Source of the DNA: Asanoa ferruginea
GTDB taxonomy: Bacteria > Actinomycetota > Actinomycetes > Mycobacteriales > Micromonosporaceae
DNA: 64,000 bases
Assembly: GCF_003387075.1 (NCBI RefSeq)
Contig: NZ_QUMQ01000001.1
Span: 2,728,001-2,792,000 of the forward strand
Reading direction: 5' to 3'
The position numbers and the translations under genes were made by a program. Numbering within the stretch: the first letter of the stretch is position 1; every line of letters starts with the position of its first letter. The notes beneath the pieces were generated by a model. That model saw only the letters and a program-made list of their open reading frames with translations, was not told the DNA's origin and searched no databases. This document shows positions 1 to 64,000 of this stretch, in pieces.

Positions 1-592
1 GGTCGGGCATCCGGCGCCGGACCTCGCCGATCGCCGCCCGGGCCCGCTTGGTCCAGCCGGCCGGCACCTCTTCCTTGAGGCCGCCGACCCGGTTGAACAT
101 GTAGTGCATCCGGCCGCCGGAGACCTCCTCCATCACCGTCTGCAGCGTCTCGCGCTCGCGGAACGCGTAGAACACCGGCGTGATCGCCCCGATCTCCAGG
201 GGATAGGAGCCGAGGAACATCAGGTGGTTGAGCACCCGGTTGAGCTCGGCCAGCGCGGTGCGCAACCACACCGCCCGCTCGGGCACCTCGATGCCCATCA
301 GCCGTTCGACCGCGAGCACCACGCCCAACTCGTTGCTGAAGGCGGAGAGCCAGTCGTGCCGGTTGGCCAGCACGATGATCTGGCGGTAGTCGCGTACTTC
401 GAACAGCTTCTCCGCACCCCGGTGCATGTAGCCGACGATCGGCTCGCAGGTCAGCACCCGCTCGCCGTCGAGCACGAGCCGCAGCCGGAGCACACCGTGC
501 GTGGACGGGTGTTGCGGTCCGATGTTGAGCACCATGTCGGCGGTGTCGAGCCCGGCACCGGTGCCGACGGTCACCTCACGGAGATCCGGCAT
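1..592 (-). CDS. nuoD: NADH-quinone oxidoreductase subunit D (NuoD-type), 3' part cut off
   Basis: The reverse strand encodes the first 197 residues of the 49-kDa/NuoD subunit of respiratory complex I, which with NuoB and NuoC forms the quinone site in the peripheral arm. The hallmark [15 protein letters not shown] lies at about residues 23-37, followed by the MHRGAEKL segment at about 56-63 and a conserved [15 protein letters not shown] stretch. The reading frame runs off the left edge, so the C-terminal half is missing. The ATG at 592 lies inside the last codons of the upstream methyltransferase gene (17-nt overlap), which suggests translational coupling. Because a MidA homologue rather than nuoC precedes it, this may be a second or stand-alone nuoD copy rather than the one in a standard nuoA-N operon; the window is too short to tell. 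Family identity is certain; completeness is not known. Confidence 0.93.
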
Positions 593-1796
593 GCCGGCCA
601 TCGTCCCACGTCCAGTCGTCGATACCCACCGGCTGGAGCAACCACCAGTGATCGCCGAGCCCGCCCGGCGTCATCAACTCGGCCGCGGCGGACGCCGCCG
701 CCAGCGCCCGCACGTAACCGGCGGGATCCGAACCCGCCAGGCTGATCGGTGGTCGCCCGCCGTCGGCACCGAGCGCTTTCAACGCCTGCCGCTGCGTCAT
801 CAGGGTGTACGCACGCCGCGCGACCGTAGACCCCGCCAGCGCGACGGCGTCGATGGCGACGTGCGCGGTCACATCCCGACTGCCATCCGGCACCGGCGCC
901 ACCTGCCGCCCGGCCTGATATCCGGCAAGCGTCCCGTCGAAAGGCCGCGCATCGAGCAGATGCCCATAGTCAACGGCAACGGCAAGCCCGCGTTCAACGG
1001 CGGCCACCGCCCCGGCCCAGGCTTCATCCCGAGCCCGCCCCACCTCACGCCGCGGTTCCCCTTGCTCTGCACCCGCGTGGGCAGCGCCTTGCTCTGCACC
1101 CGCAGGGGGAGCGCCTTGCTCTGCACCCGCAGGGGGAGCGCCTTGCTCTGCACCCGCGTGGGGAGCGCCCTTCTCGGCACCCGCGCGGGCAGCGCCGTGC
1201 CCGGCATCCGCGTGGGCAGCGCCTTGCTCTGCACCCTGACGGGGAGCACCTGTTGCCCCGCTACCGGTGCTTCCCTCAGGGGTGCAGAGCAAGGAGGGCC
1301 ACCACCGGTCAAGCCAGGCCGCGTCGGCCGCTTCGATCGGTTCGCCGGGCCGCTCGGCGCCGGACACGGGGTCGACCTCGACATACCGGTCCCCGGCGAC
1401 CACGTCGAGCGGCACGTTGTCGAGCCACTCCGTCGCGATCATCAGCCCGGTCACCCGGTCAGGCAGGGCCTCCTGCCAGTCGATCTCCGCAGGGAGGAAC
1501 GGTGGCCGCGGCGCCACCTCGACCGCGACCGGCCGGAGCCGGTCGCGCAGCGCCGTCGGTGCCACCGCCAGCACGCCGGTGAGCAGCTCGCCGCGCCCGG
1601 CGCCGACATCGACGAAATCCAGCCGCGGCGGCTGCCCCAGCGCGGCGTCGACCCTGGTCAGCAGCCTTAGGACGGCGGCAGCCAGCACCGGTGAGGCGTT
1701 GGCACTGGTGCGGAAGTGGCCGGCCGGCCCGGCGCCCGAGACGAAGAAGCCGTTGGGGCCGTAGAGGGCGCGGGACATCGCCGCGGACCAGCGCAC
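576..1796 (-). CDS. MidA/NDUFAF7-type SAM-dependent protein arginine methyltransferase
   Basis: This 406-residue protein has the layout of the MidA family (COG1565, mitochondrial NDUFAF7). A YGPNGFF segment is near residue 12, the SAM motif [11 protein letters not shown] is near 62-72, the [11 protein letters not shown] segment is near 120-130, and AVDYGHLL and DVTAHVAID motifs lie in the C-terminal half. In eukaryotes the family dimethylates an arginine of NDUFS2, the NuoD homologue. Here the gene overlaps the start of a nuoD by 17 nt, so the same enzyme-substrate pairing is a strong inference. The GTG at 1796 gives the full frame; an ATG at 1778 is the alternative. An Ala/Gly/Glu/Pro-rich insertion of nine-residue units (consensus GAEQGAPPA) interrupts the domain at about residues 182-245, and is encoded by the 27-bp tandem repeat described separately. 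Typical family members lack this insert. Confidence 0.85.
1060..1248. repeat. Seven-copy 27-bp tandem repeat inside the midA-like gene
   Basis: Seven consecutive 27-bp units start at 1060, 1087, 1114, 1141, 1168, 1195 and 1222. Each begins with a version of CCTTGCTCTGCACCC on the + strand. Units 1-4 and 7 share the core exactly or nearly; units 5 and 6 have diverged. The period is nine codons, so copy-number changes keep the midA frame and yield GAEQGAPPA-like units. There are no unique spacers, so it is not a CRISPR array. Confidence 0.95.
1273..1294. repeat. Inverted copy of the 27-bp repeat core
   Basis: The + strand here reads CCCTCAGGGGTGCAGAGC followed by AAGG, the reverse complement of the repeat core CCTTGCTCTGCACCC. 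With the seventh direct unit (from 1222) it forms an inverted pair separated by about 30 bp, which could fold into a cruciform or mRNA hairpin. It lies inside the coding frame of the midA-like gene. Confidence 0.85.
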
Positions 1797-1918
1797 CCGA
1801 GAAGCCTAGACGGGGGTGAAACCGCCCGTGAAAGTCTTCACACAAGCTGTGTCCGATCTGTTTCCGGATCGCATACTTGATGTTGACCGGTACCTAACCT
1901 CACGAGGACTGGATCAAT

Positions 1919-2830
1919 ATGAGCGCATTGCCGCGCCACCCCACGACGGGGCCGCTCACCGTCGGCGTCATCGGCGCCGGCCGGGTCGGAGCCGTTCTCG
2001 GTGCCGCCCTCGCGGCCGCCGGCCATCACGTGGTCGCCGCCTCCGGGGTTTCCGCCGCCGCCAAGGGCCGGATCACCCGCCTGCTGCCCGCGGCCGCCAA
2101 CCTCCCGGCCGACGAGGTCGCACACGCCGCCGACCTGCTGGTCATCGCCGTCCCCGACGACGCATTGCAGGGCGTGGTCAACGGGCTGGCCGGCACCGGC
2201 GCGCTGCGCCCGGGCCAGGTCGTGCTGCACACCTCCGGCGCACACGGGCTGGCCGTGCTCGGCCCGGCCGCCATCGCCGGCGCCCGGCCGCTCGCCCTGC
2301 ACCCGGCCATGACTTTCACCGGCACGGCCGCCGACCTCGACCGGTTGCCGGGTATCTCCTACGGGATCACCGCGCCGGCCGATCTCAAGGCGTTCGCCGA
2401 AGACCTGGTGCATGATCTCGGTGGCCATCCTGAATGGGTGGCCGAAGACGACCGCGCGCTCTACCACGCGGCCCTCGCGCACGGCGCCAACCACCTGGTC
2501 ACGCTGGTCAACGAGGCGATGGACCGGCTGCGCGACGCCGGCGTCGTCTACCCCGAGAAGGTGCTCGGGCCGCTGCTGCATGCCGCGCTCGACAACACGC
2601 TGCGGATGCGCGACGCCGCGCTGACCGGGCCGGTGTCCCGGGGTGACGCCGGCACCGTGGCCCGCCACCTGGAGGCGCTGGCCCGCAGCGCGCCGGACTC
2701 CGTACCCGCGTATGTCGCCCTTGCCCGGCGGGCCGCGGACCGGGCCATCGCGGCGGGCCGGTTGCGCCCGCGCGACGCCGAGGCGTTGCTAGACGTGCTG
2801 GCCAGCGACCGGCCGGAGCGGGTTTCGTGA
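1919..2830 (+). CDS. Rossmann-fold oxidoreductase with DUF2520 domain
   Basis: This 303-residue protein opens with an NAD(P)-binding Rossmann motif ([14 protein letters not shown], about residues 15-28). It continues as a 6-phosphogluconate-dehydrogenase-like fold with a LHPAMTFTG segment near 124-132 and an all-helical C-terminal half typical of DUF2520 (COG5495-like). Its TGA overlaps the GTG of panC as GTGA, so the two are almost certainly co-translated. The reductive step missing from the local pantothenate pathway is ketopantoate reductase, and non-PanE reductases of this general fold are known, so that role is a reasonable but untested inference. The ATG at 1919 follows a GAGGA element 11 nt upstream. 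Substrate is otherwise unknown. Confidence 0.85.
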
Positions 2831-3663
2831 ACATCGCCGAGACCAGGGCCGAGCTGTCGGCTGCCCGGGCCGCGCTTCCCGGCCGGGTCGCGGTCGTGAT
2901 GACCATGGGCGCCCTGCATGCAGGACACGAGGCGCTGCTGCGCGCGGCGCGGGCCGACGCCGACTCGGTGATCGCGACGATCTTCGTGAACCCGCTCCAG
3001 TTCGGGCCCAACGAAGACTTCGACCGCTACCCGCGCACGATGGAAGCCGACCTGGAGATGTGCCGGCGCACCGGCGTCGACCTGGTCTTCGCGCCCGGTC
3101 GCGACGAGGTCTACCCGGGCGGCGAGCCGCACGTGCGGGTCAACCCGGGGCCGCTCGGCGAGTTGCTCGAGGGCGCCAGCCGGCCCGGCTTCTTCCACGG
3201 CGTGCTGACCGTGGTGCTCAAGCTCTTCAACCTGGTGCGCCCTGACCTCGCGTTCTTCGGTGAGAAGGACTACCAGCAGCTCACCCTGATCCGCCGGATG
3301 GTGCTCGACGTCAACCTGCCGATCGAGGTGCGCGGCGTGCCGACCGTGCGGGAGGCCGACGGGCTGGCGCTGTCCAGCCGCAACCGCTATCTGACCGAGT
3401 CAGAGCGGGTCGCGGCGCTGCGGCTCTCCGGCGCGCTGCGCGCGGGTGCGGCCGCCGCCGGGCGCGGTGCCGACGCCGACCGCGCACTGGCCGCGGCACA
3501 TCAGGTCTTCGCCGACGGTACGACCGATGTGAACCTCGACTACCTGGTGCTGCTCGACCCCGACCTGGGCCCGCCGCCCGGGCACGGACCAGCCCGGATG
3601 CTGGTCGCGGCGCGGGTCGGCGGCACCCGGCTGATCGACAACGCCCCGATCGATCTTGGTTGA
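2827..3663 (+). CDS. panC: Pantothenate synthetase
   Basis: PanC condenses D-pantoate with beta-alanine using ATP, the last step of vitamin B5 synthesis in the cytosol. The 278-residue length is normal. The nucleotidyl-transferase HIGH-like segment [10 protein letters not shown] is at 25-34, [13 protein letters not shown] near 57-69, FFGEKDYQQ near 142-150 and the KMSKS-equivalent LSSRNRYL near 180-188. The start is a GTG that overlaps the stop of the DUF2520 gene. Downstream coaX supplies the next enzyme of CoA synthesis (pantothenate kinase). The gene for beta-alanine supply (panD), often next to panC in actinobacteria, is absent; a lipoprotein gene follows instead. Confidence 0.97.
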
Positions 3664-3766
3664 TCGCTAACCTGGCGTGACCAGGCGGTTGCGCTCCGCC
3701 GTTGTGATGTGCTCCGCTTAGGACTGCACAGGCCTGAACGCGCCCGGCGCCCGTGGGGAGGACGCG

Positions 3767-4654
3767 ATGCGTCGATCGATGGCAGCGGTCGTGGTGTTGG
3801 TCCTGGCGAGCGCCGCGTGCGGCACGACCGACAGTGGGGGAGGCGGCGGCTCGGCCGCTGAGCCAGCACCGCCGGTCGTGGCGACCCCGTCGCCGCCGCG
3901 TTGCCACGGGCAGGCGGCTGCGCGCACGGCGGAGACGCTCGCGGGCACTGTGGACTGTGCCGCGCCGCACCAGTCGGAGACCATCCACACCGGAGAGTTC
4001 ACCGATGCGGCGGCCGCGGCGGTGCCGGCCAAAGAGCTGCCGACGATCTTCAAAGAGTGCGACAAGGAAGCCGCGACCGCGTTGGGCGCCGACTGGCGCG
4101 CCGGGCGGCTGCGGCTCGACCTGGTGGTGCCGGCGGCGACGGCGTGGACGGCCGGCCAGCGGTGGTATCGCTGCGACCTCGTCGAACTCACCGGTGTGGG
4201 CCCCGACGCCAAGGTGGCCGAGCGGTCGGGCAGCCTGGAAGGTGCGCTGACGGCACCTGACGCACCGCTGCGACTGGGCTGCGCGCTGGTCAAACTCGAC
4301 AAGCGCAGCAACGTCGACACGGTCGCCGACAGCCCGTGCGACGTCAAGCACGAGGGCGAGTTCACCGGCGTGTGGACTGCGCCGGGCAAGGTGCCCTACC
4401 CGGTCAAGGACCGCGACTACGTGCCGTTCTACGAGGGCTGCCTGAAGACCATCGCGGCCTACGTGAAGGTGCCCTACGAGCCGGGGTTCGCGGCCCGCAC
4501 CGGCTACATCCCGGTGCTCGCAGACAAGGCCACCTGGGCGATGGGCGACCATGGCGTCCGGTGTTTCCTGTGGATCCGGTTCCGGCCGCTGACCGCCTCG
4601 GCCAAGGCCGTCGGCGCGAAGGGTTTTCCGCCCAACATCGGCCTGCCGAGTTAG
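3767..4654 (+). CDS. Septum-formation-family lipoprotein
   Basis: The product of 295 residues begins with a lipoprotein signal (MRRSMAAVVVLVLASAAC; lipobox LASAAC with Cys18), followed by a Gly/Ser/Pro linker. Two similar Cys-containing modules follow, each with the C-x(3)-H-x2-E pattern (CAAPHQSE near 64 and CDVKHEGE near 192). That pattern and the paired W-Y-R-C and V-R-C-F segments fit the septum-formation family (PF13845) common in Actinobacteria, whose members sit on the outer face of the membrane; their molecular role is poorly known. A GGGGAGG ribosome site is 6 nt before the ATG. It separates panC from nadB, where panD often lies in relatives. Confidence 0.75.
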   Translation: MRRSMAAVVVLVLASAACGTTDSGGGGGSAAEPAPPVVATPSPPRCHGQAAARTAETLAGTVDCAAPHQSETIHTGEFTDAAAAAVPAKELPTIFKECDKEAATALGADWRAGRLRLDLVVPAATAWTAGQRWYRCDLVELTGVGPDAKVAERSGSLEGALTAPDAPLRLGCALVKLDKRSNVDTVADSPCDVKHEGEFTGVWTAPGKVPYPVKDRDYVPFYEGCLKTIAAYVKVPYEPGFAARTGYIPVLADKATWAMGDHGVRCFLWIRFRPLTASAKAVGAKGFPPNIGLPS

Positions 4655-4716
4655 CCGCAGCACAGTTTCGCGGCTCCGGGCGGACACCTGATGATCTGAC
4701 GGGGTTCACTGAACGG

Positions 4717-6360
4717 ATGGACCCCCGTGTCGCGGAGTTGCCGGAGTTGCCCCGTCGCCTCGCCGGCCCGGAGCCGGGCTGGGTCGAGTCGACCGACGTG
4801 CTGGTGATCGGTTCCGGGATCGCCGGCCTGACGGCCGCGCTGCATCTGCGCGAGGCCGGCCGGCACGTCACGGTGGTCACCAAGGAAAACATCGACGACG
4901 GTTCGACCCGCTGGGCACAGGGCGGCATCGCGGCCGTGCTCGACCCGTTCGACACCCCGGAGGCGCACGCCGCCGACACCGAGATCGCCGGCGTCGGGCT
5001 CTGCGACCCGGCGGCGGTGCGGGTGCTGGTCGAGGAGGGCCCGATCCGGGTCCGCGAGCTGATCCGCCTCGGTGCCGAGTTCGACCGCAACGAAGACGGC
5101 TCGCTGATGCTCACCCGCGAGGGCGGCCACCACGCCAACCGGATCGTGCACGCCGGCGGCGACGCCACCGGTGCCGAGGTGCAGCGGGCGCTGCACGCGG
5201 CCGTGCGGCGCGACCCGTGGATCCGGGTGGTCGACCACGCGCTCGTTCTCGACCTGCTCACCGACGTCACCGGCCGGGCCTGCGGGATCACCCTGCACGT
5301 GCTCGGCGAGGGCACCGAAGACGGGGTCGGCGCGATCATGGCCCGCGCGGTCGTGCTGGCCACCGGCGGGATGGGCCAGGTGTTCGCCTCGACAACCAAC
5401 CCGGTGGTGTCGACCGGTGACGGTGTCGCGCTGGCGATCCGGGCCGGCGCCGAGGTGACCGACATCGAGTTCGTCCAGTTCCACCCGACGGCCCTGTTCC
5501 TGGGCGACACCGCGCGCGGGCAGCAGCCGCTGGTCAGCGAGGCGCTCCGCGGCGAGGGCGCGCACCTGGTCGACGCCGACGGCAAGCGGTTCATGGTCGG
5601 CCAGCACGAGCTCGCCGAGCTAGCGCCCCGCGACGTGGTCGCCAAGGGCATCCACCGGGTGCTGCTGGCCAACGGCACCGACCACGTCTTCCTCGACGCC
5701 CGGCACCTGGGCGGCGACTACCTGGCCCGGCGGTTCCCGACCATCGTCGCGTCCTGCCTGGCGGCCGGCGTCGACCCGGCCACCGAGCCGATCCCGGTCG
5801 CCCCGGCGGCGCACTACGCCAGCGGCGGCGTGCGCACCGACCTGCACGGCCGCACCTCGATAGCGGGGCTCTACGCCTGCGGCGAGGTGGCCTGCACCGG
5901 CGTGCACGGCGCCAACCGGCTGGCCAGCAACTCGTTGCTGGAGGGGCTGGTGTTCGCCAAGCGGATCGCCGACCACATCGCCGTCGATCTGCCCGAGCAA
6001 TCCGAGCCGGCGCCGGCCGCGAGCGGCGAGGGCTGGGTGCTCGACCCGGGCGTCCGCCCAGCGCTGCAACGAGCGATGACCCGGGGCGCGGGCGTGCTGC
6101 GGTCCGCCGAATCGCTGGCGGCGACCGCCGGCACGATCGTCGGGCTGGGCGCCACCCGCGGCCGGCCGACGACCGCGAGCTGGGAGGCGACCAACCTGGT
6201 GACCGTCGCCGCGGCGCTCGTAGCGGCCGCCACGGCCCGCGAGGAGACCCGCGGGTGTCATTGGCGCGAAGACCACCCGGCGGCCCGCCCTGAGTGGCTG
6301 GGCCACCTCTTCCCAGCCCTCGACGGTGCCGGGACCCCGACCCTGACCTGGGAGGCGTGA
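4717..6360 (+). CDS. nadB: L-aspartate oxidase
   Basis: NadB oxidises L-aspartate to iminoaspartate with FAD, the first step of de novo NAD synthesis. From the ATG at 4717 it is 547 residues long. The FAD-binding GSGIAG is at 32-37, STRWAQGGIAA near 63-73, the active-site FHPTALF segment near 257, HYASGGV near 367 and GANRLASNSLLEG near 399. The open frame continues upstream into the lipoprotein gene, but nothing family-like is encoded there and the ATG places the conserved N-terminus correctly. Its TGA overlaps the ATG of nadC. NadA (quinolinate synthase) is not adjacent, so it must be elsewhere. No clear Shine-Dalgarno precedes the ATG. Confidence 0.96.
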   Translation: MDPRVAELPELPRRLAGPEPGWVESTDVLVIGSGIAGLTAALHLREAGRHVTVVTKENIDDGSTRWAQGGIAAVLDPFDTPEAHAADTEIAGVGLCDPAAVRVLVEEGPIRVRELIRLGAEFDRNEDGSLMLTREGGHHANRIVHAGGDATGAEVQRALHAAVRRDPWIRVVDHALVLDLLTDVTGRACGITLHVLGEGTEDGVGAIMARAVVLATGGMGQVFASTTNPVVSTGDGVALAIRAGAEVTDIEFVQFHPTALFLGDTARGQQPLVSEALRGEGAHLVDADGKRFMVGQHELAELAPRDVVAKGIHRVLLANGTDHVFLDARHLGGDYLARRFPTIVASCLAAGVDPATEPIPVAPAAHYASGGVRTDLHGRTSIAGLYACGEVACTGVHGANRLASNSLLEGLVFAKRIADHIAVDLPEQSEPAPAASGEGWVLDPGVRPALQRAMTRGAGVLRSAESLAATAGTIVGLGATRGRPTTASWEATNLVTVAAALVAAATAREETRGCHWREDHPAARPEWLGHLFPALDGAGTPTLTWEA

Positions 6361-7259
6361 TGTTGCCGCAGTGGATCTCCGACGACCTTCGGGCGAAGGG
6401 GCTCGACCCCGACGTGGTCGAGCGGGTGGTGCGCACCGCCCTCGACGAAGACCTCGGCCCCGAGCACCGCGACGTGACCAGCGAGGCGACCATCCCGGCC
6501 GAGCAGACCGACACCGCCGACGTGGTGGCGCGGGCCAACGGCGTGGTCGCCGGGCTGCCGGTCGCGGCGGCGGTGTTCGCGCTCGCCGGGCCGGCGGCAC
6601 CCGAGATCGTGCTGAAGGCCCGCGACGGTGACCAGGTGCAGGCCGGCGACGTGCTGGCGACGGTCACCGGGCCCACCCGCACCCTGCTCACCGCCGAGCG
6701 CACCGCCCTCAACCTGCTCAGCCGCCTCTCCGGGGTGGCGACACACACCCGACGGTGGGCCGACGCGCTGGCCGGGACGAAGGCGATGGTCCTCGACACC
6801 CGCAAGACCACCCCAGGGCTACGAGCCTTGGAGAAATACGCCGTACGCGCCGGCGGTGGCACCAACAAGCGGATGGGCCTGTTCGACGTCGCGATGATCA
6901 AGGACAACCACAAGCTGGCCGCGGGCAGCGTGGCGGAGGCCTTCCGCCGGGTCCGCGCCGCGTTCCCCGACGTGCCCGTTCAGGTGGAGGTCACCACCGT
7001 CGAGGAGGCGACCGAAGCGGTCGAGGCCGGTGCCTCGTTCCTGCTCTGCGACAACATGTCACCCGCGGTGCTGCGCGAGGTGGTCGCGGCGGTCGGCGAC
7101 CGTGCCGAGTTGGAGGCGACCGGGGGGCTCACCCTGGAGGTCGCACCGGCGTACGCCGCCACCGGCGTCGACTACCTTTCCGTAGGTGCCTTGACGCATT
7201 CGTCACCTATCTTGGACATCGCACTCGATCTTCGCCCGCCGCACCTGAGTCGGAGCTGA
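6360..7259 (+). CDS. nadC: Nicotinate-nucleotide pyrophosphorylase (carboxylating)
   Basis: NadC converts quinolinate and phosphoribosyl pyrophosphate to nicotinate mononucleotide, CO2 and pyrophosphate. The 299-residue frame starts at an ATG sharing the A of the nadB TGA, with GGGAGG just upstream, so coupling is likely. The conserved segments TRKTTPGLR (about 147-155), GGGTNKRMGLFD (about 163-174), IKDNHK (about 179-184) and the C-terminal SVGALTHS are all present. A longer in-frame start 66 nt upstream exists but lies within nadB and lacks family homology. The phosphate- and quinolinate-binding residues of the family appear intact. Confidence 0.97.
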   Translation: MLPQWISDDLRAKGLDPDVVERVVRTALDEDLGPEHRDVTSEATIPAEQTDTADVVARANGVVAGLPVAAAVFALAGPAAPEIVLKARDGDQVQAGDVLATVTGPTRTLLTAERTALNLLSRLSGVATHTRRWADALAGTKAMVLDTRKTTPGLRALEKYAVRAGGGTNKRMGLFDVAMIKDNHKLAAGSVAEAFRRVRAAFPDVPVQVEVTTVEEATEAVEAGASFLLCDNMSPAVLREVVAAVGDRAELEATGGLTLEVAPAYAATGVDYLSVGALTHSSPILDIALDLRPPHLSRS

Positions 7260-7265
7260 CACCAC

Positions 7266-8033
7266 ATGCTGCTGTGCATCGACATCGGTAACACCAACAC
7301 GGTGCTCGCCACGTTCGACGGCGACAAGTTGGTGCACAACTGGCGGATCAAGACCGACGCCCGATCCACCGCCGACGAACTGGGTCTGATGTTTCGGGGC
7401 CTCCTGGCGGGTGACGCTGTGGAAATCACCGGCGTCGCGGCGTGCTCGACGGTGCCGGCCGCTCTTCGCTCGTTGCGCCAGATGCTCGCCCGTTACTACG
7501 GCGACCTGCCCAATGTGATTGTCGAGCCCGGTGTGAAAACCGGGGTTCAACTGGCGATCGACAACCCGAAGGAGGTCGGCTCCGACCGGGTGGTCAACAC
7601 CCTGGCGGCGTACACCCTCTTCGGTGGTCCTTCGATCGTGGTTGACTTCGGCACCACCACCAACTTTGACGTGATCAGTGCGCGCGGTGAGTTCCTCGGT
7701 GGCGCGTTCGCGCCCGGCATCGAAATCTCCTTCGACGCGCTCGCCGCCCGCGCCGCCCAACTTCGCAAGGTCGAGGCGACGAAGCCGCGCTCGGTGATCG
7801 GCAAGAACACCGTCGAATGCCTTCAGTCCGGGCTCTATTTCGGGTTCGGCGGCCAGGTCGACCGGATCGTCGAGCGGATGACCGAGGAGCTCGGCTCGGT
7901 GAAGGCGGTCATCGCGACCGGCGGGCTCGCGTCGGTGGTGCTCGGCGAATGCCGCACGATCACCCACCACGAACCGATGATCACGCTGATCGGGCTCCGG
8001 ATGGTCTACGAGCGCAACGTCGACGCCCGGTAG
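7266..8033 (+). CDS. coaX: Type III pantothenate kinase
   Basis: CoaX phosphorylates pantothenate, the first committed step of CoA synthesis, and unlike CoaA is not feedback-inhibited by CoA and needs a monovalent cation. The 255-residue ASKHA-fold protein begins with the phosphate-1 motif DIGNTNT (6-12), has SDRVVNT near 106-112 and the phosphate-2 motif VVDFGTTTNFD near 125-135. It starts 6 nt after nadC and completes a cofactor operon panC-nadB-nadC-coaX. Its 3' end overlaps the convergent methyltransferase gene by 28 nt. Confidence 0.97.
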   Translation: MLLCIDIGNTNTVLATFDGDKLVHNWRIKTDARSTADELGLMFRGLLAGDAVEITGVAACSTVPAALRSLRQMLARYYGDLPNVIVEPGVKTGVQLAIDNPKEVGSDRVVNTLAAYTLFGGPSIVVDFGTTTNFDVISARGEFLGGAFAPGIEISFDALAARAAQLRKVEATKPRSVIGKNTVECLQSGLYFGFGGQVDRIVERMTEELGSVKAVIATGGLASVVLGECRTITHHEPMITLIGLRMVYERNVDAR

Positions 8034-8746
8034 ACCCAGGTGCGGTAGGGCAGCGTGAACGAATCCCGGCCGGCGAGGTCGGGATGCGTCTCGACGAGTT
8101 CGGTGAGCGCCGCCTCGAAGCGTTTCCGCTCGGCGGGGCCAGCGGTCAGGTAATAGGACCGGGTGGTCATCATTTCCACCAGTTGGGCACCCGTGAGCGA
8201 CGTCTCGTGTGCGAATTCGCGGTGCCGCACCGCGTCGAACCGGGGGCCGAACGAGACCGGCCGGTCGTGTTCCTGGTCACCCGCTGAGCGGGCGATCCGA
8301 TCGAGTGCCGCGACCCATCGTTCCCGGCTGTCACGCAGGTTCCAGATGGCGGCGAAATAGCCACCGGGGCGCAGCACCCGGGCCGCCTGCGCATGTGCCA
8401 CCTCTGGGTCGAACCAGTGGTAGGCCTGACCCGCGACGACCGCGTCGACGCTTCCGTCGGGCAATGGAATGTCTTCCGCGCTGCCCGCCAACGCTGTTCG
8501 CTCCGGAGTGGCCGCCGCCAGTTGGGCGCGCATTTCCGGGTCTGGCTCCACTGCCGTCACGGTGTAGCCGGCGGCGATCAGCCCGCGGGTCAGGATGCCG
8601 GTGCCGGCGCCGAGGTCGACCACCCGGCGTGGTGGCGGCCCGCCGACCGCCCATTCGATCGCTTCCCGCGGATAGGAAGGGCGGAATCGGTCGTAGCGTG
8701 CGGCCACTGCGCCGAACGAGAGCGCGTTGTGCTTCTTGGCGTCCAT
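8006..8746 (-). CDS. Class I SAM-dependent methyltransferase
   Basis: This 246-residue protein has a canonical Rossmann methyltransferase core: motif I VVDLGAGTGILTRG near 41-54, motif II acidic VEPDPEM near 64, AEDIPLPDGSVDAVVAGQ near 90-107, and motif RVLRPGGYFAAIW near 122-134. This pattern is that of small-molecule methyltransferases of the Methyltransf_11 type; the substrate cannot be read from sequence. It converges on and overlaps the end of coaX. A TAGCCT hexamer lies 8 nt before its ATG (positions 8755-8760 on the reverse strand), which fits a leaderless transcript. Confidence 0.85.
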   Translation of the reverse strand: MDAKKHNALSFGAVAARYDRFRPSYPREAIEWAVGGPPPRRVVDLGAGTGILTRGLIAAGYTVTAVEPDPEMRAQLAAATPERTALAGSAEDIPLPDGSVDAVVAGQAYHWFDPEVAHAQAARVLRPGGYFAAIWNLRDSRERWVAALDRIARSAGDQEHDRPVSFGPRFDAVRHREFAHETSLTGAQLVEMMTTRSYYLTAGPAERKRFEAALTELVETHPDLAGRDSFTLPYRTWVYRASTLRS

Positions 8747-9186
8747 CGGGCCTGAGGCTAGCGCACTTTATTCGTGACCCACGGCAATGTGACGGCCACC
8801 GATCCAAGCAGTGTCAATGGATCGGCGCGATTCAACGGGCCCGCGCGGTGACCCACGGTGTCGGTGCCTGCTCATCACCGCGAGCGGGCGGACGGGTGTG
8901 TTCGAGTCCGATCCACGAGATTCCGATCAGAGCGTGACGCGCCTAACAACAACTCGCGACCGGCGGGTTGCGCGAGACGGCTGATGGATCGAGGCGCGGT
9001 TCACCGCGACGGCGCGAATCAACCACGCTCTGTTGCCCAATCGGGAATCGTGGTGCCGGGTTCTGGGGTCGCGTTTTAAGGAAAGAGCAAGACTCGGCGC
9101 TGATTTCGCCGTCCTATTGACCGATCGCGCGGCGAAGGAGCTATTGTGCTCTTGTTTGTGGGAGGGACCACGCGAAAGGACGGCCC
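8747..9186. promoter_or_regulatory. 440-bp gene-free leader and promoter region of lsr2
   Basis: I see no convincing gene in this stretch between the divergent methyltransferase and lsr2; the short frames present have no recognisable content. Base composition is more A+T-rich towards lsr2. A possible promoter is TTGACC at 9117-9122 with TATTGT at 9142-9147 (19-bp spacer, slightly long). A ribosome site AAAGGA lies at 9175-9180, 6 nt before the lsr2 GTG. A long regulatory region is expected for a nucleoid protein that may bind its own promoter. Confidence 0.4.
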
Positions 9187-9537
9187 GTGGCAAAGCAGAT
9201 CATTCACAAGCTGGTCGATGACATCGACGGGGGCGACGCCGACGAGACGGTGAAGTTCGCCCTCGACGGTGTTCAGTACGAGATCGACCTCTCCAAGAAG
9301 AACGCCGACAAATTGCGGAACGCAATCGCGCCCTACCTGGCGGCCGGATCCAAGGTGGGTCGGGGCGGGGTTGTCGTTGGCGGTCGTGCGGCGCGCGGTC
9401 GTGGCGGGGCTGCCGCTGACCGCGAGCAGAACAAGGCCATTCGCGCCTGGGCGAAGAAGGAAGGCAAAGACATCTCCGACCGGGGCCGGATCCCGCAGGA
9501 GATCGTCGACGAGTACCACGCGAAGGCCGGCCGCTAA
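9187..9537 (+). CDS. lsr2: Lsr2-type nucleoid-associated protein / xenogeneic silencer
   Basis: Lsr2 is the actinobacterial H-NS analogue: it binds the minor groove of A+T-rich DNA, bridges it and silences acquired genes. The 116-residue length fits. Residues 1-60 form the beta-rich oligomerisation domain (MAKQIIHKLVDDIDGG start). A Gly/Arg-rich linker spans about 57-78. The C-terminal DNA-binding domain has W88 within the IRAWAKKEG stretch and the AT-hook-like RGR at 99-101. The start is GTG with AAAGGA 6 nt upstream. It is monocistronic by position. Confidence 0.97.
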   Translation: MAKQIIHKLVDDIDGGDADETVKFALDGVQYEIDLSKKNADKLRNAIAPYLAAGSKVGRGGVVVGGRAARGRGGAAADREQNKAIRAWAKKEGKDISDRGRIPQEIVDEYHAKAGR

Positions 9538-9702
9538 GCGGACACGTCGCCGGGCGGGGGCCCCTCCCTGCTGGCCGCGGTCGCGGCTGGCTGTCCCCGC
9601 CCCGGCCGCCGACCCTTTCGCGCTTTGTCCTGGTTTGCGCCCTGATCCCCGCCGTTACCCGGTCCCGTTGCTTCTGATCACCGAAATCGCAGGCCCCGCC
9701 GT

Positions 9703-9719
9703 GTTCGCTCTGCGCGTAC
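9703..9719. promoter_or_regulatory. Candidate ClgR operator upstream of clpC
   Basis: The sequence GTTCGC-N5-GCGTAC matches the GTTCGC-N5-GCG core described for ClgR, the activator of clp genes in Streptomyces, Corynebacterium and Mycobacterium. It lies 212 bp before the clpC start. The match is by eye and one of the outer positions deviates from perfect symmetry. Confidence 0.45.
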
Positions 9720-9721
9720 AC

Positions 9722-9737
9722 GTTCCCACCCGGGAAC
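9722..9737. promoter_or_regulatory. GTTCCC-ACCC-GGGAAC inverted repeat
   Basis: A perfect 6-bp inverted repeat with a 4-bp spacer lies 3 bp after the ClgR-like site and upstream of clpC. It could be a second operator for a stress regulator. No protein can be named from it. Confidence 0.4.
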
Positions 9738-9930
9738 AGCCAATAAGCGTGCAGAGTTGGCAGATACGTCGCGGACAGGGGCCAGTCCGGCGCGCACGGC
9801 CGTAGCTGACCGCGCCCGCGGCGATAGAGTGAGGGTGCGCAGGCGTCTTCCCCAGGCGTCTGTGCATTGGTTCCGCCAAGTCGCTGGTCCGGCCAGACTC
9901 AGGCGCACGGCACGTGAGGAGCACGAGGGC

Positions 9931-12453
<2,523 letters not shown>

Positions 12454-12468
12454 GAGTTCGACAGTGTG

Positions 12469-12497
12469 AAGGCCCGGCGCGAAAGCGCCGGGCCTTT
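12469..12497. terminator. Bidirectional intrinsic terminator between clpC and mutY
   Basis: The arms GGCCCGGCGC and GCGCCGGGCC enclose a GAAA tetraloop and are followed by TTT on the + strand and preceded by AA (TT on the reverse strand). The hairpin sits between the convergent stops of clpC (12453) and mutY (12500), so it can serve both. Confidence 0.9.
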
Positions 12498-12499
12498 CG

Positions 12500-13378
12500 C
12501 TATCCCCGGGGCAGGGCGAACAGGTCGCCCGGTAGCGGGTCGACCAGGCCGTCGTCGATCAGGCCCCGCAGGGCCCGGTCGCGCTGCGTCGGCTCGGGCC
12601 AGACCACGTCCAACCGGATCCGCGGCACCGGCTCGACCGCCTCCCGGAGCACGGCCAGCAGCAGGCCGCGGACCTGGCGGTCGGTTCCGGCGTAGGTCTG
12701 TGGCCGGCGGCTCGGCCCGTCGAGCGCCGGCCGGCCCGCGGCCCGCCAGGCGCACCGGTCGACGATCGGGCAGATCGTGCAGCGGGGGGTGCGGGCCACG
12801 CAGACCACGGCGCCCAGCTCCATGAAGGCCGCGCTGGCCCGGGCCGCCACCGCCGGCTCGTCGGGCAGCAGGGCGGCGGTCGCGGTCAGGTCGGACGGGC
12901 GGGTGGTGTGCCCACCATCGGCGGCACCGGCCACCGCGCGGGCGACGAACCGGCGGACGTTGGTGTCGACGACCGGCTGCCGCTGCCGGTAGGCGAACGC
13001 GGCGACCGCCCTGGCCGTGTAGGCGCCGACCCCCGGGAGGGCCAGCAGCGCGTCCAGGTCGTCGGGGACGACCCCGTTGTGCCGCTCGGCGATCGCGGTG
13101 GCGCACTCGTGCAGGCGCAGCGCGCGGCGCGGGTAGCCGAGCCGCCCCCACATCCGGATGGCCTCGCCGGGCTCGTCGGCGGCCAGCGCCGCCGGCGTCG
13201 GCCAGCGGGCCAACCACGCCTCGTAGGCCGGCAGGACGCGCACGACCGGCGTCTGCTGGAGCATCACCTCGCTGACCAGGATCGCCCAGGCACCCGCCTG
13301 CGGGTGCCGCCACGGCAGGTCGCGGGCATTGGCGTCGAACCAGCGAATGGCGGCCGCGGCAATGCTCTCCTCGGACAA
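12500..13378 (-). CDS. mutY: A/G-specific adenine DNA glycosylase
   Basis: MutY removes adenine mispaired with 8-oxoguanine. The 292-residue protein contains VSEVMLQQTPV (catalytic Glu region, about 32-42), the helix-hairpin-helix LPGVGAYTA with the following ARAV segment, DTNVRRF with the conserved Asp, and the [4Fe-4S] signature C-x6-C-x2-C-x5-C (CVARTPRCTICPIVDRC, about residues 193-209). The C-terminus is short and lacks a recognisable NUDIX-like recognition domain, which is common in actinobacteria. I place the start at a TTG (13378) because GGGGAG and GGAGG lie just upstream and no ATG or GTG gives a better N-terminus. It diverges from the double-ACT gene across 102 bp. Confidence 0.92.
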   Translation of the reverse strand: MSEESIAAAAIRWFDANARDLPWRHPQAGAWAILVSEVMLQQTPVVRVLPAYEAWLARWPTPAALAADEPGEAIRMWGRLGYPRRALRLHECATAIAERHNGVVPDDLDALLALPGVGAYTARAVAAFAYRQRQPVVDTNVRRFVARAVAGAADGGHTTRPSDLTATAALLPDEPAVAARASAAFMELGAVVCVARTPRCTICPIVDRCAWRAAGRPALDGPSRRPQTYAGTDRQVRGLLLAVLREAVEPVPRIRLDVVWPEPTQRDRALRGLIDDGLVDPLPGDLFALPRG

Positions 13379-13480
13379 TGTCTCCCCGGTCCTCCAACGG
13401 CGCGGCTCGCGGTCATCGTCGATCCTGCCACTCCGCGCGGCAGCCTCCGGAGTGGGTGGGGATCCGGCAGACTCTCTCGG

Positions 13481-13993
13481 GTGGACGAGCTCGCGATCAC
13501 CGTGATCGGCCGGGACCGGCCCGGCATCGTGGCCGACGTTGCCGAGGCGCTGGCCGATCTCGGGGCCAACCTCACCGACTCGACGATGACCCGGTTGCGC
13601 GGCCACTTCGCGATGACCCTGGTGTGCACCGGCCCAGACGCGGGCGATGTCGAGGCCGCGCTCGGCCCGCTGGCCGTGCGCGGCCGGCTGCTGGCCACGG
13701 TGCGGGCGGTCGGGCCGGAGGAGGTCACCACGCCGACCGGCGAGCCCTACGTGCTCAGCGTGCACGGCGCCGACCGGCTCGGCATCGTGGCCGCGGTGAC
13801 CCGGGTGGTGGCTGAGGCCGGCGGCAACATCACCGACCTGACCACCCGCCTCGCCGGCCCGCTCTACGTGCTGGTGGCCGAGGTGGAGCTGCCACCGGGC
13901 ACCGCGCCGCAGACCGAGGAGCGGCTCAACGCGGCGGCCGCCGGCCTCGGCGTCGACGTCGTCCTGCGCCGCGCCGAGTCCGATGTCCTGTGA
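13481..13993 (+). CDS. Tandem ACT-domain protein (GcvR-like)
   Basis: This 170-residue protein consists of two ACT domains, starting VDELAITVIGRDRPGIVADVAEAL (residues 1-24, split here only by reading: DRPGIVADV is the ligand-loop signature) and YVLSVHGADRLGIVAAV (about 88-104). ACT pairs bind amino acids and regulate enzymes or transcription; in Proteobacteria the same arrangement is GcvR, which represses the glycine cleavage system through GcvA. No GcvA-type partner is nearby, so the ligand and target are unknown. The GTG start at 13481 lies 7 nt after CAGACT, a -10-like hexamer. Its last 11 nt overlap the ATG of the deformylase gene. Confidence 0.8.
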   Translation: MDELAITVIGRDRPGIVADVAEALADLGANLTDSTMTRLRGHFAMTLVCTGPDAGDVEAALGPLAVRGRLLATVRAVGPEEVTTPTGEPYVLSVHGADRLGIVAAVTRVVAEAGGNITDLTTRLAGPLYVLVAEVELPPGTAPQTEERLNAAAAGLGVDVVLRRAESDVL

Positions 13994-14543
13994 AGCCGGC
14001 GTGAGCCTCGACGCCTGGCTCGCCGCCCTCGCCGAGCCCGGCACGGTCCGCCCGGTGCTCAACGCGCCCAACCCGGTCCTGGCCCGGGAGGGCGACGAGG
14101 TCGACCCGACCGACCCGGCGGTGCTCCGGCTGGCCGCCGACCTGGTCGCCACGATGCGGGTCTCGCGGGGTTGCGTGGGGCTCGCGGCGCCGCAGATAGG
14201 CGAATCCGCGAAGGTGTTCGCCGTCGACGTGACCGGCCACCCGAAGGCGGTGACCGTGCACGGCACGTTCGTGCTCTGCAACGCGACCGTCGTCTCCGCG
14301 ACCCGCTGGCGTCCGGGCCGCGAGGGCTGCCTCTCGGTGCCCGATCTGACCGGCGACGTGAAGCGGGCCAGCCGGGTGGTGGTGGAGGGTGCCCTGCCCG
14401 GCACCGGGGAGCCGGTGCGACTTACCACTGACGGCTTCGAGGCCCGCGCGTTGCAACACGAAATCGACCACTGCGCGGGCATGCTGTTCCTGGACCGGGT
14501 GGCCGGTGCGCACGCGCTGTATCAGCGCAAGGTCTATCTGTAA
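13983..14543 (+). CDS. def: Peptide deformylase
   Basis: Peptide deformylase removes the formyl group from N-terminal fMet during translation. All three family motifs are present in the 186-residue protein: GLAAPQIG near 65-72, EGCLS with metal ligand Cys116, and HEIDH at 159-163 with metal ligands His159 and His163 and catalytic Glu160. The ATG at 13983 overlaps the ACT gene; a GTG at 14001 is an alternative start without loss of domain. Coupling to the ACT-domain gene is seen, its meaning is not known. Confidence 0.96.
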   Translation: MSCEAGVSLDAWLAALAEPGTVRPVLNAPNPVLAREGDEVDPTDPAVLRLAADLVATMRVSRGCVGLAAPQIGESAKVFAVDVTGHPKAVTVHGTFVLCNATVVSATRWRPGREGCLSVPDLTGDVKRASRVVVEGALPGTGEPVRLTTDGFEARALQHEIDHCAGMLFLDRVAGAHALYQRKVYL

Positions 14544-14620
14544 ACGACCCGCTTGCGCGCTGATGTCACGCGGCGCGTCGCAATGGCAAGAACGGCGCGC
14601 ACCGATACGGTGATCCCATC

Positions 14621-15313
14621 ATGCGACTGACGGTTGGCCCCCTGCCTTCCGCCGTCTACTGGCGGCGTCGGGCAATTGTGCTTGGCGCAGCCGTGGTCGT
14701 TATTTTCCTTATTGTGCAATCCTGCTCGGGCGGCGATGCCAGTTCGTCCGGCAATGCCCAAAATGGACACAGCAGCACGCCGGCCGCGGCACCGACGACC
14801 AAGGTCACGATCCTGCGGCCGCAGATCGACACGACGCCCGACGACGCCGCGCCGACCGACGACCCGCCGCCGAGCAACCCCGCGCCGCGCACCGGTGACG
14901 CCGCGCCACCGCCCGACGATGGCTCGTGCACCGACGCGGAAATGCTGATCACCCCGGTTCCCGAGGTGGCCTCGACCCAGCGCGGCTCGTTGATCGCCAT
15001 CCGGTTGCGGATCAAAAACTCGGGCAAGCGCACCTGTAGCCGCGATGTCGGCGCCGACCAGCAGGAGCTCTACATCAAGAAGGGCGCCGAGAAGGTCTGG
15101 TCGTCGGACACCTGCGGCAACGTCAAGGGCACCGACGTGCAGCCCTTCACGCCGGGCTTCGAGCGCGAATACCGGGTCGACTGGAACGGTCACGACGTCA
15201 GCAAATGCCACAACAACCTGGCCGACGGTCCGATCCCGGCCGCCGGTGACTATCAGGTGTTCGGCCGCCTCGCGACGAAGACCAGCAACCCGGTCAAGCT
15301 GACCCTCAGGTGA
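14621..15313 (+). CDS. Membrane-anchored extracellular protein of unknown function
   Basis: I do not recognise a named family. The 230-residue product has a single N-terminal membrane segment (about 15-33, ending VQSCSGG) after a basic stretch, so it may be a signal anchor or, less likely, a lipoprotein. A Pro/Thr/Asp-rich linker spans about 45-103. The C-terminal half (about 105-230) looks like a beta-sandwich with four Cys residues (SCTD, RTCSRD, DTCGN, SKCHN), which could form two disulfides outside the cell. TACGGT at 14606-14611 lies 9 nt before the ATG, so the transcript may be nearly leaderless. It converges on disA with a 4-nt gap. Confidence 0.7.
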   Translation: MRLTVGPLPSAVYWRRRAIVLGAAVVVIFLIVQSCSGGDASSSGNAQNGHSSTPAAAPTTKVTILRPQIDTTPDDAAPTDDPPPSNPAPRTGDAAPPPDDGSCTDAEMLITPVPEVASTQRGSLIAIRLRIKNSGKRTCSRDVGADQQELYIKKGAEKVWSSDTCGNVKGTDVQPFTPGFEREYRVDWNGHDVSKCHNNLADGPIPAAGDYQVFGRLATKTSNPVKLTLR

Positions 15314-15317
15314 CCAG

Positions 15318-16511
15318 CTAGACGTAGCGCTCCAGGATGGACGCTTCGGCCAGCCGGGACAGTCCTTCGCGAACACCGCGGGCCCGGGCGTCGCCGACGC
15401 CCTCGACCGCTTGCAGATCCTCCACCGTGGCGCCGAGCAGGCGCTGGAGGCTGCCGAAGTGGCCGACCAGCCGGTCGACGACCGTGCCAGGTAGTCGGGG
15501 GACCTTCGCCAGCAGCCGGAAGCCGCGCGGGCTGACCGCCGCGTCGAGTGCGTCGGAGGCGCCCGGATAGCCGATCGCCTTGGCCACCGCCACCAGGTCG
15601 ATCAGCTCGGTCGCCGAGAGCAGGTCGAGCTCGACCAGCGCCTCGTCGAGGGTGCGGGCCCGGCGGCCGACCGGCAGGTAGTCGCGGATGACCAGGGTGC
15701 GGTCGGCGTCGACGCCGGCCATCAGCTCGTCGAGTTGCAGGGCCAGCAGCCGGCCGTCGGTGCCGAGCTCGACCACGTAGCCGGAGATCTCGTCGGCGAT
15801 GCGGCGGACCATCTCCAGCCGCTGCACGACGGCGACCGCGTCGCGGACGGTGACCAGGTCTTCGATCTCGAGCGCCGACAGCGTGCCGGAGACCTCGTCG
15901 AGGCGCATCTTGTAGCGCTCGAGGGTCGCCAGCGCCTGGTTGGCGCGGGAGAGGATGGCGGCCGAGTCGTCGAGGACGTGTCGGTGGCCGGCGACGTAGA
16001 GGCCGATGATGCGCATCGACTGGCTGACCGAGATGACCGGGAAGCCGGTCTGCTTGGCCACCCGCTCGGCGGTGCGGTGCCGGGTGCCCGACTCTTCCGA
16101 CGGGATCGACGGGTCGGGCATCAGATGCACGGCGGCCCGCACAATGCGGGTGCCGTCGCTGGAGAGCACCACCGCGCCGTCCATCTTGCACAGCTCGCGC
16201 AGGCGGGTCGCGGAGAACTCGACGTCGAGCTGGAAGCCGCCGGTGCAGATCGACTCGACTTCCTTGTCGTGGCCGAGCACGATCAGCGCGCCGGTGCGGC
16301 CCCGCAGGATGCGCTCCAGACCATCGCGCAGGGCGGTGCCGGGCGCCATCAGCGCCAGGTTGGCCCGCAGCGGATCGCCCGTCGGGGTGCCGTTGGCCGA
16401 CACCGCAGGAGCGGGAGACCCGACCACCCGCTGCTGGGGTGCGCCGGCGACACCAGCGCGGCCCGGCAGGCTCGCGCCAGGGGTCTTGTTGGGGTCGCGG
16501 TCGAACGGCAC
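15318..16511 (-). CDS. disA: DNA-integrity scanning diadenylate cyclase
   Basis: DisA makes cyclic di-AMP from two ATP and scans DNA for branched structures. The protein has the DAC domain motifs DGA (in [11 protein letters not shown]) and RHRTAER near residue 143, a helical linker, and a C-terminal helix-hairpin-helix domain ([16 protein letters not shown]). From the GTG at 16511 it is 397 residues. I prefer this start because TAGACT lies 7 nt upstream, the leaderless pattern seen across the window; an ATG at 16535 and one at 16664 are longer alternatives with no Shine-Dalgarno. It lies downstream of radA, the usual pairing, with 125 nt between this start and the radA stop. Confidence 0.95.
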
Positions 16512-16636
16512 GGGCAACAGTCTACGGACCGTCATGAACTCGCTGCGGTCACGGTTGGGGGCCGGAGCCTGCGAGCGGGCTCCGGCGCCGCCGATTTGGC
16601 CGGCAAGCTGGGCTGAATCGGGCGAATCGCCGCTGG

Positions 16637-18037
16637 TCACTCGGCCGAGAACCTCGCCGCCCATTGCAGCGCCGAGGAGAGGTCGGCGACTTCTTCGACC
16701 CGCAGCCCGGGCGCGGCGACACCGGTCTGTGCCGGGCCGCAGCCCGGCGGCACGAGGGCGTATTTGAAGCCCAGCCGGGCGGCCTCGGCCAGCCGGCGGG
16801 GGACCGCGCCGACCCGGCGCACCTCGCCGGTCAGCCCGACCTCGCCGATCGCGGCGAGCCGGGGAGAGATCGCCAGGTTGAGCCCGCCGGAGGCGACCGC
16901 GAGCGCCAGCGCCAGGTCGGCCGCCGGCTCGGTGACCCGGATGCCACCGACGGTGGCCGCGAAGACCTCGCGGTCGTGCAGGGTGAGCTGCTTGGTGCGG
17001 GTCTGCAGCACGGCGAGCACCATGGCCAGCCGGGCGCTGTCGATGCCGGAGACGGTGCGTCGGGGCGAGCCGGGCACGGCCGCGCCGATCAGCGCCTGCA
17101 CCTCGGTGACCAGCGCCCGCCGGCCCTCCATCGCCACGGTCACGCAGGTGCCGGGCACCGCCTCGGCGTAGCGGGTGAGAAACATGCCGGACGGGTCGGC
17201 CAGGCTGGTGATGCCCGACTCGTGCATCTCGAAGCAGCCCACCTCGTCGGCCGCGCCGTAGCGGTTTTTCATGCCGCGGACCAGGCGCAGCGCCGAGTGC
17301 TTGTCGCCCTCGAAGTGCAGCACCACGTCGACCAGATGCTCGAGCACCCGCGGCCCGGCCACCTGGCCGTCTTTGGTCACGTGGCCGACCAGGACGGTGG
17401 CGATGCCGCGCTCCTTGGCCACCGAGACCAGCGCCGCGGTGACCGCCCGCACCTGGGTCACCCCGCCGGGCACCCCCTCGGAGCCGGGCAGCGAGATGGT
17501 CTGCACCGAGTCGAGCACCAGCAGGCCGGGCTTGACCGCGTCGAGGTGGCCGAGCACCGCACCGAGGTCGCTCTCGGCCGCGAGGTAGAGCCGCTCGTCG
17601 AGGGCGCCGATCCGCTCGGCACGCAGCCGCACCTGGCTGACCGACTCTTCGCCGCTGATCACCAGCGAATGCGACTCGCCGGCCTCGGCCCAGCGCTGTG
17701 CGACGTCGAGCAGCAGGGTCGACTTGCCGACACCGGGCTCACCGGCGAGCAGCACGACCGCGCCGGGCACCAGGCCGCCGCCGAGCACCCGGTCGAGCTC
17801 ACTGACGCCGGTCGGGCGGGCCCGGGCCGGCGCGGCGCTGATCGTCGCGATCGGCCGGGCCGGCTCCGACGGCATGCGGGTGGCGATGACCTTGCCGCCA
17901 ACGGCGGGGCCGGTCGTGCTCTCCACGACCGAGCCCCACTCGCCGCACTCTGGGCAGCGGCCCAGCCATTTGGGCGGCTGGTGGCCGCAGGCGTCACAGA
18001 CATAGGCCGGGCGCGTGGCCGCGGATCGGGTGCTCAC
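16637..18037 (-). CDS. radA: DNA repair protein RadA (Sms)
   Basis: RadA is a RecA-like, Lon-related hexameric helicase that helps branch migration in recombination. The 466-residue protein has an N-terminal C4 zinc finger (CDACG and CPECG, about 14-32), the Walker [10 protein letters not shown] near 97-105, the RadA-specific KNRYG near 256-260, and a Lon-like C-terminal domain. The GTG start has no Shine-Dalgarno but TAGATT sits 6 nt before it (18044-18049 reverse strand), consistent with a leaderless message. In Bacillus RadA restrains DisA activity at stalled forks, so the radA-disA linkage is functionally meaningful. Confidence 0.97.
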
Positions 18038-18066
18038 CCGCGGAATCTATCGAGGAGGTCTGACAA

Positions 18067-18765
18067 TCAGCCGCCGAAAGGCGCGATGTCGGCCTCGTCA
18101 CCTTCGTCCGGGACCACCTTCGGGCCGCGCGGCACCGGCGACAGCGGGACTGCCAGGCCGGCCTGCGTGGTGAGCTGCTGCCCACCGAAGTCGAACACCA
18201 CCGGCACCGAGTCGCCCGCGTTGAGCCCCTTGTTGAGCCCGGTGAGCAGCAGGAACGAGCCCTGCTCCTGGTTGAGCTGAACGAACCCGGCCGGCGGGAT
18301 GGTGATCTCGGCCGGGCCGCCGACCGGCGCCTCGGTGGCCGGCGCGGCGGACGGGGTCGGCGTCTCGGAGGCGCCCGGTGACGGGGCCTCGGTCGGCTCC
18401 GCCGGGACGGGGCTCGGCGTGGCGTTGGGGTCGACCAGTCGCACGGCCTGCGCGCCCGGGCTGCTCACCTTCACGGTCACCGGCTCGCCGGTGTCGTTGT
18501 AGAGCGAGAGCGACAGCCGGGCGTCGGAGCCAGCGGGGTAGCCCTCGACCTTGAAGTCGACGGTCATGTTGCGCACGCTGTAGTCGCCCTGGCCGTTGTT
18601 GGCGGCGAGGTCGGCGTTGAGGCCGTCGACCGCCGGCACGGTGTCAGCCGTGGACGAGGTCTGGCCGGAACCGCAGCCCGACATCAGCAGGCTCGCCGAT
18701 GCCGCGACGGCCAGGCCGGCGAGCAGCACCGGGGCACGGCGGTTCCGGAACTTCGAGCGCGTCAC
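18067..18765 (-). CDS. Lipoprotein with PCu(A)C-like fold but without copper ligands
   Basis: From the GTG at 18765, preceded by GAGGAGG, the product is 232 residues with a basic N-terminus and lipobox LLMSGC (Cys about 30). A Pro/Thr/Glu-rich insert interrupts a beta-sandwich whose C-terminal part (ITIPPAGFVQLNQEQG, LLLTGLNKGLNAGD, VVFDFGG) follows the spacing of periplasmic copper chaperones of the PCu(A)C family. The His and Met residues that bind copper in that family (HxML) are replaced by Ser, Phe and Leu, so copper binding is doubtful. It lies just upstream of radA in the same direction (29-nt gap). The fold assignment is by eye. Confidence 0.6.
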   Translation of the reverse strand: MTRSKFRNRRAPVLLAGLAVAASASLLMSGCGSGQTSSTADTVPAVDGLNADLAANNGQGDYSVRNMTVDFKVEGYPAGSDARLSLSLYNDTGEPVTVKVSSPGAQAVRLVDPNATPSPVPAEPTEAPSPGASETPTPSAAPATEAPVGGPAEITIPPAGFVQLNQEQGSFLLLTGLNKGLNAGDSVPVVFDFGGQQLTTQAGLAVPLSPVPRGPKVVPDEGDEADIAPFGG

Positions 18766-18888
18766 GTCGCTCCTCCTCGCTTGCATATCTCGCGGCCGGG
18801 CCTCTCCGGCAAGCCGCGCTCCAGGGTAGTGGGGCGTGATCCGCCGTGGACGATCGACCCGCACGCAGCGCGCCGCGCGCTTACGCCG

Positions 18889-19728
18889 TCACACCACGCG
18901 ACCGCTCGCGACGAGCAGGACCACGTCGATCACGGCGACCGCCATCACCGACTGGAACATCGCCACGGGCCGGCCACCACGGGCGGCGGCCGCGCGGCCC
19001 ACGTACCAACCGATGGGTAGCACCACGGCGGCGACCAGCACGGCGGCGATGCCGGCCCACGACGGCGGCCCGGCCGGACCGACCACCAGCGCGACGGTCG
19101 CGGCCAGCAGCAGCACGGCCGCGGCGAGACGCGAACCGGCCGAACCCAGTCGTTGCGGCAGACCGCGTACGCCGGTCCGGGTGTCGTCGTCGAGATCGGG
19201 CAGCGCGTTGGCGAAATGCGCACCCGCACCGAGCAGCGCCCCGGCCAGCACCAGCCAGGCCGGCGGGGCCGGTGCACCGGGAAGGGCGACCACCACGAAC
19301 GCCGGCAACAGCCCGAACGACACCGCATAAGGGAGTACGGACAGCGGGGTCAGCTTGAGCGGCCAGTCGTAGAGCAGCGCCGAGACCAGCGCCGCGATCA
19401 TCAGCAGCGCCGCCGGAAACCCGGTGCTCAGCGCGACCAGCACGCAGGCGACCGAGGCGGCCAGCCCGCACCGGCCGATCAACCGCCGGTCGATCGCGCC
19501 GGCGGCGACCGGTTTGTCGACCCGCCCGACCGCCCGGTCGCGGTCGGCGTCGAGCCAGTCGTTGACCCAGCCGATCGCGAGTTGGCTGGCGAAGATCGCG
19601 CCAGCCGTCTTGGCGATCCCGGCGCCATCGTGCCCGACACCCCAGGCGAGCAACGCGGTGACCGTGGTGACCGCGACGGCCGGTTCCGGGTGGGAAGCGC
19701 GCACCAGCGCCCGAAAAGACCAAGACAT
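18889..19728 (-). CDS. UbiA-family prenyltransferase
   Basis: UbiA enzymes transfer an isoprenoid from its diphosphate to an aromatic or similar acceptor inside the membrane. The 279-residue protein has about eight hydrophobic helices. The first Asp-rich motif NDWLDADRD is at 56-64 and the second, DLDDDTRTG, near 175-185. The ATG at 19728 is 6 nt downstream of CAGACT. It diverges from a methyltransferase, a flavoprotein and a type III PKS gene across a 19-bp palindrome. That combination matches the alkyl-O-dihydrogeranyl-methoxyhydroquinone (agq) cluster of Actinoplanes missouriensis in kind, so the acceptor is probably a type III PKS-made phenolic lipid and the donor geranyl or a similar diphosphate; this is inference. 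Confidence 0.9.
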   Translation of the reverse strand: MSWSFRALVRASHPEPAVAVTTVTALLAWGVGHDGAGIAKTAGAIFASQLAIGWVNDWLDADRDRAVGRVDKPVAAGAIDRRLIGRCGLAASVACVLVALSTGFPAALLMIAALVSALLYDWPLKLTPLSVLPYAVSFGLLPAFVVVALPGAPAPPAWLVLAGALLGAGAHFANALPDLDDDTRTGVRGLPQRLGSAGSRLAAAVLLLAATVALVVGPAGPPSWAGIAAVLVAAVVLPIGWYVGRAAAARGGRPVAMFQSVMAVAVIDVVLLVASGRVV

Positions 19729-19753
19729 GAACGAAGTCTGTCGGTTCAAGAGC

Positions 19754-19772
19754 CGTCGTGCCAGGCACGACG
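19754..19772. promoter_or_regulatory. 19-bp perfect palindrome in the divergent ubiA/methyltransferase promoter
   Basis: Arms CGTCGTGCC and GGCACGACG flank a single A. The right arm also forms a second, overlapping palindrome GGCACG-A-CGTGCC (19764-19776), giving three alternating GTGCC half-sites. The site lies 6 bp before TACCGT (19779-19784), the likely -10 of the methyltransferase gene, so a bound protein would block transcription. Confidence 0.7.
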
Positions 19773-19791
19773 TGCCTGTACCGTTTTGGAA

Positions 19792-20505
19792 ATGCGGCCT
19801 CCGCGCCCTCTCAACGATCCGCGCCAGTACCACGACCTGGCCGGCGAATGGTGGCGCCCCGACGGTCCGTTCGCGATCCTGCACTGGCTGGCCGAGGCTC
19901 GGGCCCGGCTGGTGCCGCCGGCGCCGCAGCAGGGTGCCGTGCTGGTCGACGTCGGGTGCGGCGCCGGGCTGCTGGCACCGCACCTGCGCACGCACGGCTA
20001 CCACCACGTCGGAGTCGACCTGGTGCCGTCGGCGCTGGAGCAGGCCGCCAGCCACGGTGTGACGCCGCTGGCCGCTGACGCGGGGTCGATCCCGCTCGCC
20101 TCGGCCAGCGCCGACGTCGTGGTCGCCGGCGAGATTCTCGAGCACGTGCCCGACCTGCCGGGCACCGTCGCGGAGCTGTGCCGGGTGCTGCGCCCGGGCG
20201 GTCTGCTGGTGCTCGACACGCTCAACGACACCGCCGTCTCCCGGGTCCTGGCGGTGCACGTCGCCGAACGGATGCCGCGGGCACCGCGGGGCATCCACGA
20301 TCCCGCTCTGTTCGTCGACCCCAACCGGCTGACCCGGCTGTGCGCGGCGCACGGAGTGCGGTTGGAGGTGCGCGGCATCAGACCGTCGGTGCCAGCGGTC
20401 GCCGGGTGGCTGGCCGGTCGCCGCCCGCGGCCGGGCCGGCGGCGGATTGTTCCCATCGCGACCACCGCCGTGCTCTACCAGGGGCGGGGCCGCAAAAACC
20501 GTTAG
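19792..20505 (+). CDS. SAM-dependent methyltransferase (UbiG/Coq3-like)
   Basis: This 237-residue enzyme has motif I VLVDVGCGAGLLAP near 48-61, GVDLVPSALEQA near 73-84, ADVVVAGEILEHVPDL near 103-118 and RVLRPGGLLVLDT near 128-140, the pattern of UbiG-type O-methyltransferases. The start is the ATG at 19792, 7 nt after TACCGT; the frame is open upstream but that part lies antisense to ubiA. By position it is the methylating enzyme of the neighbouring type III PKS/prenyltransferase cluster, comparable to AgqC. The O-methylation of a hydroquinone is inferred. Confidence 0.85.
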   Translation: MRPPRPLNDPRQYHDLAGEWWRPDGPFAILHWLAEARARLVPPAPQQGAVLVDVGCGAGLLAPHLRTHGYHHVGVDLVPSALEQAASHGVTPLAADAGSIPLASASADVVVAGEILEHVPDLPGTVAELCRVLRPGGLLVLDTLNDTAVSRVLAVHVAERMPRAPRGIHDPALFVDPNRLTRLCAAHGVRLEVRGIRPSVPAVAGWLAGRRPRPGRRRIVPIATTAVLYQGRGRKNR

Positions 20506-20542
20506 GACGAAAGCAAATGTTGGTACGCGGAGGGGGCAAGTG

Positions 20543-21715
20543 GTGGCGGTGGTGAACGCGCTGGACGCGGCGCGGCGGATAGCGCCGCGGATGGCGGCTC
20601 GAGCGGGTGACTATGACCGGGCGGGTGACTTTCCCGTCGAAGACTTCGCGGACCTGCGTACGGCAGGACTCTTCGGTTTGATGGTGCCCTCGGCACTGGG
20701 CGGCGCGGGCGCCAGCTTCGCCGACTACACGGCGGTGGCCTACGAGTTGGCCCGCGGCAACGGCGCGTCGGCGCTGGTGTTCAACATGCATGCCTCGGTC
20801 ACCGGGGCGCTCGGCGCGCTCACCGAGGAGTTGGCCGACTCGCTCGGCCTGCCCGACAGCGCGCTGGCCGCCCGCGACAAGCTGCTCGCCGACGCGGCCA
20901 ACGGCTCCTGGTATGGCGTGGCGATGAGCGAGCGCGGCGCCGGCTCACGCCTGTCCCAGCTCACCACCAGCTACGAGGTCGTCGACGGCGGCTATCACAT
21001 CAAGGGCGCGAAGACGTTCTGCTCGGGTGCCGGGCATGCCGACGCCTATCTGGTGGCCGCCCGCAGCGTGGGTGACCAATCGGTGGTCTCGCAGTTCCTG
21101 GTGCCGGCCAGCAGCGACGGGCTCCAGGTTGAGCAGACCTGGGACTCGCTCGGGATGCGCGCCACCTCTTCGCACGACCTGCATCTCGACGTGACCGTGC
21201 CGGCCGACCGGCTGCTCGGCGGCATGGAGGGGCTGGCCCTGGTGGTCGCCCAGCTCATGCCGCACTGGTTGATCGCCAGCTACGCGGCCGTCTACGTCGG
21301 GGTGGCCCAGGCCGCGATCGACGCCGCGGTCGAGCACCTCAACGCCCGCAAGCTGACCCACCTCCCGGCCATCCGGGCCCGGGTGGGCCGGGCCGACGCG
21401 GCGGTGGCGGCCGCCCGGCTGGCGGTCGCGGAGGCCGGCCGGCGGGTCGACGAGGAACCCGGCGATCCGGAGACCAACCGCTCGGTCTGGCGGGCCAAGC
21501 TGCTGGCCGGCACGACCGCCGCCGAGGTGGCCGCGTCGATGCTGGAAGCGGCCGGCACGTCGGCGACCCGGCGCGGGCATCCGCTGGAGCGGCTCTACCG
21601 CGACGCCCGTTGTGGCTCGCTGCATCCCGCCACCTCCGACGTCTGTGCCGACTGGCTCGGCATCGCGGCGCTGGGCGGAGACCCTGACCACGACGGATCG
21701 GCCCCTCGGTGGTAG
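20543..21715 (+). CDS. Acyl-CoA dehydrogenase-like flavoprotein
   Basis: The protein (about 390 residues) has the N-terminal helical domain (FPVEDFADLRTAGLFGLMVPSAL, here only GLFGLMVPSALGGAG is quoted as the signature), the beta-barrel with AMSERGAGSRL and IKGAKTFCSGAGHADAY, and the C-terminal helical domain of the acyl-CoA dehydrogenase family. The usual catalytic Glu was not located with certainty. Members of this superfamily also act as two-component monooxygenases, so in this cluster it could hydroxylate the phenolic polyketide rather than oxidise an acyl-CoA. Several adjacent GTG codons (20540, 20543, 20549, 20552) follow AGGGGG; I chose 20543 on spacing. Its stop overlaps the PKS start. 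Confidence 0.8.
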   Translation: MAVVNALDAARRIAPRMAARAGDYDRAGDFPVEDFADLRTAGLFGLMVPSALGGAGASFADYTAVAYELARGNGASALVFNMHASVTGALGALTEELADSLGLPDSALAARDKLLADAANGSWYGVAMSERGAGSRLSQLTTSYEVVDGGYHIKGAKTFCSGAGHADAYLVAARSVGDQSVVSQFLVPASSDGLQVEQTWDSLGMRATSSHDLHLDVTVPADRLLGGMEGLALVVAQLMPHWLIASYAAVYVGVAQAAIDAAVEHLNARKLTHLPAIRARVGRADAAVAAARLAVAEAGRRVDEEPGDPETNRSVWRAKLLAGTTAAEVAASMLEAAGTSATRRGHPLERLYRDARCGSLHPATSDVCADWLGIAALGGDPDHDGSAPRW

Positions 21716-22761
21716 CCGCCGCCGCCACTGTCGCGGGGATCGGGTTGGCGTTGCCGCCGGCCGCCAAGCAGACCGACCTTTGGGAGAGCTATTTCCGGGA
21801 GCACTTTCCGGCCTCGGCCCGGTCACTCGCTGAGCGGATCTTCGCGCACTCGGGTGTGGACACCCGCCAGGCGTGCGTCAGCCCCATGATCGAAGACGTC
21901 TCCGACTGGTCGACCGCGAAGCGGATGCAGCGCTATCTGGTCGAGGCGCTGCCGCTGGGCAAAGAGGCGGTGAGCCGGGCGCTGACCGACGCCGACCTGT
22001 CGATCAACGAGATCGGCCTCTTCGCGGTCTGCTCGTGCACCGGCTATGTCACGCCCGGCCTCGACATCCTGCTCAGCCGGGACCTGGGGATGGCACCGGA
22101 CACCCAGCGCCTCTTTATCGGGCACATGGGCTGTTATGCGGCGCTGCCCGGGCTCGGTGCGGTCGGCGACTATGTCACCGCGCGCGGCCGGCCGGCGCTG
22201 CTGCTCTGCGCCGAGCTGACCAGCCTGCACATCCAGCCGGCGGCCACCCGCTTCGACACACAGCAGATCGTCGCGCACGCGCTGTTTTCCGATGCCGCGG
22301 CTGCCGTGGTCGTCAGGCCCGGCGGCTCGGGATATGCCCTGGCCGAGGTCGTGTCGGTCACCGACACCGCGACCGCCGACCACATGACCTGGGACGTCAC
22401 CGACCTGGGCTTCCGGATGGGGCTCTCGCCGAAGGTGCCCAACGTGTTGGCCCAGCATGTGCGGGGGCTGGTCGACGGCCTGCTGAGCCGGCACGGGCTG
22501 ACCCGCGGCGATGTCGACGGTTGGGCGGTGCACCCGGGTGGGCCACGCATCCTCAACGTGGTTGAGCGCGAGCTCGAGCTGACCGCCGAGGACATGGCCG
22601 CGTCACGGGAGACCCTGGCGGAAAACGGCAACTGCTCGTCGCCGACGGTGTTGCTGATCGTCGAGCGGCTCCGCAGGCGGGTCAACCCGCCGGAGCGGAT
22701 CGTCACGCTGGCGTTCGGGCCGGGTCTGACCCTCTACGCGTCGCTGCTGGTGCGGAGCTGA
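21709..22761 (+). CDS. Type III polyketide synthase (chalcone/stilbene synthase family)
   Basis: This homodimeric condensing enzyme extends an acyl-CoA starter with malonyl-CoA and cyclises the chain. In the 350-residue protein the catalytic triad is readable: Cys142 in GHMGCYAALPG, His275 in WAVHPGGPRI and Asn308 in ENGNCSSP. The N-terminus lacks the long extension of some bacterial homologues. The GTG overlaps the flavoprotein stop (GTGGTAG), so the two are coupled. With the prenyltransferase and methyltransferase it resembles AgqA, which makes alkylresorcinol-type products, but product chain length and cyclisation cannot be read from sequence. A strong hairpin follows the stop. Confidence 0.95.
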   Translation: MVAAAATVAGIGLALPPAAKQTDLWESYFREHFPASARSLAERIFAHSGVDTRQACVSPMIEDVSDWSTAKRMQRYLVEALPLGKEAVSRALTDADLSINEIGLFAVCSCTGYVTPGLDILLSRDLGMAPDTQRLFIGHMGCYAALPGLGAVGDYVTARGRPALLLCAELTSLHIQPAATRFDTQQIVAHALFSDAAAAVVVRPGGSGYALAEVVSVTDTATADHMTWDVTDLGFRMGLSPKVPNVLAQHVRGLVDGLLSRHGLTRGDVDGWAVHPGGPRILNVVERELELTAEDMAASRETLAENGNCSSPTVLLIVERLRRRVNPPERIVTLAFGPGLTLYASLLVRS

Positions 22762-22768
22762 AAAGAAG

Positions 22769-22794
22769 CCGGCCGGCGCGTGGGCGCCGGCCGG
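22769..22794. terminator. Hairpin after the type III PKS gene
   Basis: Arms CCGGCCGGCGC and GCGCCGGCCGG (11 bp, perfect) enclose a GTGG loop. It lies 7 nt after the PKS stop and just beyond the end of the convergent 52-residue gene. There is no T-run, but actinobacterial terminators often lack one. Confidence 0.75.
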
Positions 22795-22797
22795 TCA

Positions 22798-22956
22798 TCA
22801 GTGGGAAGGCCCCCGGGTCGAGCGCGCGTGCTCGGCTCGCTGAGCGCGGCGCATGCGGTTGATCCGGGCGAACAGCCGGGTGCGGTCGGCCTCGGCGATG
22901 AGGTCGCGCTGGTGTTCGTGGGCCAGGGTCAGCATGTAGTCGGCGTTCTGATACAT
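22798..22956 (-). CDS. Small 52-residue protein
   Basis: A short frame (ATG 22956, stop 22798) encodes a basic, helical 52-residue protein starting MYQNADYMLTLAHEHQ and ending in an Arg-rich tail. It is supported by an AAGGAGA ribosome site 9 nt upstream, coding-like third-position G+C, and a terminator hairpin directly after it. Small proteins of this style (MYQ.. start, HxxxL..EA..R pattern) are common in actinobacteria and have no known function. A TAGATA hexamer upstream (about 22992-22998, reverse strand) could be its -10. Confidence 0.65.
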   Translation of the reverse strand: MYQNADYMLTLAHEHQRDLIAEADRTRLFARINRMRRAQRAEHARSTRGPSH

Positions 22957-23103
22957 CTTCGCGTGTCTCCTTGAGTGGTGTTCGCTTTGATGTATCTATC
23001 GTCGGCCGAAGCGCCGCCCGAGACATCGGGAGCGGTTCCCTAACTTGGCCCCCCGGGGGTGCTTACCTGGGTGCTTAGCTGGGCCTAGGCATACCTACGC
23101 CGG

Positions 23104-23871
23104 TCAGCGAACAGGTAGGAACGCCAGGTCGGCGCCGTAGGCGCTGAGCGGCGTGGCGCTGTCGACCACCCGGGTCACCTCGCCGGAGCGGGCGACCAGC
23201 GCGACCGGGGTGCCCGGCGCGGGGGTGCCGATGAGCAGCGCGTCGAGCACGCCGGCCGGGTCGCGCAGCCGGCGCACGGTGGCATCCGTCGGGCCGGGCA
23301 GCGTCGATGGCGGCGGGCTGCCCTCGGCGTCGCCGATCGCGACGACGGTGACGCCGGCCGGCGCCGCAGCAGCTATCTCGCTGGTGCACGGGCAGTCGGC
23401 CCGCAGGATCAGCACCGCCGGCAGCAGCGAGCCGATCGGCACCCGCCCGCCCCGCTCGTCGATCAGGTCGAACGCCGGGATCATCCGGCGCGCGCCGGAG
23501 CTGGCGGCGGCCGGGCTGGCGGAGACGCTGCTGGCCGGTGGCGGACCGGCGCGCCGCTCGTCGGGCCAGGCCGCGGCGAACAGGCTGATCACCGCGGCCA
23601 GCAGGGCGGCCGTCATGATCAGCAAGGGGATCCGCAGCGACGCCGGCTCGGTGGCCGCCGCGTTGCCGTCGGGCGGGACGCTGCCGCGGAACCCGCCACT
23701 CGGGAAGACCCGGCCCGACCGGCCGCTGCCGACGCGTTCCTCACGCAACTGCTGCCGCACCTGGGCGGCCTCTTCGGCGAGCTCCGACGCGTCGTCGGGG
23801 ATCCGGACGTCGGGCGGCAGCTCTGGAAGCTCGTCGAAGGGCCCGCTGTCACCGTTTTCCGGCGTGCCCAT
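23104..23871 (-). CDS. Membrane-anchored thioredoxin-like protein with a CPC motif
   Basis: The 255-residue product has an acidic/charged cytoplasmic N-terminus (about 1-78), one membrane helix (about 80-102) and an extracellular domain that begins like a TlpA/thioredoxin-fold protein (FDLIDERGGRVPIGSLLPAVLILRADC region, key element LRADCPCTSEI near 158-168). The Cys pair is spaced C-P-C rather than C-x2-C, so it is not a standard oxidoreductase site. The remainder (ATVRRLRDP, GTPVALVARSGEV) continues the fold. I cannot name a family. It is monocistronic and diverges from the carD promoter region. Confidence 0.65.
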   Translation of the reverse strand: MGTPENGDSGPFDELPELPPDVRIPDDASELAEEAAQVRQQLREERVGSGRSGRVFPSGGFRGSVPPDGNAAATEPASLRIPLLIMTAALLAAVISLFAAAWPDERRAGPPPASSVSASPAAASSGARRMIPAFDLIDERGGRVPIGSLLPAVLILRADCPCTSEIAAAAPAGVTVVAIGDAEGSPPPSTLPGPTDATVRRLRDPAGVLDALLIGTPAPGTPVALVARSGEVTRVVDSATPLSAYGADLAFLPVR

Positions 23872-24254
23872 GCTGCCCCCTGCGAACGTGATCGCGGCCG
23901 AAGTCGCGCCTCCATCCAGAGTGGCGCACGAGGCGGGCTAACGCCACAGTTGAACGGGAGATGGCCGGGATTCGATCTTGCATATCGTCACTGTCGTCGC
24001 CCGCTCGGGGGCGGTGAACGACCCTTGCGGGTTACCCTTAGAGGTGGGAAGCATTCACGTGCGATATCGACGAAGCCCCTGCATATTCGTAACCCGAAGG
24101 TTACTCAGCGTGTTGGAAAACGTCGGCGCCGAGCGTGTCAAGCCTGAGAAAGACCTGTCACAAGCCCTCTGAGCTGCACTAACGGTCAGGACCGGGATGG
24201 GACATCGGTGCTCCCGCGTGTTACCCTAGACACAGCGAAAGGGGTTTCGAACCT
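23872..24254. promoter_or_regulatory. 383-bp gene-free carD leader with two similar promoter elements and a hairpin
   Basis: I see no gene: two short frames of about 65 codons have no coding character. Two TTACCCT elements occur, TACCCT at 24033-24038 and TACCCT at 24222-24227. The second lies about 28 nt before the carD ATG with GGGACA at about 24199-24204 as a possible -35. The first would start a transcript some 215 nt upstream. Between them lies GTAACC-CGAA-GGTTAC (24089-24104), a perfect 6-bp stem with a stable tetraloop. A long leader or a small RNA is possible. Confidence 0.45.
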
Positions 24255-24740
24255 ATGGTTTTCAGTGTCGGCGAGACCGTTGTTTACCCCCACCACGGGG
24301 CCGCACTCATCGAGGCAATCGAGACTCGGGTCATCAAGGGCGAGGAAAAGCTCTACCTGGTTCTCAGGGTCGCTCAGGGTGACTTGACTGTGCGGGTGCC
24401 CGCTGAAAACGCCGAGATCGTTGGCGTGCGTGAGGTGGTCGGGGAAGAGGGCCTGAGCAAGGTCTTCGATGTGCTCCGTGCTCCGCACACCGAAGAGCCG
24501 ACCAACTGGTCGCGGCGTTACAAGGCAAACCTGGAGAAGCTGGCGTCCGGCAACCCGCTCAAGGTTGCTGAGGTCGTGCGTGATCTCTGGCGTCGTGAGC
24601 GGGAGCGCGGCCTGTCGGCGGGCGAGAAGCGCATGCTCGCCAAGGCGCGCGACATCCTGGTCGGCGAGGTGGCGCTCGCTGAGAAGAGCACCAAGGACGA
24701 GGCCGAGATTCTCCTCGACAAGGTGCTCACCGAGGCCTGA
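24255..24740 (+). CDS. carD: CarD-type RNA polymerase-binding transcription regulator
   Basis: CarD binds the beta subunit of RNA polymerase through an N-terminal Tudor-like domain and stabilises open complexes at rRNA and many other promoters. The 161-residue protein starts [17 protein letters not shown], has the [11 protein letters not shown] strands, and ends with a helical DNA-binding domain ([13 protein letters not shown] onwards, including the conserved Trp near 86). AAAGGGG precedes the ATG by about 10 nt. The carD-ispD-ispF order is conserved widely in Actinobacteria. Confidence 0.97.
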
Positions 24741-24782
24741 CGTCCGTTCCGCAACAGATCAACTCCTCGCGAGGACCGCGAC

Positions 24783-25475
24783 GTGACCGCGCAGCTCAAC
24801 CCGCGCGGTGACGTCGCGGTCCTCGTTCCAGCTGCGGGCAGCGGCACCCGGCTCGGCCCCGGCGCACCCAAGGCGCTGCGGCTGCTGGGCGGCGAGCCAC
24901 TGCTGGTGCACGCGTTGCGCCGGCTGTGCCTGGCGCCCTCCGTCGCGGTGATCGTGGTGGCCGCCCCGCCCGGCGAGGTCGACGCGGTGCGGGCCATGCT
25001 CGCATCCGTCGCACCCGTCACGGTGGTGGCCGGCGGCGACCATCGGCAGGCGTCGGTGGCGGCCGCGCTGGCTGCCGTACCCCCGGATCTCCCGATTGTG
25101 CTCGTGCACGACGCCGCTCGCGCGCTCGCGCCGCCCGCCCTGGTCGAGGCCGTCGCCGCGGCGGTCCGGGCCGGCGCCGAAGCGGTGATCCCGGTCCTCC
25201 CGGTGGTCGACACGATCAAAGAGGTCGGCCCGACCGGCGAGGTCCGCGGCACGGTCGACCGGGCGCCGTTGCGGGCGGTGCAGACGCCACAGGGCTTCCA
25301 ACGGCAGGTCCTGGCCGCCGCGCACGCCGCCGCCGTCGACCCCCTCACCGACGACGCGGGCCTGGTCGAGAAACAGGGCGTACGCGTGACCTGCGTGCCC
25401 GGCTCCGACCACGCGCTCAAGATCACGCGGCCGTTCGACCTGCTGCTCGCCGAGCACCTGCTCGCCAGCGAATAG
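24783..25475 (+). CDS. ispD: 2-C-methyl-D-erythritol 4-phosphate cytidylyltransferase
   Basis: IspD forms CDP-methylerythritol from CTP and MEP in the non-mevalonate isoprenoid pathway. The 230-residue protein has the nucleotide-binding PAAGSGTRLG at 16-25 with Lys30, VHDAARAL near 108 and the C-terminal GSDHALKITRPFDL. The start is a GTG at 24783, 42 nt after carD. Its TAG stop is embedded in the TAGGCT hexamer that may be the -10 of ispF. The pathway would supply prenyl donors for the nearby UbiA enzyme, though that is not specific to this locus. Confidence 0.97.
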   Translation: MTAQLNPRGDVAVLVPAAGSGTRLGPGAPKALRLLGGEPLLVHALRRLCLAPSVAVIVVAAPPGEVDAVRAMLASVAPVTVVAGGDHRQASVAAALAAVPPDLPIVLVHDAARALAPPALVEAVAAAVRAGAEAVIPVLPVVDTIKEVGPTGEVRGTVDRAPLRAVQTPQGFQRQVLAAAHAAAVDPLTDDAGLVEKQGVRVTCVPGSDHALKITRPFDLLLAEHLLASE

Positions 25476-25484
25476 GCTGCCCCC

Positions 25485-25961
25485 GTGGAGCTTCCTCGGG
25501 TGGGCATCGGCACCGACGTGCACGGCTTCGAGGCGGGCCGGGAGTGCTGGGTCGCCGGCCTGCTCTGGCCGGGCGTCGACGGCCTGGCCGGCCACTCCGA
25601 CGGCGACGTGGCCGCACACGCCGCCTGCGACGCGCTCTTCTCCGCGGCCGCGCTCGGCGACCTGGGCAGCAACTTCGGCGTCGACCGGCCCGAGTGGGCC
25701 GGCGCGTCGGGCGTCACGCTGCTCGCCGAGACCGCCCGCCGGGTGCGGGAGGCCGGCTTCGTGATCGGCAACATCTCCGTGCAGGTCATCGGCGTACGCC
25801 CGAAGATCGGCCCACGCCGCGACGAGGCCCAGAAGGTGCTCGGCGAGGCCGCCGGCGCACCCGTCACGGTCTCCGGCACCACCACCGACGGCCTCGGCCT
25901 GACCGGCCGCGGCGAAGGCCTGGCCGGCATCGCCGTCGCGCTGTTGCTCCCGTCAGCCTGA
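25485..25961 (+). CDS. ispF: 2-C-methyl-D-erythritol 2,4-cyclodiphosphate synthase
   Basis: IspF releases CMP to make the cyclic diphosphate MEcPP. The 158-residue trimeric enzyme shows the zinc ligands Asp11, His13 (GIGTDVHGF) and His45, the HSDGD loop at 37-41, and the C-terminal [14 protein letters not shown]. The GTG start has no Shine-Dalgarno, but TAGGCT (25473-25478, containing the ispD stop) ends 6 nt before it, so it may be made both from an operon and a leaderless message. Confidence 0.97.
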
Positions 25962-25984
25962 TCGTCAGCGTTACGCTCGGGCGC

Positions 25985-26914
25985 GTGACGGGGATGGACG
26001 CCGATCCGACCGAGGGATATCTGCGCCGCGCGGAGTTGCTCGCCGAGCTGGGTCACTACGACGAGGCGGTGGCCGAGCTCGACCAGCCGATCGCCCGCGA
26101 TCCCGGCAACTCCGAGGCGCTGGTTCTGCTCGCCGCGGTCGAGCTCGCCGCCGGTCGGGCCGAAGCCGGCCTGGCCGCCGCCCGGCGGGCCTGCGCGGCC
26201 GATCCCGATGCGCTGCCGCCGCTGGTCGAGCAGGGCCTGGCGCTGTGCGACCTGCGCCGCTTCAAGGAGGCCGCGGCCGTCGCCGACCAGATCCTGGCCG
26301 CAGGCCCCGACGACCCATACGCCCAACTGCACGGCGCCGCGATCCTCGGTGAGGCGCGCAATGGGCAACGGGCGCTCGACGCCGCCTGGCACGCGGTCGC
26401 GCTGGAGCCCGACAACGCCCGGGCCCACCTGGTGCTGGCCGGGATCGCCGGGCGCCTCGAGCTGACCGACCTGGCCGAGCGGGCCCGCGGCGAGGCGGTG
26501 CGGCTCGACCCGAAGCTGGCCACGGTCAGCGGCCGGCTGCGGCGGTATGCCCCGCTGGCCGTCGGCGACCACCGGGTCACCACGATGGCGGTCTACGCCA
26601 GCGCCTACACGGTCGCGGTCGCCGTGCTGACCGCCACGCTGCACCCGACCACGCCCAGCGCGTCGCGCGGCCTGGCCCTGGTGTTCGGCGCCGGCGGCCT
26701 GGGCCTGCTCGGGCTGCTCGCCATGCGGCTGCCGAAGCCGCTGCGCGGCCAGTTGCACGCCGACCGGGCCTCGGCCGTCGCCGGCTACGCCGCCCTGGCC
26801 GGCCCGCTGCTGATCCTGCTCTACGCCTGGATCGGCACGCCCTGGCCGCTGGTGGTGGCGATCGCCGCGACCGCGGTGGCCGGCGTCGCGCTGGTCTCCA
26901 AGATGCGCCTTTAG
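25985..26914 (+). CDS. TPR-repeat membrane protein
   Basis: From the GTG at 25985 (TACGCT ends 7 nt before; an ATG at 25994 is possible) the protein has 309 residues. Residues 1-180 form about five tetratricopeptide repeats (YLRRAELLAELGHYDEAVAEL and similar units with Ala/Gly at packing positions), likely in the cytoplasm. Four hydrophobic helices follow (about 200-305). TPR modules bind partner proteins, so it may be a membrane scaffold. No partner is evident. Its stop overlaps the stop of the convergent hmgA by 4 nt. Confidence 0.75.
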   Translation: MTGMDADPTEGYLRRAELLAELGHYDEAVAELDQPIARDPGNSEALVLLAAVELAAGRAEAGLAAARRACAADPDALPPLVEQGLALCDLRRFKEAAAVADQILAAGPDDPYAQLHGAAILGEARNGQRALDAAWHAVALEPDNARAHLVLAGIAGRLELTDLAERARGEAVRLDPKLATVSGRLRRYAPLAVGDHRVTTMAVYASAYTVAVAVLTATLHPTTPSASRGLALVFGAGGLGLLGLLAMRLPKPLRGQLHADRASAVAGYAALAGPLLILLYAWIGTPWPLVVAIAATAVAGVALVSKMRL

Positions 26915-28080
26915 ATGGTGCGTCCCGACCAGGTCCACGCGTAGCCGGTGTCCTCGCAGGACAGTGCCGCGTCGCAGAGGTCGAGCGGGCGGAACGTGTC
27001 GACCATGACCGCGAGCTCGTCGAAATAGTCGATGCCGATCGACCGTTCGGCGGCGCCCGGCTGCGGGCCGTGGGTGAAGCCCGACGGGTGCAGCGACATC
27101 GAGCCCTGCTCGATCCCGGAGCCGCGCCGGGCCTCGTAGTTGCCGCCGGTGTAGAAGAGCAACTCGTCGGAGTCGACGTTGTGGTGGTTGTAGGGCACCG
27201 GGATCGACAGCGGGTGATAGTCGACCTTGCGCGGCACGAACGAGCAGATCACGAAATTAGGACCCTGGAACGTCTGGTGTACGGGCGGCGGCTGGTGCAC
27301 CCGACCGGTGATCGGCTCGAAGTCGTGGATCGAGAACGCCCACGGGTAGAGGTGCCCGTCCCAGCCGACCACGTCGAACGGGTGGTTGGCGTAGACGTGC
27401 CGGGTCCACCCGCGGCGGTGCTGCACCAGCACCTCGACGTCGGTGCCGTCTTCGACGATCGGCGACAAAGGCCCGCGAATGTCGCGTTCGCAGTAGGGCG
27501 AGTTCTCCAGGAACTGCCCGCGCACCGACAGGTAGCGCTTCGGCGGGCCGATGTGGCCGGTCGCCTCGATCGCCAACACACGCACCGGCTCGGCGCCGGT
27601 CGGCACCAGCCGGTGGATCACCGAGGTCGGGATGATCACGTAGTCGCCGGCGGCCGCGTCGAGGACGCCGAACGTGGACTCGACCCGCATGGTGCCCGAC
27701 TCGACATAGAGGCACTCGTCGCCGACCGCGTTGCGGTAGAGCGGGGACGGCCGGTCGGCGGTCACGTAGGAGATCCGCACGTCGTCGTTGGCCAGCAGGT
27801 GGGCCCGGCCGAGCACCGGGTCGGCGCCGGGCGTGTCGAGCTTGTGGGTGCGCAGGTGCCGCGGCTTGAGCGGGCGGTTGGGCGTGCGGGTGCAGGCGGG
27901 CGGGTCGAACTCCTCGGCTGCCACGATCGCGGTAGGCATCGCACGGTGGTAGAGAAGCGACGAATCGGACGAGAAGCCCTCCTGTCCCATCAGCTCTTCG
28001 GCGTAGAGGCTGCCGTCGGGCTGCCGGAACTGGGTGTGCCGCTTGCGGGGCACCTCGCCGACGCTGCGGTAGTAGGGCAT
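26911..28080 (-). CDS. hmgA: Homogentisate 1,2-dioxygenase
   Basis: HmgA opens the ring of homogentisate to maleylacetoacetate with O2 and Fe(II). The 389-residue protein shows the iron ligands of the family: HHNVDSDE near 300-306 (His and the Glu six residues later) and GFTHGP near 336 (second His). PYYRSVGEVPRKRH begins the N-terminus, with GGGAGG before the ATG at 28080. Further upstream in-frame codons lie beyond the promoter operator and are not used. It diverges from the unknown gene and fahA across a 74-bp region with a 21-bp palindrome, so the two arms of the pathway are probably co-repressed. Confidence 0.96.
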   Translation of the reverse strand: MPYYRSVGEVPRKRHTQFRQPDGSLYAEELMGQEGFSSDSSLLYHRAMPTAIVAAEEFDPPACTRTPNRPLKPRHLRTHKLDTPGADPVLGRAHLLANDDVRISYVTADRPSPLYRNAVGDECLYVESGTMRVESTFGVLDAAAGDYVIIPTSVIHRLVPTGAEPVRVLAIEATGHIGPPKRYLSVRGQFLENSPYCERDIRGPLSPIVEDGTDVEVLVQHRRGWTRHVYANHPFDVVGWDGHLYPWAFSIHDFEPITGRVHQPPPVHQTFQGPNFVICSFVPRKVDYHPLSIPVPYNHHNVDSDELLFYTGGNYEARRGSGIEQGSMSLHPSGFTHGPQPGAAERSIGIDYFDELAVMVDTFRPLDLCDAALSCEDTGYAWTWSGRTI

Positions 28081-28094
28081 GTCGACCTCCCGTC

Positions 28095-28115
28095 GGCGTC
28101 CGATAATCGGACGCC
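28095..28115. promoter_or_regulatory. 21-bp perfect palindromic operator in the hmgA/fahA divergent promoter
   Basis: Arms GGCGTCCGAT and ATCGGACGCC flank one A. It ends 1 bp before TTGTCC (28117-28122), which with TAAGTT at 28141-28146 (18-bp spacer) makes a good promoter for the rightward gene, and it lies between that promoter and the hmgA ribosome site. A smaller TACT-N6-AGTA inverted repeat (28138-28151) overlaps the -10. A catabolite-responsive repressor is the natural candidate; its gene was not identified. Confidence 0.75.
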
Positions 28116-28154
28116 GTTGTCCGTTTCTTGTAGCGTCTACTAAGTTCAGTAACC

Positions 28155-29030
28155 GTGTCAACCGATCGCCGGACACCCACCGACCAGCCGTTGATCGCCC
28201 CGCTCTTCCATCGACTCGTCGATGACGCGGCGGTGTTCCCGCCTGGTAACGCCGCGCTGCCCGACGCGGTCACGGCACACCGCGAGCACCGCACCGCCTG
28301 GTACGCGGACCTGGTCGGCCCGCTGCTCGTGCCGGCGTCGTCGGTGGATGCCCTCACCGCCCTGCTCGACCCGGCCGAGCGGCTGGGCATCGGCATCATC
28401 GGCGACCTGCCCATCGACCGGCTCGGCGTGCCCGACGACCCGCGCGTGACGGTCCGGCAGATCGAGGCGGCCGCGGCCAAGCGCGGCGAAGACCCGCAGC
28501 CCGGCATCGCCCGCCTGCTGGCGCTGGCCGACCGGCTGCCCGACGTCGACGTCTACGCCGAACTGCCGCTCACCTTCGGGCTGCTGGCCGGCCTCGACAC
28601 GGTCGCATCGGCCCGGGCCAACGGCGCACGGGTCGCGGTCAAGTTCCGCACCGGCGGGCTGGCCGCCGAGCTGTTCCCGACCCCGGTCGAGCTGGCCGCG
28701 GTGATCTGCGCCTGCCGCGAGCGTGACCTGCCCTTCAAGCTCACCGCCGGCCTGCACCATGCGATCCGGCACGCCGACCCGGAGACCGGCTTCACCCACC
28801 ACGGCTTCCTCAACGTGCTGGTCGGCGCCGCGCTGGCGGCCGACGGCGGGGAGGTCGCCGACGTGGCCGAGGTGCTCGCCGCGACCGACGCCGTGCCGCT
28901 GATCGAGCCGGCCCGGGCCCGCCGCGACCATCCGCGTGGCCTGTGGGTCGGGTTCGGGTCGTGCAGCATGATCGAGCCGTTGACCGACCTGATCCGGCTC
29001 GGCCTGATAAACGGGGGATACGAGGGATGA
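28155..29030 (+). CDS. Uncharacterised protein of the homogentisate locus
   Basis: I do not recognise the family. The 291-residue product looks like an alpha/beta, possibly TIM-barrel protein: GIGIIGDLPID (about 76-86), VDVYAELPL (about 131-139), VAVKFRTGGL (about 158-167), LPFKLTAGLHHAIRH (about 192-206), THHGFLNVLVG (about 215-225) and WVGFGSCSM near the end. Conserved-looking Lys, His and Asp/Glu residues at strand ends suggest an enzyme. Its TGA overlaps the ATG of fahA and it shares the divergent promoter with hmgA, so it should act in the same pathway. The step with no recognisable gene is maleylacetoacetate isomerisation. GTG start, no Shine-Dalgarno, TAAGTT 8 nt upstream. Confidence 0.8.
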   Translation: MSTDRRTPTDQPLIAPLFHRLVDDAAVFPPGNAALPDAVTAHREHRTAWYADLVGPLLVPASSVDALTALLDPAERLGIGIIGDLPIDRLGVPDDPRVTVRQIEAAAAKRGEDPQPGIARLLALADRLPDVDVYAELPLTFGLLAGLDTVASARANGARVAVKFRTGGLAAELFPTPVELAAVICACRERDLPFKLTAGLHHAIRHADPETGFTHHGFLNVLVGAALAADGGEVADVAEVLAATDAVPLIEPARARRDHPRGLWVGFGSCSMIEPLTDLIRLGLINGGYEG

Positions 29031-30235
29031 CCTGGGTTCCGGGTGCGGCGGGCTCGCCGTACGGCGTGCACAACCTGCCCTACGGGGTGTTCCGGCACGG
29101 CGGCCGGCCCGATCGGATCGGGGTGCGGATCGGCGACCTGCTGCTCGACCTCGACGGTGCCGAGGCGGCCGGGCTGGTGCTCGCGGGCGGCGCGCTGCGC
29201 ACGGCGACCCTCAACGCCTTCCTGGCCCTCGGCCGGCCACAGTGGAGCGCGGTCCGGGCGCGGGTCACCGAGTTGCTCACCGACCCGGCACACCGGGCCG
29301 CCGTCGAGCCGCTCCTGGTGCCGCTCCAAGAGGTCGAGCTTGCCCTGCCGTTCCAGGTCGGCGACTACGTCGACTTCTACTCGTCGGAAGCGCACGCCAC
29401 CAACGTCGGCCGGATGTTCCGGCCCGACGAGGCGCCGCTGCCGCCCAACTGGAAGCACCTGCCGATCGGCTACCACGGCCGGGGCGGCACGGTGGTCGTC
29501 TCCGGCACGCCGGTGACCCGCCCGAGCGGCCAGCGGGCGACCCCGGCCGGCCCGGTCTTCGGGCCCTCGACCCGCCTCGACATCGAGGCCGAGGTCGGCT
29601 TCGTGGTCGGCACGCCCTCGGCGCTGGGCACCCCGGTGCCGGTCGACAGCTTCGCCGACCACGTCTTCGGCGTCGTGCTGGTCAACGACTGGTCCGCCCG
29701 CGATCTCCAGGCCTGGGAATACCGGCCGCTCGGTCCCTTCCTGGCCAAGTCGTTCGCCACCTCGGTGTCGCCCTGGGTGGTGCCGCTCGACGCGCTCGCC
29801 GACGCCTGGCTGCCGGCGCCCGAGCAGGACCCGCCGGTGCTCGACTATCTGCGCGACATCCCGCACCTCGGCCTCGACCTGCGGCTCGCGGTCGACTGGA
29901 ACGGCACGGTGGTCAGCCGGCCGCCGTTCGCCGGCATGTACTGGACCCCGGCACAGCAACTCGCCCACCTGACCGTCAACGGCGCCGTCGTGCGCACCGG
30001 TGACCTCTACGCGTCGGGCACCGTCTCCGGGCCGACCCGCGAGGAGACCGGCTCGTTCCTGGAGCTCACCTGGGGCGGCGCCGAGCCGGTCAAGCTCGAC
30101 GGCGGCGAGCGCACGTTCCTCGAAGACGGCGACACGGTGACCATCAGCGCGACCGCGCCGGGCCCCGACGGCGTCACGGTCGGCCTGGGTGAGGTGTGCG
30201 GCACCATCGTCGCCGCCGGCCCGCCGCCCCGGTAG
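29027..30235 (+). CDS. fahA: Fumarylacetoacetase
   Basis: FahA hydrolyses fumarylacetoacetate to fumarate and acetoacetate, the last step of tyrosine and homogentisate breakdown. From the ATG at 29027 it has 402 residues. Family motifs are DYVDFYSS with HATNVGRMF (active-site His), IGYHGRGG, LDIEAEVGFVVG (metal ligands Glu), NDWSARDLQAWEY (metal ligand Asp) and KSFATSVSPW. The start overlaps the preceding unknown gene as ATGA. Its TAG stop forms part of TAGGGT, the apparent -10 of the next gene. Confidence 0.96.
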   Translation: MTWVPGAAGSPYGVHNLPYGVFRHGGRPDRIGVRIGDLLLDLDGAEAAGLVLAGGALRTATLNAFLALGRPQWSAVRARVTELLTDPAHRAAVEPLLVPLQEVELALPFQVGDYVDFYSSEAHATNVGRMFRPDEAPLPPNWKHLPIGYHGRGGTVVVSGTPVTRPSGQRATPAGPVFGPSTRLDIEAEVGFVVGTPSALGTPVPVDSFADHVFGVVLVNDWSARDLQAWEYRPLGPFLAKSFATSVSPWVVPLDALADAWLPAPEQDPPVLDYLRDIPHLGLDLRLAVDWNGTVVSRPPFAGMYWTPAQQLAHLTVNGAVVRTGDLYASGTVSGPTREETGSFLELTWGGAEPVKLDGGERTFLEDGDTVTISATAPGPDGVTVGLGEVCGTIVAAGPPPR

Positions 30236-30245
30236 GGTGCCCACC

Positions 30246-31496
30246 GTGGTGGGATCGGCCCGGCGCCGGGTGGTCGCGGTGCTCGCCGGCCTCGTGCTGG
30301 TCGCGGGCGCCGGTCTCGTCGTCTACCGGGTCTTCGCGCCCGGCGAGGTGTTCGCCGAGCCATCGTCCGGCTATCCCGCGGCACCCACTGCGCACCCGGC
30401 GGCCGTGCTCGGCACGTTGCCGGCCACGCCGCTGATCGTCGACGGCCGGCTCCGGGTGATCGCCGACAAGCGCCAGGTCCGGGCCGACGGTCCGGTCGAC
30501 TCGCGCTACCTCAACACGCCCTACTGGTCGTTCCGGCGCTGGCCGGCCGAGTTGGTCGGGGTGGTCGCCGCCGGCACCACGGTGATCACCCGCTGGTCCG
30601 ACGGTGAACTCGTCGGGCTCGACGCCCGCACCGGGCGCGCCACCTGGCGGGCCAAGGGCGAGAAACCCGCGTCATCCGGGTACGCCGGCCGGCGCACCGG
30701 CGCGTCGACGGTCTACGAGCCGCCTGGCCTGTTCCTCGCCGGCAACACGGTGGTGGTGGCCGGCGCGACCGCTACACAGGCCTACGACGCGACCACCGGC
30801 GCGGCGGGCTGGCGCAACCCGGCACCCTGCGGCGGAGCCGACCCGAGCGGCTTCACCACCGCCGACAACCGGGTGGCGGTGCTGCGCTCCTGCGACACCG
30901 CGATCACGCTGGTCGACGCGGGCACCGGAGCGGCCGCCGGCACGATCCCGCGGAGCGCCGGTGACCCGGCCGCCGAGCCGCTGGACTGCCCGGCACCCCG
31001 GTCGGGCTGCGCCGGGCTGCGAATCGACCAGGGCGGCCACCGGACCGCGTGGCTCTTCGACGCGCCGCAGCCGCGGCAGGTCGGCGAGGCGGTCGAGGGG
31101 AGCGTCGGGCCCGGGCTGGCGGCCGCGGATGCCTGGCTGGTCGACGGGTTGACGGTCGCGGTCGACGGCACGTCGGTCGTCGCCGCCAACGCCGCCGACG
31201 GCGCGCCCCGGTGGCGGCACGACCTGGGTCGGCCCGGTGCGCAGGTCATCGCCGTGCAGGCGGGCGCAGTGCATGTGCTGACGGCCGATCGTGACCTGGT
31301 CACGCTCGACGCCGCGACCGGCGCCGAGCGATCCCGGATCCGTTACACCTACTTCGCCGAGAAGACCGACTGGGTGCCCGGCTTCACCTACGCCGTGGAC
31401 GGCTTCGTGCTGACCGAGCGCCTGGCGGACCCGGCGGCCCCGGAGGACGCCGACTACTACTTCGACGCCCAACCGGTGCTGCTCGCCCGCTCCTAG
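30246..31496 (+). CDS. Anchored extracellular PQQ-like beta-propeller protein
   Basis: The 416-residue product has a basic N-terminus, one membrane helix (about 10-28) and an extracellular repeat domain. Repeats such as GLDARTGRATWRAKG, AYDATTGAAGWRNPA and AANAADGAPRWRHDLG are typical blades of PQQ-like propellers (DxxTGxxxW pattern). No PQQ-enzyme catalytic residues are apparent, so it is probably a binding or scaffold protein. The GTG at 30246 lies 7 nt after TAGGGT. Its stop overlaps the stop of the convergent aminotransferase gene. A second such protein lies at 36096 and a third is fused to Hsp70 at 48914. Confidence 0.75.
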   Translation: MVGSARRRVVAVLAGLVLVAGAGLVVYRVFAPGEVFAEPSSGYPAAPTAHPAAVLGTLPATPLIVDGRLRVIADKRQVRADGPVDSRYLNTPYWSFRRWPAELVGVVAAGTTVITRWSDGELVGLDARTGRATWRAKGEKPASSGYAGRRTGASTVYEPPGLFLAGNTVVVAGATATQAYDATTGAAGWRNPAPCGGADPSGFTTADNRVAVLRSCDTAITLVDAGTGAAAGTIPRSAGDPAAEPLDCPAPRSGCAGLRIDQGGHRTAWLFDAPQPRQVGEAVEGSVGPGLAAADAWLVDGLTVAVDGTSVVAANAADGAPRWRHDLGRPGAQVIAVQAGAVHVLTADRDLVTLDAATGAERSRIRYTYFAEKTDWVPGFTYAVDGFVLTERLADPAAPEDADYYFDAQPVLLARS

Positions 31497-32572
31497 AGCG
31501 CGGTGGCCGCGGCGGCGAGGAACGCGTCGTTCTCGGCCGGGGTGCCGATCGTGACGCGGACACCCTCGCCCTGGAACGGCCTAACGATCACGCCCTGCTT
31601 CTCGCACGCGGCCGCGAACTCGCCGGAGCCGGCGCCCAGCGGCAGCCAGACGAAGTTGGCCTGCGAGGCCGGCACGTCGGGCACCAGGTCGCGGATCGCG
31701 GTGGTGACCCGGTCGCGCTCGGCGACCACCAGCGCGCACCGGCGCTCGACCTCGTCGGCCTGCTTGAGCGCGGCGAGCGCGGCGGCCTGGGCCACGAGGC
31801 TGGTCGAGAACGGCGTGACGACCTTGCGGACCGTGGCCGCGACGCTGGGCTGCGCGACCAGGTAGCCGATCCGGATCCCGGCCAGGCCCCAGGCCTTGGA
31901 CAGGGTCCGGAGCACGACCACGTTGGGCCGGTCGCCGTAGGTGCGCAGGCCGTCGGGCACGTCGGGATCGGTGATGAACTCCCGGTAGGCCTCGTCGAGC
32001 ACGACCAGGATGTCGTCGGGCACGCTGTCGAGGAAGCGGTCGAGCGCGGCGCGGCCGATCGCGGTGCCGGTCGGGTTGTTGGGGTTGCAGACCAGGATCA
32101 TCCGGGTGCGGTCGGTGATCGCCGCCGACATGGCACCCAGGTCGTGGCCGTGCCCCGCCGTGTTGGCGACGCGCACGCTCGTCGCGCCGGTGGTGGCCGC
32201 GATGATCGGGTAGGCCTCGAACGACCGCCACGAGTAGAGGATCTCGTCGCCGGGCAGGCAGGTCACCCGGGCCAGGTGCTCGGCGAGGGCGACCGAGCCG
32301 CAGCCGGTGGCGATGCGGTCGGCGTCGACGCCGAGCCGCTCGGCGAACGCCTCGCGCAACTCGACCACGCCCATGTCGGGGTAGCGGTGCGAGCCGGCGG
32401 CCGCCGCGGTGACCGCCTCGACCACGCCGGGCAGCGGGCCGTAGGGCACCTCGTTGCTGGCCAGTTTGATCGCCTCGGTCATGCCGAGCTCGCGGGCCAG
32501 GTCGGCGGGGCTGCGGCCGGGCACGTAGCTGGGCAGCGAGTCGAGGTCGGCCCGGGTGAGTCGAGGTGTCAT
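31493..32572 (-). CDS. HisC-like aminotransferase, probably aromatic amino acid aminotransferase
   Basis: This PLP-dependent fold-type I enzyme has 359 residues, with NPNNPTGT, the YREF segment (VVLDEAYREF) and LSKAWGLAGIRIGY holding the PLP lysine near 226. The family covers histidinol-phosphate aminotransferase and the phenylalanine aminotransferase (Pat) of actinobacteria. Its position downstream of hpd and two RDD genes, without any his gene nearby, favours the aromatic role: it would turn tyrosine into 4-hydroxyphenylpyruvate, the substrate of Hpd. The ATG overlaps the stop of the upstream RDD gene (ATGA). Substrate assignment is inferred from context. Confidence 0.85.
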   Translation of the reverse strand: MTPRLTRADLDSLPSYVPGRSPADLARELGMTEAIKLASNEVPYGPLPGVVEAVTAAAAGSHRYPDMGVVELREAFAERLGVDADRIATGCGSVALAEHLARVTCLPGDEILYSWRSFEAYPIIAATTGATSVRVANTAGHGHDLGAMSAAITDRTRMILVCNPNNPTGTAIGRAALDRFLDSVPDDILVVLDEAYREFITDPDVPDGLRTYGDRPNVVVLRTLSKAWGLAGIRIGYLVAQPSVAATVRKVVTPFSTSLVAQAAALAALKQADEVERRCALVVAERDRVTTAIRDLVPDVPASQANFVWLPLGAGSGEFAAACEKQGVIVRPFQGEGVRVTIGTPAENDAFLAAAATAL

Positions 32573-33555
32573 GACGGGCCTCCTGAAGAGGGCGGCGGCG
32601 CCGCCGGCGGTTGGGTTCGCGCGAAGACCACGACGGTCCGCGCGGCCTTGTCGTGCAGGGCCTGGTGCAGCGGGCGGTCGACGGTCACCCAGAGGCAGTC
32701 GACGAACTGCCAGATGAAGCCGACGCAGCAGGTCCAGAACAGCATCGGCAGGCCGAGGATGTTCCACCGGCGCATCGACCGGCCGAAGCCCAGCTTGGCC
32801 ACGCCGTCGGTGCGCACCACACGTATCCCGACCAGCCGCTTGCCCAGGGTCTGGCCGCTGTTGGCGACGGACGGCACCTCGTAGGCGAACCAAAGGGCGC
32901 AGGCGATCACCAGGATCACGATCTGGAGCCGGCTGGCCTCGGCGCTGGGCGTCAACCGCATCAGCTCACCGAACGAGTCGCCCTCGGCCGCGCGGGAATT
33001 GAACTCCCGGTAGAAGGGCAGCACCTCTTGCCAGTATTGGTAGATGAACCAGCCGTTGACGACCACGTTGAGCAGCAGCACGGCGACGATGTCGATCAGG
33101 CGGGCGACCAGGCGCAACCCGGGGGAAGCGAGCACTCCGCCGGCCTGTGCCACCGCCGCGGGCTGCGGCATGGTCTGCACGGGGTAGGGCTGGGGCTGGC
33201 CGTAGGGCTGCTGGCCATAGAGGGGCTGCCCGTAGCCCGGCTGCTGCCCATAGCCCGACTGCTGCTGCCCATAGCCCGACTGCTGCTGCCCGTAGCTCGG
33301 GTAGCCGTTGCCGGGGTGGCTCTGGCCGTAGAGGGGCGTCCCGTTGGCGACCTGGCCGGCCGGCGACATCGGTGCCGGGTTGCCGCCGGGCGGCGGGGTC
33401 GGCTCCGGGGGCGGCGGTGGGGGCTCCTCGGGCGGGCCGTCGGGCGGGGTCGCGTCGGCGGGGATGGGCGCGCCGATCCAGCCTTCACCGTCCCAATAGC
33501 GCTGGGTGGTCGGTTCGGCTGGGTCTTTGTACCAACCCGGGGACACTGAGCTCAC
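32569..33555 (-). CDS. DUF2510/RDD-domain membrane protein with YGQQ repeats
   Basis: The 328-residue protein begins with a DUF2510 module (WYKDP ... RYWDGEGW, about 8-28), then a Pro-rich stretch and a tyrosine/glutamine repeat region (units like QSGYGQQ and YGQPLYG, about 80-125). The RDD domain with three to four membrane helices follows (LASPGLRLVARLIDI near 142-156, GQTLGKRLVGIRVV near 234). RDD proteins are poorly understood; one is reported as a Na+/H+ antiporter. GTG start overlapping the upstream RDD stop. It sits between hpd and the aminotransferase, linking it to aromatic catabolism by position only. Confidence 0.85.
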   Translation of the reverse strand: MSSVSPGWYKDPAEPTTQRYWDGEGWIGAPIPADATPPDGPPEEPPPPPPEPTPPPGGNPAPMSPAGQVANGTPLYGQSHPGNGYPSYGQQQSGYGQQQSGYGQQPGYGQPLYGQQPYGQPQPYPVQTMPQPAAVAQAGGVLASPGLRLVARLIDIVAVLLLNVVVNGWFIYQYWQEVLPFYREFNSRAAEGDSFGELMRLTPSAEASRLQIVILVIACALWFAYEVPSVANSGQTLGKRLVGIRVVRTDGVAKLGFGRSMRRWNILGLPMLFWTCCVGFIWQFVDCLWVTVDRPLHQALHDKAARTVVVFARTQPPAAPPPSSGGPS

Positions 33556-34175
33556 TGCACGACCTTAGCTACCACTGTCTCGGCGGCCTTGTCGTGGAGG
33601 GTCTGTTGGAAGGGCTTGTCCCACAGTTGCCATAGACCGTCGAGGATGTTGAGGAACGGCACGAAGATCGCGGCGACGAACTGCACCAGGTAGCGGCGGA
33701 CCAGGATGCCCCGGTCGAGCGGCCGACCCGGCTGGATAGGCAACACCCGCAGCGACATCACCCGCTTGCCGACCGTCTGTCCGCTTCGAAGCTGGTATTC
33801 GACGAAGTAGAGGTAGGTGATGATGATCTGGAGCGCGAACACCGCCGCGTAGGCCAGGAAGAACGCCAGGAACGGGAAGGCCGAGAACTCGCCGTTGTCG
33901 TAGTTTTCCGCGTTCATCAGCGGCAGGAAAAAAGCGAAGAAAAAGATCGGGCAGGTCAGCACCAGCGTGACCAAACCGACAATCAGGCCGTCGATCAGGT
34001 AGGCGAGGAACCGGTCGCCGAAGGTCGCGAGCGGGTCGCCGCTCGGGCCGATGGGTGCCGGCGGCGGCGTCCAGGGCGGTCCGGCGGGCCCCTGTTGCAT
34101 TGGTATGTGACCCGGGCCCGCCGGCGGGTAAGCCGCCGGCGGCCCGGGTTGGCGCGGCTGGGGGTCGGGATGCAC
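33552..34175 (-). CDS. RDD-domain membrane protein
   Basis: This 207-residue protein has a Pro/Gly-rich cytoplasmic N-terminus (about 1-45) and an RDD domain: FGDRFLAYLIDGLIVG with the RDD-type Arg and Asp near 52-67, then two strongly hydrophobic helices and GQTVGKRVMSLRVL near 133-146. It starts 10 nt after the hpd stop without an obvious ribosome site and overlaps the following RDD gene as GTGA. The pair may form a hetero-oligomer. Function is unknown. Confidence 0.85.
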   Translation of the reverse strand: MHPDPQPRQPGPPAAYPPAGPGHIPMQQGPAGPPWTPPPAPIGPSGDPLATFGDRFLAYLIDGLIVGLVTLVLTCPIFFFAFFLPLMNAENYDNGEFSAFPFLAFFLAYAAVFALQIIITYLYFVEYQLRSGQTVGKRVMSLRVLPIQPGRPLDRGILVRRYLVQFVAAIFVPFLNILDGLWQLWDKPFQQTLHDKAAETVVAKVVQ

Positions 34176-34185
34176 CCGGACAGTG

Positions 34186-36023
<1,838 letters not shown>

Positions 36024-36095
36024 TCTCGCAAACCGCATCGACACGGGTTTATCGCCGTCCCGGATCGGGCGTCGGCGTGTCGTTATGGTGCCCGG

Positions 36096-37517
36096 GTGGC
36101 GAGGGGTAAAGGCGAGGGCCCCTGCGTGAAGTGCTGGGCCCTATTCGTAGCGGTCCTCCTCGTCGTGGGCTATTTCACCGGTGTGCTGACCCCGTTCCTC
36201 GACAAGGTCTGGGCGATGGTCAACACCGACAGCGCGCTGACCACCCCCGCACCCCTCTGGCAGCAGCGGCTCGGCGGCACGCCGCGCAGCGCGACCATCG
36301 CCGGCGGCGCGGTCATCATCGAGCAGCGCACCCTCGTCGAGTCGCGCGGCCTCGGCTCCGGCGCCCAACTCTGGGAGCACAAGGCCGACTGGGCCGCGGT
36401 CGCCGGCGAGGGCAACTCCGCCGTCGTGGTCACCGGCAAGCTGCTGGTCAAGGGCTACGAGGTGGTCGACCCGATGTCGGGTCTCGTGCGCCGCCGCGAC
36501 ACCGAGGCGCGGGCCGTCTGGACCTACCGCAACGGGATGCTCGACGTGCGCTGCCACGGCGCCGAAGACTGCACGCTGTCGGCCTGGGACCCGCAGGGCA
36601 GTTCGCCGCGGTGGAGCGTCGAGATCCCCGGCATCGGCTTCGTGCTCTTCGCCGACAACCCCGACATCCTCGGCACCAAGCCGATGACCACCAGACGGAT
36701 CGATGACAACGCCGGCGGCCCCGACCTCATGCCGCCGATGGTCGGGCTGCCGATCGACAACCGGGTGTACGTCGTCGACACCGCTGAGGGCAAGGTGGTC
36801 CGCGAGATCGAGCCCGACCGCGACGAGCGGGTCGTCGTGGTCGGCGGCCGGGTGCTCCGGATCAAGGCGGTCTCCGCCGACGGCACCTGCTATTTCTCGG
36901 TGGTCGCGTCGGACGCGGCGACCGGTGGCGAAGTGTGGCGCAACGCCGGCATCAACCTGCGCACGGCCAAAGACGGCGGCTGCGCCCAGCGCGACGACCC
37001 GGCCGGCGGTCGCAACGTGGTCGTCGGGGTCGCGGCCGACGCCCGCGAGTTGGTGATCGATGCCTACGACGGGCGGATCCTGTTCACCGGTGCGCCCGGC
37101 GAGCACCTGCTGGGCGTCGATGATCGCTATGCGGTCGCGCGTACCGCCGACGCGGCCGCCATCCGCAGCGCCGAACTCGGCGGCCGGGGCCACTGGCAAC
37201 GCCCGGTCACGTCGGCCGGCAAGGTGGCCCTGACCGCACCCGCGGTGGTGGTGGTCGACGAGAAGCCCGACAAGATCATTGCGCTCAACCCGGGCACCGG
37301 CGCCGAACTGGTCAACGTGCGCTCGGACGCCGACGTGCTCGCCGTCGGCCCGGCCGGGTTGATCATCGTGAGTGGCCGCGACCTCGCCTACCTGCCGTTC
37401 CAGGGCAGCGGCGGGGTGCCCAACCCGCCGGCGGGTGGCGGCAACACCGGCGGCGGCACCCCGGGCCCCGGCGCCGACTGTGGCGGGCCCAAACAAGAGG
37501 TCTGCAAGGCCGGCTAG
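36096..37517 (+). CDS. Anchored PQQ-like beta-propeller protein
   Basis: The 473-residue product starts with a short basic stretch containing Cys10 and Cys13 (CVKC), then one membrane helix (about 14-33) and a large extracellular beta-propeller: GSGAQLWEHKADW, SDAATGGEVWRNAG, IIALNPGTGAELVNV are blade-like repeats. It ends in a Gly/Pro-rich tail with two Cys. No catalytic residues of PQQ dehydrogenases are seen. The GTG at 36096 lies 6 nt after TATGGT (36084-36089). Its stop codon TAG is part of TAGGCT before fumA. Confidence 0.75.
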   Translation: MARGKGEGPCVKCWALFVAVLLVVGYFTGVLTPFLDKVWAMVNTDSALTTPAPLWQQRLGGTPRSATIAGGAVIIEQRTLVESRGLGSGAQLWEHKADWAAVAGEGNSAVVVTGKLLVKGYEVVDPMSGLVRRRDTEARAVWTYRNGMLDVRCHGAEDCTLSAWDPQGSSPRWSVEIPGIGFVLFADNPDILGTKPMTTRRIDDNAGGPDLMPPMVGLPIDNRVYVVDTAEGKVVREIEPDRDERVVVVGGRVLRIKAVSADGTCYFSVVASDAATGGEVWRNAGINLRTAKDGGCAQRDDPAGGRNVVVGVAADARELVIDAYDGRILFTGAPGEHLLGVDDRYAVARTADAAAIRSAELGGRGHWQRPVTSAGKVALTAPAVVVVDEKPDKIIALNPGTGAELVNVRSDADVLAVGPAGLIIVSGRDLAYLPFQGSGGVPNPPAGGGNTGGGTPGPGADCGGPKQEVCKAG

Positions 37518-37528
37518 GCTAGCCGCTC

Positions 37529-39200
<1,672 letters not shown>

Positions 39201-39202
<2 letters not shown>

Positions 39203-39234
39203 GTGGTCGGCCGCCGCCCGGCGGCCGACCACCT
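39201..39234. terminator. 15-bp perfect hairpin overlapping the fumA stop
   Basis: Arms AGGTGGTCGGCCGCC and GGCGGCCGACCACCT enclose GCCC. The left arm includes the AG of the fumA TAG. The hairpin ends 4 bp before the stop of the convergent Ig-like gene (39239), so it probably terminates both. Confidence 0.9.
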
Positions 39235-39238
39235 GCTC

Positions 39239-40789
39239 TCACTCGACGTGGAACTGGTGTTCCGTCACGTCGGAAACGATGTCGCCGACATGTTCGTGGA
39301 CTCGCAGCATGACGAAGCCGGTCGTGTCCGGGGTCCAGGTGATCGTGGCGGTCTCGCCGTCGACGGTCTGGACCGGGCCGTCGTTGAAGGAGTAGTCGTA
39401 GCCGGTCACGCCCTCGTGGGCGGGTGCGAAGGTGAAGTCGCCCGGCCCGCTCCCGTGCCCATACATCGGGTATTGCGGTGACGAGACCTGCGGTGCGTGC
39501 GAGGTGAGTTCCCAGCCGAATTCGACTGTCTCCGATTCGGTGCCGTCGGCGGTGCGGCTGCGCACCTGCAACGGCAGGAAGGGAAATTCGCGCGTGGTGT
39601 AGCGGATGGTGGCCGTGCCGTCGGGGCCGGCGGGCGCGACCTGCTCGGTGGCGCCGAAGTCGGTTGACCAGACGTATTCGGTCACGCCCGTAGTGCCGGG
39701 GTGGAAGACCAGCGTGACCTCCTGGCCGACCAGCGGCGGCGCGGTGCCGTCGTCCGGGAAGTCCGGCGAGGTGACCGTGGGCGTGGTGGGCGGGTAGACC
39801 ACGTAAACGACCGCCGACGCCTCGGCCGTGGGGACACCCGCGGCCGTGTGACCGGTGACGAAGATGGTGTTGCGGCCCGGTGCCGTGGGCGTGACGACGA
39901 AGGTCGCGGTGCCGTCCGGCGCGGCTGCGACGGTCTGCGCCGGCTCGTCGTTGAGGCGGTAGTCGTAGGAGACGAGGCCGCCCAGGTTGCCCGGGATGAC
40001 CCGGAACGTGTGCGGCTCGCCCGGGCCCGCGTCGGGCGTCAGGTCGGTCAGCCGCGGCTCGGTGTTGCGCACGACGAACGTGTAGGTCGTCGCGGCTGAG
40101 CGGATGAGGGTGCGATCGATCGCCTGGACCGTGATGATGGTGGTGCCGTAGGAGGTCGGGGTGAACTCGACGGTGACGTTGCCCGTGGGTCCCACCGGCA
40201 CCTCGGTCAGCCCGGCGCCCACCGCCGACCAGCGGAAGGCCACCACATCGGTGTCGCCGCCCGCGACCGCGAAGGTGAACCTGCCCGCGATGCCGGGGCC
40301 ACCGGCCTGGCCGGTCGCGGGATAGTCGGTGGAGGTCACCGTCGGCGCGTGCGGCGCGGTCGTGTCGATCGTGAAGGTGCACTCCGGCGACCAGCGTGAC
40401 TGGGCGCCGGCCGCGTCGGTGCCGCGCACCTCGAACCGGTAGCGCACGCCGTTGGTCAGGGCCGCCGGCGCCGCTGCCCGGGCGATGCCGCCGCTGGTCA
40501 GCGGAGTCGCCGGCCACTCGACCCGCTGGCCGGGCTGGCCGACCGGCCACAGCGCGAAGGTCGCGGTGACCTTTTCATACGGGTTGACGCCGAAGTCGGG
40601 GTCGGCGAGAGCGGCGACGAATTCGGGCGTGGGGGTCCCGATGAAGATGCCCTTGTCGCCGCAGGCGATGCCGGAAACGGACAGGCTCGACGGGACGCCG
40701 GGCCGGTGATTCGCCGGCGCGGCCTGGGCGGCCCCGGCCGGGATGAGAATTGTGCCAATGGCCGCCGCGGCAACCAGAAGACGGAACAA
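39239..40789 (-). CDS. Secreted protein with Ig-like repeats
   Basis: The 516-residue product has a clear signal peptide (about 1-23, cleavage after AAQA) and about five Ig-like/fibronectin-like beta domains. Repeated boundaries are [43 protein letters not shown] and [13 protein letters not shown]; the last two match each other closely and show internal duplication. No sortase motif or enzyme domain is visible, so it is likely an extracellular binding or structural protein. The start is a TTG (40789) with AGGAGG 5 nt upstream. Confidence 0.8.
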
Positions 40790-40908
40790 CCGTTCCTCCT
40801 GAATATCGGCGATCGCAAATTCTAGGTGCGCTCGCGACCCACCGATGTCCCGTGCAGAGGGGTGTGGATCACTCTGCGTGTCTCCTCCCGGAGGGGGAGG
40901 ATGGAGCG

Positions 40909-42309
40909 GTGAGTGCAGCGGAGAAGAACGGGTTCCGCGTCGAGCGGGACACCATGGGCGAGGTACGCGTGCCGGCCGAAGCGTTGTGGCGGGCGCAGAC
41001 GCAGCGGGCGGTGGAGAACTTCCCGGTTTCCGGGCGCGGGATCGAGCCGGGCAACATCCGGGCGCTCGCGCAGATCAAGGGGGCCGCGGCCGCGGTCAAC
41101 GGCGAGCTCGGGGTGATCGACGCGGCCCTGGCCACCGCGATCCAGGTGGCAGCCGCCCACGTCGCCGGTGGTGGGTTCGACGACCAGTTCCCGATCGACG
41201 TGTTTCAGACCGGGTCGGGCACCTCGTCGAACATGAACGCCAACGAGGTGATCGCCACGCTGGCGGCCCGCGAGGTCGGGCGCGACGTGCATCCCAACGA
41301 CCACGTCAACGCCTCGCAGTCGAGCAACGACGTCTACCCCTCGTCGATTCACCTCGCCGCCACCGAGGCCGTGGTCAACAGCCTGATTCCGGCGCTCGAC
41401 CACCTCGCCGGGGCGCTGTCGGCCAAGGCCGTGGAGTTCGCCGACGTGGTCAAGGCCGGTCGCACCCACCTGATGGACGCCACGCCGGTGACCCTTGGGC
41501 AGGAATTCGGTGGGTACGCGACCCAGGTGCGCAACGGCATCGCCCGACTGGAGTCGACCCTGCCGCGGCTCGCCTCGTTGCCGCTGGGTGGCACCGCCGT
41601 CGGGACCGGGGTCAACACGCCGCCCGGGTTCGCGGCCAAGGTGATCGAGCGGTTGCGGGCCGAGACCGGGTTGCCGCTGTCTGAGGCGGAGGACCACTTC
41701 GAGGCCCAGGGTGCCCGCGACGGCCTGGTCGAGGCGTCGGGGCAGCTACGCACCGTGGCGGTTGGGCTCTACAAGATCGCCAACGACATCCGGTGGATGG
41801 GGTCCGGCCCGCGGGCCGGCTTGGGGGAGTTGCGGATCCCCGACCTTCAGCCCGGGTCGTCGATCATGCCGGGCAAGGTCAATCCGGTGGTGTGTGAGTC
41901 GGTGCGGCAGGTCTCGGCGCAGGTGATCGGCAACGACGCGACGATCGCGTTCGCCGGTTCGCAGGGCGACTTCGAGCTCAACGTGATGCTCCCGGTGATG
42001 GCGCGCAACATCCTGGAGTCGATCCGGCTGCTGGCGGCCGCGAGCCGGATGCTGGCGGACCGCTGCGTGGTGGGGCTCGCTGCCAATGAAGAGGTGGCGT
42101 TGGCCTATGCCGAAGGGTCGCCGTCGATCGTCACGCCGCTCAACCGGCATCTCGGGTATGACGAGGCCGCGGCCATCGCCAAGGAGGCGCTGGCCAGCGG
42201 GCGGTCCATCCGGTCGGTGGTCATCGACCGAGGGCACGTGGCGTCCGGAAAGATCTCCGAGGCCGAGTTGGACTCCCTCCTCGACGTCTTGCGGATGACT
42301 CGGCCTTAG
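40909..42309 (+). CDS. fumC: Class II fumarate hydratase
   Basis: FumC is the heat-stable, iron-independent fumarase of the TCA cycle. The 466-residue protein shows [14 protein letters not shown] near 104-117, the SNDVYPSS segment near 140, [17 protein letters not shown] near 184-200 and the superfamily signature [11 protein letters not shown] at 317-327. The GTG at 40909 follows GGGGGAGG. Because the enzyme duplicates the reaction of the class I enzyme at 37529, the two may work under different oxygen or iron supply. Confidence 0.97.
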
Positions 42310-42322
42310 CCGCTGCCGCCGG

Positions 42323-43315
42323 CTAGGCCGCGGCCGAGCTGCGGCGGATCTGGAGCGGTGCGGGCTCCACCCGGTGCCAGTTGGGGCCGGTCTCGCTGGC
42401 CAGCAGCGCCCGGGTGGCCAGCGCGGCCATGTGTTCGACCGGCTGGCGGACCGAGGTCATCGCCGGCGTGGCGACGGAGGCCAGGAAGCTGTCGTCGAAG
42501 CCGACCAGAGCCACGTCGTCGGGCACCCGGCGGCCGCTTTCCTCCAAGGCCCGGAGCACGCCCATCGCGGTCAGGTCGCAGGCCGCGAAGATGCCGTCGA
42601 GGTCGGGGTGGGCGGCCAGCAACTCCTTGGTGCCGTCGAACCCCGCCTCCAGGCAGAAACCGCCCTCGGCGCCGATGGGCTCGTGGCCCGCCTCGACCGA
42701 CGCGGAGTGGAAGCCGCTGCGGCGGCCGGTCGCACACGAGTTGCCCTGCTTGCCGTGGACGGCGACCACCTTGCGGCGGCCGGTGCGGTAGAGATGCTGC
42801 ACCGCCGACCGGGCGCCCTCCGCGTTTTCCGCCTCGACCGACGGGACGCCCGGCGCCGAGTGGCCCAGGGACACGACGCGGGCGCAGCGGGCCGAGAAGC
42901 GGGCCGCGAGTTCTGGCGGCACGTTGACCAGGAGCGCGCCGACGCCGACGATCCGGGCGACGTCGTCGAGGCGGCGTGGGGCGTCGGGCTGCTCGATCAC
43001 GTGGACGCGCATCTGGGTGTCGCTGCCGGCCAGCGCCGACAGGATGCCGGACATGACACGGCTGTAGTAGGGGTTGCTGCCCAGCATGACGGCCGCGTCG
43101 TCGATGACGATCAGGTCGATGACGTCGCTGTGGCCTTTTGCCAGGGCCCTGGCCGCCAGGTCGGGGTGGTAGCCCAGCAACTCGACGGCGTGCCAGACGC
43201 GGCCGCGGGCGTCGTCGGACACCTTGCGGCCGCCGGAGATCACGCGGGATGCCGTCGCGCGGGAAACACCGGCCGCGCGGCCCACGTCTTCTAGTGTCGG
43301 CTTCTTTGCCTCCAT
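42323..43315 (-). CDS. LacI-family transcription repressor
   Basis: The 330-residue regulator has the N-terminal LacI helix-turn-helix (TLEDVGRAAGVSRATASRVI, about 6-25, and hinge helix LAARALAKG) and a periplasmic-binding-protein-like sugar domain (IFAACDLTAMGVLRAL, VPDDVALVGFDD). I start it at the ATG 43315, 6 nt after TAACAT (43322-43327 reverse); a GTG one codon earlier is the alternative. GAGAGCGCTCTC, a classic LacI-type operator, lies in its promoter, so it is probably autoregulated. No sugar genes are adjacent, so its regulon must be elsewhere. Confidence 0.93.
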   Translation of the reverse strand: MEAKKPTLEDVGRAAGVSRATASRVISGGRKVSDDARGRVWHAVELLGYHPDLAARALAKGHSDVIDLIVIDDAAVMLGSNPYYSRVMSGILSALAGSDTQMRVHVIEQPDAPRRLDDVARIVGVGALLVNVPPELAARFSARCARVVSLGHSAPGVPSVEAENAEGARSAVQHLYRTGRRKVVAVHGKQGNSCATGRRSGFHSASVEAGHEPIGAEGGFCLEAGFDGTKELLAAHPDLDGIFAACDLTAMGVLRALEESGRRVPDDVALVGFDDSFLASVATPAMTSVRQPVEHMAALATRALLASETGPNWHRVEPAPLQIRRSSAAA

Positions 43316-44238
43316 CACCGCATGTTAGGGGAGAGAGCGCTCTCCACGACATCCTGTTTTCGCTTTGTTCGGCATCCGCGAGCTGTCAGCGCCGCCCGGA
43401 CCTCGCGCACCACCTCGGAAAACTCGCGCTGCGGCGAGAAACGCAGCACTAGCCAGCCATCGTTGATCATGACTGTTTCGCTGTGCCGGTCGGGCGCGCA
43501 CCACAGGGCGACCCGGTATTCGGGCCAGGCCAGCGGTGGTCGGACCGCGAGCACCGGCGGGCGGGCCCGAGCCATCGGCAGGCCGGCCAGGAACAGACGG
43601 ACCCGGAGCACCGACTCGGCCCGCGACGCGGCCGCGGCGTCGGCCAGCGACAGCGTGTGCGCGGCCCGGCGGCCACCCGGGCGGTCGGCCAGCCGGGCCG
43701 CGACCTCCGCGAGAAGATCCGGCGTCACGAGCCGGTGGAAGAGCAGCGCGTCGGCGATCGCCACCGCGTCGGTCAGGGGGAGCCACACCGCCGCGTCCCA
43801 GGCGGTGCGGGCCGGCGTGGTGACCGGCACCTCGGCCGACCCGCCGGGCAGCCGGCGGTGGCAGACGTCGACCGGGTCGAGGTGCACCCGGTGCAGGATG
43901 GTGCCGCCCGACGTGCCGACGCGGCGGTCACCGAGCACGATCAGATGGACCGGATCGTCGAGACCGGCGACCGACCGCAGGCCGTGCGCGGTCGCTGCCG
44001 ATGGGCCGGCCACCACGACCGAGCCCGGAGGCAGCCGGACCAGCGTCGCCCGGCAGGCCAGCGCGTGGTCGCGGGCCAACCGCGAGTCGGCGTAGACGTT
44101 GTGGCGCAGCCGGGCCCAGCACGAGGCGCGCAACTGGTGCACGGACAGCAGGCCGGCCGACACGGCCGCGCTGCCGCGGAACACCTGCCACTCGAGCGCC
44201 GCGGGTCGGGGCGATTCGCGGGTCATGTCATCCAGCAT
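43315..44238 (-). CDS. AbiEi-like / DUF559-related protein
   Basis: The 307-residue protein resembles the actinobacterial proteins annotated as AbiEi-family antitoxins or endonuclease-like. It has an N-terminal part with ARLRHNVYADSRLARDHAL and a VVVAGPSAATAHGL segment, a middle VTTPARTAWDAAVWLPLTDAVAIADALL stretch, and a C-terminal domain (WPEYRVALW, VMINDGWLVLRFS) like the Vsr/DUF559 fold but with the catalytic Asp/Glu/Gln-x-Lys poorly preserved. No AbiEii nucleotidyltransferase toxin is adjacent, so a toxin-antitoxin role is unlikely here. It overlaps the lacI start region by 1-4 nt. Function unknown. Confidence 0.65.
   Translation of the reverse strand: MLDDMTRESPRPAALEWQVFRGSAAVSAGLLSVHQLRASCWARLRHNVYADSRLARDHALACRATLVRLPPGSVVVAGPSAATAHGLRSVAGLDDPVHLIVLGDRRVGTSGGTILHRVHLDPVDVCHRRLPGGSAEVPVTTPARTAWDAAVWLPLTDAVAIADALLFHRLVTPDLLAEVAARLADRPGGRRAAHTLSLADAAAASRAESVLRVRLFLAGLPMARARPPVLAVRPPLAWPEYRVALWCAPDRHSETVMINDGWLVLRFSPQREFSEVVREVRAALTARGCRTKRKQDVVESALSPNMR
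43333..43344. promoter_or_regulatory. LacI-type operator GAGAGCGCTCTC
   Basis: A perfect 12-bp palindrome with the central CG typical of LacI-family operators lies 6 bp upstream of the TAACAT hexamer of the lacI-type gene, inside the last codons of the preceding gene. Binding there would cover the promoter spacer. Confidence 0.75.
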
Positions 44239-44265
44239 GAAAAGAACGACGACCGGTGGACAGAC

Positions 44266-44314
44266 CTGTGGATAACTCGCGTGATTGCGCCGTACACAGC
44301 CTGTGGATAACTCG
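44266..44314. promoter_or_regulatory. Two perfect DnaA boxes in a 14-bp direct repeat
   Basis: CTGTGGATAACTCG occurs twice, at 44266-44279 and 44301-44314 (35-bp spacing). Each contains TGTGGATAA, the complement of the DnaA box TTATCCACA. A weaker TGTGGAAAG follows at 44323. The region separates the AbiEi-like gene from the iclR gene. No dnaA or dnaN is nearby, so it is not the origin. Confidence 0.7.
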
Positions 44315-44334
44315 GCGGAGGCTGTGGAAAGGCG

Positions 44335-44988
44335 CTAGGACCCGAGCGCTCCGGCGACCGCCGCAGCGGCCGCCGCCACCTGTGGGCCCACGTCGGCCAG
44401 GTCGAGTGCCTCCAGCGCGACCACGCCCACGCTCGCCTCCAGGCCGTCGACGCCGAGCACCGGCGCGGCCACCCCGAACGCGCCCGCCTGGAGCTCACCA
44501 ACGGTGGTCACCGGATCGGGCGAACCCGACCGGCCCGCGACGATCGCCCGCCCGGCCGCGCCCCGCGCCAGCGGGTGCCGGTACCCGGCCCGGTAGGCCA
44601 CGTGGAAGGCGGTCCAACTCGGCTCGACGACGGCGAGCGCCACTGCCTCCGTACCCTCGGCGATGGTCAAATGGGCGGTTGCCCCGACCTCCTCGGCCAG
44701 CCGCCGCAACGCCGGCAGCGCCGCCTCGATCACCACGGGGTGTGCGCGCCTGGCCAGGTGCAGCACCCCGGCACCCAGCCGCAACCGGCCCGCGCCGTCG
44801 CGGCGGACCAGGCCGTGTGAGGTGAGCGCGCCGACCAGCCGGTAGACCACGGCCCGGCCCACGCCCAGCCGGTCGGCGGCCTCGGTGACCGTGAGTCCTT
44901 CGGGAGTATCAGCAACCAGATAGAGCAGTCGCAGGCCGCGGTCGAGCGTCTGGGCGGTCTCGCCCGCCCGATAGACCGGCTGCGTCAC
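44335..44988 (-). CDS. IclR-family transcription regulator
   Basis: The 217-residue protein has an N-terminal winged helix (LDRGLRLLYLVADTPEGLTVTEAADRLG region; RAVVYRLVGALTSHGLV near 44-58) and an IclR effector domain ending with GAFGVAAPVLGVDG and VGVVALE. IclR proteins often control aromatic or sugar catabolism as activators or repressors. It diverges from cysS with 43 nt between starts, and both have -10-like hexamers at the leaderless distance (TATGCT, 44995-45000 reverse). It could be the regulator of the homogentisate operator, but nothing in the sequence proves this. Confidence 0.9.
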   Translation of the reverse strand: MTQPVYRAGETAQTLDRGLRLLYLVADTPEGLTVTEAADRLGVGRAVVYRLVGALTSHGLVRRDGAGRLRLGAGVLHLARRAHPVVIEAALPALRRLAEEVGATAHLTIAEGTEAVALAVVEPSWTAFHVAYRAGYRHPLARGAAGRAIVAGRSGSPDPVTTVGELQAGAFGVAAPVLGVDGLEASVGVVALEALDLADVGPQVAAAAAAVAGALGS

Positions 44989-45031
44989 ACCGCGAGCATA
45001 GGCGTAAACGGATCAACGCTACCCTTGTCAG

Positions 45032-46459
45032 GTGACGCTGCGTTTGCATGACACCGCGACCCGGTCGGTGCGGGAATTCGTCCCGCGAGAGCCCGGCAAG
45101 GTCTCGATGTACCTCTGTGGCCTCACCGTGCAGTCCGAGCCGCACATCGGCCACCTTCGCTCCGGCGTCAGCTACGACGTGCTCCGTCGGTGGTTCGAGC
45201 GCAACGACTACCAGGTGAGGTTCATCCGCAACATCACCGACATCGACGACAAGGTGCTGCAGAAGTCGCTGGAGCAGGGCCGGTCGTTCTGGTCGATCGC
45301 CTACGCCAACGAGGTCATCCTCGACGCCGCCTACCGCTCACTCAACGTGCTGCGGCCGACCTACGCGCCGCGGGCCACCGGTCACATCACCGAGATGCAC
45401 GGCCTGATCGCCCAGTTGATCGACAACGGTCACGCCTACGCGGCCGAAGACGGTTCCGGCGACGTCTACTTCGACGTCAAGTCCTACGCCGACTACGGCT
45501 CCCTTTCCGGGCAGCGGGTCGACGAGATGGCCAGCGCCGCCGACAGCGCCGACCGGGCCAAGCGCGACCCGCGCGACTTCGCGCTCTGGAAGGGCTACAA
45601 GCCCGACGAGCCGGTCGAGGCGCAGTGGTCGAGCCCCTGGGGCGCCGGCCGGCCGGGTTGGCACATCGAGTGCTCCGCCATGTGCCTGCGCTACCTGGGT
45701 CCGGAGTTCGACATCCACGGCGGCGGCCTCGACCTGACCTTCCCGCACCACGAGAACGAGATCGCCCAGTCCCGTTCGGCCGGGCTGCCGTTCGCCCGCT
45801 TCTGGGTCCACAACGGCCTGCTCAACCTGGGCGACGCCAAGATGGGCAAGTCGACCGGCAACGCGCTCGACCTCGACTACGTCACGGCGCTCGGCGTGCG
45901 GATGGTCGAGCTGCGGCACTACTTCGTCTCCGTGCACTACCGCTCCCGGATCGACTACTCCGACGAGGCGTTGCGTGAGTCCGCGACCGCCTACCGACGG
46001 ATCGAGGGATTCGTGGAGCGGGCTGTCGAGTCGGTGGGCGCGATCCCGGCCGGCGACCTACCGGCGGCGTTCGCCGAGGCGCTCGACGACGACCTCAACA
46101 CCTCCGGCGCGTTCGCGGTGGTGCACGAGACCGTGCGCGCCGGCAACACCGCGCTGGCGGCCGGCGACGACGCGGGTGTTCGCGCCGCGCTCGGCAGCGT
46201 CCGGGCGATGCTCGACGTGCTCGGCATCGACCCGCTCGACCCGGCCTGGTCGGTCGCGTCGACCGGGGGCACGCCGGGCGAAGAGCTGCGCGGGATCATC
46301 GACTCGCTCGTCGCGCTCGCGCTGGACCAGCGCGCGCAGGCGCGCAGCAGGAAAGACTGGACCGCCGCGGACGCGGTCCGGGACCAGCTCAACTCGGCCG
46401 GGGTCAACGTCGAAGACACCCCGCACGGCCCGCGTTGGACGATCGGAAGCAGGGACTGA
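45032..46459 (+). CDS. cysS: Cysteinyl-tRNA synthetase
   Basis: CysS charges tRNA-Cys. The 475-residue class I synthetase has the zinc ligand Cys29 in MYLCGLT, HIGH at 38-41, the WHIECSAM zinc segment, [15 protein letters not shown], and the KMSKS equivalent KMGKS at 270-274. TACCCT at 45020-45025 ends 6 nt before the GTG, so the message is likely leaderless. The TGA overlaps the ATG of the rRNA methyltransferase gene. The mycothiol homologue MshC is distinguished by length and context, and this one has the full anticodon-binding region. Confidence 0.97.
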
Positions 46460-47574
46460 TGGCGGGCAACTCACAGCGACGTGGCCGACGGGTCACCCCC
46501 AAGAAGGGTGCGGCCGCCGGCTCCGGCGGCAAGAACCGGTCGAGCCTGTCCGGCAAGGGACGCACCCTGCCCGCCGACGAGCGGCCCTGGCACAAGGGCT
46601 ACTCGGGCACCGAGAAGCTGCCCAACCGCACCGCCTGGAAACAGGCCAAGGAGAAGAAGGCCGCGGCGGCCGAAGGTCGGGCCCCCAAGATCGGGCAGCC
46701 GGGCACCAAGGACACCACCTGGGGCAAGGGCACCAAGGGCAGCAAGCCGAGGCAGAGCCAGCGGCAGGCACCGCAACGTGGTGGCAACCCGCGGGTGGCG
46801 CCGGGCCGCCGCTCCAACACTCCGCGCGACGCGCCGGAGTTGCTGGTCGGCCGCAACCCGGTGCTCGAGGCGCTGCGCGCGATGGTCCCGGCGACCGCGC
46901 TCTACGTCGCGCAGGGCATCGACATCGACGACCGGATCACCGAGATCGTCCGCACCGCCGGCGACCGCGGCATCCCGCTGCTCGAGGTCGGCCGCGCCGA
47001 ACTCGACCGGATGACCGGCGGCGTCCTCCATCAGGGTGTCGGCATCCAGGTGCCGCCGTTCGCCTACGAGCCGTTCGACGACCTGCTGGCGGCCGCGCTG
47101 GAGCACCCCACGCCGCTGCTGGTGGCGCTCGATGGCATCACCGACCCGCGCAACCTCGGCGCGACGATCCGCTCGGCCGCCGCGTTCGGCGCGCAGGGCG
47201 TCTTCGTCCCCGAGCGGCGGGCCGCCGGCATCACCGCGACCGCGTGGCGCACCAGCGCCGGCGCTGCCGCACGGGTGCCGGTCAGCCAGGTGGTCAACCT
47301 GACCCGGGCGATCAAGGCAGCCCAGCGCGAGGGCTTCGTGGTGATCGGGCTCGACGCCGATGGCGAGACCGACATCTACAACCTGGAAGCCGCGGTCGGC
47401 CCGCTGGTGGTCGTCGTCGGTTCCGAGGGGCGCGGCCTGTCCCGGCTGGTCGGCGAGACCTGCGACATGCGGGTCGGCATCCCGATGGTGTCCGAGGTGG
47501 AGTCGCTCAACGCGAGCGTCGCCGCCGCGGTCGCGCTCGCCGAGATCGCCCGACGCCGGAGCGACGCCGCCTGA
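46459..47574 (+). CDS. rlmB: SpoU-family 23S rRNA 2'-O-methyltransferase (RlmB-type)
   Basis: The 371-residue enzyme has a Lys/Arg/Pro-rich N-terminal extension (about 1-125), a substrate-binding domain from [12 protein letters not shown] and a SPOUT knot: motif 1 [16 protein letters not shown] near 224, motif 2 [12 protein letters not shown] near 317 and motif 3 [15 protein letters not shown] near 343. RlmB methylates G2251 of 23S rRNA in E. coli; the exact site here is not proven. The ATG at 46459 shares one base with the cysS stop. The cysS-rlmB order is conserved in actinobacteria. Confidence 0.93.
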
Positions 47575-47634
47575 CAGCCGGCGTTCACATCCAGCCCCCG
47601 ACCGGTTCATCCGGGCTGGCTAGCTTCTCGGCTC

Positions 47635-48837
47635 ATGACGAAACGTCGCAATGTATGGATGGGTGCGGCCGCGGCCGTCGCCCTTGCCGTGGGTGTCGCG
47701 GGACCGGCGTCGGCACACGATGCCGATGAGTTCGGCCCCGCGACCCTGACCGGTTTCGCGTCGCTCCCGGCGCTCACCTTCGTGCCCGCGAGCGAGCCGT
47801 CCGGTTCGCTGCTCGACACCGCGCCGGTCAACGGCGTTGCCGCACCCTGGGACGACCAGCCCGTGCAGGGCTTCAGCGGCATCGTCAAGAACGGCGACGG
47901 CAGCTACGAGGTGATGTCGGACAACGGCTTCGGCAACAAGGCCAACAGCGCGGACTTCGTCCTGCGCATCCACACCCTCGCGCCGGTCTTCCACGAGAAC
48001 AAGGTCGACGTTCTCGGCGGCATCAACCTGACCGATCCCAAGGGGTACGTGACCTGGCCGCTGATCCGCAAGGACCGGGTGCTGACCGGCTCGGACTTCG
48101 ACGTCGAGTCGATCCAGCGGGCCGCCGACGGCACCTACTGGATCGGTGACGAGTTCGGCCCGTTCCTGCTGCACTTCGACCGCACCGGCGCCATGATGCA
48201 GGCGCCGATCTCGCTGCCCGGCGTGTTCGCGCCGGAGAACCCGTTGCGCGGCACCACGCCCAACAACATCAACAGCAGCAAGGGCTTCGAGGGCATGGCG
48301 CAGTCGCCCGACGGCCGCAAGCTCTACCCGCTGCTGGAGGGCACCGTCGCCGGTGACACCCCGGGCACGCTGCGGCTCAACGAGTTCGACGTGCGCGCCG
48401 GCGGCTACACCGGCAAGCACTACGTCTACAAGCTCGACGATCCGGCCAACGCGATCGGCGACGCCATCGCCGTCGACGGCCACCGCTTCCTGGTCATCGA
48501 GCGCGACAACGGCCAGGGCGCCACCGCCAAGACCAAGCGGATCTACCTGGCCAACATGAGCGACCGCGACAAGGACGGCGCCATGGACAAGACGCTGGTC
48601 GCCGACCTGATGAACATCAACAACCCGAAGAAGCTCGGCGGCTTCGGCAAGACCTTCACGTTCCCGTTCCAGACGATCGAAGACGTCGTGATCCTCGACA
48701 ACCAGACGATCGCCGTGCTCAACGACAACAACTTCCCGGGCTCGGCCGGCCGCACCGCCGGCGTCCCCGACAACAACGAGTTCATCACGCTGAAGCTCAC
48801 CCAGAGCCTCAACGCGGATCGCCGCTTCATCGACTAA
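47635..48837 (+). CDS. Secreted esterase-like/phytase-like protein
   Basis: The 400-residue product has a signal peptide (about 1-28, cleavage after ASAH or ASA) and a six-bladed propeller of the phytase-like/esterase-like family (PF13449): GFSGIVKNGDGSYEVMSDNG near 82, FDVESIQRAADGTYWIGDEFGP near 161, SSKGFEGMAQSPDGRKLYPLLEG near 213, AIAVDGHRFLVIERDN near 281 and EDVVILDNQTIAVLNDNN. Asp and Glu residues at the blade edges are typical metal ligands. The substrate, possibly a phosphate ester, is not established. TAGCTT lies 8 nt before the ATG. Confidence 0.85.
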   Translation: MTKRRNVWMGAAAAVALAVGVAGPASAHDADEFGPATLTGFASLPALTFVPASEPSGSLLDTAPVNGVAAPWDDQPVQGFSGIVKNGDGSYEVMSDNGFGNKANSADFVLRIHTLAPVFHENKVDVLGGINLTDPKGYVTWPLIRKDRVLTGSDFDVESIQRAADGTYWIGDEFGPFLLHFDRTGAMMQAPISLPGVFAPENPLRGTTPNNINSSKGFEGMAQSPDGRKLYPLLEGTVAGDTPGTLRLNEFDVRAGGYTGKHYVYKLDDPANAIGDAIAVDGHRFLVIERDNGQGATAKTKRIYLANMSDRDKDGAMDKTLVADLMNINNPKKLGGFGKTFTFPFQTIEDVVILDNQTIAVLNDNNFPGSAGRTAGVPDNNEFITLKLTQSLNADRRFID

Positions 48838-48850
48838 GGCCGCGGCCATG

Positions 48851-48896
48851 GCGAGGGATGCCCGGCCGTACCATGCAAGGCCGGGCATCCCCTCGC
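48851..48896. terminator. Long hairpin between the phytase-like gene and the Hsp70 fusion gene
   Basis: GCGAGGGATGCCCGGCC pairs with GGCCGGGCATCCCCTCGC (one bulged C) around an 11-nt loop. It starts 14 nt after the upstream stop and ends 17 nt before the ATG of the next gene, so it may terminate the first gene, attenuate the second, or both. Confidence 0.75.
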
Positions 48897-48913
48897 CCCG
48901 CGGAGGTCGGTAG

Positions 48914-51502
48914 ATGCAAGGGCACGCGCTCGGGGTCGATCTGGGCACGTCCAACACGGTTGCCGTGTTGCGTTGGCCCGACGGGCGCACCCGACCGTTG
49001 CTGTTCGACGGTCAACCGCTGCTGCCCTCCGGTGTGCTCCTCGACGAGGCCGGCCGGCTGCACGTCGGTCGCGACGCCGAGCGGCTCGCCCAGGCCGACC
49101 CGGCCCGCTACGAGCCCAACCCGAAGCGACACGTCGACGCCGCCGGTGTGCTGCTCGGCGACCGCGAGGTGGCGACCGTCGACCTGCTCGCCGCGATCCT
49201 GGCCGCCGTCGCGCACGCGGCCGTCGAGGCGGTCGGCTACCTGCCACCGGCCACGCTCACCTATCCCGCGGCCTGGGGCCCGCAGCGCCGGCAGGCGCTG
49301 ACCGAGGCACTGTCCCGGGCCGGCTGGCCCGCCAGCACCCTGGTGCCCGAGCCGGTCGCGGCCGCCCGTTACTTCGCTGAGGTGCTGCGCCGCCCGGTGC
49401 CGGTCGGCTCGGCGCTGGCGGTCTTCGACTTCGGTGGCGGCACGCTCGACATCGCGGTGGTCCGCAACGACGGCCCGGATCAGACCGGCCGGTCGCGGTT
49501 CAGCGTGGTCGCCTCCGGTGGCGTCGCCGAACTCGGCGGCCTCGACCTCGACGCGGCGCTGGTCGGCCACCTGGGCCAGGTGCTCGCCGGCACCGACCCG
49601 GCCGCCTGGGAACGGTTGCGCAACCCGGTCAACGCGGCGCAACTGCGCGACCGGCGGCGCTTCTGGGACGACGTACGCGGTGCCAAGGAAATGTTGTCCC
49701 GCGCGGCCGTGGCGCCCGTGGCGGTCCCGGGTGTCGACCAGGCCGTCCACCTCACCCGCGAAGAGCTCGAACGGCTGGCCACCCCGCTGCTGCGCCGGGG
49801 CGTCATGGAGACCGCGGCAGTGATCGAGAGCGCCAAGCTGCGGCCCGACCAGCTCGCCGGGCTGTTCCTGGTCGGCGGCTCCTCCCGGGTGCCGCTGGTG
49901 GCCCGGCTGCTGCATTCCGACCTGGGCCTCGCCCCGACCGTGCTCGAGCAGCCCGAGTTGCCGGTCGCCGAGGGCGCGCTCGCCGAGCTGCCGGCCCGTG
50001 CCGCGCACATCCCGGCCCAGGCGACCGCACCGGCGACCGTCCCGGCCGGGCCCGGCTTCGCGGCGCCGGAACCGACCTCACCGGCACCCGCCGGGCCGTG
50101 GAGCCCGCCGCCGGGGTCACCGGCCGCGCCGCGGCGACGCCTGCCCCGAAAGCTCTTGCTCCCAGCAGTGGCGCTCGCGCTGGTCGTGGTCGTCGCCGCC
50201 GTCTCGGTGATCGTCACCCTGCTCAACCGCGACGGGTACGACAAGGTCAAGTTCGCGGCGTTCAGCGACGTCGGCCAGCCGTTGCCGATGAGCGAACGGG
50301 CCTACGACGCGTTCAGCCACGTGACGGGCGACCGGGCCTACTTCGCCTACACGACCGAGCAGAAGAAGCTCACCGTCGTCGCCGCCGACGCCACGTCGGG
50401 CAAGCAGCTCTGGAGCCAGGACGTGCCTGACGCCGCCGACGACTGGCGGGGCATCCGGTCCGTGCCGGGCGCCGTCCTCGCTGAAGCCGACGCGATCGGC
50501 AGCACCGCGCCGCGCCGGCTTTCCGTGCTCGATCCCGACAACGGCCGCCGGATGTGGAGCGTCGACCTCTACGGCGAAGACGAGACGTTCGTCGTCGCCG
50601 ACCGCCTGGTGGTCGTCGACCGGAAGAACGCGAAGCTGGTCGGCTACGGGCTGCGCGACGGTGAACGCAAATGGGACCTGGACACCCCGAAGAACCAATA
50701 CGACGACACCAAGACCAAGGTGTACGGCGCGCAGACGCCCACCGACGTCGGCGGCCCGGCGGACTTCGCGGGCACGGCGCTGGACCCCGACCGCGACGAC
50801 GACAAGCGGCTCGTGCAGATCAGCGCCGACCGCTCGGCCCGGGTGATCGACGCGGTGAGCGGCAAGATCCTCGACCAGCAACCCAACGTGGCCGACCCGG
50901 GCGACCCCGCGACGGTCTACGACGGCCAGCTCTTCACCGTCCGCACCACCGAGGGCACCGAGTTGTTCGCGGCCGACCTCGACGCCCTCGACAAGCCGCG
51001 CAGCATCTACCGGGCGGCCGACCCGCAGCGCCGGGCGGCGTCGCTGAGCGCCTGCGGCGAGAAGCGGATCTGCCTGCTGGAGCAGACCTCGTTCGACACG
51101 AAGACCACCGAACTGGTCGCGGTGCCGTTCGCCGGCGACGGCGCGACCTGGACGAAACCGGCGGCCGGGGTCGACTCGATCCTGCCGGTCGGCACCCACG
51201 TGCTGGTGCAGAGCGACGAGTCGGGCACCGACCACGTGGTCGGCTACGACGCGACCGGCAAGCAGGTGCTCGACAGCGACGGCGTCGCGGCGCGGGTCAA
51301 CGGTGCCAGCGTGTTGATCTTCGGGAAGCCGCCGAGCCTCAGCGCCGCCGACTACAACGTGGTCGGCTGGGTGCTCGGCGAGAAGCAGCCGGTGCAACTC
51401 GGCGCGCTCGTCGGGGTGCGCTCCTCGACCTGCACCTGGTCGACCAGCGTCATCGCCTGCGCCGGCGACAGCGACCTGCGGTTGCGGCGCTTCGCCGGAT
51501 AA
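48914..51502 (+). CDS. Hsp70-type ATPase fused through a membrane helix to an extracellular beta-propeller
   Basis: This 862-residue protein joins three parts. Residues 1-360 are an Hsp70 actin-like ATPase domain: phosphate-1 GVDLGTSNTVAV (7-18), TYPAAWGPQRRQAL, PEPVAAARYF, phosphate-2 VFDFGGGTLDIAVV (about 170-183) and adenosine motif LFLVGGSSRVPLV (about 317-329). There is no Hsp70 substrate-binding domain. A Pro/Ala linker (about 365-410) leads to one membrane helix (about 414-436). Residues 440-862 are a PQQ-like propeller (ATSGKQLWSQDV, DPDNGRRMWSVDL, KLVGYGLRDGERKWDL). Topology predicts a cytosolic ATPase and an outside sensor. GGAGGTCGG lies before the ATG. A terminator follows. Confidence 0.9.
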   Translation: MQGHALGVDLGTSNTVAVLRWPDGRTRPLLFDGQPLLPSGVLLDEAGRLHVGRDAERLAQADPARYEPNPKRHVDAAGVLLGDREVATVDLLAAILAAVAHAAVEAVGYLPPATLTYPAAWGPQRRQALTEALSRAGWPASTLVPEPVAAARYFAEVLRRPVPVGSALAVFDFGGGTLDIAVVRNDGPDQTGRSRFSVVASGGVAELGGLDLDAALVGHLGQVLAGTDPAAWERLRNPVNAAQLRDRRRFWDDVRGAKEMLSRAAVAPVAVPGVDQAVHLTREELERLATPLLRRGVMETAAVIESAKLRPDQLAGLFLVGGSSRVPLVARLLHSDLGLAPTVLEQPELPVAEGALAELPARAAHIPAQATAPATVPAGPGFAAPEPTSPAPAGPWSPPPGSPAAPRRRLPRKLLLPAVALALVVVVAAVSVIVTLLNRDGYDKVKFAAFSDVGQPLPMSERAYDAFSHVTGDRAYFAYTTEQKKLTVVAADATSGKQLWSQDVPDAADDWRGIRSVPGAVLAEADAIGSTAPRRLSVLDPDNGRRMWSVDLYGEDETFVVADRLVVVDRKNAKLVGYGLRDGERKWDLDTPKNQYDDTKTKVYGAQTPTDVGGPADFAGTALDPDRDDDKRLVQISADRSARVIDAVSGKILDQQPNVADPGDPATVYDGQLFTVRTTEGTELFAADLDALDKPRSIYRAADPQRRAASLSACGEKRICLLEQTSFDTKTTELVAVPFAGDGATWTKPAAGVDSILPVGTHVLVQSDESGTDHVVGYDATGKQVLDSDGVAARVNGASVLIFGKPPSLSAADYNVVGWVLGEKQPVQLGALVGVRSSTCTWSTSVIACAGDSDLRLRRFAG

Positions 51503-51507
51503 CACGA

Positions 51508-51535
51508 ACGGCGGGCCGGTTGCCCGGCCCGCCGT
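51508..51535. terminator. Bidirectional hairpin after the Hsp70 fusion gene
   Basis: Arms ACGGCGGGCCGG and CCGGCCCGCCGT (12 bp) enclose TTGC, 6 nt after the stop. It lies between this gene and the convergent ABC ATPase gene (stop 51555). Confidence 0.85.
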
Positions 51536-51554
51536 CGTTGGTTGCTGTCGTGAT

Positions 51555-52646
<1,092 letters not shown>

Positions 52647-52677
52647 GAGGGGACACCGCTTCCTTTCACCGGCAGGA

Positions 52678-52717
52678 ACGTGCCGGACGATCCGAGTGAA
52701 AAGAGCTGCCGGCACGT
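52678..52717. promoter_or_regulatory. Inverted repeat upstream of the ABC ATPase gene
   Basis: ACGTGCCGG (52678-52686) and CCGGCACGT (52709-52717) are perfect inverted copies separated by 22 bp, about 32 bp upstream of the ATPase start. They could be a two-site operator or a leader hairpin. The remaining 204-bp gap to the tRNA shows no gene. Confidence 0.5.
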
Positions 52718-52850
52718 CACCGCGCCGACACCTTGTCTGCAGGTCACCGTAAAGGTTTCTCGCATTGGTGCCAAGGTGTGGGCGCTCTCTGCCCCATTTG
52801 CCCTGGCAAGCGCCACCGGCGTGGGGGATCGCTATGCTGTGCTCAAAGCT

Positions 52851-52924
52851 GCCCCTGTAGCTCAGATGGCCAGAGCACTCGCCTTGTAAGCGAGATGTCG
52901 CCGGTTCGATCCCGGCCGGGGGCT
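52851..52924 (+). tRNA. tRNA-Thr (anticodon TGT)
   Basis: The 74-nt sequence folds as a tRNA: acceptor GCCCCTG pairs with CGGGGGC, the anticodon arm CTCGC/GCGAG encloses CTTGTAA with anticodon TGT, and the T-arm GCCGG-TTCGATC-CCGGC is perfect. The D-loop AGCTCAGATGGCCAGAGC is normal. The discriminator base is T and CCA is not encoded. It reads threonine ACA codons, which are rare in this G+C-rich genome. The gmd start lies 1 bp after it. Confidence 0.95.
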
Positions 52925-52925
52925 C

Positions 52926-53915
52926 GTGGGACGCACCGCACTCATTTCGGGCGTCGCCGGCCAAGATGGCTCTTACCTGCTCGAGTTCCTGCTCGACCGC
53001 CGCTACCAGGTCGTCGGGTTCGACATCGACGAGGCGGCGCTCGCCCGGCTGGCCGAGGTGGTTGCCGCTCGGCCCGACGGCCATCTCGCGACGCTTCGCC
53101 CCGGTGACGTCACTCAGCGCGACGAGGTCGAGGGGCTGGTCGCGCAGACCCGGCCGGCCGAGATCTACAACCTGGCCGCCCAATCGTTCGTCGGCCGCTC
53201 CCATGAAGACCCGTTCGACGACCTGGTCGTCGTCTCGGGGGTGCTCAACCTGCTGGAGAGCATCCGGCGGCAGGGCCTGCCGGCCCGTTTCTACCAGGCC
53301 TCCACGGCCGAGATGTTCGGCGACGCGCCCGCGACCCAGTCGGAAACCACCCCGCTCGAGCCGATCAGCCCCTACGCGTGCGCCAAGCTCTACGCCCACC
53401 ACATGGTGCGGATGTATCGCGACGTGCACGGGCTGAAGGCCGCGTCCGGCATCCTCTTCAACCACGAGTCGCCGCGCCGGCGCACGGAGTTCGTCACCCG
53501 CAAGATCACCCACGGCGTCGCCGCCATCGTCAGCGGGCAGGCCACCGAGCTGCGGCTCGGAAACTTCGACGCGCGCCGCGACTGGGGCCACGCCCGCGAC
53601 TACGTACGCGCGATGTGGCTGATGCTGCGACGCGACGAACCCGCCGACTACGTGATCGCGAGCGGGGTGAGCCGCAGCGTCGCCGAGTTCGCCCACTTCG
53701 CGTTCGACCTGGTCGGCCTCGACTGGCGCGACTACGTGGTGCACGACCCCGCGCTGCAACGGCCGAGCGACCCCAGAAACCACTGCGGCAACGCCGCCCG
53801 CGCCCGCGTCGAGCTCGGCTGGCGGCCCGAGGTGTCGTTCGAGGCGCTGGTGACCGAGATGCTCGACGCCGACCTCGAGGCACACGGCCTCGACCCGAAG
53901 AGCGTCCGGCGCTAG
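52926..53915 (+). CDS. gmd: GDP-mannose 4,6-dehydratase
   Basis: Gmd makes GDP-4-keto-6-deoxymannose, precursor of fucose, rhamnose and related deoxy sugars. The 329-residue SDR enzyme has the nucleotide motif GVAGQDGSYLLE at 9-20, YNLAAQSFVG, STAEMFG, the catalytic Tyr150/Lys154 in SPYACAK, and FNHESPRRRTEFVTRKI. The GTG start is one base after the tRNA-Thr gene and has no ribosome site of its own, so it may depend on the tRNA promoter. No partner epimerase/reductase or glycosyltransferase is adjacent. Its stop overlaps the convergent gene by 4 nt. Confidence 0.93.
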   Translation: MGRTALISGVAGQDGSYLLEFLLDRRYQVVGFDIDEAALARLAEVVAARPDGHLATLRPGDVTQRDEVEGLVAQTRPAEIYNLAAQSFVGRSHEDPFDDLVVVSGVLNLLESIRRQGLPARFYQASTAEMFGDAPATQSETTPLEPISPYACAKLYAHHMVRMYRDVHGLKAASGILFNHESPRRRTEFVTRKITHGVAAIVSGQATELRLGNFDARRDWGHARDYVRAMWLMLRRDEPADYVIASGVSRSVAEFAHFAFDLVGLDWRDYVVHDPALQRPSDPRNHCGNAARARVELGWRPEVSFEALVTEMLDADLEAHGLDPKSVRR

Positions 53916-54652
53916 ACCAATCGGGTGCGGGTCGGCGTCTCGATGTCGTCGGCGTAGTCGACCCGGACGACCTCCGACACGATCCCGTCGGCGCGCCGGC
54001 CGTTGAGCGTCCTGAGGTTGCCGGCGTCGGTCACGAACCCGGCGGCGCCGACGGTGCCGGTGCCGTGGATGCCCGCGAGCAGCACCACCCGTCGCTGCGG
54101 TTGCCGGGGATTGGGCAACGACGCGATCAGGCCGTAGTCGTAGTTGCCGATGGTGCCGGCGCCGGCCTCGCGCGACGACAGCATCCGCGTCTCGCGTTCG
54201 TGATCGGTGAGCACGTTCTCCTGCTCGTCGTCGACGGTCATCGTGTAGCGCATCGACATCGACAGCGAAGGTGTCAGGTGCGCGAGGACGGCGTTTCGGG
54301 CCGGGCCGCACAGCAGCACGAGGTTGTTGCGCCAGAGCTCGTCGTCGATGTCGACCCGCCGGTCGGGCAGGACGCTGAAGTCGACACCCTCCCGCATTCC
54401 CGATGCTTCGAGGATGGTCGCCAACGCGCGCGCCGCCTTCGTGTCGGTGGCCGGGTAGTTCCAGGCCTGCTCCGGCGGGTCGAACACCGCGGAGTGCACG
54501 ATGAGCACCTTGCCCGGCAGGCCGAAGAACTCCTTGACCGCCGCGACGCGGGCCCGCTTCCGGAACCAACGCCGGAGGCCGACCGCGCCGACGGTGGCCG
54601 CCGCCCCGCAGACTGCGGAGCCGACGCTGACCAGAGCTATTTGTGCTGACAC
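53912..54652 (-). CDS. Uncharacterised membrane-anchored alpha/beta protein
   Basis: I cannot name the family with confidence. The 246-residue protein starts with a membrane helix (about 5-25) followed by RRWFRKR, so the rest is cytoplasmic. It then shows KVLIVHSAVFD (about 49-59), DTKAARALATILEASGM (about 69-85), NNLVLLCGPARNAVL (about 110-124), NYDYGLIASLPNP (about 170-182) and VVLLAGIHGTGTVGAAGF (about 190-207). The CGPARN and GIHGTGT segments recur in uncharacterised bacterial proteins as I remember them, and suggest a nucleotide-binding fold. Monocistronic, convergent with gmd. Confidence 0.65.
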   Translation of the reverse strand: MSAQIALVSVGSAVCGAAATVGAVGLRRWFRKRARVAAVKEFFGLPGKVLIVHSAVFDPPEQAWNYPATDTKAARALATILEASGMREGVDFSVLPDRRVDIDDELWRNNLVLLCGPARNAVLAHLTPSLSMSMRYTMTVDDEQENVLTDHERETRMLSSREAGAGTIGNYDYGLIASLPNPRQPQRRVVLLAGIHGTGTVGAAGFVTDAGNLRTLNGRRADGIVSEVVRVDYADDIETPTRTRLV

Positions 54653-54686
54653 CGCTGTCTACTTTGTAGACACGAGCAGCCGGGTG

Positions 54687-55493
54687 TCAATGCCGCCCGA
54701 AGCGGGCGACGTGGTGCCAGACGCGTTTGAGGGTCTGCGGGTCGTGCCTGCCGGCGTTGACCGCCGCGCCGACGATGCGGGCGTCCAGGCGGCCGTTCTG
54801 GGCGATGTCGAGGCCCGCCTCGATGATCTCGGGGCCGCGATAGTCCGGGTGTTTCACGAACTCGTCGACCGGCAGCACGAAGCCGGGGTGCCACTCGATC
54901 GGGCACGCCAGCGAGGTCGCGAGTTCCTCGATCGCCGTGTCGCGGAAGCACGGGTCGAGCACCACCGCCTCGACGTCGGTCGCGAAGCGGAGCACGCCGT
55001 GCACGTGTGCCTCGATGTAGTCGTCGAGGTAGTCCTGCTCGTCGGCCTCCGCCAAGGGGATCAGTGACATCCGCGCGGCCACCCCGAAGGAAGCCGGTTC
55101 GAGGAAGCTGTCCGGATAGCAGAAGGTGGTGCGGTCCAGGGTCGAGGCGCGCAACCGCAGGTGGGCCGAGCCGAACCGCGGTGAGCCACCGACGGCCCGG
55201 CGGCGGTGGTTGAGTGAGCCGTATTTCGGCCGTGCCGCGGCCGGCCCATCGTCGTAGACGCCGCCGAACATCCGGCTCTCCCAGCGCCAGCGGTCGCCGC
55301 CCGGGAAGGCGGTCAGGCCGCCGTTGCTGGTGCCGGTCTCGAACTGGGACCGGTAGACACCGTCCTGCGCCATCGCCGCCAGGATCGAGCGGCCGCCGGC
55401 CAGCCGGTCCGGATGGAAGTGCACGGTGACCCGCAGCGCCGGATCCAGTGGCCCGCCGGCCGACCGCGCGGCCACCACGTCGACCGCCTTCAC
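54687..55493 (-). CDS. DUF3626 family protein
   Basis: The 268-residue protein matches the conserved pattern of DUF3626: VTVHFHPDR (about 22-30), YRSQFETGTSNGGLTAF (about 46-62), a WESRMFGG segment, RPKYGSLNHRR, PRFGSAHLRL and TTFCYPDSF. The function of the family is unknown; the invariant His, Arg, Glu and Asp residues suggest an enzyme. The GTG at 55493 overlaps the TGA of the upstream methyltransferase (GTGA), so both are made together. Confidence 0.85.
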   Translation of the reverse strand: MKAVDVVAARSAGGPLDPALRVTVHFHPDRLAGGRSILAAMAQDGVYRSQFETGTSNGGLTAFPGGDRWRWESRMFGGVYDDGPAAARPKYGSLNHRRRAVGGSPRFGSAHLRLRASTLDRTTFCYPDSFLEPASFGVAARMSLIPLAEADEQDYLDDYIEAHVHGVLRFATDVEAVVLDPCFRDTAIEELATSLACPIEWHPGFVLPVDEFVKHPDYRGPEIIEAGLDIAQNGRLDARIVGAAVNAGRHDPQTLKRVWHHVARFGRH

Positions 55494-56230
55494 CCGCGCC
55501 GCGCGGTGATGTTGAGCCGGACGTAGTCGACCGTGTCGCCGGCCACCCGGTCCCAGACCTGCACGACGTAGTCGCGGCGCCGGTCGGCCGGCAACCGCTG
55601 CACCCACGGGCCGAGCGGCACCGTCTCCAGGTAGGCGAGCGGCTCGTCCGACCTGACCGGGAACGGCTGAAGCCAGCAGTCGACGTCGACGAAGCCCGAC
55701 CGGGCCAGCCGCCGCCGCGTCGCAGCCGGGTCGGCGAAATACATGTTCGGCGTGAAGTTGGTGAAGTAGGACCGCCAGGCCGGCCACGCGGCCACCTCGT
55801 CGGCGGCCGAGCGCAGCGCCGCGATGTTGCCGGCGCCGCCGCACTGCGCGACCAGCCGGCCGCCGGGGCGCACCGCCGCCGCCAACCGGTCGAAGAGCCG
55901 GTCGTGGTCGAGCACCCAGTGGAACGTGGCCGTGGAGAAGATCGCGTCGACCTTGGCCGGCAGCGACAACTCCAGCAGGTCGCTCTCGATCACCTCGGGC
56001 AGCGTCTGGCGGGCGATCGCCACCATGGCCGGGTCGGCGTCGACCGCGATCACCCGGCCGCGCGGCAGCCGGGCCAGCAGCTTCGCGGTGATCCGGCCGG
56101 TGCCGCAACCCGCGTCCAGCACGGTTTCGCCACCGTCCAGTGCAAGCCGGTCGAGCACCTGCTGCGCCATCGCGTCCATCGCCGCCGACACCCGGTGGTA
56201 GGACTCGGCGTCCCAGCTTCGGGCGGTCAT
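55490..56230 (-). CDS. SAM-dependent methyltransferase (trans-aconitate methyltransferase-like)
   Basis: The 246-residue enzyme has motif I VLDAGCGTGRITAKL near 36-50, VIAVDADPAMVAIA near 57-70, DAIFSTATFHWVLDHDRLF near 91-109 and AVRPGGRLVAQCGG near 116-129. FHWVLD is typical of Tam-like methyltransferases, but the C-terminal half diverges, so the acceptor is uncertain. It lies between a DUF1905 gene (4-nt gap) and DUF3626 (GTGA overlap), forming a three-gene operon. Confidence 0.85.
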   Translation of the reverse strand: MTARSWDAESYHRVSAAMDAMAQQVLDRLALDGGETVLDAGCGTGRITAKLLARLPRGRVIAVDADPAMVAIARQTLPEVIESDLLELSLPAKVDAIFSTATFHWVLDHDRLFDRLAAAVRPGGRLVAQCGGAGNIAALRSAADEVAAWPAWRSYFTNFTPNMYFADPAATRRRLARSGFVDVDCWLQPFPVRSDEPLAYLETVPLGPWVQRLPADRRRDYVVQVWDRVAGDTVDYVRLNITARRG

Positions 56231-56234
56231 CGGG

Positions 56235-56678
56235 TCACGCCCCACCGGACAGTTCGCCGACCGCCTTCGCGATCCGCCGCTGCCGGGTCTCCGGCGTCTT
56301 CGCCGACTCGACCAGCCGGGCCCATTCCTTGCGCCGCGTGTAGGACAGCGCGTCGAACGCGCCGCGTGCCGCGCCGGCCCGGTCAAGAGCTTCGAGCAGA
56401 TCCGGGGGTACGTCTACCGTCCGCTCCGCCGTGTCGAGGACGATCTCCACGTCGATCTCGTCACCGGCCGCAACCCCGGCGGCGGTGCGATGCTCCGCGC
56501 TCAGCGGCACGAAGTAGGCACCGCCCATCGGCGCGACCGTCGTGCGATAGCTGTGGCCGCCGACGGTGACCGTCACCGGCAGCCGTTTGCCCGGCCCTAG
56601 CTCGGCGACCACCGTCGCGGGCACCTCGATGCCGGTCGCGGTCTTGCCGCCGAGCGCGACGATCCCCCGAAACCTCAT
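56235..56678 (-). CDS. DUF1905/YdeI-type protein
   Basis: The 147-residue protein consists of a small beta-barrel DUF1905 domain (RGIVALGGKTATGIEVPATVV, quoted elements GIEVPA and HSYRTTVAPMGG, YFVPLSAEHR) and a C-terminal YdeI/OmpD-associated helical segment (VPPDLLEALDRAG ... ARLVESAKTPETRQRRI). Such proteins are linked to bacteriocin protection by annotation only. CATACT lies 6 nt before the ATG and may be the -10 of this operon. Confidence 0.85.
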   Translation of the reverse strand: MRFRGIVALGGKTATGIEVPATVVAELGPGKRLPVTVTVGGHSYRTTVAPMGGAYFVPLSAEHRTAAGVAAGDEIDVEIVLDTAERTVDVPPDLLEALDRAGAARGAFDALSYTRRKEWARLVESAKTPETRQRRIAKAVGELSGGA

Positions 56679-56746
56679 GATCGCAGTATGCGCCGACGCA
56701 CCCCGCCCGTGGGACCCGCGGACAGGGTGCGCAGGCGATCAGCGGG

Positions 56747-57985
56747 TCAGTGGAACTCGGAGTCCGCGCCGGCGACGGGCCGCTCCGAGGACGACCGCGA
56801 CCACTGCCGGTGCGCGGGGCGCTGTGCGTCGCTGGCGCCGCCGTCCGGCGTCGGCGAGACCGACGGCTGCCGGCTCTGTGCCGGCACCTGGGCCGGCTGC
56901 TTCGCCGCCGGAGTCTGCGCCGCCGGGGTCTGCGAAGCCGGCTGCGCGGCGGTGCCGCCGGCGGGCGCCGAGCCGCCGCCCGGCGCGGTCAGCGAGCCGA
57001 GCACCGGCAGGTTGCCAGAGGTGCTGAGCGCGTCCACCGGAAGCTGCCCGATCAGCGGCAGGCCCAGCGCGTTGGAGTTGGGGTCGGCCTCGGTGTGGTC
57101 GCCGAGGAAGCCGGGCGGCATCTCGGCCTCGAGTGCCTCCCCGATCAGCGGCGGCACCAGCGACTGGATCTGGTCGAGGCTGTCGGCCTTGAGGCCGGCG
57201 ATGGCGAAGTCGCTGGGGTCCGGTGCCGCGTGCTTGCCGACCGCGCCCAGCGGGTCGTCGGTGAGCTCGCCGAGCCCACCCCCGCTCCGGCCCAGGTCGC
57301 CGAGCCCGGCCTGGCGGCCGAGCGAGCCGAAGTCCGCGAGCTGGTCGGCGTCTACCGTGCTGCCCAGGGTCCGCATCTGGGAGTCGCTCCCGATCGTGTT
57401 GAGGTTGTCTTCGCTGAGCGTGCTGCTGACCGCGCCGGTCAGGTCGTCCTCACCGAGTGAACCGGCGGTCGGCGCCGGCCCGCCGGCGACCTTGTCGAGC
57501 CCGAGGTCCAGCGGCCCGTCGCCGAGCGCGGGCAGCGCCGGCGCGCTCTTGGCGGTGCCGGCGGCCGGGCTGTCGGCCAGCGGGCCGATGGAGCCGAGCG
57601 CGTTGCCGAGGTCGTCCATGCCGATCTTCTTGTCGCCGACCGACAGCAGGCTCAGGTCATCGGCGGAGAGCTGGCCCGCGCCGGTCCCGGCCTCGAGCGC
57701 CGTGGGGTCGACCCCGGCGGTCGGGCTGCTCGGCAGCGCGGCCAGGAAGCCGAGCTGCTGCGTGGGCGCCAGGTCCTTGGTCGACGCGCCGCCACCGTTG
57801 CTGAACAGATCGCCGCCGCCACCCGGCAGGTCACCGATCGGGGTGAAATAGCCGTCGAGCGAACCACGCAGGTCGTTCACCGGCGCGTCGATCCCGTCGG
57901 CCTGTGCGGCCCCGCCCGCCAGGAGCAGGGCGCCACCGGCGGCGACGCCGACCGTACCCACCGCGCGATAGATCCACTTGGTCAT
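56747..57985 (-). CDS. Secreted low-complexity protein
   Basis: The 412-residue product has a signal peptide (about 1-29, cleavage after AAQA) and a mature part rich in Gly, Leu, Asp, Ala and Pro with loose repeats of type (S/G)LG-DL and LP(A/V)LG. The C-terminal quarter is a Pro/Ala/Gln-rich tail (PAAQTPAAKQPAQ). It has no Cys, no enzyme motif and no sortase signal. It may be a cell-wall-associated or spore-coat-like protein of actinomycetes. It diverges from the channel-like gene across 121 bp. Confidence 0.6.
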   Translation of the reverse strand: MTKWIYRAVGTVGVAAGGALLLAGGAAQADGIDAPVNDLRGSLDGYFTPIGDLPGGGGDLFSNGGGASTKDLAPTQQLGFLAALPSSPTAGVDPTALEAGTGAGQLSADDLSLLSVGDKKIGMDDLGNALGSIGPLADSPAAGTAKSAPALPALGDGPLDLGLDKVAGGPAPTAGSLGEDDLTGAVSSTLSEDNLNTIGSDSQMRTLGSTVDADQLADFGSLGRQAGLGDLGRSGGGLGELTDDPLGAVGKHAAPDPSDFAIAGLKADSLDQIQSLVPPLIGEALEAEMPPGFLGDHTEADPNSNALGLPLIGQLPVDALSTSGNLPVLGSLTAPGGGSAPAGGTAAQPASQTPAAQTPAAKQPAQVPAQSRQPSVSPTPDGGASDAQRPAHRQWSRSSSERPVAGADSEFH

Positions 57986-58106
57986 GTCAGTCCATTCCGT
58001 CAGTAGCGCATTAGCGGCATTTACCGCCTAGCTCACCAAACGGACCAACGACGCAAGCTCGGGTTCCGTTGCTCTCCCCGCCCAGAGAGACCCTACGATC
58101 CGGGTC

Positions 58107-59891
58107 ATGGTCGTTCCCTGGCGCAACCGGGCGCGTCGCGCGGTCGAGACCCGGTTGCGCGACGGGCTGCGCACCAACGGCGACACCCGGCCGCACTACA
58201 TCGTCTGTGGCCACGACGCGCTGGCCTACCACCTCGTCAACGCCCTCGGCCCGGCGACGGTGCGGGTGACCGTGGTGCTGCCGCCGGGTCGCCATCCCAC
58301 CGCACCCGACATCGCGAAGATCCGCGGCATCCGGGTGATCCGCGCCGACCGGGTCGACGAGACGACACTGCGCGCCGCGGGTCTGGAGACCGCCGCCGGC
58401 CTCGCGCTGATGCAGCAGGACGACGTCGGAAACATCCATGCCGCGCTCACCGCGCACGAGGTCGCGCCGCGGGTCCGGGTCGTCATGCGGATGTTCAACA
58501 CCGGTCTCGGGTACGGAGTCAAGCGCCTGCTCGGCGACTGCGAGGTGCTCTCCGACGCCGCCATGGCCGCACCCACGTTCGTCGCCGCGGCGCTGGGCGA
58601 GGTGGCGCCGACCAACTTCCACCACTACGGCCGCACGCTGATCGTGGCCCATCGCGAAGACGTACGCCCGGAGCACGTCGTCTGTGGCATCGCCGACACC
58701 AGCGACCCGGCGCACATGGTGATGCTTCCCGACCCCGCGCGGGCCGACCTGGTGCTCGCCGAGGCCACCGGCCAGCAGCCGGCCACCGAGGTCGCGGCCA
58801 ACCGGATCGCCCGGGCCCGCCGGATCCGCCGGCCGTTGCGTGGCTTCGGCCGGGCGCTCAGCTCGTTCCTGAGCCGGAAGATCGGCATCGCGACGGCAGC
58901 CGTACTCCTGGTGGCGGTGACCTTTGGTTATCTGCTCTATCGCACCGACGGCACCGCGCATCTCGACCCGTGGCAGGCCGTCTACACCACGCTGCTGACC
59001 GCGCTCAACGGCGCCGATGTCGAGGTCGACAAGGGCGTCGTGGTCCAGCTCATGCAGATCGTGCTCACCGTGGCCGGGCTGGCGCTGGTCCCGCTGATCA
59101 CCGCAGCCGTGGTCGACGCGATGGTCAAGGCCCGGCTCGCGCTCAGCGCCGGCCGGCTCGCGGTGCCCCGCGAGGACCACGTCGTGGTGGTCGGGCTCGG
59201 CAACGTCGGCACCCGGGTGATCCGCCAGTTGCACAACCTCGGCGTCGAGGTGGTGGCGATCGACAAGGTGACCGACCCGCGCGGTGCCGTGGTCGCCAAA
59301 CAGCTCGGCATCCCGGTCATCGTCGGCGACGCGGCGCTGGAGGAGACCCTGGTCGAGGCGTCGGTCGGCACCTGCCGGGCGCTGGTGGTCGTCTCCACCG
59401 ACGACGTGACCAACCTGCAGGCCGCGCTCAACGGCCGGGCCCTGCAACCCGACCTGCGGGTGGTGCTGCGGCTCTTCGACGGCGACCTTGCGCAGCGGAT
59501 CCGCTCGACGTTCAGCATCTTCCGCTCACACAGCGTCTCCTACCTGGCCGCGCCCGCGTTCGCCGCCGTGCTGCGCAAGCGGCAGGTGGTCGCCACGATC
59601 CCGGTCGGCCGGCACGCGCTGCTGGTCACGATCGTGGTCGTCGCGAAGGGCTCGGCGCTCGACGGCCAGCCGGTGCGGGCCGCCGACCACCCCCGCGGCG
59701 CCCGGGTGATCGCCCTGCTCAAGGCCGGTCAACGGCCCGGCTGGTCACCGCCGCCGGACACCCTGCTCGGCCCCGGCGACGAGCTGACCGTGGTGGCCCG
59801 CCGGGCCGGGCTGAGCGCCCTGATCAAGCAGGCGTCGCCGCCGCAGGTCGTGGTGCCGGTGCAGCCCGGCCCCGACAGCACCTCAGACTGA
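58107..59891 (+). CDS. Two-RCK (TrkA-N) channel-like membrane protein lacking a K+ selectivity filter
   Basis: The 594-residue protein has an N-terminal TrkA-N/RCK domain (HYIVCGHDALAYHLV, about 29-43). Two membrane helices follow (about 257-277 and 314-336). A second NAD-binding RCK domain (HVVVVGLGNVGTRVIRQL, about 358-375, AIDKVTDPRG, VGDAALEETL) and a TrkA-C-like end (ELTVVARRAGL) complete it. This is the layout of K+ channels, but the segment between the helices (TTLLTALNGADVEVDKG) lacks TVGYG or any GYG. It may be a non-selective or different ion channel. TACGAT ends 7 nt before the ATG. Confidence 0.8.
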   Translation: MVVPWRNRARRAVETRLRDGLRTNGDTRPHYIVCGHDALAYHLVNALGPATVRVTVVLPPGRHPTAPDIAKIRGIRVIRADRVDETTLRAAGLETAAGLALMQQDDVGNIHAALTAHEVAPRVRVVMRMFNTGLGYGVKRLLGDCEVLSDAAMAAPTFVAAALGEVAPTNFHHYGRTLIVAHREDVRPEHVVCGIADTSDPAHMVMLPDPARADLVLAEATGQQPATEVAANRIARARRIRRPLRGFGRALSSFLSRKIGIATAAVLLVAVTFGYLLYRTDGTAHLDPWQAVYTTLLTALNGADVEVDKGVVVQLMQIVLTVAGLALVPLITAAVVDAMVKARLALSAGRLAVPREDHVVVVGLGNVGTRVIRQLHNLGVEVVAIDKVTDPRGAVVAKQLGIPVIVGDAALEETLVEASVGTCRALVVVSTDDVTNLQAALNGRALQPDLRVVLRLFDGDLAQRIRSTFSIFRSHSVSYLAAPAFAAVLRKRQVVATIPVGRHALLVTIVVVAKGSALDGQPVRAADHPRGARVIALLKAGQRPGWSPPPDTLLGPGDELTVVARRAGLSALIKQASPPQVVVPVQPGPDSTSD

Positions 59892-61103
59892 CGTGGTCAG
59901 CTCCGGCACCTCGACACCGAGCACCGCCTGCTCGTCGGGTCGGTGCACCAGCACGTTGGTCAGGTAGGACTGCACCGCCGCGGCCAGGCCCACGTCGCGG
60001 CCGGCCTCCTCGGAGCGGAACCAGCGGTGTTCGAGCACCTGGGTGTAGAGCTCGGCCGGCTCCAGCTTGCGCCGCAACTCGGCCGGCACCGCGCGGACGA
60101 CCGGCTCGAACACCTCGATCAGCCAGCGGTGCGCCGCCTGCTGCTCGTCGGGCAGGTCGCTGTCGGCGCGGTAGGCGTCGAGGTCGTTGAGCAGCGCCCG
60201 GGCCTGGTTCTCCTCGGCGTCGAGGCCGGTCAGCCGCAGCAGCCGGCGGGTGTGGTGGCCGGCGTCGACGACCTTCGGCCGCACGTAGGCCCGGCCGCCC
60301 TCGACCACCGACATCGACACCTCGGCGACGTCGAAGCCGAGTTCGTTGAGCTTGCGGATGCGCTTCTCGATGTCGTGCCGCGAGTCGCGGGCGATCTCCT
60401 GCTCGAAGGTGACCTCGTGCCAGAGCCGCTCGTAGCGGCTGATCACCTCGTCGGCCACCCACTCCGGGTCGATCGCCTCGTCGAGCAGGTCGGCGGCCTG
60501 TAGGTCGAGCGCCTCGCCGAAGATGTTGAGCCGGGCGATCTCCAGGTCTTCGCCGCGCTGCCCGTTGGACAGCGACGGGCGCAACGCACCGGTCTCGGCG
60601 TCGACCAGGTAGGCCGCGAAGGCGCCGGCGTCGCGCCGGAACAGCGTGTTGGACAGCGAGCAGTCACCCCAGAAGAACCCGGTCAGGTGCATTCGCACGA
60701 TCAGCGCGGCGAGCGCGTCGAGCAGCCGGTTCATCGTCTCCGGCCGAAGTGTGTGCGAGAACACCGCCCGGTAGGGCAGCGAGAACTGTAGATGGCGGGT
60801 GACCAGCACGGGATCGAGCGGCTCGCCCGCCGCGTCGGCCCGGTCGGCCACGATCGCGACGGCCTGCACGGCCGGGAAGTCGATCCGTTCGAGCTGCCGG
60901 AGCAGGTCGTATTCGCGCTCGGCGATCCGCTCGCCGGTCTCCTTCACGGCATAGACGGTGCCGGCCAGCCGGACGAACCGCACGACGTGCCGGGAGATGC
61001 CCTGGGGGAGCGCGACCAGGTGATCTGGCGGCCACTCCTCCAGCGGTGTCGACCACGGAAGGTCGAGCAACGCCGGGTCGATGAGGGCCGAAGTGATGCG
61101 CAC
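59883..61103 (-). CDS. DUF4032 kinase-like protein
   Basis: The 406-residue protein starts VRITSALIDPALLDLPW and contains an LPS-kinase/ABC1-like core: VYAVKETGERIAEREY (Lys and Glu of an ATP site, about 52-65) and GFFWGDCSLSNTLFRRD (catalytic-loop type D-x4-N, about 142-158), then YLVDAETGAL as the metal-binding segment. The C-terminal part is the DUF4032 domain. Substrate is unknown. CAGACT (61110-61115 reverse) lies 6 nt before the GTG. It overlaps the channel-like gene by 9 nt at the 3' ends. Confidence 0.85.
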   Translation of the reverse strand: MRITSALIDPALLDLPWSTPLEEWPPDHLVALPQGISRHVVRFVRLAGTVYAVKETGERIAEREYDLLRQLERIDFPAVQAVAIVADRADAAGEPLDPVLVTRHLQFSLPYRAVFSHTLRPETMNRLLDALAALIVRMHLTGFFWGDCSLSNTLFRRDAGAFAAYLVDAETGALRPSLSNGQRGEDLEIARLNIFGEALDLQAADLLDEAIDPEWVADEVISRYERLWHEVTFEQEIARDSRHDIEKRIRKLNELGFDVAEVSMSVVEGGRAYVRPKVVDAGHHTRRLLRLTGLDAEENQARALLNDLDAYRADSDLPDEQQAAHRWLIEVFEPVVRAVPAELRRKLEPAELYTQVLEHRWFRSEEAGRDVGLAAAVQSYLTNVLVHRPDEQAVLGVEVPELTTSV

Positions 61104-61240
61104 CCCCCAAGTCTGCCGCCTGACACCGCCGCTACGCAGTCGACCGTGGCTCGTTACACAGTGGCGAGATGATCTGATTGTCTGCTCTGGGGCTTTTCTC
61201 CCTAGCGGCAGTCCATGTAGGAGAGCCGAGGGGGAAAAGG

Positions 61241-62614
61241 ATGCGGCGGACTCTGGCGCTGGTCGCCGGTGCGTGCACGGCAGTGGTGATGGCCGGCGCG
61301 ACGGCGTACGCGATGACCGGCGACGGGACCGAAGCAAAGCCGGCGGGTATTTCGCGGCTCGGCAAGGCGGCTGACGCGCCCGCGCCGGCGGCGGCCGGCG
61401 CACCGCGCAAGGAGTCCGGCGCCGCGACCGGCGGGCTGCCGGTCGCGCCCGCGTCGGGCGTCGGCAGCGCGATCGACGCGGTCGGCCGGCAGAAGGTCGG
61501 CTCGCTCGAATCGGTCGCCGCCCTGCTCGACTACAAGTCGGAGGGCACCACCCAGACGTTCCACTACCCCGGCGCGGAGTACGTGAAGGTCCACTTCGAC
61601 GAACTCTCGATGCTGCCGGGCGACTACGTCACGGTCTCCGACCCGCAGAACACCGAGGTGCACCGGGTCGACAGCGACCCGCTCGACGTGGTGGGCGGCC
61701 TGCTGGGCAGCCGCGCCGAGGCGGATTCGGGTTCCGGCCGGTGGGCGATGTCGGTCACCGGCGACACGGCCGTGGTCACCCTGCACCGGGCCGTGCCCGA
61801 CCCGCTGGGCCTCCAGGAGGCCGCCGGGCTCGGCGTGCGGGTCGACAAGGTGGCCCGCGGCTTCACCGACCAGGAGCAGGACGCGGAGAACGCGTCCGAG
61901 TTGCGGACGGCGCGCTCGCTGTCGGAGAACGGCCGCGAGGAGAGCGTCTGCGGCTCCAACGAGGCGCGCGACGCGGTCTGCTACAAGTCGGCGGACCCGG
62001 CCGCGTACAAGAAGTCGAAGGCTGTTGCCCGGCTTTTGATCAACGGCACTGAGCTGTGCACCGGTTGGCGGCTCGGCGCGACCAACCGGATGCTGACCAA
62101 CAACCACTGCATGGTGACCTCGAGCGACGCCTACGACACCGAGGTGTGGTTCGACTACCAGTGCGCGAAGTGTGGCGGCGACGCGGTGTTCAAGCCGACC
62201 AAGGTCTGGGGCGACAAGGTGCTCGCCACCGAGCGCGACCTCGACTTCACGCTGTTCACGGTGGAGAACTTCACCCAGGTGCAGAAGTTCGGCTACCTGA
62301 CCATCGAGCCCACCCGGCCGGTGAAGGGCAGCGAGGTCTACATCCCGCAGCACCCCGGCGGCAACCCGGGCATGATCGCGATGGGCAGCGACAAGGACAG
62401 CGGCGGCATCTGCGCGGTCGCCGACCCGTCCTACGACGGCTACGGGCAGGACTCCGACGTCTCCTACTACTGCGACACCGCGGGCGGTTCGTCCGGTTCG
62501 CCGGTGATCTCGCGGAAGACCGACCGGGTCATCGCCCTGCACCACTTCGGCGGCTGCCCCAACAGCGGTGTCCGGATCGACCTGGTTTACGGCAAGATCA
62601 AGAAGCTTCTCTAG
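61241..62614 (+). CDS. Secreted trypsin-fold serine protease with prodomain
   Basis: The 457-residue protein begins with a signal sequence (about 1-26), an Ala/Pro-rich linker, and a beta-rich pro-region (about 85-225). The catalytic domain follows. The triad is readable: His289 in TNNHCM, Asp335 (or 333) in ERDLDFTL and Ser418 in GGSSGSPV. Several Cys pairs (CTGWR...HCM, CAKCGG, GGICAVADP, YYCDTAGG, FGGCPNSG) resemble lysyl-endopeptidase-like S1 enzymes. Specificity is not clear. GGGGGAAAAGG precedes the ATG; an upstream in-frame start at 61178 would spoil the signal peptide. Confidence 0.88.
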   Translation: MRRTLALVAGACTAVVMAGATAYAMTGDGTEAKPAGISRLGKAADAPAPAAAGAPRKESGAATGGLPVAPASGVGSAIDAVGRQKVGSLESVAALLDYKSEGTTQTFHYPGAEYVKVHFDELSMLPGDYVTVSDPQNTEVHRVDSDPLDVVGGLLGSRAEADSGSGRWAMSVTGDTAVVTLHRAVPDPLGLQEAAGLGVRVDKVARGFTDQEQDAENASELRTARSLSENGREESVCGSNEARDAVCYKSADPAAYKKSKAVARLLINGTELCTGWRLGATNRMLTNNHCMVTSSDAYDTEVWFDYQCAKCGGDAVFKPTKVWGDKVLATERDLDFTLFTVENFTQVQKFGYLTIEPTRPVKGSEVYIPQHPGGNPGMIAMGSDKDSGGICAVADPSYDGYGQDSDVSYYCDTAGGSSGSPVISRKTDRVIALHHFGGCPNSGVRIDLVYGKIKKLL

Positions 62615-62656
62615 GCGGGGCGGAGCCGGAGTGCACCGCGCGGATACGGTGGTCAC

Positions 62657-63346
62657 GTGCGCAACGCGATCACCGAACGGGCGGCCGCCCTCCGGCTCCG
62701 GCCGGTGCGGCCTGCCGGCTGGTGGTTCGACCTCCTGCTGATCGGGCTGTTCGCGCTGCTCACCGGCGTTCTCGCCGCTGGCGGCCTGCTCGGCGTCGAC
62801 CAGACCGTGCGCGACTGGTGCGTGACACACCAGACGCAGGTCACCCACTGGCTCGCCCGGGTCTTCAACTTCCTGGGCAACGGCGGCCCGCTGACCGTGA
62901 TCAGCCTGGTCATCGCCATCTTCCTGGCGATCCGCCGGCGCAACCTCTACCCGATCCTGCCGGTCGTGGCGGCGTTCCTGCTGACCGGCATCGTGATCAT
63001 GCCGCTGAAGATCTGGACCGAGCGGGCGGCACCGGGCTACACCGGCCCGCACGCGGTGGATCTTTTCAACAGCGCCCTGCCACCGGGTACGTACGACACC
63101 GGCTACCCGTCCGGCCACCTGGTCAACACCGTGGTCTGGTACGGCGTCATCGCCCTGCTCCTGGCACCCTGGCTGAACCGCACGGCCAACCTGTGGTTGC
63201 GCATCGCCCCGCCGGCGATCGTCTTCCTGACCACCATCTACCTCGATTTCCACTGGCTGACCGACTCGGTCGCCGGCCTGCTGCTGGGCCTGTTCATCGC
63301 CCGCCTGATCGACCGGGTGCCATGGCAGCTACCAACCCGCCAGTAG
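62657..63346 (+). CDS. PAP2-family membrane phosphatase
   Basis: The 229-residue protein has about six membrane helices and the PAP2 motifs: KIWTERAAP (C1, near 115), YPSGHLVN (C2, near 150) and YLDFHWLTDSVAG (C3, near 192-204; the first Arg of the motif is replaced). Such enzymes hydrolyse lipid phosphates such as phosphatidic acid or undecaprenyl diphosphate outside the membrane. TACGGT at 62645-62650 lies 6 nt before the GTG, so the message may be leaderless. The next gene overlaps its last 25 nt. Confidence 0.9.
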   Translation: MRNAITERAAALRLRPVRPAGWWFDLLLIGLFALLTGVLAAGGLLGVDQTVRDWCVTHQTQVTHWLARVFNFLGNGGPLTVISLVIAIFLAIRRRNLYPILPVVAAFLLTGIVIMPLKIWTERAAPGYTGPHAVDLFNSALPPGTYDTGYPSGHLVNTVVWYGVIALLLAPWLNRTANLWLRIAPPAIVFLTTIYLDFHWLTDSVAGLLLGLFIARLIDRVPWQLPTRQ

Positions 63347-64000
63347 CCCTCGCCCGCCGCCTCGGCCTGCGCGACGCGGTCGTGCTCGGCCTCGGCTCGA
63401 TGCTGGGCGCCGGGGTGTTCGTCGTGTTCGCACCCGCGGCCGCGGCCGCCGGCGGCACCGGCCTGCTGGTCGCCCTGGGCGTGGCCGGCTTCGTGGCCTT
63501 CTGCAACGCGACGAGTTCGGCCCGGCTGGCCGCTCGCTATCCGGAGTCCGGCGGCGCCTACGTCTACGGCCGCGAGCGGATCGGCGCGTTCCCCGGCTTC
63601 CTGGCCGGCTGGGCGTTCGTCGCCGGCAAGACGGCGAGCTGCGCGGCGATGGCGCTGGCGATCGGCACGTACGCCTGGCCGGCGCATCCCCGCCCGATCG
63701 CCGTCGCCGCCGTGCTCGCGGTGACCGCCGTCAACCTGCGCGGCATAGCGAAAACGGCCCGCGTCACGGCGGTGCTGGTTTCGTTGACCCTGGCGGTCCT
63801 GGTCGCGGTGGCAGTGGCCGGGTTGGCCGGCGGCCCGCACCTGTCGCTCACCGGCTCGCTATCGGCCAGCGGCGTGCTGGAGGCGGCCGGCCTGCTGTTC
63901 TTCGCGTTCGCCGGCTACGCCCGGATCGCGACCCTGGGCGAGGAGGTCCGCGACCCGGCCCGAACGATCCCGCGCGCGATCCCGCTGGCCCTGGGCATCG
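63322..64000 (+). CDS. APC-family amino acid permease, 5' part
   Basis: The first 226 residues of an amino acid/polyamine/organocation permease are present; the frame runs off the right edge. TM1 carries the substrate motif GLGSMLGAGVFVVFAP (about 23-38), and the FAFAGYARIATLGEEVRDPARTIPRAI stretch (key part GYARIATLGEEV, TM6 and loop) identifies the family. About six helices are visible. The ATG at 63322 overlaps PAP2, suggesting co-expression. Substrate unknown. Confidence 0.93.
   Translation, partial: MAATNPPVALARRLGLRDAVVLGLGSMLGAGVFVVFAPAAAAAGGTGLLVALGVAGFVAFCNATSSARLAARYPESGGAYVYGRERIGAFPGFLAGWAFVAGKTASCAAMALAIGTYAWPAHPRPIAVAAVLAVTAVNLRGIAKTARVTAVLVSLTLAVLVAVAVAGLAGGPHLSLTGSLSASGVLEAAGLLFFAFAGYARIATLGEEVRDPARTIPRAIPLALGI

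Follow-up and report, generated by a model that had tools for sequence, protein, structure and literature searches.

A gene at positions 48914..51502 (+ strand) of the window, a 64,000-nucleotide stretch of DNA from the soil bacterium Asanoa ferruginea, encodes a protein of 862 residues in which an Hsp70 nucleotide-binding domain (NBD), a linker, a transmembrane helix (TM) and a beta-propeller follow one another, as judged from the sequence, profile matches and a structural model. A GGAGGT resembling a ribosome-binding site (48902..48907, + strand) precedes the ATG. Upstream on the same strand lie two genes that we take from their sequences to be cysS (45032..46459) and an rlmB/TrmH-type rRNA methyltransferase gene (46435..47574); downstream, a presumed MsmX-type ABC ATPase gene (51555..52646, - strand) is convergent. 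These neighbours are housekeeping genes.

A scan of genome contigs recovered 55 relatives. The same order of parts is found at 39 loci (L011-L048 and L052), in many genera of Micromonosporaceae and in Glycomycetaceae, and this identical design rules out a frameshift or chance fusion; the architecture therefore recurs in other actinobacteria, as the original prediction had proposed checking. The Hsp70 ATPase-TM-propeller fusion of A. ferruginea is confirmed as real. One Virgisporangium genome carries two orthologues (L019 and L025), so the orthologue is not strictly single-copy. A profile of the ectodomain found matches in 10 of the order's 101 genomes; each of the ten belongs to the host's own family, of which 12 genomes are among those listed. 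Across the phylum, at least 7 of 149 genomes contain a match at E 1e-50, the own genome counted; this is a lower bound, with at most 13 candidates scored per genome. The cysS gene is a neighbour at 31 of the 39 loci, the ABC ATPase at 24, and rlmB at 32, always upstream on the same strand and with the alignment end no more than 425 bases away in 20. A phytase-like esterase gene (window 47635-48837; E 1.5e-68) lies between rlmB and the fusion gene and is present within the fetched flanks of 4 of the 39 loci, all of them in Asanoa.

The NBD (residues 1-357; 48914..49984) contains the phosphate-1 motif GTSNT (residues 11-15; 48944..48958), the phosphate-2 motif DFGGGTLD (residues 172-179; 49427..49450) and the adenosine motif LVGGSSR (residues 319-325; 49868..49888), all on the + strand. 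K71 (49124..49126, + strand) and E146 (49349..49351, + strand) are the counterparts of the catalytic Lys and Glu of DnaK, presumably K70 and E171 of the E. coli protein. Seven residues that we take to be the DnaK catalytic set (D9, T12, K71, E146, D172, T177, and D179) are unchanged wherever an orthologue row has a letter, that is, in 38 or 39 of 39 rows; 38 rows retain the set and the remaining one is gapped at most of these positions. The claim that all Hsp70 nucleotide-binding motifs are kept is upheld. Identity to the window NBD has a median of 74% (range 62-91, 38 orthologues). In a fold comparison, the 50 matches listed are Hsp70-family NBDs, and the Hsp70 profile of Pfam scores 85.6 bits. 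The best NCBIfam scores belong to HscA models and fall far under their cut-offs, and no Pkinase domain appears among the Pfam matches to the protein up to E 1.

Several features of a chaperone are gone. The Hsp70 profile match stops at position 368 of 599 and, in agreement with the original prediction, there is no C-terminal substrate-binding domain: profile and model place the linker, helix and propeller directly behind the NBD. The hydrophobic interdomain linker (VLLLD type; LLLD) is absent in the orthologue rows listed, and the D393 position is unconserved. The GrpE exposed-loop segment has 21 residues in 38 of the 39 orthologues (the other is gapped) and 20-22 in 59 family rows (counted without L003, L009, L072-L077, L079, L113 and two DnaKs), as opposed to 29 in the genome's two DnaKs, 8 more than in the window protein. 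HscA also lacks the GrpE exposed loop. At the J-domain contact, the position of DnaK N170 is Pro in 34 of 39 orthologue rows, and that of R167 is Thr in the window protein; Arg is still the commonest residue there (11 of 39 rows), so loss of the contact Arg is not general. Compared with DnaK and HscA, then, the window protein lacks the substrate-binding domain and LLLD linker, has a shorter GrpE-loop segment and mostly changed J-contact residues, and gains a TM helix and a propeller. In Hsp70, according to passages of PMC6843406, the interdomain linker docks on the NBD and thereby stimulates ATP hydrolysis. Together, these losses suggest that the window NBD probably runs its nucleotide cycle by itself or under a partner that is neither DnaJ nor GrpE.

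The NBD is followed by a Pro/Ala-rich linker (residues 358-418; 49985..50167, + strand), for which the model has pLDDT <50 over residues 364-422. In 38 orthologue rows (L046, with its wrong N-terminus, set aside) linker length varies between 37 and 257 residues, with a median of 119.5 and a median Pro content of 23%. A tether so long, variable, rich in proline and modelled as disordered speaks against a rigid lever between the ATPase and the propeller. Hydropathy predicts one transmembrane helix at residues 419-437 (50168..50224, + strand), with RRRLPRK directly before it; the model places a helix at 416-439 with low confidence. The remainder (residues 438-862; 50225..51499, + strand) is identified by profile, alignment and fold as a PQQ/BamB-like propeller, predicted to be extracytoplasmic. 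It matches the PQQ_2 profile and adopts a BamB-like propeller fold in the model, and scores 34.8 bits with the BamB equivalog TIGR03300, whose cut-off is 285.2.

The ectodomain is 404-448 residues long at the 39 loci, and its identity to that of the window has a median of 34% (18-70) in 38 orthologues. Four of its cysteines, C714 and C720 (51053..51073, + strand) and C840 and C849 (51431..51460, + strand), are invariant in 40 of 40 rows, and 37 of 39 NBDs carry no Cys or one Cys in the first 360 residues. The conserved cysteines suggest an oxidising, extracytoplasmic place for the propeller, and the pattern of charge and Cys suggests that the NBD is cytoplasmic and the propeller outside. These observations are consistent with the idea that a single predicted membrane span separates the NTPase from the outer module, as originally proposed from the sequence.

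The window gene itself is one orthologue group; the surprising part is the family to which its NBD belongs. At E 1e-40, with at most 40 candidates scored per genome, the NBD finds 280 matches in 40 of 51 genomes of the host's taxonomic family (0-26 per genome, median 3). A tree built from 71 NBDs groups the window gene with its orthologues in one clade and shows lineage-specific expansions. Residues E67, P68, P70, W121, R255 and E259 are conserved specifically within the NBD family. All seven catalytic residues are present in 42 of 58 paralogue rows (this count and the tree leave out L114, L111, L115, L008 and the partial L052 ORF). By hydropathy alone, one membrane segment follows the NBD in 75 of 101 rows, several do so in 17, and none in 9 (L008, L114, L111 and L115 not counted). 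Of 105 tails listed (65 + 40, window copy and partial ORFs included), 50, selected mainly by length, were searched against Pfam, so the proportions of modules are biased. Above curated cut-offs, the tails contain WD40 (5), PQQ_2 (4), Peripla_BP_6/ANF_receptor (3; L106, L160, and L171), and Kelch, MFS, BON and TPR (one each); the TPR member has no membrane segment by hydropathy. Below the cut-off, PQQ_2 appears in 3 tails and other hits in 2. No Pfam match was found in 29 of the 50 tails at the limits used, nor in the additional tail of L086. With such tails, and with 9 rows that lack a membrane segment, some members may not be receptors.

An orthologue of the periplasmic-binding fusion L106 (69% identity) is encoded in another species of its genus by a single 768-aa frame that includes the NBD, and such fusions are also present in two other genera. 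When the periplasmic-binding ectodomain was searched in five genomes, the hits were family fusions or ORFs of 417-489 aa. L155 has a Kelch propeller behind an NBD 59% identical to that of the window protein, and L189 a 12-segment MFS transporter behind one that is 55% identical; both fall near the window clade in a quick tree (L009, L077 and L072 left out), where their support is low (0.61 and 0.20). Since such varied modules are attached to the same NBD, one conserved ATPase sits behind many outer modules.

Some paralogues have altered catalytic residues. Ten Lentzea rows that form a single-TM group (L055-L062, L064 and L065) have Val at the E146 position in every case, and from this substitution the group is possibly an ATP-binding, non-hydrolysing version. 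Three other rows are degenerate. In the own genome, L009 (C1, about 7442085) combines a degenerate NBD (K71L, E146A, T177C, and D179E) with eight hydrophobic segments.

A constant NTPase, a flexible tether, a helix, and a variable outer module that includes known sensory types is the plan of a receptor. To our knowledge, the nearest analogues in plan are PknD and AfsK, one-pass receptor Ser/Thr kinases with propeller ectodomains, which likewise have a cytoplasmic NTP-using domain, a flexible juxtamembrane part and one TM; in the window protein, an Hsp70 ATPase replaces the kinase. One-pass receptor kinases are thought to signal by proximity (clustering). An exchange of ectodomains with them is unsupported: blastp (E 1e-3) gave no match between 66 family tails and the tails of 22 own-genome kinase frames, which were drawn from 31 kinase matches and may in some cases represent one protein.

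We put at about even the chance that the window protein belongs to a family of receptor-like membrane ATPases in which ligand binding outside alters the nucleotide state of the NBD, so that a partner is recruited or released. The ATPase would be cytoplasmic; the propeller, on the outer side, would bind a ligand or assembly of the envelope or surroundings, a role suggested by analogy with the periplasmic-binding paralogues. Binding would alter how the protein clusters or where it sits, and this would change the ATP/ADP state of the NBD and recruit or release a cytoplasmic partner. The linker would act as a tether and carry no force, so that signalling would depend on proximity. The envelope signalling suggested in the original prediction is plausible, and is strengthened by the paralogues with a receptor-type periplasmic-binding outer part; its companion idea, that ATP turnover moves the propeller, is not supported, given the length, proline content and modelled disorder of the linker. 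Across 36 stretches that hold paralogues, with 495 genes called roughly, clusters other than the NBD each occur in at most 5, and no recurrent adjoining partner gene was found. As the surroundings of the paralogues are unrelated, the gene for the partner probably lies elsewhere, and many paralogues may have a partner in common. The broader proposal, which we hold more tentatively and judge somewhat short of even, is an actinomycete class of transmembrane receptors in which an Hsp70 ATPase output, freed from chaperone work, is joined to periplasmic-binding, Kelch, PQQ and WD40 modules and to transporters, the nucleotide state of the NBD being the message to a shared partner.

The main competing account is that of an envelope scaffold or tether. 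Here the propeller would bind cell-wall or membrane proteins as BamB does, the NBD would fix it to a cytoplasmic complex, and ATP would serve assembly only, with no signal passed. BamB has the PQQ_2 profile and propeller fold in common with the window ectodomain; it is an outer-membrane lipoprotein without an ATPase, whereas the window protein is anchored by a helix in its middle and belongs to an actinomycete. The old, fixed locus favours a scaffold. However, the ectodomain evolves fast, and the periplasmic-binding, Kelch, MFS, and other multi-span modules of the family are poorly explained by such a role, so we regard this account as unlikely, if still worth serious weight. An actin-like filament former, in which the NBD would polymerise under the membrane like MreB and position the propeller, draws on the common superfamily of actin and Hsp70 and on a weak MreB_Mbl match (23.6 bits, below the Pfam cut-off of 27). 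The Hsp70 score, at 85.6 bits, is far higher, and the fold matches listed are those of Hsp70-family NBDs, which makes filament formation very improbable.

A membrane-bound co-chaperone, or regulator of the Hsp70 cycle, whose NBD competes for or titrates DnaJ, GrpE or DnaK, seems improbable as well, though less so than a filament. The complete Hsp70 NBD fold and the Arg that is commonest at the J-contact position are in its favour, as are two links to GrpE among relatives: a Rhodococcus plasmid encodes an NBD-only relative (38.5% identity, annotated 'Hsp70 family protein') with grpE directly upstream, and three tail-anchored NBD paralogues sit 3-4 kb from short GrpE-like hits, near dynamin-like GTPase genes. 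The Thr of the window protein at one J-contact position, the Pro of 34 of 39 rows at the other, the missing LLLD linker, and the shortened exposed loop argue against it. In addition, none of the own genome's GrpE or J-domain matches is close to the window gene, and J-domain gene number does not track NBD copy number: 23 matches were found in eight genomes with 4-26 family matches versus 25 in eight genomes with none (E 1e-40). GrpE matches number 18 versus 13 in the same sets, the excess consisting mostly of weak hits, so an expansion of either alongside the NBD family was rejected. Ordinary control of the window NBD by J-domain proteins and GrpE is therefore unlikely, to judge from the absent interdomain linker, the J-contact residues, the shorter loop and these counts.

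If the receptor reading is true, it would add a new type of signal transduction in bacteria and a new role for the highly conserved Hsp70, which is known as a chaperone, and would give a function to actinomycete genes annotated only as 'Hsp70 family protein'; the shared NBD would offer one clear handle for a partner search. Targeted searches of open-licence papers found no published description of an NBD-TM-propeller architecture, in keeping with the earlier suggestion that it is undescribed; passages on Hsp70 in PMC5587647 and PMC8195603 have no bearing on such a design. Rv0312/MSMEG_0692 presumably carries an Hsp70 signature and may belong to the same NBD family, and we know of no propeller in Rv0312. 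Passages of PMC11898655 place MSMEG_0692/Rv0312 in the FhaA interactome as a membrane protein with one transmembrane helix and ATP binding. Hsp70-only proteins also occur in GAP1-N2/DO-GTPase conflict systems (Kaur et al. 2020, PMC7159879); the passages that treat them there describe no TM or propeller fusion, and the recurrent neighbours of the window gene are cysS, rlmB, and the ABC ATPase.

By rough gene calls, tail-anchored NBDs (L257, L258 and L259 in G269, G258 and G289; L131, L118, L134, L260, and L261) lie beside genes that we take from their sequences to be MFS-like and GDPD-like. In three of the genomes, dynamin-like GTPase genes and the short GrpE-like hits are a few kb away; Pfam confirms Dynamin_N only in L257, L258 and L260. 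In two genomes (G271 and G009), dynamin-like GTPase genes stand alongside GrpE-like and J-domain matches, and the stretch fetched there lacks an NBD gene. Two other propellers in the window (30246-31496 and 36096-37517), both PQQ_2 with an N-terminal hydrophobic segment, had been thought possibly related parts; they resemble the ectodomain only remotely (hhalign probability 64 and 20, E 7e-5 and 1e-3), and that proposal is not sustained. L206:1441-2814 (G289) encodes a propeller close to the window ectodomain (E 4e-53) that begins with a hydrophobic stretch and lacks an NBD; it may be a former receptor whose ATPase was lost. Finally, in L219:1018-2775 (own genome, C1 about 3289580), a TIR domain is fused to a PQQ propeller.
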